NCBI GenBank assembly: GCA_016866785.1
Contig: VGLH01000037.1
Coordinates: forward strand, 1 to 33,170
Direction of reading: 5' to 3'
Length of the DNA stretch: 33,170 bases
From: Candidatus Poribacteria bacterium
GTDB taxonomy: Bacteria; Poribacteria; WGA-4E; GCA-2687025
Positions 1 to 33,170 of this stretch are shown here, piece after piece. A program made the position numbers and the translations under genes. Position 1 is the stretch's first letter. Each line of letters starts with the position of its first letter. A model generated the notes under the pieces. The model was given only the letters and a program-made list of their open reading frames with translations. It was not told the DNA's origin and ran no database searches.

Positions 1-1542
1 CATGGTCAGACGCAGAACAACGGGCGACCCGTGTACCTCGGCGAGCACCTTGCGGAGGGTGTCCTCGCGAGCCGTGATCTGGTTCAGCACGACCCGGCTC
101 GGGACCGAGATCAGGAGCCCGCCGTCAGACGCCGACACCGTAGCCGTCTCGACCCTCCCTCGGAGTGGCGCATCACGCTGACCCAGCAGGCGAAGCGCCT
201 CAGCCCACAGCGCCGCGCTGTATTCCTCCGTGATCGGCTGGCTCGCGCTTGATGGGGGTTCCGCGACCGCCATGGGTCGGTCTTCGGCGACCTCGGCGTC
301 GTCCTCGGCGATGCCTCGTGCCTCGACAGCGCTCGGAGCGGATGCGATCGAACCCAGCGGGCGTCGGACATCCAGGACGGGCTCGGCGGCGACGGAGGAT
401 AGCCGTCCCTCGATTGTATTCAGCGTTTGCAGAATGCCCGCGAGGGGCACTTCGTCCTCGATGCGGCAGATGTCGACGAGCGCAAGCTCGAACAGGAACA
501 CGCTGTATCCGAGCGTCCTGATGTCGCGGTCCGCCCTAGCCAGGGTCTTGATCGTCCATTGGATCCGATCAATGGTCAGGCTGTCCGCCTCCGACTGAAG
601 CTTCTCGATCGACGATGCTGGCACATCGATGGTGCGACGCAATGCCGGGCTCACGCGCAGCCGAAGCAGACGATGAAAGTGCGCGAGCAGGAGCCGGATG
701 CATTGCCCGACGTCGGCTCCTTGGTCCGCCAGCTCGCTTGCGGCATCGATTGCCTGCTCTGCCTGCCGGGCGTAGAGCGCATCGATGAGCCGTCGGAGCG
801 TATAGGCGGAACCGTACCCGAGCAGCCGGCTCACGTCGTCTGCGTCGGCAGAGCCTTCACTGAAGGCGATGAGCTGCTCGAAAACGCTCTGCGCGTCGCG
901 GAGGCAGCCCTCGGACTGCTGCGCGATCAGGGCGAGGCCGTCGTCATCAATGGAGAAACCTTCGTCGGCAGCGAGTTCTCTGAGTCTGCCGACGACCTCC
1001 TCATGGCTCGCCCGTTGGAACTCGAACTGCTGACATCGCGACAGGATGGTCGCTGGGAAGCGCGACTTCTCGGTGCTGGCAAACACGAAGACGACATGCG
1101 ATGGCGGCTCCTCCAAGGTCTTCAGGAGGGCGTTCCACGCCGTCATGCTCAGCATGTGCGCTTCATCGATGATGTAGACGCGGTAGGGCGACGATACCGT
1201 CGCCAACTTGACGTTCTCGCGCAGCTCCCGCACGTCGTCGACGCTGTTGTTCGATGCCGCGTCGATCTCCAGCACGTCCAGCGACGCTCCCGCGTTCACT
1301 CCTCGGCACGAGTCGCAGGCATTGCAGGGCTCCGCATCCTCTCGCGCCGAGCAGTTGAGGGCTTTGGCGAAGATGCGCGCCATGGTCGTCTTGCCGACGC
1401 CGCGCGGACCGGAGAACAGATAGGCGTGATGCACTCGCCCTGAGCGCAGAACCGTTTGGAGGGTGCGGATGACGTGCGCCTGTCCCACGACAGCGCCGAA
1501 GCGTTGGGGGCGCCACTTTCGCGAAAGGGCGAGGTACGGCAT
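1..1542 (-). CDS. dnaX: DNA polymerase III gamma/tau subunit (3' end beyond window)
   Basis: Clamp-loader ATPase that loads the beta sliding clamp at the replication fork in the cytoplasm. The chosen ATG at 1542 begins MPYLALSRKWRPQRFGAVVG, the classic DnaX N-terminus. A Walker A motif GPRGVGKTT lies at residues 45-53, followed by a four-cysteine zinc module (NCSAREDAEPCNACDSC), a Walker B segment VYIIDEAHML and a domain III helical region. 514 codons are present and the frame runs off position 1, so the C-terminal tau-specific part is not visible, nor is any programmed frameshift that would make gamma. The SRP RNA gene lies just upstream on the same strand, a common bacterial arrangement. 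Long open frames on the opposite strand here (for example 427-1443) are shadows. Identity is very secure. Confidence 0.96.
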   Translation of the reverse strand, partial: MPYLALSRKWRPQRFGAVVGQAHVIRTLQTVLRSGRVHHAYLFSGPRGVGKTTMARIFAKALNCSAREDAEPCNACDSCRGVNAGASLDVLEIDAASNNSVDDVRELRENVKLATVSSPYRVYIIDEAHMLSMTAWNALLKTLEEPPSHVVFVFASTEKSRFPATILSRCQQFEFQRASHEEVVGRLRELAADEGFSIDDDGLALIAQQSEGCLRDAQSVFEQLIAFSEGSADADDVSRLLGYGSAYTLRRLIDALYARQAEQAIDAASELADQGADVGQCIRLLLAHFHRLLRLRVSPALRRTIDVPASSIEKLQSEADSLTIDRIQWTIKTLARADRDIRTLGYSVFLFELALVDICRIEDEVPLAGILQTLNTIEGRLSSVAAEPVLDVRRPLGSIASAPSAVEARGIAEDDAEVAEDRPMAVAEPPSSASQPITEEYSAALWAEALRLLGQRDAPLRGRVETATVSASDGGLLISVPSRVVLNQITAREDTLRKVLAEVHGSPVVLRLTM

Positions 1543-1696
1543 TGCGGAGCCCGTGGTTCCTGTTCGAATGAGTGGCGACAGGTCAGGCTGGGCCCCGCCG
1601 GGCAGCGCAAACGGATACTGCCCGGCGTCGATCTCTATATGGCCACGCACCTGCCGTTGACGTCCGCGCTCCGAGCGTTACTCCGACAGCCAGCTC

Positions 1697-1794
1697 CAGT
1701 CAGGCGCCCCTGCGGCACACGCTTCGCCACCTACCGTTGCTTCCTTCCGGACCTGGCGGGGTTCGGCAGGTAGACGTTGCGCAGGACCCGACTC
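1697..1794 (-). ncRNA. ffs: Signal recognition particle RNA (4.5S, bacterial small type)
   Basis: On the minus strand the conserved apical domain GGTCCGGAAGGAAGC is present at 1753-1739, including the GGAA tetraloop and the asymmetric loop that binds Ffh. The flanks pair: GTCGGG (1792-1787) with CCTGAC (1704-1699), and CCTGCG with CGCAGG further in, so the RNA folds as one long hairpin. Weaker pairing (CGACA 1810-1806 with TGTCG 1688-1684) could extend it to about 127 nt. The exact ends are therefore approximate. The RNA targets nascent membrane and secreted proteins together with Ffh. It lies about 155 bp upstream of dnaX in the same direction. Confidence 0.93.
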
Positions 1795-1810
1795 TCAACG
1801 CCACTTGTCG

Positions 1811-2084
1811 AAGCCTGACCTCACAGAACGTCGCCTCGGGCAGGGATTCCGTCCTGCTATAGCGGGTTGCAGGTTCAGGGCACCGCTACCTCCCCACCTA
1901 GCGTGGCCACGAGGTCGCGCCGACGATTCGGCGCCTGCGCAAAGGAGTTTCAGAGGCGTCGCCCTCAACGTGGAAGCATTCTAGCACTCGACAGCAACGC
2001 AATCAAGGCAGCCGTGGCGCGGATGCCCCCATCTTGCGTTCAGTGGAAGGACTCGTGCTCCCAGGAACGTCGCGCCGGGCGGGG
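1811..2084. other. Intergenic stretch between divergent ffs and the B12-uptake unit
   Basis: No coding frame with family-like content or a ribosome site was found. A TATAGC hexamer on the minus strand near 1859 could be a -10 element for ffs/dnaX transcription, but I see no good -35. The right edge meets the promoter of the riboswitch unit. Confidence 0.4.
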
Positions 2085-2113
2085 TTGACACGCCAGACCG
2101 ACACGGCTAGATT
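2085..2113 (+). promoter_or_regulatory. Sigma70-type promoter of the cobalamin-uptake unit
   Basis: TTGACA at 2085-2090 and TAGATT at 2108-2113 are separated by exactly 17 bases. Transcription would start near 2120. A 7-bp hairpin (2121-2127 with 2140-2146) would then form at the extreme 5' end, followed by the riboswitch. The consensus -35, ideal spacing and position directly ahead of the riboswitch make this convincing. Confidence 0.75.
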
Positions 2114-2165
2114 AGCCATGGAGCCGCCGTCGGGAGATCGCGGCTCACCGAACACAACAAACTCA

Positions 2166-2356
2166 TCGGTTGTTGGTGCCCGCGTGAGCGGGAGAATAGG
2201 GAACACGGTGTAAGTCCGTGACTGCCCCGCAACGGTGAGTCGGTACCCTTGGGGTACTCGCGGCGGAACCACTTGGCGCGATCGGCGTGCCAGGGAAGGT
2301 GCCGCGAGCGCTTCCGGTCGGGAGCGTCGACAAGTCCGGAGACCTGCCACAACCGG
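2166..2356 (+). promoter_or_regulatory. Cobalamin (B12) riboswitch
   Basis: The aptamer shows the family's conserved core. The motif AGGGAACACGGTG starts at 2198, followed by TCCGTGACTGCCCCGCAACGGT, which I read as two adjoining blocks. The B12 box AAGTCCGGAGACCTGCCA lies at about 2332-2349. The closing helix P1 pairs CGGTTGT (2167-2173) with ACAACCG (2349-2355). The length and the peripheral insert are typical of the AdoCbl-type class. Binding of cobalamin would lower expression of the downstream receptor and lipoprotein, the known logic for btuB leaders. An open frame starting at 2235 inside the aptamer is not a gene start. Confidence 0.95.
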
Positions 2357-2435
2357 TTTCTCCGCCTTCCAGGGATGGGCGGGGCAAACGACCGTCGCGA
2401 GCCCAAGCGGCTGCGCGCGTGAGTCAGGTCGTGTG

Positions 2436-2466
2436 ACCCCGAGGCCTCCCGCGAAGGCATCGGGGT
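2436..2466 (+). promoter_or_regulatory. Hairpin next to the start codon, probable riboswitch expression platform
   Basis: ACCCCGA (2436-2442) pairs with TCGGGGT (2460-2466), and inside it GCCT (2444-2447) pairs with AGGC (2455-2458). The loop side holds the only purine-rich bases near the ATG at 2472, so the hairpin would hide the ribosome site. It is followed by TTTCC rather than a long T run, which favours translational over transcriptional control, though a weak terminator is possible. This is inferred from position and pairing only. Confidence 0.5.
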
Positions 2467-2471
2467 TTCCT

Positions 2472-4394
2472 ATGCGCCCACGTGGTACGCGGGTACGGCG
2501 TGGCATCCCAGATTCGGCATCTTTCCTCATCTGGCTGAGCTTTGCCATCGGTCTGCCGCTTGCCGGTTCGCTGCAAGCCGGCGAAGCATCCGCATCGCTC
2601 CCGCCGTCCGTTGTGCGCGCCCTGCGCATCGAGACGCCTCGCACGTCTGTGTCCGCCTCGGTCGAAGAGCTGGACGCCGATGACATACGGGCCCGGAACG
2701 CCCAGACGTTGGGTCAACTGCTGGACGGGCTCGCCAGCGTGCGCGTTCAGCGGTACGGCGGCCTCGGCTCCCTTGAGACGCTTTCGGTTCATGGCGCATC
2801 GGCGGAACGCGTCGTGGTCGTCCAGGACGGGATCCGCCTCAACTCCCCGCAGCATGGTCTGACCGACCTGAGCCTGTGGGACGGACGTGGCGTCGGCAAA
2901 GCCGAAGTGGCGCGCGGCGGCTACTCGGCGATGTACGGCGCGGACGCGATGGGTGGCGTCATCTATCTGGAGAGCCTCTCGTCGAAGGATCGCCCGCCGT
3001 TCTGGTTCTCGACGGAGGCCGGCTCGTTTGGGCTGCGCGGCGTCCGTGCCGGAGCGTCGGGGTCTGCTCGCGGCGGCAGCGGATCCATCGAAGCCGCTCG
3101 TCTGATGGCTGAGAACGATTACCCCTATGACTGGTACGGCGAGACCCGCCGACGCTGGAACACCGACGCCCAGCAGACCGCTGTGCGAGTTCGAGCCGAT
3201 GTCCCGACCCGGTCGTGGCGATGGGTCCTGAACTCGCAGGGCACGCATCGACATGCCGGCACGCCGGGCCCTGACACAGGAGCGCCGATCAACGAATCCG
3301 CTCCTCGGATCCGCCAGGACGACGACGACGGGTTCGCCACGATCCGAGCCATCCGCCCAGGGCAGACTTGGCGGATCGAGGCATCCGGCAGCGTCCGCGG
3401 CACCTATCAACGGTACCACGACCCAACCATCGATATCGATAGCCGGCATCGAGTGCGTTCGGTGACGTCGTCCGGGCAGGCGACGCGTATGCTGGGTCCG
3501 TTCCGCGTCGCGGCTGGATTGGATGGCGAGCTCTCGACGATCCGCAGCACCGAGACGAAAGACGGTGATCGTCGGCATGTCGGGGCGTATGCCATCTGCA
3601 TGGCGTCCTTCGGGTTGGGCGGCGGCTGGTCAGCCGACGCCGACGCCGCGCTTCGCGAGGATGCGTTCAGCGACTTCGGTCGAGCCTTCAGCCCGCGGAC
3701 TGGCATCGTGGTCGGCAACGGGGCATTTCGCTTGTTGGCGAACGCCGGTGAGAGCTTCCGAGCCCCCACCTTCAACAGCTTGTACTGGAATCCAGGCGGC
3801 AACCCGGAGCTCCAACCCGAGCACGCAGATCACCACGCGGTTGGCGTTGGGTGGACCAGACCGACTTGGTCGGCTGAGGTCACTCGACTGGAGGCGAGAT
3901 ACCGGAACCAGATCAGGTGGCTGCCGGACGCGGGCGGCAAGTGGTCCGCGCAGAACGTAGCCCGGAGCGAGTTGTCCGGCTGGGACGCTTGGGCTGCCGC
4001 GCGCACGGGACGCTGGCGCGCAAGGCTCCGGGGCTCCCAGTCCGATGCCGTGCAGAAGGACGGCTCGCCTGCGACAACGCCGGCGTATGGCAAGCAGATT
4101 CCATTTGTTGCGCGACGGATGGCTTCGGCGGAGGTCTCCTACGAGCGAAGTGAGTTCGGATTCACTGCTCGGCAGCGTTGGGTCGGGCAGGCGTTCACAC
4201 GAGCCGACAATCGCGCGGCTCTTCCCGGCTATTCCATTGGCGACATGGGCGTCTGGGTGCGCCCCAGATGGATGGAGGGACACTGGGAACTACGCGTTGA
4301 CGTGGATAACGTCTGGAATCGTCGCTACGTCGTGATGCCTCAGTATCCGCTTCCCGGGCGGGCGCTTCGGCTGGCGGTCAGCGGAAGCCTTTGA
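2472..4394 (+). CDS. btuB: TonB-dependent outer-membrane receptor, BtuB-like
   Basis: Energy-coupled outer-membrane transporter, predicted to import cobalamin. The ATG at 2472 gives 640 residues with a signal peptide (about 1-36, cleavage after LQA). A plug domain at about 62-168 contains SVEELDADDIRARNAQTLGQ and VVVVQDGIRLNS. A beta-barrel follows, carrying SFRAPTFNSLYWNPGGNPEL and the closing strand VDNVWNRRYVVMPQYPLPGR typical of BtuB/FepA-like receptors. The last residue is Leu rather than the usual Phe. No clear TonB box was recognised. B12 as substrate is inferred from the cobalamin riboswitch directly upstream. The length fits BtuB (about 600 residues). The next gene starts 25 bp downstream and is probably co-transcribed. 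The longer open frame from 2235 was rejected because it runs through the riboswitch. Confidence 0.9.
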   Translation: MRPRGTRVRRGIPDSASFLIWLSFAIGLPLAGSLQAGEASASLPPSVVRALRIETPRTSVSASVEELDADDIRARNAQTLGQLLDGLASVRVQRYGGLGSLETLSVHGASAERVVVVQDGIRLNSPQHGLTDLSLWDGRGVGKAEVARGGYSAMYGADAMGGVIYLESLSSKDRPPFWFSTEAGSFGLRGVRAGASGSARGGSGSIEAARLMAENDYPYDWYGETRRRWNTDAQQTAVRVRADVPTRSWRWVLNSQGTHRHAGTPGPDTGAPINESAPRIRQDDDDGFATIRAIRPGQTWRIEASGSVRGTYQRYHDPTIDIDSRHRVRSVTSSGQATRMLGPFRVAAGLDGELSTIRSTETKDGDRRHVGAYAICMASFGLGGGWSADADAALREDAFSDFGRAFSPRTGIVVGNGAFRLLANAGESFRAPTFNSLYWNPGGNPELQPEHADHHAVGVGWTRPTWSAEVTRLEARYRNQIRWLPDAGGKWSAQNVARSELSGWDAWAAARTGRWRARLRGSQSDAVQKDGSPATTPAYGKQIPFVARRMASAEVSYERSEFGFTARQRWVGQAFTRADNRAALPGYSIGDMGVWVRPRWMEGHWELRVDVDNVWNRRYVVMPQYPLPGRALRLAVSGSL

Positions 4395-4419
4395 TCCGGT
4401 GCACGAGGAGGAACGTTCG

Positions 4420-5520
4420 ATGCGAAGACTCGGTCATGGGTGGCTTCTGATACTCGCGCTGGGGATCGCCGCAGTCTGGGGCTGTGGCGGTGACGACGAG
4501 CCCAACGATGACACGGGCAACGGCGGATCTGGAGCCGGCGTGTTCGTGGTGAACGAAGGGAACTTCGGCAAGGGCAACGGCAGCCTGTCGTTCTACGATC
4601 CGGCTCTGAAACAGGTCGCCAACAACGTGTTCGAGGTCGTCAACGGCAAGCCGCTGGGAGACACGCCGAACGACATCGCGATCCGCGATGGCAAGGCGTG
4701 GATCGTCGTGAACAACTCGCAGCGCATCGAAGTGATCGACACGTTGACGCGCCGTTCCGTGGGAGCCGTCCAGTTCGCGGACGGAGGCAGCCCCTACACG
4801 ATCACGCTGGATGCCGCAGGCGCATATGGCTACGTCCCGCTGTTCCTCGGCAACGCGCTGGCGAAGGTGAACCTGACGTCCATGAAGGTCGAGAAGCTCG
4901 TCGAAGTCGGTGGTAACCCGACGGAGGTCGCTCTCGCCAACGGCAAGGCATACGTCACGAACAGCGGCGGCGATGCCGCGTTCGACGGTATGGGAAGCCA
5001 GGTCGCGGTGGTCAACGTCGCCACGATGTCCGTCGATAAGCTGATCCAGGTGGGCGACCGACCCACGTCCATCGTCGCAGCGCCGAACGGTGATCTGGTC
5101 GTGCTCTGCACGGGCTTTTGGGATGACTACACAACGGAGGGAGCCGACGAGAGCACGCCTGGCAGCATCGTCGTCATCGACTCCAAGATCGACAAGGTCG
5201 TGGAGCAGATCCCGCTAGATGCCGCCCCAGGCGACCGGATGAAGCTGTCGCCCAATGGGTCTGCGTATTTCCTCATCGGTTCCCAGGTGGTTGGCTTTGA
5301 TACGTCGCTCAGGGCGGTGCAGGCGACGCCGATCAAGGCTCCGGCTGGCGTGTTCGGATTCTACGGCATCGGCGTCGACCCGACCACGGGCGCGATCTAC
5401 GTCACGGACGCGAAGGACTTCGTGACACCAGGCGATGTCTACGTCTTCGAGCCGACCGGAACCCAGTTGGACAAGTTCGCCGCGGACATCATCCCGCGCG
5501 CGTTCGGTTTCGTGCGGTAG
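4420..5520 (+). CDS. Beta-propeller surface lipoprotein (YncE/DUF5074-like), possible B12-binding partner of the receptor
   Basis: 366-residue lipoprotein. Its ATG is preceded by GAGGAGG (4406-4412), which decides against the upstream GTG at 4399. Residues 1-21 form a signal with VWG before Cys22, the lipidation site, followed by an Asp/Asn/Gly-rich tether. The rest repeats propeller-type blades, for example VFVVNEGNFGKGNGSLSFYD, then DIAIRDGKAWIVVNNSQ and further VxVIDxxxxK units. VNEGNFG openings are typical of YncE-like/DUF5074 proteins. It sits 25 bp behind the BtuB-like receptor under the same riboswitch. In Bacteroides, the propeller lipoprotein BtuG caps BtuB and binds B12 very tightly. 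A similar job here is an inference from fold, lipidation and context, not from sequence identity that I can measure. Confidence 0.85.
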   Translation: MRRLGHGWLLILALGIAAVWGCGGDDEPNDDTGNGGSGAGVFVVNEGNFGKGNGSLSFYDPALKQVANNVFEVVNGKPLGDTPNDIAIRDGKAWIVVNNSQRIEVIDTLTRRSVGAVQFADGGSPYTITLDAAGAYGYVPLFLGNALAKVNLTSMKVEKLVEVGGNPTEVALANGKAYVTNSGGDAAFDGMGSQVAVVNVATMSVDKLIQVGDRPTSIVAAPNGDLVVLCTGFWDDYTTEGADESTPGSIVVIDSKIDKVVEQIPLDAAPGDRMKLSPNGSAYFLIGSQVVGFDTSLRAVQATPIKAPAGVFGFYGIGVDPTTGAIYVTDAKDFVTPGDVYVFEPTGTQLDKFAADIIPRAFGFVR

Positions 5521-5581
5521 CCGCTTCGAGGCGGTTGCCATCCAGCCCCAAGGACGTCGCTGGCTTTCCGTCGGCGGCGTC

Positions 5582-7108
5582 CTATTCGCTTTCGGTCTCG
5601 AGCTTCAAGGAGAGGCGGTTGAGAGTTCGCAGGACGCCTTCTGCCAGTTCCAGCACCGTATGGGACTCCAGCCCTCCGCCGCTTAGCTGGATACGCCTGG
5701 CGTCGGCTGGCGTCTGCCCCAGCGTCGGATCGAAGGCGATCCACGCCCCGACGTACGCCTCGTGCCAGAAGTGGTAGTAGAAGCCGTCCTTCTGCCACAC
5801 GACGCCGGAGCACAGACGCGCCGGAATCCCCAACGCCCGAGTCAAGGCGACGGCGAGAACCGTGTGCTCGGTGCAGTCGCCTGAACGAGAATCGAGCGTC
5901 TGCCGAGCCGTTCCGAAACCGGTGTAGAGGTCCTTGTTCGTGACGTGGCTGTAGACCCATCGGTTCACGCGAGAGGCAGCGTCCCAAGCGTCGGTCGCTC
6001 CGTCGGCAATCTTGCGTGCCACCTCCCGAATCGTGGGGTCGTCCGACTCGACGTAAACGGTCGGCGTTAGGAACGCGCTGCGCGATGGCTCGCCGTCCGG
6101 GAACTGGGACGGCTCGGATGGTGGGGTGTCTCGGCGGACCTCGAGCGCTCCTGTGCTCCCGTCCGGGTCGAGTGTTAGCCGCTGCCGGGACGTGTCGGGA
6201 ACTGCCGAGCGCAGATTCCCGTCGCTCATGCGCACCCGGGCTCGGAACCGCTCGGCGTTGGTCGGCGTCCCGCCGACCAACGGCAGCCGCGTCGCCAGCA
6301 TGAGGTCCATATCGTGCGTCGGACCCAGCGCAACAGCAGCGGATCGGTCGGTGCGGACCATCGCCATCGGAGCCCCGAGCGTCTCCATCTCGGTGCGGGC
6401 GAGGGAACCGTCGGCGTCGATCCAGTCCGTCGTCTCGATGCCACCCATCCAATCGAGCCGGTGACTGACCCGCAGCGTGGCAAACGGCACGCCGTCCAGC
6501 TCGAGTGTCTCCGATCTAATCGCCTCGATGCGATCCGACAGGGGACGTAGCAGGTCGCCGTTGAACACGCTCACTTCCACCGACTCGCCGATCCCGAAGC
6601 CGCGTGCATGGAGGTAGAACGGGATCGCCTCCTCGAACAGCGTCCCGGGCGGAAGCTCCAGCGTCTGGGCGGACGAGCGCCCGTCGATCCGAGTCGCCAT
6701 TTGAACCGTGTCGCCGGATGCCCACCCCTCGACCAAGCGGTTCGAACCCGTCTCGTTCGATGTCATTTCGAAGCGCAGGAACTCGAACGGGGGAACCGCG
6801 CCGAAGGTGACGACGCGAGTGCGCCGCAGCTCCAGCGGCGTGCCGGAGCGGGTCAAGCGCATCAAGAGCTCCGACCGCACCCGCACAGCCGGTCTGCCGT
6901 CGTGTGAAGCGCTCTCGGAGGTCAAGTGCATCCATCCGATATGCTCGCCGAGGAGCTCGAGCCGATACCAGTCCTCGCGCGGCAGCGACACCTCCGGCAT
7001 TGCCTCCATACCCCTCACAGACGGCGCGACGACGGCACAGACGAGCGCGAGACACAGCCACATGACCCCACGCCGCCGCTGCAGGCCGGTTCCGCCGTTG
7101 CTGTGCAT
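5582..7108 (-). CDS. Secreted transglutaminase-like protein
   Basis: About 508 residues from the ATG at 7108, which follows the upstream gene's stop by five bases. GTG at 7138 and ATG at 7063 are alternative starts. An N-terminal hydrophobic stretch (MWLCLALVCAVVAPSVRG) looks like a signal peptide. The C-terminal third is a transglutaminase-like core with the full Cys-His-Asp triad: Cys412 in SGDCTEHT, His449 in HFWHEAYV and Asp460 in AFDPTLG. In this superfamily such proteins can be peptidases or amidases rather than cross-linkers, so the substrate is unknown. The preceding ~330 residues are beta-rich and not recognised as a named domain. It is the last gene of a minus-strand run and appears translationally close-coupled to the glycosidase upstream. 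Confidence 0.85.
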   Translation of the reverse strand: MHSNGGTGLQRRRGVMWLCLALVCAVVAPSVRGMEAMPEVSLPREDWYRLELLGEHIGWMHLTSESASHDGRPAVRVRSELLMRLTRSGTPLELRRTRVVTFGAVPPFEFLRFEMTSNETGSNRLVEGWASGDTVQMATRIDGRSSAQTLELPPGTLFEEAIPFYLHARGFGIGESVEVSVFNGDLLRPLSDRIEAIRSETLELDGVPFATLRVSHRLDWMGGIETTDWIDADGSLARTEMETLGAPMAMVRTDRSAAVALGPTHDMDLMLATRLPLVGGTPTNAERFRARVRMSDGNLRSAVPDTSRQRLTLDPDGSTGALEVRRDTPPSEPSQFPDGEPSRSAFLTPTVYVESDDPTIREVARKIADGATDAWDAASRVNRWVYSHVTNKDLYTGFGTARQTLDSRSGDCTEHTVLAVALTRALGIPARLCSGVVWQKDGFYYHFWHEAYVGAWIAFDPTLGQTPADARRIQLSGGGLESHTVLELAEGVLRTLNRLSLKLETESE

Positions 7109-7113
7109 GGTTA

Positions 7114-9726
7114 CTACCGAACGGTGACTTCGTACCACACGGTTCCGGCTTCGGGTGTCACCTCGACGACGGACTTGCCACCCACGTCACGAACGGTGAG
7201 TCGTCCTCGACGTTCGCCGAGCTCATTCAGCGCCCACGCCTCGACGCGCGCAGACGCGACCGGGAGTATCAGGCGCAACGGCACGACCTCGACGCGGCTC
7301 GGAGGGTTTCCCCAGTCTCTGCCGACGGTCGTTCTCGCAGCGTCCTTCCAACCCATGTCCGTGTTCTCGACGAAGCCGGTGGCGACGATGAGCGCGCGAC
7401 AGGGGCCCGCGAACGAGTCACCTTCAAGGAGGGTCACGCCGACCGTGCACCAGTCCTGAGACGTCTCGCCCGGCTGGATCGTCACATCGCCGAGCTCGAA
7501 CGTCCTGCCGTCGACGAATCCGACGAACGCGCGTGTTCTCGGCGTATTGACCGAGACGAACCCCTTGCCGTCTCGCTCGACGTTCCAGGTCAGCTCGCCG
7601 GTGTCGGAACGATACTCGGATGTTGGGCGGGCCCCCGGTTCCACGGAAGCCAGAGCCGCAGGCGCATCGCCGACGCGCAAGCCGATCCGATGCACCAGTG
7701 ACGCCCACGTCGGAACGCCCAGATGCCCGGCGTTGGCGACCGACCAGCCTCGACCCTTCGTGCGGATCGTTTCGATCTCCTGCTCAGGCGAGAGCGCGGC
7801 GGTGACCCACTGACGCGCCGCCGACACATCGCCTCGGACGAACATCGAGGCAGCCAGCAGAAGATTCGCCATCTTGAGCGGATGCTGGTCGATGTCGAAG
7901 AAGTTCGGAACTCGCTGCATGTCCCAGTTGCTGCGCCGATGGCAGTACGCGAACAGGAACACGCCGTCCCAGTCCTGGAGCGCGGCGTATGCGGCGAGCA
8001 GGATCGGTGCTTCGCTGCCGTACGTGTTCGGCGCACTGTGGTTGAACTCGGTGCAGAGCGTCGGCTTGCCGACGACGCGCTGGAGCGCGAGATCTGCGAG
8101 CGCGCCGCCGGGCGTGTTCACCGCGCTCACATTCCCGACGGTCCAGTCCGCGGAGTCCCAAGGTCTCCCCGGGAACACGGGATGCTGCCAGTAGGCATGC
8201 GTATCGATCACGTCGAGCGCCGCTTGGAGGTTCGGCGTGCTGCACGCGACGATGGTCCCGAAGACCAGCGCCTGGACGCCGAGCTCCTGCTTGATGTGCC
8301 GGTACATGCCTTGCCAGTAGTCGTCTTCCGTATCTCGCAGGAACCGGAGCCAGTCCCGTTGAGCGTTCAGTGATCGCCCACCGATGGCATCGCGGGGGAA
8401 CGCGGCTACCGACCCATCTTCCAGCGTATCTCCATCGAGAACGCCGACGATGCCGCCGGGCTTCAGGGACACGTCGGCGATCCAGGTGACGCCAACCGAC
8501 TCGCCCAAGTTGCTCAGGTTGAGTCGGGCGTTGTCGTCACTGGCGCTCGCCGTGAAGGTGTAGTGGAACTCCAGCCACTCCGACGTCAGTCGAGCGTCAG
8601 CGCCGAATCCGAGGCTGCCCCACGGATCGTGCGCCATGCCGACCCCGACGCCCAGTCGCCGCGGAGCGTCCGCCTTCGCCCGGAACGACACGGTGTAGGG
8701 CTCGCCGGACTCGATCACGAGCGATCGCTGGTTGAGCTGTACATGCCATCCGGCGGAGCCCGTCTGTATGACCTCGATGCGAACGCTGTCGTTGTCGGAT
8801 GTCACGTTCGCTTGGGCTCCTCCGTGTCTTTCCAGGTTCCACTGGTCGGCGTCGTTCCGCAGGCTGGGGTTCCTGAGCATCTCCTGATCGAGTGGTCTGC
8901 TTCCTTCGCCCCAAGCCCGGCGCAGTTCGTCCGTCGAGTCATACCGATCCTGCAGCCAGCGGTTCCATAGCTCTCGGAGGTCATCCTGGAACGACGAGGG
9001 CAGGCGGTCAATGCGACCTCCCAGCCACGCGTGGAGGAGCCCGTTCTCGTTGTTGATCTCGACGAACGCGACGGCGGGCTCGTCTGCGTACGGTACGCCG
9101 GTGTACAGGTTCCGGTGCGTCAAGAGCGCCCGCGCGTAGTCCTTCTGGAGCTCCAGAGCCGGCTCGTGGAAGAAACCGACGACGTGCGTGTCTTTCCAGT
9201 CGACGCCGTCGATCTCGGCGGGCAAGCCGTCCGACGACCGGAACGGACGCGAGACCAGCAGATTCAGATCGACATAGATGCCGTGCCGCTTGAGCTGGGC
9301 GATGAGGTAGTCGAGTCGGTCGAGCGCTTCGGGATCGAGCTCCGATGTGTCGCCGCCATCGCGCAGAAGGATGCCGTCCGGGAACCGGCGGCTGTCCATG
9401 TGGTGGAATCGCACGCAGTTGATCCCGAACTTCGCCATTCTGCCGGCGATCTTCTCGGACTCGTCGTGCGTCGGGAAGTTCGCTCCGAAGCAGAGGTTGA
9501 CGCCCAGGAACCGGATCCGCTCGTCCCCGACATACAGGTGTCCGTTGTCACCGGCTCGGACGAAGCCCTTGGCTCCAGCAGGCTTGCCGAGCCACGAGCT
9601 GAGGTCGGTGGAGCTTGGCGTCGAGTCGTCCCATGGCAGGACGAACGGAACGGGATCGACAGTCCATGCCGGGACAGCGCACGCGCACAGCAGGAGGACA
9701 CACAGGAAGATCAGTTCGGGTCTCAT
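7114..9726 (-). CDS. Secreted clan GH-A glycoside hydrolase with an inserted carbohydrate-binding module
   Basis: 870 residues from the ATG at 9726, which has a GAGGAGG ribosome site; an open frame further upstream is not used. A signal peptide covers about residues 1-20. The TIM-barrel half contains IRFLGVNLCFGANFPTHDES and CVRFHHMD, then the probable acid/base Glu227 in EINNENGL. The probable nucleophile is Glu560 in LCTEFNHS, about 330 residues later. This wide gap is filled at about 283-425 by a jelly-roll-like segment (NPSLRNDADQW ... YTVSFRAKAD ... ISLKPGG-like end) resembling CBM4/9-type modules. A beta-sandwich C-terminal region follows. It probably cleaves a plant or algal polysaccharide outside the cytoplasm; the exact family and substrate cannot be read from sequence alone. 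Confidence 0.82.
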   Translation of the reverse strand: MRPELIFLCVLLLCACAVPAWTVDPVPFVLPWDDSTPSSTDLSSWLGKPAGAKGFVRAGDNGHLYVGDERIRFLGVNLCFGANFPTHDESEKIAGRMAKFGINCVRFHHMDSRRFPDGILLRDGGDTSELDPEALDRLDYLIAQLKRHGIYVDLNLLVSRPFRSSDGLPAEIDGVDWKDTHVVGFFHEPALELQKDYARALLTHRNLYTGVPYADEPAVAFVEINNENGLLHAWLGGRIDRLPSSFQDDLRELWNRWLQDRYDSTDELRRAWGEGSRPLDQEMLRNPSLRNDADQWNLERHGGAQANVTSDNDSVRIEVIQTGSAGWHVQLNQRSLVIESGEPYTVSFRAKADAPRRLGVGVGMAHDPWGSLGFGADARLTSEWLEFHYTFTASASDDNARLNLSNLGESVGVTWIADVSLKPGGIVGVLDGDTLEDGSVAAFPRDAIGGRSLNAQRDWLRFLRDTEDDYWQGMYRHIKQELGVQALVFGTIVACSTPNLQAALDVIDTHAYWQHPVFPGRPWDSADWTVGNVSAVNTPGGALADLALQRVVGKPTLCTEFNHSAPNTYGSEAPILLAAYAALQDWDGVFLFAYCHRRSNWDMQRVPNFFDIDQHPLKMANLLLAASMFVRGDVSAARQWVTAALSPEQEIETIRTKGRGWSVANAGHLGVPTWASLVHRIGLRVGDAPAALASVEPGARPTSEYRSDTGELTWNVERDGKGFVSVNTPRTRAFVGFVDGRTFELGDVTIQPGETSQDWCTVGVTLLEGDSFAGPCRALIVATGFVENTDMGWKDAARTTVGRDWGNPPSRVEVVPLRLILPVASARVEAWALNELGERRGRLTVRDVGGKSVVEVTPEAGTVWYEVTVR

Positions 9727-9848
9727 CGGCAGGTTCCTCCTCTGCGAGCTCGGGCCATCGGCAGGTGCGACGGAACACCGCGCGTTCGAGCTCACGATAG
9801 CCAATGCGATATGATGCGCTGGAACCACAGAGCGTCCGAGCGACCCGC

Positions 9849-9867
9849 AACACGTCTCCGACGTGTT
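9849..9867. repeat. Short perfect inverted repeat at a gene end
   Basis: AACACGT (9849-9855) and ACGTGTT (9861-9867) flank a 5-base loop. The repeat overlaps the stop codon of the radical SAM gene on the minus strand. There is no T run after it on either strand, so it is at best a weak terminator or an mRNA 3'-end stabiliser. Confidence 0.4.
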
Positions 9868-11611
9868 AGGACCGAGCTGCAGCCAAGGCGACCTGCGCCT
9901 GGATCGCCTGCTGGAACGCCTCCAGTGCATCCTGCACGGAATAGCGGAAGTCCTTGTGGATCCGCTCGTACTCGCGACGCGCACGAGTGAGGATCGTGGC
10001 GACCTGCGTCCGGAGCTCCTGGACCTGCCGGTCATGCGTGTGGGCGAGACGGCTGACGGCGTCCTTGATCGCGTCGAGCTCCGACTCGAGGAACTCGCGG
10101 AACTCATGGACTGCAATCTGCTGGCTGGTCACCTTCTGGTAGTGGTAGCCGGCGACAGCCAGGCGTACCGCTTCGGGAAACAGCGCGCGATGCTCCTTCA
10201 AGGCAGTCGCGAGGAAACGCGCGTACGCGGGACCCTGGCGCGAAAGAAGCTGCCGTCCCAACGAGCGCACGAACGCGAGGATTTCGGGTGCGGCGACCTC
10301 TCGTGTGACGTGAGGCGTCGGTTTGAGGTTTTCGAGCAACGTCAGGCAGCGCTCGAAGTAGTTGCCGAGGGTCGGATCGTAGAGCGTCCGCAGAACGCGC
10401 TTATAGCCTTCGACGAGCGTGTCGGTGTCCATCTCGGTTCTGAAGTTGAGCGAGATGCTGACGTTGTTGCCGACGGACTCGCCGACGAGACGGTCTTCGC
10501 GCAACAGTCGGTGGTAGAGGTTCGTGCCCTTGAGAGCCGTCAGGAGCCCCACCATCGCCGTGGGTATTCCGGCTTCGGTGATGAAGTCGATCTGGGAGTC
10601 GAAGGCATCTTCGGTGTCGCCGTCCAGACCGAGAATGAACCCGGCAGTGACCTCCATGCCCTTGCGCTGGATCGTGCGGACAGCGTTCAGTAGGAAGTCG
10701 TCCTCGCCCTTCTTGGTGTTCTGACGCTTGTTGGTCTTGAGAAGCACCTGAGGATTGGGCGTCTCGATTCCCAAGAACACCATATTGAACCCAGAGTCGA
10801 CCATGGCGTCCATCAGCGGGTCCATCTCAGCCAGGTTGACGCTGGCTTCCGTGTAGAGCGAGAACGGGAAGCTTCGCTCTTTCTGCCACTGGGCGAGGTG
10901 CGGCAGGAACGCCATCGCATCGCGCTTGTTCCCGATGAAGTTGTCGTCGACGACGAACACCGCTCCGCGCCACCCCTGGTCGTGGAGGAGTTGGAACTCC
11001 TTGAGCATCTGCTCGGGCGACTTGACGCGGGGAACACGCCCGAAGAGCTTCGTGATGTCGCAGAACTCGCAGTCGAACGGACACCCGCGCGAGAACTGCA
11101 GCGCCATCGACCCGTAGAGATGCTTCTTGATCAGGTCGTATCGTGGCTGCGGGGTCTGAGTCACGTCTGGCTTGCGCGTCGCACGGTACATCGGCTTCGC
11201 CGTGCCGTTGCGCAAATCCTGGAGGAACTCGGGCAGAATCTCCTCCACTTCGTCGAGCACGAAGTGATCGACGCCCTTGATCTCGTCGTGGTAGGAGGTC
11301 GGGTGCGGGCCCCCGGCGACAACGGTCTTCCCGAACCGCTTCGCCCGCTGGATCACGTCGTTGAGCGAATCCCTCTGCACTACCATCGTCGACGTGAAAA
11401 CGATGTCCGCCCACCGAAGGTGCGCGTCCGTCAAGGGCTCGACGTTCATGTCCACGACCCGGAGCGTGTAGTCCTTTGGGAACATCCCGGCGACTGTCAG
11501 CAGCCCCAAAGGCGGCATGTTCGCCTTCTTGCCGATGAACTTGAGAGCGTATTGATAGCCCCAGTAGGACGGCGGAAACTTCGGGTAGACGAGCAGGGCG
11601 TTGGTGTTCAT
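9866..11611 (-). CDS. B12-binding-domain radical SAM protein (DUF4070/HpnP-like type)
   Basis: 581 residues. An N-terminal cobalamin-binding Rossmann domain (about 5-140) opens with LLVYPKFPPSYWGYQYALKF and IGKKANMPPLGLLTVAGMFP, the opening style of HpnP and relatives. The radical SAM core carries Cys177, Cys181 and Cys184 in RGCPFDCEFCD, which hold the 4Fe-4S cluster, followed by VVDDNFIGNK and FLGIETPN. A C-terminal DUF4070-like region contains NLYHRLLREDRL. The last ~60 residues are charged and helical, possibly coiled-coil. Class B radical SAM methyltransferases of this type methylate unactivated carbons; HpnP makes 2-methylhopanoids. No hopanoid gene is in the window, so the substrate is unknown. 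Its likely dependence on cobalamin links it loosely to the B12-uptake unit at 2085-5520. A ribosome site (GAGAGGAG) lies upstream of the ATG. Confidence 0.88.
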   Translation of the reverse strand: MNTNALLVYPKFPPSYWGYQYALKFIGKKANMPPLGLLTVAGMFPKDYTLRVVDMNVEPLTDAHLRWADIVFTSTMVVQRDSLNDVIQRAKRFGKTVVAGGPHPTSYHDEIKGVDHFVLDEVEEILPEFLQDLRNGTAKPMYRATRKPDVTQTPQPRYDLIKKHLYGSMALQFSRGCPFDCEFCDITKLFGRVPRVKSPEQMLKEFQLLHDQGWRGAVFVVDDNFIGNKRDAMAFLPHLAQWQKERSFPFSLYTEASVNLAEMDPLMDAMVDSGFNMVFLGIETPNPQVLLKTNKRQNTKKGEDDFLLNAVRTIQRKGMEVTAGFILGLDGDTEDAFDSQIDFITEAGIPTAMVGLLTALKGTNLYHRLLREDRLVGESVGNNVSISLNFRTEMDTDTLVEGYKRVLRTLYDPTLGNYFERCLTLLENLKPTPHVTREVAAPEILAFVRSLGRQLLSRQGPAYARFLATALKEHRALFPEAVRLAVAGYHYQKVTSQQIAVHEFREFLESELDAIKDAVSRLAHTHDRQVQELRTQVATILTRARREYERIHKDFRYSVQDALEAFQQAIQAQVALAAARS

Positions 11612-11650
11612 GCGATGTGTCGACGTCTCCTCTCGGTCACGATATCGACG

Positions 11651-13576
11651 CTAGCCGGCGTCGCAGAACTCTTCGTCGGTGTTGACAGACTGGGGACGGT
11701 TCCGATGGGCGCGTAGGACCACCATCAGAACCGCAATATCAGACGGCGAAACCCCTGAGATGCGCGATGCCTGCCCGAGCGTGCGCGGCTGGATTCTGCC
11801 CAGCTTCTCCCGTGCCTCACGGGAGATGCCCGCGACGTTCGCATGGCTGAAGTCGGGCGGTATCGTCCACTCCTCCAGGCGGCGGAACTGGACGATCTGC
11901 GAGTTCTGGCGCGAGATGTATCCCTCGTACTTGATCGTCTGCTCGATCTCCTCGGCGACTCCCCGCACAAGCGGTTCGGCCGGCGGAGACAGGTCGAGGA
12001 TCAGCGATATCGGCACTTCCGGGCGGCGCAGCAAGTCGGACAGCAGGATGCTGCCAGATGGCTCTGCGGAGCCCAGGGCTCGGAGGCGTTCCAACAGCCC
12101 GAGCGACGGAGCGATACGCGTCTCGTTGAGCCGCGCAAGCTCACGCTCGATCTGAGCCCGTTTGGTGCGGTGTCGCTCGTACGCACGATCCGACACGAGC
12201 CCCAGTTGGCGTCCGCGATCCATCAGCCGCAGATCGGCGTTGTCCTCGCGGAGCATCAGGCGGTACTCGGCTCGTGACGTGAACATCCGGTAGGGCTCCT
12301 GAGTACCCTTCGTCACGAGGTCGTCGATGAGGACGCCGATGTAGGCTTCGGAACGGTCGAGCACGAGCGGTGGCTCGCCTCGGACCTTCTGAACCGCGTT
12401 GATGCCCGCGACGATGCCTTGTCCGGCGGCTTCCTCGTATCCCGTCGTGCCGTTGATCTGACCCGCGAAGAACAGCCCCTCGACGAGTTTCGTCTCCAGC
12501 GTCGGTGTCAACTGCGTCGGCGGCGAATAGTCATACTCCACGGCGTAGGCGGGTCGCATGATTTCGGCTCGTTCCAGCCCAGGCACCGACCGGACGATTT
12601 CGGTCTGGACGGCTTCGGGTAGGCTCATGGACAGCCCGTTGATGTAGACCTCTCGTGTGTTCCTGCCCTCCGGCTCCAGGAACAACTGATGGCTCGCCTT
12701 CTCGGCGAACTTGACGACCTTGTCCTCGATGGACGGGCAGTAGCGGGGCCCGATCCCTTCGATCTGCCCGGAGTACATGGCAGACAGATGCAGGTTCGCT
12801 CGGATCAGGTCGTGCGTCTGAGCCGCCGTTCGGACCAGCCAGCAGTCCATCTGCGGCTGCTCGATGCGCTCCGTCTCGAACGAGAACGGCTTCGGAGGTT
12901 CGTCACCGGGTTGAACCTCGGCGACCGAGTAGTCGATGGATCGACCGTTGATGCGAGGAGGCGTGCCCGTCTTGAGCCGACCGAGCTCGAACCCGAGTCC
13001 CCGCAGACCGCTCGATGCGCCCTCTGCAGCGGCTTCGCCCGCGCGTCCCGCGTTCTGGCGATGCGTTCCGATGTGGATGAGCCCGCGCAGGAACGTGCCT
13101 GTCGTCATGACGACGCTGCGCGCTGTATAGGCGATGCCGGTCTTGGTGAGCACGCCCTGGATTCGAGTCTGCGGTTGGCGATCCGTCAGAAGGTCTTCGA
13201 CGGTTCCCTGCTTGACGTCGAGATTGGGCTGGGCTTCGACGGCGTGCTTGAGACGGAACTGGTAGTCCTTCTTGTCCGCCTGAGCGCGGGATGCTCGGAC
13301 TGCCGGGCCCTTCTTCGTGTTCAACTGCTTGAACTGGATGCCCGTTGCATCGATGTTCCGCGCCATCTCGCCGCCGAGGGCATCGATCTCCTTGACGATA
13401 TGCCCCTTGGCGAGCCCACCAATCGCCGGATTGCAGGACATCTGCCCGATCGTGTCGAGGTTCATCGTCAGCAGGAGGGTGCGAGCTCCCATCCGTGCCG
13501 CCGCCAGAGCCGCTTCGACTCCGGCGTGCCCGCCGCCGACAACGATGACCTCGTAATGGGTGTCGCTCTGCGTCAT
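11651..13576 (-). CDS. mnmG: tRNA uridine-5-carboxymethylaminomethyl modification enzyme, FAD subunit
   Basis: 641 residues, close to the family's usual ~630. MnmG (GidA) works with MnmE to modify the wobble uridine (U34) of several tRNAs, using FAD and methylene-tetrahydrofolate. The FAD-binding [12 protein letters not shown] motif is at residues 12-23. Family signatures follow: [39 protein letters not shown], then GTPPRI and PGYEEA-type segments (here [11 protein letters not shown]) and the [16 protein letters not shown] block. The C-terminal helical MnmE-binding region is intact. The gene lies between an NAD-dependent dehydrogenase and a radical SAM gene with gaps of 57 and 39 bp, so shared transcription is likely, although no functional link is evident. 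mnmE is not in the window. Confidence 0.97.
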
Positions 13577-13633
13577 TCCCGAACCTGCCGTGCGACGTCT
13601 CGAACCAGCCGTCGCCGGCGATTCCGTCGACCG

Positions 13634-14521
13634 CTACTCGTGGACGGTGAAGTTCCCGAGCTTCTCGATGGCGTGGACGAGAGCCTGCGTGCCCTTGTCG
13701 CCCAGCCCATCAGCTTGGAGGGATCGATACAGTTGGTGCACCAGCGCCGTTCCCGGCAACGGAAGGTCCAGAGACGCAGCGGCTTCGAGGCACAACCGCA
13801 GGTCCTTCTGCTTCAGGCGGACCATGAAGCCCGGTTCCCAGTTGCCCTGGACCACCTTGGGACCCAGGTTGGACAGCATCCACGACCCCGCCGCCCCTTT
13901 GGTGATCGCCTCGAGCATCTTGTCGAGGTCGAGGCCAGCGCGTTTGCCCAAAGCGATGGCTTCTGCCATCGCTAGTAAGTTTAGCCCGCATGCGACTTGG
14001 TTGCATAGCTTGACGAACTGACCGGAGCCGTGCTCCTCGCCCACATGGACGATGTTTTTGCCCATCGCCTCGAAGACGGGCAGGCATCGCTCGAAGGCAT
14101 CCGAGGGCCCGCCCACCATGATCGAGAGAGTGCCGTTCTGAGCGCCGATGTCGCCTCCGCTGACCGGCGCATCGAGCATCTGAGCGCCTTTCTCGGCGAG
14201 CTTCGCGGCGATCTGTTGAGTGATCATCGGCGACATGGTCGTCATGTCGATGTGGATTGCACCGGGACGTACGCCCTCGATGATCCCGTCCGGGCCCAGC
14301 GCGACGTGTTCCACGTCGGGCGAGTCCGTCACAATGGTGATGATCACGTCCGAGTTCGCGGCGACTTCCTTCGGGGATTTGGCTGCCTCCGCGCCCCAGG
14401 AGGCGACCAGATCGATTGCAGGCTGGCTCCGGTTCCACACGATGAGCGGGAAGCCCGCGTTCATGAGGTTCTTCGCCATGGGCTTGCCCATGATTCCCAG
14501 TCCGATGAATCCGACCTGCAT
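13634..14521 (-). CDS. NAD(P)-dependent beta-hydroxyacid dehydrogenase (GarR/3-hydroxyisobutyrate dehydrogenase-like)
   Basis: 295 residues, the usual length of this family. The Rossmann motif GFIGLGIMGKPMAKNL is at residues 4-19. The substrate-binding signature DAPVSGGDIGA starts at 117, and the catalytic lysine is Lys171 in GSGQFVKLCNQV. These features define the family that includes tartronate semialdehyde reductase (GarR/GlxR) and 3-hydroxyisobutyrate dehydrogenase. MVGG after the DAPVSGG segment is typical. The precise substrate cannot be assigned, and GarR-like sugar-acid metabolism is only one option. The ATG is preceded by AAAGGA at nine bases. It lies 30 bp downstream of the TPR-glycosyltransferase and 57 bp upstream of mnmG on the same strand. 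Confidence 0.9.
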   Translation of the reverse strand: MQVGFIGLGIMGKPMAKNLMNAGFPLIVWNRSQPAIDLVASWGAEAAKSPKEVAANSDVIITIVTDSPDVEHVALGPDGIIEGVRPGAIHIDMTTMSPMITQQIAAKLAEKGAQMLDAPVSGGDIGAQNGTLSIMVGGPSDAFERCLPVFEAMGKNIVHVGEEHGSGQFVKLCNQVACGLNLLAMAEAIALGKRAGLDLDKMLEAITKGAAGSWMLSNLGPKVVQGNWEPGFMVRLKQKDLRLCLEAAASLDLPLPGTALVHQLYRSLQADGLGDKGTQALVHAIEKLGNFTVHE

Positions 14522-14551
14522 GGCGGAGCTTCCTTTCGAGTGGCGACGAGT

Positions 14552-16582
14552 CTACCGGCTTGTACGCGAGCCGCGCAGAATGCCGATGCCTTCGGTGTAG
14601 CGGTTCTTGAGGAAGATGCGTACCAAGTTGGCGCGATGGGGTTCGAGGCGTCGATCGCTGGCGAACGCCTGCGCGAGCTGGCGCATCCGCTCGCGACAGG
14701 CGTCCGAGCCGACATGGAGCAGCGACAGCAGCTTGCCCACGAGTATCCACATCCCATCGGCGGCTTTGGGGTCTGACAAGTCTCGGATCGCGGAGTCGCG
14801 GTCATCTCCCGTGAGGCGGAAGAACATCAGCGCGCCTTGCACGGTCGAGGGGTCCGTCGCGGACTCCCAAGCACGTCGGGTGGCGTCGAGATCGCCGTCG
14901 AGGAGGTGCGCCTCGCCCAGCATACGCGGGGCGTCTCCAGAGGAGTCCAGGCGAACCGCCTGCTGGAGAAGCTCGACGGCTCTGCCGAACCGATGGCGGA
15001 AGAGCTCCACTTGTGCCAGGCTCGTGTATGCCTGCGCTTCGTCGGGGTGGGTCTCGACGATCCGCTCGAACTGCTGGGCAGCCCCGTCGAAGTCCTTGTC
15101 GGCGAGCAGCAAGCGGGCGAGGCTGAACCTCGGGGCGGCGTTGTTCGGATCTAGGTGGATCGCGTCGAGGAAGAGCTGGCGTGCGCGGTCTTGCTGCCCC
15201 AGCGCGATGTGGATGTCTGCCGTGAGCATGGGAGCCAAGAGGGGCTGGAAGTCGATGGTTTCGATGGAGCCGCTGATCGTCCGGGGCATCGTCTCGGCTT
15301 CGTTCACGTCCGCGAGCGCTTCTCGAGACCGATCCAAACGGTGCAGCGCCAGGGCTCTCTGGTAGAGCAAGCTGATCGTCTTTCCTCGCTGCTCCATCAC
15401 ACGACTGACTACCGCAAGCGCGGTGTCGTGTTCGCCGACGTCGTTGAGCGCTGCGACGTAGTTCGTGTAGCCGATGCGGATCCAGTTCTCTTCCTGAACC
15501 GTCGCATCGGCGAGGGGTTCCCATCGGCGGAACCAGTCGAGCGCTTCTTTCGTGCGTCCCTGCTCGCGCAGCGCGCTGGCATAGTGAAACACGGCGTACG
15601 TGTTCTCGGGCTCGCGCTTGACGAGCATTTCGAGCAAATGCAGGTTTCGGATGTCTTTGCGACGTTCAGCAGCCACGCTGGGCATGTAGCCGTAGTGATG
15701 CAGAATGACCGACGGAGCTTCGACCGCCTTCCGACCGAACCGACGCCCGACGATGCCGATTGCCCAAAGCACTTGCTCGTGAACCGGCAGCTTGAAGCGG
15801 ATCGCCGGATGGTTCCGCCACAGTCGGGTCAGCAGAAACGGCACGGTCTTGCCGCCCATCAGGTTGTCGATCCGCAGATGCGCGGCGGCGACGTCTTCCC
15901 GACTCACCAGAGCCTTCAACTCGGATGCGCTTTCCGGCTGGAGCTCCTCGTCCGCGTCGAGCCAGAGGATCCAGTCGCCGGTCGAGTACTGGAGCGCATG
16001 GTTCCGAGCCGCAGAGAAGTCGTCGCACCATGGGAAGTGGTAGACCTCCGCGCCGAAGTCTCGCGCGATGGCGACCGTATCGTCGGTGGAACCGGTGTCC
16101 ACGAGGACGATCTGCGAGACACAGTCTCGGACTGCCGACAAGCACTTCGCCAGGTACTTGGACTCGTTCTTGGCGATCATCGACAGTGAAACCGTCGGCT
16201 CTGTGGGGGCGAGCAGGGGTTCGAGCCGCATGCGATAGTCCACTGCTTCTTGGCTCGCGACCTGCTCGCAGGCTTCTACCAAACGGCGCGCGTTCGCCAG
16301 GACGTCCGGGTGACGCAGACCTAGCTCAACGGCGCGCGCCACATGCTCGAGCGCACCGACCGGCTGGCTCAGCGCCATCAGCGCTTGCGCCCGGTAGTAG
16401 TGCCCCAACGGGTGATCTTCGTCCTCGTCCAGCAGTGTCCGCAGTTCCCTGGCAGCGTCCATGGAGCGTCCTTGGGACGACAGGGAGGACGCCTGCGTCA
16501 ATCGAACCTCGGAGGCTCGCCATCCTTGATGCAGGGACTCGATCTCAGCCAGCGACAAGAGCGGGTTGGTCGGACTGTCCAT
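14552..16582 (-). CDS. Family 2 glycosyltransferase fused to tetratricopeptide repeats
   Basis: 676 residues from the ATG at 16582, which has a CTGGAG ribosome site; an in-frame ATG at 16624 is an alternative. Residues about 20-105 form TPR-like helical pairs. A GT2 domain follows from about 131 (VSLSMIAKNESKYLAKCL) with the nucleotide-binding VDTGSTDDT (161 on) and the DxD-type motif WLDADEE (207 on). This set is typical of TPR-glycosyltransferases. The remaining ~370 residues are further TPRs, such as EALADVNEAE, ARQLFLDAIHLDPNNAAPRF and AQAYTSLAQVELFRH. It probably transfers a sugar to a protein or envelope glycan in the cytoplasm, with the repeats binding the acceptor. The acceptor is unknown. 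It heads the minus-strand run that continues through mnmG. Confidence 0.88.
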   Translation of the reverse strand: MDSPTNPLLSLAEIESLHQGWRASEVRLTQASSLSSQGRSMDAARELRTLLDEDEDHPLGHYYRAQALMALSQPVGALEHVARAVELGLRHPDVLANARRLVEACEQVASQEAVDYRMRLEPLLAPTEPTVSLSMIAKNESKYLAKCLSAVRDCVSQIVLVDTGSTDDTVAIARDFGAEVYHFPWCDDFSAARNHALQYSTGDWILWLDADEELQPESASELKALVSREDVAAAHLRIDNLMGGKTVPFLLTRLWRNHPAIRFKLPVHEQVLWAIGIVGRRFGRKAVEAPSVILHHYGYMPSVAAERRKDIRNLHLLEMLVKREPENTYAVFHYASALREQGRTKEALDWFRRWEPLADATVQEENWIRIGYTNYVAALNDVGEHDTALAVVSRVMEQRGKTISLLYQRALALHRLDRSREALADVNEAETMPRTISGSIETIDFQPLLAPMLTADIHIALGQQDRARQLFLDAIHLDPNNAAPRFSLARLLLADKDFDGAAQQFERIVETHPDEAQAYTSLAQVELFRHRFGRAVELLQQAVRLDSSGDAPRMLGEAHLLDGDLDATRRAWESATDPSTVQGALMFFRLTGDDRDSAIRDLSDPKAADGMWILVGKLLSLLHVGSDACRERMRQLAQAFASDRRLEPHRANLVRIFLKNRYTEGIGILRGSRTSR

Positions 16583-16680
16583 GCGGGCTCCAGGCGAAAC
16601 GGCACGACTGCTCGACACGACCATCGTACCGTCAGCGGAGCGGGCTCTGCAACCCGGAACTTGCCCGTCGTTGTGAGCCT

Positions 16681-18270
16681 ATGCGAGACTCCGGCAGAGA
16701 TGACGCCGCGGAGGAGCGCTCATGCACATGCATCTGGTCATTTTCTCTTGGGTTCCTCGTCTTGCTGGCGCATTTCTTCACGGCGCTGTTCCAGCGAACC
16801 TTCATCCCAGACGTGCTGCTTCTCACGGTCCTCGGGATCGTGATCGGACCGGTGCTCGGCATCGTGAGCCCTGAGACGTTCGGGAGCGTCGGGCTCGCCT
16901 TCTCGACCATCGCGTTGATCGTGATCCTTTTCGAGGGCGGAACCGACCTCAGCCTTTCGCAGCTTCGACGATCCTTCGGACAGACAGTCGGGCTCACCTT
17001 GGCGACGTTCTTCGCGACCGTCGCGCTGGTTGCCGCTGCCGTCGGGTTCGTGTCGTTGCAGCGCCAGCATGCGGACGTGCGGTATCGGATCGAGCCTGGA
17101 CTTCAGGGCGACATCGTGACGCTGCGGTTCGCGAACGGCGAACCCGAAGCGATGGACCGCGGCAACGAGCTTCACTTCGATGACCAGGGCGTGCACGCCA
17201 AGATTCAGCAAGTCGCCAAGGCGCTCGAGCCTTCAGTGCTCCAGATCAGAGTCGGTGACTGGCAGGCTGCCGAGGGGAGTTCGCTTGCCGAGAGAATCGG
17301 GTCTGAACCAGTTGCCTCCGCCTTCACGCGGGAGGGCACTCGGTACGTTCCGATCACGTACGCGGCGGAGAGGGATTCGGCAGGAGGACGCCTGACGTTG
17401 CTCGTGCCAGCCGGGATCGCCCTCACGGTGAACGAGGGCGAGACGATCCAACTCCTCGACCAAGCTGCGGAGGCGGTCATCGCGTCAGCTCCAGGTACGC
17501 CGACTGCGCCGGAGCCCGGGCTCACACCGACCATGCCGACGACGCTCATCCTCGACGTCGCGGAGTGGCACACCGAAGGCGACGACCCGGTCAAGCCTGC
17601 CGGCACGGGCATACTCCACGTTACCGGGACGAGCTCGTTCCTGACGACATCGGGGATCGGCGTCCGATCGGTCGTTCACATCGACGCGATGCTGGCGATT
17701 CTGATCGGCTGCATCCTCGCCGGCACGTCGCCTGCCGTCGTGCTCCCGCTGGTGACGATGATGCGGATGCGCGAGGGTTCAGCCACGACGGTCATCCTCG
17801 AATCCGCGATCGCCGATGTGCTGTCCATCGTGACGACCCTCGGCATCCTCCAGGCGCTCAGCATAGGCAAGCTCGACACCGGCTTGTTAGTCGGAGACAT
17901 GGTGGCGGCGTTCGTCGGGGCGGGGTTGATCGGCGTCCTGGGCGCGTTCATGTGGTCAGCCATTCAGAACCCGCGTGCGACGGTTCCCCAACAGGCTCTT
18001 CACGACGTTCGCGTTCATGTTCATGCTCTATGGAATCGCGGAAGCCATGGGCTGGAGCGGAGCCATCACCGCGCTGACCTTCGGCATCACGCTGTCGAGC
18101 GCCTCTGCCATCGGCAACCGCCTGTTCGGGACACGTGTCGAAGAAGTATTCAGCTTGGCGGAGGTATCGGAAGTCGAGCGAGGGGTTTTCCGCGAGGTGG
18201 TCTTCCTGCTGAAGACGTTCTTCTTCCTCTACTTATTCCGCTACTTGGGCATTTCGCTGCAGTTCGGTAA
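16681..18270 (+). CDS. CPA1-type cation/proton antiporter, N-terminal part (frame disrupted)
   Basis: The frame encodes the N-terminal half of a Na+(K+)/H+ antiporter: TM segments FSLGFLVLLAHFFTALFQRT, IPDVLLLTVLGIVIGPVLG and STIALIVILFEGGTDL. A ~200-residue non-membrane insert follows (about 17060-17665), then more TM helices with LIGCILAGTSPAVVLPLVTM. Antiporter-like sequence stops at about 17970, and the rest to the stop at 18270 is out-of-frame translation. The C-terminal half continues one frame over, in the next entry. The start is also odd. A good ribosome site (GGAGGAG) precedes ATG 16722, which reads MHMHLVIFS and would join the antiporter helix only after a frame change near 16740. 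Loss of a CT unit in TTCTCTT would explain this. So there are two likely disruptions, from decay or assembly error. Confidence 0.7.
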   Translation: MRDSGRDDAAEERSCTCIWSFSLGFLVLLAHFFTALFQRTFIPDVLLLTVLGIVIGPVLGIVSPETFGSVGLAFSTIALIVILFEGGTDLSLSQLRRSFGQTVGLTLATFFATVALVAAAVGFVSLQRQHADVRYRIEPGLQGDIVTLRFANGEPEAMDRGNELHFDDQGVHAKIQQVAKALEPSVLQIRVGDWQAAEGSSLAERIGSEPVASAFTREGTRYVPITYAAERDSAGGRLTLLVPAGIALTVNEGETIQLLDQAAEAVIASAPGTPTAPEPGLTPTMPTTLILDVAEWHTEGDDPVKPAGTGILHVTGTSSFLTTSGIGVRSVVHIDAMLAILIGCILAGTSPAVVLPLVTMMRMREGSATTVILESAIADVLSIVTTLGILQALSIGKLDTGLLVGDMVAAFVGAGLIGVLGAFMWSAIQNPRATVPQQALHDVRVHVHALWNRGSHGLERSHHRADLRHHAVERLCHRQPPVRDTCRRSIQLGGGIGSRARGFPRGGLPAEDVLLPLLIPLLGHFAAVR

Positions 18271-18640
18271 CCTGTGGGTGCTGGCGTTCGGGCTCGTGGC
18301 GACGGTGCTAGTCTACGTCGTGAGACCGTTGATCGTCCGATGGACCGTCTCCAGACAGACGACCAAAGCTGATGCGTCTCTGATGGCGATCATGGTTCCC
18401 AAGGGGCTGGCGGCAGCGGTGCTCGCGTCGCTGCCACGGCAGGAAGGGGTCGCGCTGGGAGATGTCATCGAGGGAATCGTCTACTCGGTGATCTTCTTCA
18501 GCCTGATGTTCACTGCCGTACTGGTCTTTCTGCAGCAGCGCCAGCCGGTTCGCGGCATGTACCGACGCGTGCTCCGCCGGTTCGCCGAGGAGGAATCGTC
18601 GGACACCGCTCAGGATCTTCAGCCTGGCGAAGTCGTCTAA
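17975..18640 (+). CDS. CPA1-type cation/proton antiporter, C-terminal part (frame disrupted)
   Basis: This frame continues the antiporter of the previous entry: FPNRLFTTFAFMFMLYGIAE then SGAITALTFGITLSSAS, LKTFFFLYLFRYLGISLQFG, a long TM stretch LAFGLVATVLVYVVRPLIV, and MVPKGLAAAVLASLP, the conserved late helix of CPA1 exchangers. It opens at GTG 17975 with no ribosome site, so it is not an independent gene start. One extra base around 17960-17978 (CCGCGTGCG) explains the shift. If the indel is real, the transporter is inactive unless frameshifting occurs, and I see no slippery heptamer. It ends within the stop codon of the convergent gene at 18637. Confidence 0.7.
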   Translation: MRRFPNRLFTTFAFMFMLYGIAEAMGWSGAITALTFGITLSSASAIGNRLFGTRVEEVFSLAEVSEVERGVFREVVFLLKTFFFLYLFRYLGISLQFGNLWVLAFGLVATVLVYVVRPLIVRWTVSRQTTKADASLMAIMVPKGLAAAVLASLPRQEGVALGDVIEGIVYSVIFFSLMFTAVLVFLQQRQPVRGMYRRVLRRFAEEESSDTAQDLQPGEVV

Positions 18641-19461
18641 TCGACCGCCGAGATGTTGTAGCCGACGCCGATGGTCAGCGACTGCTCCGAGTCGAGCCCG
18701 TCGCTGCCCCACGCGAAGCCCAGTCTGCCGCCCTTGGGCAGCGCGAAGATGATTCCCGCCTTGGCGGGGATCGCGTCGGGATGATCGACGATCAGTCGCG
18801 GTCTGCCCTCGAGCGTCAGTTTCACATACGATCCGAGGGCGATGTCGGCTCCCGCGAAGGGCACCTGCCGAACCACAGATCTCTTGGGATCAAAGGCGGC
18901 ATGGTCCGCGGGGATCGGGTCGCCGGGCTTCCACCCGTCGGGTCGGTAGGGATGCGCGGACGTGGACAGCCCGTTGAAGAGCCAGGCGCGCATCGCGCCC
19001 GCGTGGACGTGCGCTACCATGCTGTCCGAGAACCGTATCGTCTTGCTCGCGCTGAGCGCCAGCATCTGCGTCTTCCAGTGCCACACAGGCATGTAGACGC
19101 CGCTCAACGCCATAGCCGGCGCGATGCCTCTCTCCTCTGCGAGGAGATACTTGCCGAACGCGCCCCATGTCGGGCTCGTATTGACATCTTGGAGCGCGAT
19201 CTGTCCGAAGCCGACGTCGAGGCGAGGAGACGCGCCCAGTCCCACGGCTGTCGCCAACCACAGGTGGTCGTGTTCGCCGTGGGGGGCCCACATGCCCTCC
19301 TTGCCGCCCATCATTCCGAGAGCTACCTTGCCTTCGCCGAGAGTGTATGCCGACGGGATCATGAAGAGACCGCCGGGCCCGTACGCCGACTGCGCTCGGA
19401 GCGCCTGGGTCGAGTAAGCCAGCACCACTGCCAGAGACGCGATTGCCGCCCAACGTCGCAT
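18637..19461 (-). CDS. Putative outer-membrane beta-barrel-like protein, exported
   Basis: 274 residues with a signal peptide (1-23, cleavage after LRA) and a GAGGGA ribosome site eight bases before the ATG. The mature part is rich in short amphipathic beta-strands and Gly (GGLFMIPSAYTLGEGKVALG, SPRLDVGFGQIAL, GFAWGSDG). It ends in a barrel-like strand LTIGVGYNISAVD. The GLFMIPSAY opening recalls YjbH/YbjH-like barrel proteins, but this is a loose resemblance. The size suggests a small barrel of perhaps 10-12 strands. No enzyme motif is visible. It is convergent with the antiporter (stops overlap by three bases) and lies 73 bp downstream of amrS. I cannot assign a function. Confidence 0.72.
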   Translation of the reverse strand: MRRWAAIASLAVVLAYSTQALRAQSAYGPGGLFMIPSAYTLGEGKVALGMMGGKEGMWAPHGEHDHLWLATAVGLGASPRLDVGFGQIALQDVNTSPTWGAFGKYLLAEERGIAPAMALSGVYMPVWHWKTQMLALSASKTIRFSDSMVAHVHAGAMRAWLFNGLSTSAHPYRPDGWKPGDPIPADHAAFDPKRSVVRQVPFAGADIALGSYVKLTLEGRPRLIVDHPDAIPAKAGIIFALPKGGRLGFAWGSDGLDSEQSLTIGVGYNISAVD

Positions 19462-19534
19462 AGAGCGCTCCCTCTACCAGAAAGCCAGATGCCGCCGAGG
19501 ACCGACACGGAGTCCTGCGGTTACAGATGTCACT

Positions 19535-20656
19535 CTAACGCGGAACCGCGGTCGTGCGAGCGGGCTGAACACGATCCGTCCAGAATCCTGAGATGATCTC
19601 GGAACAGCGCGGGCATTTGCCATGATCCATGTGATATTCGAGGATTCGGTAGCCGCGACGCGCCACGAGGATCGTACCGCATCCGGGGCACTTCGTATGC
19701 TCCGAGTCGGCGACCTCGCCAGGGAGGTTCCCGGCGTAGACGTACCGCAGCCCGTTGGACACGCCGATCTCTCGAGCGCGCCTTAGATCGCCGGCGGTCG
19801 TCTCGCTCGGGTCGAGCATCCGGTAGTCATGGTGGAACGCGGTGACGTGCCATGGCACGTCGGGCGACACCGAGGCGATGAACGCCGCGATGTCGTTCAG
19901 CTCCTCGTCCGAGTCGTTGAAGCCCGGAACGACCAATGTCACGATCTCGACCCAGATGCCTCTCCGAACCAAGCTCTGGATCGTGTCGAGGATGGGTTGC
20001 AGCCTGCCGCCCAGGCGTCGGTACTGGCGATCCTGGAACGTCTTGAGATCGACCTTGTAGAGCGAGATGTACGGCTGTAGATAGTCGAGCACACGTTCCG
20101 TCGCGTTCCCATTGGACACGTACGAGCAGATGAGGCCCGCCTCGCGGGCGAGGCGGAACACGCGCGTCGCCCACTCCGACGTGATCAGCGGCTCGTTGTA
20201 TGTGCTCGTGACGACCTGAGCGTGCATGCGCATCGCCACGGCGACGATCTGCTCAGGGCTCACGTCCCTGGGAGCCACTCCGGCGCTCGGATCGCGCAAC
20301 GATTGAGAGGTGACCCAGTTCTGGCAGTACCCGCAGTGCAGGTCGCATCCGAGCATCCCGAACGAGAGAGCCGAGGCTCCAGGGAGCGCGTGGAAGAAGG
20401 GCTTCTTCTCGATGGGATCGCACTGGATCCCGGCGACGTACCCTCCCGGCGCTACGAACTGCTCGCCATCGTGGAAGCGCACACGGCACACGCCAGCTCG
20501 ACCTGGCTTGACGAGGCAAGCGTGCGCGCACGCATGGCAGCGCGCCGATCCGTCTGGCAGGTCGTCGTGGAGCTCACTGGGAATCGTCCGGGAGCCCAGC
20601 AGGTCGCCCAGCGTCTTCAGCCGTGCCGTGTCTTTCGACGGAGTCGTCGCTCTCAT
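19535..20656 (-). CDS. amrS: AmmeMemoRadiSam system radical SAM enzyme
   Basis: 373 residues. Radical SAM cysteines are Cys104, Cys108 and Cys111 in GCDLHCGYCQNW. The N-terminus carries the family's extra cysteines (CHACAHACLVKPGRAGVC, residues 40-57) and EKKPFFHALPG. Later segments STYNEPLI and VDLKTF are typical. The C-terminus is a zinc-ribbon-like CPGCGTILVARRGYRILEYH followed by CPRC, typical of AmrS. AmrS is defined by genomic co-occurrence with AmrA (AMMECR1) and AmrB (MEMO); neither partner is in this window. The ATG overlaps the thrC stop (ATGA), so the two are translationally coupled and controlled by the leader upstream of thrC. Its substrate is not established. Confidence 0.9.
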   Translation of the reverse strand: MRATTPSKDTARLKTLGDLLGSRTIPSELHDDLPDGSARCHACAHACLVKPGRAGVCRVRFHDGEQFVAPGGYVAGIQCDPIEKKPFFHALPGASALSFGMLGCDLHCGYCQNWVTSQSLRDPSAGVAPRDVSPEQIVAVAMRMHAQVVTSTYNEPLITSEWATRVFRLAREAGLICSYVSNGNATERVLDYLQPYISLYKVDLKTFQDRQYRRLGGRLQPILDTIQSLVRRGIWVEIVTLVVPGFNDSDEELNDIAAFIASVSPDVPWHVTAFHHDYRMLDPSETTAGDLRRAREIGVSNGLRYVYAGNLPGEVADSEHTKCPGCGTILVARRGYRILEYHMDHGKCPRCSEIISGFWTDRVQPARTTAVPR

Positions 20657-21885
20657 CCCGCTCGCTGCATGAGTTTCTCGAACGCCGCGAGCTGCGGCAG
20701 GATGATCTCCTGCTCCGCCACGGTGCTGAGGACGACTTCCAGAGTCTTGAGTCCGTTGCCGGTGATGGAGACGACCACCGATTCGTCGGGACGGATGCGC
20801 CCTGAGTCGATGAGCCGTTTCGTCGCGGCGAGCGTGACGCCTCCGGCGGTCTCGGTGAAGATGCCCTCCGTGCTCGCCAGCAGGTGAATCGCCTCGACGA
20901 TCTCGTCGTCGGTGGCGTGCTCACCAAAGCCGCCCGTTCGTCGAGTCGTCTCCACGGCGTAGATGCCATCGGCGGGATTGCCGATCGCCAGGGATTTCGC
21001 AATCGTGTTGGGTCTGACGGGCTTCACGAACTCGTCCTGGTCTTTGATCGTGTTCACGATGGGCCCGCACCCAGACGCCTGCGCAGCATGGATCCGCGTG
21101 TGTTCGGAGTCGATCAGTCCGAGCTTGTGGAACTCGCGGATCGCCTTGCCGATCTTCGTGATCAGAGAGCCACCGGCGCATGGAACGACGATGTTGTCGG
21201 GAGCCCTCCAACCGAGCTGCTCGAGGATCTCGTATCCATAGGTCTTGGAGCCCTCGGCGTAGAAGGGTCGGATGTTGATGTTGACGAACGCCCAGTTGTA
21301 GACGCCGCCGATCTCGCTGCAGAGCCGGTTGACTTCGTCGTAGGTTCCGGTGATGCCGACAACCGTGGGCTGGAAGACCTGCGTTCCAACGACCTTCGGG
21401 GCTTCCAGGTCTGCCGGGATGAAGATGTACGCCTTCATGCCTGCCCTAGCCGCGTGCGCCGCGACCGAGTTCGCCAGATTGCCGGTCGAGGCACACGCCA
21501 CGGTATCGAATCCGAACTCCTTCGCCTTCGACAGGGCCACGGTGACGACACGATCCTTGAACGACAGGGTCGGCGCACACACGGCGTCGTTCTTGATGTA
21601 GACCTCGCGCACGCCGAGGGCTTCCGCCAAGTTGCGCGCTCTGATCAGCGGCGTCCAGCCGGTGTCGTGCCCGTCGGTCGGCTCGCCGTCGACCGGAAGC
21701 AGGTCGGCGTACCGCCAGTGGTTCGGTGGGCCCGATTCGATCCGCTTGCGGGAGATCACCGACGCAATCGCTTCGTAGTCGTATGCGACCTCAAGGGGCC
21801 CGAAGCAGAACTCGCAGACATGCAGGGGCTCGACCGGGTAGTCGGCTCCGCACTCGCGGCATCTCAGTCCCTGAATGCGTCCCAT
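20653..21885 (-). CDS. thrC: Threonine synthase (PLP-dependent)
   Basis: 410 residues from ATG 21885, with GAGGAG eight bases upstream. The longer open frame to 22167 was rejected because it reads through the leader terminator. Threonine synthase converts O-phospho-L-homoserine to threonine and phosphate using PLP. The PLP lysine is Lys110 in TLSFKDRVV, after the substrate-binding ND and before ACASTGNLANSVAAHAARAG. The phosphate-binding loop region CAGGSLITKIGKAI and TETAGGVTLAAT are present. An N-terminal rubredoxin-like zinc knuckle (Cys9, Cys12, Cys24, Cys27) marks the longer bacterial/archaeal form. It shares its transcript with amrS and is preceded by a structured leader with its own promoter and terminator (21935-22186). 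Confidence 0.93.
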   Translation of the reverse strand: MGRIQGLRCRECGADYPVEPLHVCEFCFGPLEVAYDYEAIASVISRKRIESGPPNHWRYADLLPVDGEPTDGHDTGWTPLIRARNLAEALGVREVYIKNDAVCAPTLSFKDRVVTVALSKAKEFGFDTVACASTGNLANSVAAHAARAGMKAYIFIPADLEAPKVVGTQVFQPTVVGITGTYDEVNRLCSEIGGVYNWAFVNINIRPFYAEGSKTYGYEILEQLGWRAPDNIVVPCAGGSLITKIGKAIREFHKLGLIDSEHTRIHAAQASGCGPIVNTIKDQDEFVKPVRPNTIAKSLAIGNPADGIYAVETTRRTGGFGEHATDDEIVEAIHLLASTEGIFTETAGGVTLAATKRLIDSGRIRPDESVVVSITGNGLKTLEVVLSTVAEQEIILPQLAAFEKLMQRAG

Positions 21886-21934
21886 GCAGCCAACTCCTCG
21901 GCGACGTCCGAGCAACGATGGACGTTCGCCGCAC

Positions 21935-21963
21935 AAAAAACCCACTGCCGCACGACAGTGGGT
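21935..21963 (-). terminator. Intrinsic terminator inside the thrC leader (attenuator)
   Basis: On the minus strand ACCCACTG (21963-21956) pairs perfectly with CAGTGGGT at the other arm (ending at 21940), with an 8-base loop. It is followed by six T residues (21940-21935). It lies 50 bases upstream of the thrC ATG and about 190 bases downstream of the predicted start of transcription. No gene on this strand needs terminating here, which makes it a candidate attenuator. Confidence 0.82.
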
Positions 21964-21989
21964 ACGATCTGTGTTCGCGCTCATCCGAG

Positions 21990-22106
21990 CTAGCAGACAG
22001 ACGACCCACACTCGACGGAAAGCGGCATGCGCCAAGCGCGCATGCCGCGTCGCATGACCATGGTTGCCGATCGCATCGTAGCCGATGCTGTGCGGGTCTG
22101 AGTCAT
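21990..22106 (-). CDS. Candidate Thr/Met-rich leader peptide of the thrC attenuator
   Basis: A 38-codon frame from ATG 22106 to TAG 21990, inside the thrC leader. It starts MTQTRTASATMRSAT, with threonine at positions 2, 4, 6, 10 and 15 (codons ACT, ACC, ACA, ACG, ACC) and methionine at 1, 11, 16, 18, 22 and 27. Its stop is 27 bases before the terminator hairpin. Known thr operon leaders stall ribosomes at Thr codons. Here, a stall would leave GTGGGT (22009-22004, codons 33-35) free to pair with ACCCAC (21963-21958), the 5' arm of the terminator. A ribosome reaching the stop would cover it. The ribosome site is modest (GGAG about 13 bases upstream). Arg and Ala are also common, as expected in GC-rich DNA, so the Thr cluster needs conservation evidence. 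Confidence 0.55.
   Translation of the reverse strand: MTQTRTASATMRSATMVMRRGMRAWRMPLSVECGSSVC
22022..22048 (-). repeat. Perfect 11-bp hairpin in the thrC leader
   Basis: GCGGCATGCGC and GCGCATGCCGC flank a 5-base loop. The hairpin spans codons 20-28 of the leader peptide, between the Thr codons and the proposed antiterminator segment. It could act as a pause or spacer hairpin. It is followed by TTTCC only, so it is probably not a terminator itself. Confidence 0.6.
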
Positions 22107-22157
22107 CGAGCCAATCCCGCTCCGCAGGTCGCGCCAATCCACACTGAAGCTCGCCGG

Positions 22158-22186
22158 ATACTAGCACGGACCCCGCGAGGAGTCAA
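22158..22186 (-). promoter_or_regulatory. Sigma70-type promoter of thrC-amrS
   Basis: On the minus strand TTGACT (22186-22181) and TAGTAT (22163-22158) are 17 bases apart. Transcription would start near 22151, giving a leader of about 265 bases before the thrC ATG. That length is what an attenuator needs. Confidence 0.7.
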
Positions 22187-22371
22187 GAGCGCGCTGACGA
22201 AACGCACGGCTGGCGCGCGACCGTGCTATGCTGTGATCTGGGCGACGGGCTGCGTGCTCCGCAGTCACCCCATCGTCACGAGCTCGGCTCGCAGGCGTCT
22301 GGCAGGCGCTCCGCGTTCCAGACACCTCGAGCGGTCGTCGACATCACACGGCAAGTACCTCAGGGGGGCCC

Positions 22372-23541
22372 ATGGGTCCCGAAGACCACGTCCCGACGGA
22401 GCTGCTCGAACGGGCGCTGTGCGCTCTCTTCGCGAGCGAGTCGCCGCGACTGCTCGACTCGGATGACGGCTCCATCCAGCACGACGGCATTTCGGCATCG
22501 CTGAGTCGCGCCGTGGTGCGATGGCGGTCCGGCGACTCGTCCGCGGATCGCACGACGGAGTTCATCGTCAAGCGCTGGCGTCGCGGCGGCAACACCGAGA
22601 ACTGGATACGGATCACGAAGCCGCTCGAAGCGTTGGGCTGGCAGGCGGGACTGCTCCGCCGAGAGGCGATGCCCCAGGGTATCGTCGCACCGATCCTCGC
22701 CGCCTGGTCCGACAACAGCGCGACCGAGGCATGGGTCGTGATGGAAGATATCAGCGCGACGCTAAACGAATTCCGCATGCCGCGCCAGTGGATGCCCGAC
22801 GAGGTCGCGTCCCCCGCGTACACGCTCGACGAGACGTGGCGTCGAACCGCATACGTGCTCGACGGTGTTGCGCGACTCCACGTGGCGTGGGAGGGCCCGG
22901 AACGACGCCCGCTATTGGATTCCTGCGACTTCCTGACGCCGCATCGGGTCGCCATGGAGGGTTTGCTCCCGAGCTATCGATGGGCGTTCGGGCTGGACCG
23001 GGAATGGACCAGGACGCCCAATCCGCCAGAGTGGCTGCGCGCCAACGCCAACGCGTTCCTGGAACGCGTGTCCAGCGGGGACAGAGGCATCTGGGCGGAG
23101 CTCATCTGCGACCGGAGCCCGTTCGTGGACGCGCTGGTATCCGAGCCCGTGACGCTGTTGCACGGCGATCTCGACTTCCGCAACGTCGGTCTCCGATGGG
23201 AAGACGACGGTGCGTCCGTCAGTCTGATCGACTGGGAGTGCCTTGGGGTTGGTTCCCTCGTGCTCGACGCAACGAAGGCATGCTATCACGCGCTTCCCAT
23301 CTCGCAGGGCGCGTGGATTGACCGCGTGAAGGAGCGCTACTTCCAGGCGTACGTCGCGAACGGCGGCAAGGCATACTCGCACGATGCTTACGACCGCGCG
23401 TTCGAGATCGCGTTTGCGTCGCACGGGGTCATTTGGTTCCCGACGCACGCAGGAACCCACATCCGTCGGGGAGCCGAGTCGCTCCTGTGGATCGACCGAG
23501 CCATCGAGCGCATGACGGCGGCGATGAAGACGCTCTTATAG
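22372..23541 (+). CDS. Aminoglycoside-phosphotransferase-like (APH/kinase-fold) protein
   Basis: 389 residues; ATG 22372 follows AGGGGGG. The kinase-like phosphotransferase fold is shown by an N-lobe lysine in FIVKRWRR (Lys67) and VVMEDIS in the hinge. The catalytic loop LLHGDLDFRNVGL is at 262-274 (Asp266, Asn271), and the metal-binding LIDWEC has Asp287. Such proteins phosphorylate small molecules (aminoglycosides, choline, homoserine, sugars), and many environmental members are not resistance genes. The substrate is unknown. Homoserine kinase-type activity is conceivable next to thrC, since ThrC needs phosphohomoserine, but nothing in the sequence shows it. The gene is divergent from thrC, with the thrC promoter between them. 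An extended -10 (TGCTATGCT at 22224-22232) could serve it but lacks a -35. Confidence 0.82.
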   Translation: MGPEDHVPTELLERALCALFASESPRLLDSDDGSIQHDGISASLSRAVVRWRSGDSSADRTTEFIVKRWRRGGNTENWIRITKPLEALGWQAGLLRREAMPQGIVAPILAAWSDNSATEAWVVMEDISATLNEFRMPRQWMPDEVASPAYTLDETWRRTAYVLDGVARLHVAWEGPERRPLLDSCDFLTPHRVAMEGLLPSYRWAFGLDREWTRTPNPPEWLRANANAFLERVSSGDRGIWAELICDRSPFVDALVSEPVTLLHGDLDFRNVGLRWEDDGASVSLIDWECLGVGSLVLDATKACYHALPISQGAWIDRVKERYFQAYVANGGKAYSHDAYDRAFEIAFASHGVIWFPTHAGTHIRRGAESLLWIDRAIERMTAAMKTLL

Positions 23542-23677
23542 CCGGGCTCGATGCGGCACCTGCGCGCGTCACGCACACGTCCGATGGGAACCGGACTCCG
23601 CTGAGTCCGTGATCTGTGCTATTCTCATCCCAACTGGGTTGCGTTCTGCGGCAAGGCGGCATGCGAGAGGAAACTCG

Positions 23678-24865
23678 GTGAGATTCCGACGGTTCGGTAA
23701 GACGGAGATGATGCTCTCTCAGCTCACGGTGGGCTGCATGCAGTTCACCGGAAACAAGCCGGAAGAGGACGCCATCGGGGTCGTCGAGCGCGCGGTCGAG
23801 ATGGGCATCAACCACATCGAGACGGCGCGCGCGTACGGCAACTCGGAGGAGCGCGTCGGGAAGGCGCTGAAGCGGATCCTCAAGCGTGTACCGAGGGAAT
23901 CGCTCTACATCACGACGAAAATCGGTCCGTCGTCGAACGTAGACGACTTCAAGCGGAACTTCGACATCAGCCAAGAGCACCTCGGCATCGACGTGATCGA
24001 CAACCTCGACTTCCACGGGCCCGGGAGCTATGAGTCCGTCCGTCCAGCCATGAGCGACAACGGCTGCCTCGGATACGTGCGCAAGCTCCAAGCGGAGGGT
24101 CGCGTGCGTCACTTCGGGTTCTCGACGCACGGCTACCCGAAGGGCGTCATGGAGCTCGTGAACACGGAGGAGTTCGAGTCGATCAACCTGCACTACTACT
24201 TCTTTTACCAGGGGCTGAGAAACGTCGTCGAGCGGGCGGCGGAGCTCGACTTGGGAGTGTTCATCATCAGCCCCAACGCCCAGGGAGGGCGCCTGCACCG
24301 CCCGACTCCTGAGCTCACCGAGACGTGCCAGCCGCTGACGCCCGTGGCGTTCAACCAGATGTGGCTCCTGAACCAGCCGGAGGTCCACACGCTGTCGTTC
24401 GGGCCCGCCAAGCCCGATGAAGTCGACGCGAACCTTCTCACCAGCGACTACGACCCGAACGGGCCCGAACGCGAGGTCTTCGACCGCGTCTACGCGAACG
24501 TCCAGGCGCGCTACCGAGCCGCGCTGGGCGATACGTTCTGCACCGTATGCAACCAGTGCCTGCCCTGCCCGGAGAACATCAACATCCCGGGACTGCTGAA
24601 CTGGCGCAACATGACCCTCGCGTTCGATATGCACGAGTACACCCGCGGACGCTACAGCCGCGTCGGAGACGGTGGAGCTTGGGTGCTCGGCGTTCGCGGC
24701 GATCAGTGCACCAAGTGCGGAGACTGCCTACCGCGCTGCCCTGAGCACCTCGACATCCCAGGGCTGCTCTGGGACGCCCACGAGCGCATGTACACCGGCG
24801 AGATCACCAAGCCGCGATGGGACCACGAGGGCGATCTGCTAAAGCAGGACCTGAAGCAGACGTGA
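23678..24865 (+). CDS. Aldo/keto reductase with C-terminal 2x[4Fe-4S] ferredoxin-like tail
   Basis: 395 residues from GTG 23678, chosen because GAGAGG sits seven bases upstream. The N-terminal AKR barrel starts MRFRRFGKTEMMLSQLTVGC. The active-site tetrad reads Tyr53 (ARAYGNSEE), Lys81 (ITTKIG) and His113 (NLDFHGPG), but the usual Asp of the DTAxxYG motif is Glu49 here (HIETARAYG). The tail has two cysteine clusters: CTVCNQCLPCP (288-297, last spacing two) and CTKCGDCLPRCP (344-354, classic). Fe-S AKRs of this type are expected to pass electrons between a carbonyl substrate and ferredoxin-like partners. The substrate is unknown. An extended -10 (TGCTATTCT, 23617-23625) lies upstream without a clear -35. 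The next gene starts 25 bp downstream, so they are probably co-transcribed. Confidence 0.88.
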   Translation: MRFRRFGKTEMMLSQLTVGCMQFTGNKPEEDAIGVVERAVEMGINHIETARAYGNSEERVGKALKRILKRVPRESLYITTKIGPSSNVDDFKRNFDISQEHLGIDVIDNLDFHGPGSYESVRPAMSDNGCLGYVRKLQAEGRVRHFGFSTHGYPKGVMELVNTEEFESINLHYYFFYQGLRNVVERAAELDLGVFIISPNAQGGRLHRPTPELTETCQPLTPVAFNQMWLLNQPEVHTLSFGPAKPDEVDANLLTSDYDPNGPEREVFDRVYANVQARYRAALGDTFCTVCNQCLPCPENINIPGLLNWRNMTLAFDMHEYTRGRYSRVGDGGAWVLGVRGDQCTKCGDCLPRCPEHLDIPGLLWDAHERMYTGEITKPRWDHEGDLLKQDLKQT

Positions 24866-24890
24866 TTTTATCACACGGTTGGGGACCGCG

Positions 24891-26375
24891 ATGCTCAGCG
24901 CCTTGATCGCGCTCGCGTTGCAGATGTCGACGCGCACCAGTCCCTATGGCGGCTGGTCAGAGAAGAGCGGCGAGTCGACCGGCTTCTTCCGAGTCCAACG
25001 GATCGACGGCATCTGGTGGCTGATCGACCCAGACGGCAACGCCTTCCTGTCCAAGGGCGTCAATCACATCTCGTACGCGGGCGACCGCTCTCCTGCGCTG
25101 GGCAGGTCGCCGTACGGCGATGTCGTGCGCGCGAAGTATCCGGACGAGCCCGCTTGGGCGCGAGCCTGCGTCGAGCGTTTGCGCGGGTGGGGCTTCAACA
25201 CGGTCGGCGCCTGGTCGAGCCGGTCAACGTTCGCGCAAGGGATGCCCTACACGCTCATCGTGAACATCGGCTCCATCGCTGGCGGAGACTGGCAGACCGG
25301 GTCGTTCCCTGATGTTTTCTCGGGGCGGTTCAGATCCGAAGCCGACCGCGTGGCAAGGCTGGAGTGCGCTCCGCTCCGGGATGATCCGTACCTGCTCGGA
25401 TACTTCACCGACAACGAGTTGCGCTGGGGCCCCGATTGGAGGTCGGACCAGTCTCTGCTCGAAGAGTTCTTCGCCATGCCTGCCGGTGCGGAGGGCAAGG
25501 CAGAAGTCGTCCGGCTCTTCAGGGAGTCTTACGGCTCTGTTGAGCGCTTCAATGAAGTGTGGGGCTCGCACATGTCGAGCTTCGAGGATGCCGGAAGCGT
25601 GGGCACGCTCAGCGATGTCAGCGCCGAGATGCGAGCGGCGCAGTGGGCTCTGACGAGGATCGCCGCCAAGCGGTCCTTCCGGTCAGACGACATCCTGCGG
25701 TACCTCGGGCGGGTCTACCCATCGGTGGCAGCCCTGAACGAACGTTGGGGAACCGACTACAAGAGCTTCGAAGCCGCGATTGCGGACGAGTCCGCGTCTC
25801 CCAAGGCGCAGGAGCTCGCGCGTCTTCAGAGCGACTGGCTGCGCCGTGTCGCGTCGCAGTACTTCCGGGTGTGCGCCGAAGCGATTCGTGAGCACGACCC
25901 TAACCACCTCATCCTCGGCTGCCGCTACGCCGGCTACGCGCCGGACGAAGTCGTGGAGAGCATGGGGGAGAACGTCGATATCGTCTCCTACAACAACTAC
26001 GACTTTCTTCCCCCGGTCGAGAAGCTGAACCGGATCCATCGCGCCACGGGTAGACCGATGATGCTCACCGAGTTCTCGTTCAAGGCGATGGACTCCGGTC
26101 TGCCGAACACACGAGGAGCTGGTCGACCCGTAGCGACTCAGCAGGAGCGAGCGGAGCGGTATGACGCGTATGTCACGGCGTTGCTCGGGCTCCCCTTCAT
26201 GGTCGGGTTCCATTGGTTCGAACACGCAGACGAGCCCTCCGAAGGGCGGTTCGACGGAGAAAACAGCAACTACGGCGTGGTGGATATCCGCGACGAGCCT
26301 TGGACCGTCCTGACGTCGCGCATGCGAGTGGTCAATGAGCGACTCGAAGAGCGCCACGCTGGTGCTGGTCGTTAG
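24891..26375 (+). CDS. Agarase-like (clan GH-A) glycoside hydrolase
   Basis: 494 residues from ATG 24891, with GGGGA five bases upstream, preferred over TTG 24879. The opening GFFRVQRIDGIWWLIDPDGN and AFLSKGVNHISYAGD is the hallmark start of beta-agarase-like and related TIM-barrel hydrolases. The probable acid/base is Glu176 in YFTDNELRWG and the probable nucleophile Glu394 in MLTEFSFKA. Between them two similar helical segments (YGSVERFNEVWGSHMSSF at 214 and YPSVAALNERWGTDYKSF at 276) look like an internal duplication common in these families. The N-terminus has only a short hydrophobic stretch (LSALIALAL) and no basic residues, so export is uncertain. It lies 25 bp behind the Fe-S aldo/keto reductase, which suggests joint sugar metabolism. 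The polysaccharide target is unknown. Confidence 0.83.
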   Translation: MLSALIALALQMSTRTSPYGGWSEKSGESTGFFRVQRIDGIWWLIDPDGNAFLSKGVNHISYAGDRSPALGRSPYGDVVRAKYPDEPAWARACVERLRGWGFNTVGAWSSRSTFAQGMPYTLIVNIGSIAGGDWQTGSFPDVFSGRFRSEADRVARLECAPLRDDPYLLGYFTDNELRWGPDWRSDQSLLEEFFAMPAGAEGKAEVVRLFRESYGSVERFNEVWGSHMSSFEDAGSVGTLSDVSAEMRAAQWALTRIAAKRSFRSDDILRYLGRVYPSVAALNERWGTDYKSFEAAIADESASPKAQELARLQSDWLRRVASQYFRVCAEAIREHDPNHLILGCRYAGYAPDEVVESMGENVDIVSYNNYDFLPPVEKLNRIHRATGRPMMLTEFSFKAMDSGLPNTRGAGRPVATQQERAERYDAYVTALLGLPFMVGFHWFEHADEPSEGRFDGENSNYGVVDIRDEPWTVLTSRMRVVNERLEERHAGAGR

Positions 26376-26429
26376 AACCCCTGCAACACAGGCGGCGGTG
26401 CGAGCGTATACATCCAGACGACGTCTCGG

Positions 26430-26458
26430 TTGAACGCACGCGCGGAGTGTGCTAGCCT
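26430..26458 (+). promoter_or_regulatory. Candidate sigma70 promoter for the small membrane protein
   Basis: TTGAAC (26430-26435) and TAGCCT (26453-26458) are 17 bases apart, with TGC just before the -10. Transcription would start near 26465, about 90 bases before the GTG at 26555. The -10 is imperfect. Confidence 0.45.
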
Positions 26459-26554
26459 TCGGCGACGTCGGAGCGCTTCCTGTTCGGCTTCGCAGCGCTG
26501 GATCACGGGCTATCACGGCTGCGGCCGCACGGGACCGACACGGAGAGTCGATTC

Positions 26555-27145
26555 GTGGAAACACCCCCGAACGAGCAGCAAGAGCAACCCGCTCCTGTTG
26601 TGAACGAACGCCTGCGGCTGGTGGCTCTTCTGGTCACGGTCATCGGACTGGCGATCGCCTTCTACGGCATATGGCGCTGGCTGCTGCGACCTCCGATTGT
26701 CCCGCCCCCGCTAGCGCCGGTCACGTCCGAAGCGCCCCTGATCGTGCCGGAGCAGGTGAACGAAACTCCAACGCTCGTCGTGGCTGAGAACGCGGCTGTC
26801 TCCGCTGCCGCTGCCGCGACGCAGCCACTCGCCGAGGTTCCGGTCGCAGCCGTGGCGGAACCGCCGCCAGCGCAGGAGCCGCCGAAGCCCTCCGAGACAA
26901 CCAATGTCGCCAAGTCGCAGCAGCCCAAGCCGAAGCGAACCGCGACACGATCTGCGTCCCGCTCCCGTGAGACCGCGCGCAGGTCATCTGTCAGTGCGCG
27001 CGAGCCGAACCCGCCCTCTCCCCAAGCTTCGTCGGTTCCCAGCGCCTATGAGCAGCTCCTGATGCGTCGCGCGGCGAGGGCGAGAGCAGCCGGAAAGCCC
27101 GTAACGCTCCCGTCGGAACGCAGCACAGCAGGGAATGGTTCGTAG
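26555..27145 (+). CDS. Small bitopic membrane protein with Pro/Ala/basic-rich tail
   Basis: 196 residues from GTG 26555, preceded by GGAGAG. A short polar N-terminus is followed by one TM helix (about 20-45, RLVALLVTVIGLAIAFYGIW). The remaining ~150 residues are low-complexity: Pro/Ala/Val-rich first (VPVAAVAEPPPAQEPPKP), then Lys/Arg/Ser-rich (KPKRTATRSASRSRETARRS). It ends with a short helix-like SAYEQLLMRRAARARAAGKP. The layout, a cytoplasmic N-terminus with an extended periplasmic linker, recalls TonB-like or peptidoglycan-associated anchors, but no known C-terminal domain is present and I do not recognise the family. The gene stands alone between two short intergenic regions. Codon use looks like that of its neighbours. 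Confidence 0.68.
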   Translation: METPPNEQQEQPAPVVNERLRLVALLVTVIGLAIAFYGIWRWLLRPPIVPPPLAPVTSEAPLIVPEQVNETPTLVVAENAAVSAAAAATQPLAEVPVAAVAEPPPAQEPPKPSETTNVAKSQQPKPKRTATRSASRSRETARRSSVSAREPNPPSPQASSVPSAYEQLLMRRAARARAAGKPVTLPSERSTAGNGS

Positions 27146-27163
27146 GACTCGCGGCTTGAGTCC
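27145..27163 (+). terminator. Weak terminator-like hairpin after the small membrane protein
   Basis: GGACTC (27145-27150) pairs with GAGTCC (27158-27163) over a 7-base loop and begins at the stop codon. No proper T run follows (GTCTGCC), so termination would be weak or Rho-assisted. Confidence 0.3.
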
Positions 27164-27286
27164 GTCTGCCGTCTTCGGCTCGAGCGAACGTCTCAGCCTC
27201 GGTTCGATCCCCTGGTCAGACCGGTCACGAAGCCGCCATTCGCGGTAGGACAGGCGCGCGCGTCCATTCGCAGAGGGGACTCGGAG

Positions 27287-28321
27287 ATGAGCGTCTTGCG
27301 CGTCGGAGTCATCGGTGCCGGAGCCAACACTCGAAGCAGGCACATCCCCGGGCTTCAGCGACTGCCCGACGTGAAGATCGTTGCCATCTGCAACCGCAGC
27401 GTGGAATCCGGGAGCCGCGTCGCGCGGGAGTTCGGCATCGACGACGTGATGACCGATTGGCGAGCCCTGATCGGGCGTCACGACATCGACGCCGTGGTCA
27501 TCGGCACGTGGCCCTACATGCACGCGGGGATGACGATTGCCGCGCTGGAGTCGGGCAAGCACATCCTCTGCGAGGCTCGAATGGCGATGAACGCCGCCGA
27601 GGCGCGCGCCATGCACGAGGTATCTCGCCGGACGGATCGAGTCGCGCAGATCGTCCCGTCGCCTCGCCTGTTCGGACCCGATGTCGTGCTGCGCGAGCTG
27701 CTCGCGGCCGGAGCCATCGGAGACGCGCGCGAGATCTACGTGCGCGGGCTGACCGATGCTGGCGCGGACCCGAACGCGCCCGTCCACTGGCGGCATCGTC
27801 GGGAGTTGTCGGGCCTGAACGTGATGACGTTGGGGATCGACTACGAGATGCTGAGCCGCTACTTCGGCCACGCCGCAAGCGTGATGGCGCAGATGCGTCT
27901 TTGGATCGCATCCCGCCCCGATCCTTCGTCAGACGTGCCTGTCGCCGCCGACGTTCCCGACTCGTTGAGCATACTGGCGCACATGGAATCCGGCGCGCAG
28001 GCGGTGTTCCACTATTCCAGCGTCGCAGTCCACGCGGGCCCGCCCAGGGTCGAGGTCTACGGCACGAACGGGACCCTCCACATCGACCTGTCAACGGAGC
28101 GGCTTTCGCTGGGTTCCCGCTCAGGCATGTCGGAAGTGATCGTGCCGGAGTCTCAGCGGGGCGGCTGGCGGGTCGAGGAGGACTTCGTCGACTCCATCCG
28201 TACCGGCAAACCTGTCGTGCTGACATCGTTCGAGGAGGGCATGCGCTACATGGCGTTCACGGAGGCATGCCACGTCTCAGCGCGGACGGGTCGGCGCATC
28301 GAGGTGGACTCGATCTGCTAG
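27287..28321 (+). CDS. Gfo/Idh/MocA-family oxidoreductase
   Basis: 344 residues; ATG 27287 is preceded by GAGGGG at nine bases. The N-terminal Rossmann domain has VGVIGAGANTRSRHIPGL (6-23) for NAD(P), then VAICNRS and DAVVIGTW. The C-terminal alpha/beta domain carries HWRHRRELSG and VEVYGTNGTLHIDL, both typical of the family. The usual EKP motif with the catalytic/cofactor lysine reads CEARMAMN (Glu96-Ala97-Arg98), so the lysine is missing. The family oxidises or reduces sugars and sugar derivatives; a divergent active site makes any specific substrate unsafe to name. It is convergent with selD, and the stop codons share two bases. Confidence 0.88.
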   Translation: MSVLRVGVIGAGANTRSRHIPGLQRLPDVKIVAICNRSVESGSRVAREFGIDDVMTDWRALIGRHDIDAVVIGTWPYMHAGMTIAALESGKHILCEARMAMNAAEARAMHEVSRRTDRVAQIVPSPRLFGPDVVLRELLAAGAIGDAREIYVRGLTDAGADPNAPVHWRHRRELSGLNVMTLGIDYEMLSRYFGHAASVMAQMRLWIASRPDPSSDVPVAADVPDSLSILAHMESGAQAVFHYSSVAVHAGPPRVEVYGTNGTLHIDLSTERLSLGSRSGMSEVIVPESQRGGWRVEEDFVDSIRTGKPVVLTSFEEGMRYMAFTEACHVSARTGRRIEVDSIC

Positions 28322-29361
28322 ACGATTCTCACCGTCCCTGCTGGCGCGTCGATGACCGTCCCGACGACGCTCGCGTATGCCAAGCCTGCCGCGCGCATCG
28401 CGTCCAACGCGGCGTTCGCATGATCAGCCGGGAACGCGATCAGGAGGCCTCCCGAGGTCTCAGCCTCCAACATGAGCTGCGCCCGATGGGAGTCCACGCC
28501 ATCGCTGCAATGGAGCAGGGAACCGACATACGCGCGGTTGAGCCCCGGGGCTCGCGTGTGCGTGCCAGCGTTGATCAGCCGCAGTACGCCGTCCAGCACG
28601 GGTACCCGATTCGCGATCAGCTCCAGTCCGCATCCGCTGCCCTTCGCCATCTCGTACCCGTGTCCCACGAGACCAAAGCCGGTGACGTCCGTGGAGGCGC
28701 GTCCGTGGTGATCGAGCATCACCTGCGCGGCTAGATCGTTCAGCGTCATCATCGAATCGACCGCGGGCTGGAGTTCGTCGGAACCGATCCCGTCGTACTT
28801 CGCGGCAGTGGCGAGAATGCCGACGCCGAGCGGCTTCGTCAGGATCAGCACATCGCCGGGCATGGCGTCGCAGTTGCGGATGACCCGCCCCGGATGCACC
28901 GTACCAGTGACGGCGGCTCCATACATGAGCTCCGGCGAATCGACCGAGTGACCTCCGACGAGCGTGCAGCCGGCTCGCAGGAGCATGTCGGCTCCGCCTC
29001 GAAGGATGTCACCGAGAACCTCGGTCGGAAGCGTCTTGTCCCAAAGGACGATGTTCAGAGCAGTGCGCGGAGTTCCGCCCATCGAGTACACGTCGCTGAG
29101 GGCGTTCGCGATGGCGATGCCGCCGAACGTATACGGATCATCGACGATGGGCGTGAAGTAGTCCACCGTATGGATGATGGCGAGATCGTCGGCGAGTCGA
29201 TAGACTCCGGCGTCATCGGCGGTTTCCATACCGACGATCAGGTTTGGGTCAGCGAACTTGGGCAAAGCTCCCAGCACGTGCTCCAGCACCGCTGGAGCGA
29301 GTTTGGACGCTCAACCCGCGCACTGCACCTTCTCCGTCAGGCGGATCTTCTTCGCAGTCAC
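28318..29361 (-). CDS. selD: Selenide, water dikinase, selenocysteine-containing (in-frame UGA)
   Basis: SelD makes monoselenophosphate from selenide and ATP, the selenium donor for selenocysteine. Reading the TGA at 29313-29311 as Sec gives 347 residues from GTG 29361, the length of E. coli SelD. The N-terminus is then MTAKKIRLTEKVQCAG-Sec-ASK, with Sec17 and Lys20 exactly where the catalytic Cys17 and Lys20 of E. coli lie. AAAGGA sits seven bases before the GTG, which favours it over ATG 29382. Downstream motifs are canonical: VDYFTPIVDDPYTFGGIAIANALSD with ADALSDVYSMGG-type continuation (here NALSDVYSMGG), GGHSVDSPE, LTKPLGVGILATA and DVTGFGLVGHGYEMA. Automated callers would start it wrongly at GTG 29289, removing the active site. 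A SECIS-like hairpin follows the UGA. Confidence 0.93.
29281..29313 (-). promoter_or_regulatory. Selenocysteine UGA and SECIS-like hairpin in selD
   Basis: The TGA (29313-29311) is followed after 13 bases by CTCCAGC-GGT-GCTGGAG (29297-29281), a perfect 7-bp stem with a GGT loop. Bacterial SECIS elements lie just after the UGA, inside the coding region, with G and U in the apical loop bound by SelB. Distance, stem and loop all fit. Confidence 0.82.
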
Positions 29362-29398
29362 TGCCGATTCCTTTGGAGTCATGTCGCCGGTAAGCGCC

Positions 29399-29428
29399 AT
29401 TCTAGGCACCGCCGGAGCCCTACAGCAA
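29399..29428 (-). promoter_or_regulatory. Candidate promoter of selD
   Basis: On the minus strand TTGCTG (29428-29423) and TAGAAT (29404-29399) are 18 bases apart. Transcription would begin near 29392, about 30 bases before the GTG at 29361. This also supports that start over ATG 29382. Confidence 0.5.
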
Positions 29429-29463
29429 GGATCGCCGGACTGCCCGATCGCTGCACTGCCATT

Positions 29464-29714
29464 TCACGAACGACGTATCCCTAGCCATTGCAGGGCTTGC
29501 CAGGGTTTGGCGGCAAGGTCGCGGGTTGCTTGAGCGATGTTGGTTCGTCCGTTGCGTCGGATCGGGATCGTGCCATAGCGATGTTGCGGAGGGCTGCCAG
29601 CAGACGTGGCGAGTTGCCGACGTGGACTTGGCTGCGGTCTTCGTCATAGGTCACATCTGGGACGTAGTGGATGGCATTTTCGATCTGCCAGTGACCGCGA
29701 CGGATCCTCAACAA
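29464..29714 (-). pseudogene. ISAs1-family transposase, C-terminal remnant
   Basis: The minus strand encodes LLRIRRGHWQIENAIHYVPD, then VTYDEDRSQVHVGNSPRLLAALRN, a match to the RGHWxIEN...LHYVxDVxxxED end of ISAs1 (H-repeat-type) transposases. After LAALRNIA the frame shifts by one, and the true tail TNIAQATRDLAAKPWQALQW ending LGIRRS runs to a stop at 29466-29464. Only about 80 of ~370 residues remain and no start is present, so it is dead. It abuts the larC remnant on the opposite strand, marking an old insertion or deletion joint. It lies upstream of selD. Confidence 0.82.
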
Positions 29715-29963
29715 TGCTGCGAAACGTCGACCTTCGGCGTTCGCGTGTCGCCGCTCTCGCGTCGCAAGGTCGCGCGCGAGGTCGTTCGCGTCACGACTCG
29801 GTTCGGCGAAGTCCGCGTGAAAGTCGGGATTGCACCGGTATCCTGAAGACCGCTCCTGAGTACGACGACTGCCGTCGGGCGGCAGAGCTTTCGGGCGCAG
29901 CCCATCCGCGAGGTCTACGACGCGGCGACCGAAGCGTACCGGTCGCTGTACGGGCAGTCGTGA
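29715..29963 (+). pseudogene. larC: LarC (nickel insertion protein) C-terminal remnant
   Basis: The plus strand reads ETSTFGVRVSPLSRRKVARE then VVRVTTRFGEVRVKVG, in the style of the C-terminal LarC/DUF111 segment TxGVRxxxxxRxxLxRE. The frame stops at 29846. It resumes one frame over as LKTAPEYDDCRRAAELSG, and shifts again to IREVYDAATEAYRSLYGQS, ending at 29963. LarC installs nickel in the pincer cofactor of lactate racemase. Only about 80 of ~400 residues are left, with at least two frame breaks. The fragment begins exactly where the ISAs1 remnant ends, so an IS probably split larC and most of both were lost. Confidence 0.75.
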
Positions 29964-30057
29964 CCGGCGGCGGGCGCCAACGGAGACCTTTCCTTGACGG
30001 ACGGCGATTCGGGTCCATACAATACCGTTCGGCGGACGCGACCACCCGCAATCGCGC

Positions 30058-30133
30058 GGCTTCGTAGCTCAGTCGGTAGAGCGAGCGACTCATAATCGCT
30101 AGGTCGTTGGTTCAAGTCCAACCGGAGCCACCA
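30058..30133 (+). tRNA. tRNA-Met (CAU), elongator type
   Basis: A full cloverleaf: acceptor GGCTTCG pairs with CGGAGCC (30123-30129), D arm GCTC/GAGC, anticodon stem AGCGA/TCGCT around loop CTCATAA (anticodon CAT), and T arm GTTGG/CCAAC with TTCAAGT. The discriminator is A and CCA is encoded (30131-30133). The paired 1-72 position excludes initiator tRNA. Similarity to the E. coli elongator tRNA-Met (GGCTACGTAGCTCAGT...) favours Met over Ile2, although a lysidine-modified Ile tRNA cannot be fully excluded. Confidence 0.94.
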
Positions 30134-30148
30134 AGAGCGTGCTACCTC

Positions 30149-30177
30149 GACCCGCAGGAACACTGGTTCTGCGGGTC
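30149..30177 (+). terminator. Hairpin downstream of tRNA-Met
   Basis: GACCCGCAG(G)AAC and GTTCTGCGGGTC pair nearly perfectly (one bulged G) around ACTG. It begins 15 bases after the tRNA and is followed by CTCTGCTTGCC, only moderately T-rich. It is probably the tRNA transcript's 3' end signal. Confidence 0.5.
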
Positions 30178-30434
30178 CTCTGCTTGCCGTCTACTGGCAG
30201 ACCCAACCATTGCCATGGCGCCCGCTTTCGCCCTCGAATGACCCGATAGATCGCCAGTTTGGGCGCGGTTTGGGCAACCTCATTCGCCGATGAAAGCCGC
30301 ATGGCGCCAGGCATTCGCCGCGCCCCGGTGTTCGTTGTGGCAGGAACAACCCGTCACCGAAACCGACGAGCTCTGGGCGGACCCTTCCGCGAGACTCGCC
30401 CGCTGGTCATCCACAAGTAGGCGACACCCACGAC
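30178..30434. other. Non-coding stretch between tRNA-Met and a palindromic repeat
   Basis: Frames here show no recognisable protein. The minus-strand frame ending in VAPVGLEPTT and the one containing LDLNQRPSDYESLALPTELR are the familiar false translations of tRNA antisense strands. I found no second copy of the tRNA 3' end in the window, so no att pair can be proposed. Confidence 0.4.
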
Positions 30435-30463
30435 GTAGGGGCGATTCGCCGAGTCGCCCCTAC
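30435..30463. repeat. Palindromic REP/MITE-like element
   Basis: GTAGGGGCGA (30435-30444) and TCGCCCCTAC (30454-30463) are perfect 10-bp inverted arms around a 9-base loop. Short GC-rich palindromes of this form are often dispersed between genes in bacterial genomes. It sits just before the methylase-like remnant. Confidence 0.55.
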
Positions 30464-30464
30464 G

Positions 30465-30755
30465 GACGGACAGCCAGCGTGGAACACCGACCTGCGCGTT
30501 CTGCAGACGCTCCTGAATTCGCCGCTGATGGCGTTCTACATCCTCCGCACGAGCCGTTCCTACCAGCACGGCTACAAGTCCTACGCCAAGTCGTTCCTGG
30601 AGCGCTTCGGCGTGCCCGCCCTCACGGAGAGCGAGGCGCGGGCGCTCCCATCGGCTTCAGGCGACGACCGGATCGCGCTCCTGCTCGACCTCTACGGGAT
30701 CGACCTCGCCCGGCACGACGGACTGGCGGCATTCCTCGATGACATGCTGCGCTGA
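30465..30755 (+). pseudogene. Possible C-terminal remnant of an N6-adenine DNA methylase/type IIG restriction enzyme
   Basis: The frame reads LQTLLNSPLMAFYILRTSRS, followed by YQHGYKSYAKSFLERFGVPA, and ends at a stop at 30753-30755. Segments of the form LNSxLxxFYxxxxS...G...YxKxFLExxPxP are typical of the C-terminal specificity region (TaqI-like) of Eco57I/type IIG methylases. No start codon with a ribosome site and no catalytic NPPY motif is present, and upstream the frame runs through the palindromic repeat. It is most likely the tail of a lost restriction-modification gene. The residual 75-codon frame from ATG 30528 could be mistaken for a small gene. Assignment is tentative. Confidence 0.42.
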
Positions 30756-30896
30756 GCCCATCGCCGGGGCGTTCGTCACGCAGGCTCGTAACGGAGCGAA
30801 TACGGTCGAGTGAATCAGCCTCGGATTCGGCAGAAGGCTGCTATCTAGCTAAGAGATATCTAAAACAATACTCTCTAATATGCTCGGAACCGGGCA
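30756..30896. other. Intergenic stretch with an AT-rich island upstream of the adhesin promoter
   Basis: No gene is seen. Bases 30839-30883 are strikingly AT-rich compared with the GC-rich surroundings (for example GATATCTAAAACAATACTCT). The island ends about 14 bases before the -35 at 30897 and could act as an UP-like element or mark an insertion joint. Confidence 0.4.
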
Positions 30897-30925
30897 TTGA
30901 CACGAGATCGGACTGCCAATACACT
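30897..30925 (+). promoter_or_regulatory. Sigma70-type promoter of the secreted repeat protein
   Basis: TTGACA (30897-30902) and TACACT (30920-30925) are exactly 17 bases apart. Transcription would start near 30932 and leave a ~93-base leader before ATG 31025. Confidence 0.65.
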
Positions 30926-31024
30926 CCTTGTCGTCGAGGATGGGGCGTCACGGTCTCGTTGAATCGGCATACCCTGGAAGAGCTGCCGCCGCGACCTCTG
31001 GTGACTTGAAGGAGACGGGCTCGA

Positions 31025-33170
31025 ATGAAAGGGCAGTGTCATCGTGCGTTCAGCCTAGGCGTGCGTGGTGCTGGAAACCCGTGGGGCGGCGCCGTTCGGC
31101 GCACCGTCGGGTCATGGGCGCTCGTTGTCGCCATGGCAGCGGTGGGTGTCATCGGGAACGCCTAGCAGACGGTCGTCGCGAACTATAGTGGCAACTCGCT
31201 CTACATCGTCGACCTGTCGAATGGGAACCGGACCGTGCTGTCGAACAGCACGACGGGCACCGGTCCGAGCATATCCTTTCCCGTCGGCATCGCGCGCAAC
31301 AGCACGACGGGAACGATCTATATCGGAGGCGATGGATCGACCAGTATCTGGTCCGTAGATCCGAGCACGGGAAACCGGGCGGTCGTATCGAGCTCGACGG
31401 TCGGGACGGGCGGGTCACTGTCGGCGGTCTACGGGTTGGCGTTGGACAGCAGCGGGAACATCATCGTACCAATGGCTTCTGAGGTGATCTACCGCGTCGA
31501 CCCGGCGACAGGGAATCGAACGACGCTTGCCAGTTCGTCCGTCGGTTCCGGCGCGGCTGTCTCCACACCGTTCGGGGTGGTCGTCGAGCCGGACGGGAGC
31601 ATCGTCTACACGACGCGGTTCAGCAACTCGATCCTCCGCTTGAACCCAACGACGCTCGTCCGCTCGGTTCTCTCAGATGGGTCGACCGGCACAGGTCCCG
31701 CGCTGGCGGATCCCACCGCGATCGTGCGAGCAAGCGACGGTTCCTTCTATGTCGTGAATGAAACCAGCTCCACGGACTACATCCTCCGCGTCGATCCGAC
31801 GACAGGCAATCGAACGACCGTTACCGGCTCCTCGACGGGAACGGGACCCACGACGACATCGAATCGTTACGGCATGTCCATTGCTGCGGATGGAAGCCTC
31901 TATTTCACGACGTTCAGCGAGAACACCGTCATTCGGGTCGACTCCACGACGGGCAATCGCAGCGTCGCGTCGAGTTCGTCGGTTGGGACGGGTCCTGCCT
32001 TCAACAACGTACTTGGCATCCTAGGCGGCGCCGTCGCGTCCATCGCGCCCTCAACGAACAACGCGCCCGTCGCGAACGCGGTCTCGGCGACGACGGACGA
32101 AGACACCGCCAAAGCGATCACGCTCAACGCCACGGACGCCGACAGCGGCGACACCCTCACCTACTCCATCGTGGCGAATCCGACCAACGGCACGCTCGGA
32201 ACCGTGTCGGGAACGTCGGTCACCTACACGCCGTCCGCGAACTTCAACGGCACGGATACCTTCACCTACAAAGCCAACGACACGAAGGCGGACAGCAACA
32301 CGGCGACCGTGACGGTCACCGTCAACGCCGTGAACGACCCGCCGGTTCTCGACGCGATCAGCGATCCATCGGCGATCCTCGAAGATGCGGCGGAGCAGAC
32401 GGTCACCGTGACGGGCGTTGGAACCGGCGGCGGAAGCGACGAGTCGAGTCAGACGGTCACCGTCACGGCGACGAGCGGGAATACGGCGCTCATCGCGAGC
32501 GTCGCGGTCACCGGCACGGGAACGAGTCGGACGCTGACGTACACGCCGGTCGCGAATGCGAACGGGACGGCGGTCATCACCGTCACTGCGAACGACAGTC
32601 AGAGCGCCAACAACACGGCGACGCGCACCTTCACGGTGACGGTCACGGCGGTCAACGACCCGCCCGTGTTCGACGCGATCTCCAACGCGACCGTGTTCGA
32701 GGGTTCGTCCACGCAGACGGTGACGATCACGGGTGTCGGACCGGGAGGCGGCAGCGACGAGTCGAGCCAGATCGTCGGTTTCACGGCAACCAGCAGCAAT
32801 CCGACGCTGATTCCGAATCCAGCGGTCACGGGCAGCGGTTCGACGCGGGCGCTCTCCTACACCCCCGCGTCCAGTGGCAGCGGCTCTGCGACGATCACCG
32901 TCACCGCCGACGATGCACAGTCGGCGAACAACACGACGCAGAAGACGTTCACAATCACGGTGACGCCGAACACGGCTCCCGTCGCCAGCAACGTCCCCGC
33001 TACGACGGACGAGGACACGGCGAAAGCGATCACCCTGAGCGCTACGGACGTCGATACCGGTCAGACGCTGACCTACTCGGTCGTCGCCAGCCCCTCGAAC
33101 GGCACGCTGGGAACCATCTCCGGCGCGTCGGTCACCTACACGCCGTCGGCGAACTTCAACGGCACGGACA
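31025..33170 (+). CDS. Large secreted beta-propeller/cadherin-repeat protein, interrupted by one amber codon, runs off the window
   Basis: ATG 31025 follows GAAGGAGA at nine bases. A long signal peptide (hydrophobic core WALVVAMAAVGVIG) ends in GNA, and the very next codon is TAG (31163-31165). The frame then stays open for 668 codons to the window end with no further stop or shift. First come six repeats of about 45 residues (31190-32030), each with a unit such as VDPSTGNRAVVSSSTVGTG, a propeller or NHL-like fold. Then follow cadherin/VCBS-like domains (TTDEDTAKAITLNATDADSG, TYTPSANFNGTDTFTYKAND). The protein is probably a cell-surface adhesin or matrix protein. The stop could be a CAG-to-TAG mutation, a sequencing error, or suppressed. 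No restart codon with a ribosome site lies just after it. Confidence 0.78.
32057..33170 (+). repeat. Cadherin/VCBS-like domain repeats in an A-B-B-A pattern
   Basis: Four coding units follow one another. A1 (32057-32332, 92 residues) and A2 (32969 to the window end, incomplete) both read NxAPVAxxxxATTDEDTAKAIT and TYTPSANFNGTD. B1 (32333-32653, 107 residues) and B2 (32654-32968, 105 residues) both start NDPPVxDAIS and share GGGSDESSQ. Such tandem domains are typical of long surface proteins and recombine readily. Confidence 0.75.

Follow-up and report, generated by a model that had tools for sequence, protein, structure and literature searches.

Leader-peptide attenuation is textbook knowledge for tryptophan, histidine, leucine, isoleucine/valine, phenylalanine and threonine. 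Control by methionine is usually ascribed to SAM riboswitches, to MetJ or to T-boxes. In the thrL, trpL and hisL attenuators a short leader frame carries a run of regulatory codons, its stop codon lies at the antiterminator strand, and a competing terminator is located 5' of the biosynthetic gene. S-box (SAM-I) riboswitches terminate transcription when methionine or SAM is plentiful; they bind SAM directly, without a translated leader. T-box leaders sense tRNA charging and control amino acid genes, likewise needing no leader peptide, and tandem T-boxes have been described on thrC in Bacillota (PMC12452182). For Streptomyces albulus, the accessible part of PMC12172450 (citing Hasebe et al., 2024, Appl Environ Microbiol 90:e01247-24) describes a SAM riboswitch layout for metM-metO and a homocysteine synthase using O-phospho-L-homoserine. 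The accessible parts of the attenuator surveys PMC1262725, PMC2965389 and PMC8632094 contain no methionine leader. A literature search for Met-codon attenuators also returned nothing relevant; subscription journals lay largely outside this search, so that the absence is weak evidence.

We analyzed a window of 33,170 nt of Candidatus Poribacteria DNA (contig VGLH01000037.1; the genome is labelled G000), in which a leader precedes a gene annotated as threonine synthase (thrC). The initial annotation had interpreted this leader as a threonine attenuator, remarking in passing that methionine might be sensed as well. The leader has the layout of thrL, trpL and hisL but uses Met codons, has a predicted MetM-type target and belongs to the phylum Poribacteria. 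Comparison with related genomes leads us to propose that it is a ribosome-mediated transcription attenuator with Met codons as the sensor, controlling the gene of a MetM-type homocysteine synthase together with amrS (probability roughly 0.78). Mechanistically it would join an established class; what appears to be new in the literature searched, within the limits of that search, are the amino acid, the target gene and the phylum.

Anatomy of the leader

All parts of the leader are located on the minus strand. The promoter (22158-22186) reads TTGACT-17 nt-TAGTAT with a TG before the -10 element (extended -10) and matches 9 of 12 consensus positions. It is the only sigma-70-like match within 4 kb, where shuffled sequences lead to an expectation of 0.4, and it would place the transcription start at about position 22151. 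The leader open reading frame, MTQTRTASATMRSATMVMRRGMRAWRMPLSVECGSSVC, comprises 38 codons from the ATG at 22106 to the TAG at 21990; an alternative GTG start is possible at 22142. Translation confirmed the five Thr codons within the first 15 (codons 2, 4, 6, 10 and 15) and the six Met codons (1, 11, 16, 18, 22 and 27) counted in the initial annotation, the internal Met codons being located at 22076, 22061, 22055, 22043 and 22028.

A perfect 11-bp hairpin (22022-22048; arms 22048-22038 and 22032-22022, -23.7 kcal/mol) contains a Met codon in each arm and is probably a pause hairpin for RNA polymerase. Strand 2, the antiterminator strand GTGGGTCGTCTGT (21997-22009), ends just 5' of the leader stop codon, and its partner, strand 3, is ACAGATCGTACCCAC (21958-21972), whose last six bases form the start of the terminator 5' arm. 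The intrinsic terminator (21935-21963) has a 10-bp stem (21963-21940), a 4-nt loop and a run of six T residues, with -17.2 kcal/mol. It is separated by 48 nt, close to the 50 bases given initially, from the ATG (21885) of the thrC-annotated gene (20653-21885), which overlaps by 4 nt with amrS (19535-20656), encoding an AmmeMemoRadiSam radical SAM enzyme. Promoter, frame, hairpin and terminator are thus all present as first annotated.

The whole leader folded better than 200 of 200 shuffled sequences (z -3.0). The initially proposed pairing of GTGGGT (22009-22004) with ACCCAC (21963-21958) was found as well, and in a fold of the exposed stretch the duplex extends to about 13 bp (-28.1 kcal/mol); taken alone, the duplex of strands 2 and 3 is weakly significant against shuffles (P=0.066). 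In the minimum free energy fold strand 1, GACCCGCAC (codons 3-6, 22090-22098), pairs with GTGTGGGTC, which corresponds to the classical pairing of strands 1 and 2; a similar pairing was seen in the related genome G001. Strand 1 would act as the protector while the leader is untranslated. Rfam searches of the window leader at gathering and at relaxed thresholds gave no match, neither to a SAM riboswitch nor to a T-box.

From this anatomy we infer the following course of stalling, pausing and termination. When charged tRNA-Met is scarce, the ribosome would stall in the Met run of the leader. Halted at the last Met codon, it would occupy some 14 nt further on without reaching strand 2; this strand could then pair with strand 3, which would block the terminator and permit transcription of the metM-type gene and amrS. 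With plentiful methionine, the ribosome would reach the stop codon and cover strand 2, and the terminator would form. Against this reading it can be said that a methionine shortage should also hamper initiation at the leader, which complicates methionine as a signal. Methionine being such an awkward signal, the conservation of a Met leader poses a testable question.

Methionine and threonine codons in the leader frames

A DNA search with the window leader matched only the hairpin of genome G005, and the leaders of relatives were therefore located via the encoded protein of the downstream gene. This yielded, with the window, twelve Poribacterial leaders from two families, four from the window's own family (f1) and eight from family f6. 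In three genomes of the window's family, G001, G005 and G002, the frame 5' of the orthologous gene is 29-40 codons long and contains five internal Met codons and 0-1 Thr codons; the cores of these frames read ...RMAMPSGMRAMRMP... (G005), ...WMAMPSGMRMNDPRMP... (G002) and ...SMRMSLAWSMRRMRR... (G001). The eight f6 frames share the core MYMPxMGIAxxxSM and contain one to three Thr codons. Met is conserved in 12 of 12 frames, with four to five internal Met codons each, and Thr codons number 0-3 per leader outside the window. The conserved Thr codons that the initial annotation had proposed to look for in related upstream regions were not found, while the Met codons are kept. Since Met and not Thr is common to the leaders of the relatives, methionine would be the sensed amino acid, and the former side remark becomes the main point.

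Codon excess was assessed with 2000 dinucleotide-preserving shuffles of each leader, scoring the best small frame. The Met excess of the window frame is non-random (six internal Met codons in the version with the longest start, P at most 5e-4), and its Thr count is within chance (P=0.09). Significant Met excess was found in the window, G001, G002, G005 and six f6 leaders (P 5e-4 to 0.044), significant Thr excess in no leader of the window or its relatives. We excluded Met-rich frames of L067 and L073, where the homologous stretch resembles the end of a gene lying upstream and read in a different frame.

These counts bear on a thrL-type mechanism, in which Thr codons would stall the ribosome and a real threonine synthase would be controlled: the accumulation of Thr among the first 15 window codons speaks for it, the chance-level count and the 0-3 Thr codons of the relatives speak against it, and the identity of the gene, discussed below, makes it highly improbable. 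They also bear on a dual sensor, for which the leader of the window's lineage would have gained Thr codons and would read both threonine and methionine, the two products of the O-phosphohomoserine branch. The Thr codons 2-15 lie ahead of the Met run, in the window only, and a stall at them would also free strand 2. Their number is not significant, however, and they are not conserved even in the nearest relatives, so that we regard a dual sensor as unlikely.

In-frame indels and a pooled pN/pS of 0.54 in f6 point to moderate selection at the level of the frame; the f6 core hardly varies in nucleotides. Together with the conservation of non-Met residues in f6 (MYMPxMGIA), this near invariance would also fit an arrest peptide, a nascent chain of the type M-x-M-P-x-G-M that senses a metabolite such as SAM or methionine in the ribosome tunnel instead of codon starvation. 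Given this geometry, stalling induced by such a ligand would activate the gene at high levels of its end product, which is the wrong sign for a biosynthetic gene; moreover, the cores of the window (MVMRRGM) and of G001 (MRMSLAW) differ strongly and have only Met in common. We consider an arrest peptide very unlikely and the reading of Met codons through their charged tRNA the better account of the frames.

Competing helices in related leaders

A terminator is located between the leader frame and the gene in the window, in G001, in G005 and in all eight f6 leaders, that is, in 11 of the 12. Strand 2 is able to pair with the terminator 5' arm in 10 of the 12 leaders (10 of the 11 with a terminator), and it ends no more than 10 nt from the leader stop codon in the window, G001, G005 and seven f6 leaders. 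The f6 stop codon directly follows or overlaps the sequence GTGAxAATAGGCAA(T), which is complementary to ATTGCCTATTATCAC in the terminator 5' arm. Compared with shuffled sequences, the duplex is far stronger in seven of the eight f6 leaders (P 0.000-0.004); in G005 it is a 12-bp match (P 0.000), and for G001 P is 0.028. The leader of G080 is the exception (P 0.40): frame and terminator are kept there, and a good strand 2 is absent.

In the f6 alignment, 92% of the cells are paired in the register of strand 2 and terminator, compared with 34-51% when the register is slid. No compensatory double changes were found within this alignment, and covariation within f6 is therefore uninformative. The same pairing arrangement is built from completely different sequences in f1 and f6, and it is this recurrence with unrelated sequences in two families that argues for competing helices. 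Taken together, the attenuator anatomy and the logic of the leader frame proposed at the outset find support in the window and in its relatives.

In both families, the segment separating the Met run from strand 2 also contains a hairpin whose two arms each include a Met codon. The f1 arms, GCGGCATGCGC/GCGCATGCCGC, are shared by three genomes (the window, G005 and G002); the f6 arms are GCATGGGCATTGC/GCGGTGTCCATGC, with a loop that differs by whole codons. The persistence of the 11-bp hairpin in G005 and in the terminator-less G002, and some nucleotide conservation of the core, could be explained by an element that acts without translation, the frame being incidental: as RNA it would be a new riboswitch, as DNA an operator palindrome (GCGGCATGCGC/GCGCATGCCGC) recognized by a regulator. 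We consider this explanation very unlikely: Rfam gave no match in the leader, G001 and f6 have the Met codons but not the hairpin sequence, and the indels in the frame preserve the reading frame. The palindrome was also considered as a regulon-wide operator, and this was rejected, since the genome contains only one further copy, which lies within an unrelated frame or at its end.

Partial leaders occur as well. G002 (L005) has kept frame and hairpin and has no terminator; G010 (L180) has kept the terminator and an antiterminator-like strand and has lost the Met run. These two may represent decay of such leaders or another way of working. The leader is missing from most Poribacteria (family f2). 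Because of this absence and of the exceptions G002, G010 and G080, the proposed Met-codon attenuation is limited to part of the phylum.

Identity of the downstream gene and homocysteine synthesis

The window gene (21885-20653) passes the thrC cut-off of TIGR00260, as would be expected if a thrL-type attenuator controlled a true threonine synthase. However, a separate hom-thrC pair is encoded elsewhere in the same genome (G000:C12), with ThrC directly behind homoserine dehydrogenase, and this hom-linked ThrC scores higher with the ThrC model (301 versus 276 bits), which argues that the window gene is not the pathway ThrC. In a phylogenetic tree the window gene falls, apart from the hom-linked ThrC, into a monophyletic clade (100/99) with members from Poribacteria, Methylomirabilota, Nitrospirota, Myxococcota, Armatimonadota, Aquificota and others. 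Frequent neighbors of the gene in other phyla are genes for ThiS-type sulfur carriers, NIL-domain proteins, cysteine-synthase-like enzymes, ThiF and JAB. Furthermore, 15 of the 32 non-Poribacterial loci of the clade have a SAM-I riboswitch upstream on the same strand, 74-404 nt from the gene except at two loci, where it lies about 2.3 kb away at the start of the cluster.

In a Nonomuraea locus, a SAM riboswitch is followed by a gene 53% identical to the window gene and by a ThiS-type carrier ending in GG, a layout that matches the one reported for metM-metO in the accessible part of PMC12172450. The Nonomuraea protein joins the clade of the window gene on a long branch, in a tree calculated without the S. 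albulus MetM. Close homologues of the MetO carrier are encoded elsewhere in Poribacterial genomes (E 1e-38 in G000); in G042, for example, the carrier gene is clustered with those for cysteine synthase, JAB and NIL. Clade, neighbors and SAM riboswitches together suggest that the window gene is MetM-type, predicted to make the methionine precursor homocysteine from O-phosphohomoserine. Threonine synthase, the target named in the initial annotation, is thus probably wrong, and the riboswitches upstream of the orthologues further lower the standing of a thrL-type mechanism.

The Poribacterial gene and metM-metO belong to the same clade and would share the regulatory purpose of following methionine status; they differ in that the Poribacteria have a Met-codon leader instead of a SAM riboswitch and encode the carrier elsewhere in the genome. 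Most likely, the Met leader serves the metM-type gene of Poribacteria in the role that SAM riboswitches fill for this gene in other bacteria. Exchanges of a regulatory sensor have precedent, as discussed in the accessible part of PMC2965389. Within the window's family, amrS follows the metM-type gene in three of four members, namely the window (19535-20656), G001 and G005 (L003 2794-3891 and L004 2747-3904), and not in G002.

HcyBio (DUF39) was rejected as the homocysteine route of genomes carrying the metM-type gene, as it is absent from 35 of 35. A PF01053-type enzyme (MetB, MetC, MetY or MetZ) is absent in 20 of these 35, comprising G001, G002, G005, G010 and 16 of the 22 genomes from outside the phylum, some of the latter being small MAGs. 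A MetX match was found in eight and a homocysteine methyltransferase in 29 of the 35. Many of them can therefore make methionine from homocysteine and have no other recognized homocysteine route. The window genome contains metX-metY-cysK, so that MetM would be a second, redundant route there. The metM-type gene bears on the homocysteine routes left open by Price et al., 2018 (PMC5764234), for example in Aquifex.

The predicted regulation offers evidence, independent of sequence similarity, for a role in methionine synthesis of a large group of genes now called threonine synthase, and judging from gene clusters and riboswitches this annotation is probably wrong on a large scale in many phyla. 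A wider proposal joins two claims: that Met-codon attenuation is a real, previously undescribed leader-peptide specificity that has replaced the SAM riboswitch upstream of metM in Poribacteria, and that many uncultured phyla (Methylomirabilota, Nitrospirota, Nitrospinota, Armatimonadota, Aquificota and some Poribacteria), including lineages without a recognized homocysteine pathway, make homocysteine mainly through metM, mislabelled as threonine synthase. We put this joint proposal at even odds.

At the loci L080-L109, L111 and L112, the thrC-annotated gene is clustered with genes for ThiS-type carriers, NIL, ThiF, JAB and cysteine synthase, often behind a SAM riboswitch. Families f2, f7 and f8 and genome G010, in which we did not find the hom-linked short ThrC, encode a third ThrC-like type of about 440 aa; its G010 copy (L140, G010:C26:214516) lies 3 kb from the metM-type gene.

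The window genome has a single SAM-I riboswitch match, 5' of metK (L178 3730-3860, G000:C10), and a search of 78 further genomes, almost all from the same class, gave no match. Elsewhere in the window, a large bacterial SRP RNA (1643-1906, minus strand) and a tRNA gene (30058-30130, plus strand) were detected. A cobalamin riboswitch (2156-2365, plus strand, 101.9 bits) overlaps the start of the frame 2235-4394, which encodes a TonB-dependent receptor, and the true start of this gene is therefore probably located further in.
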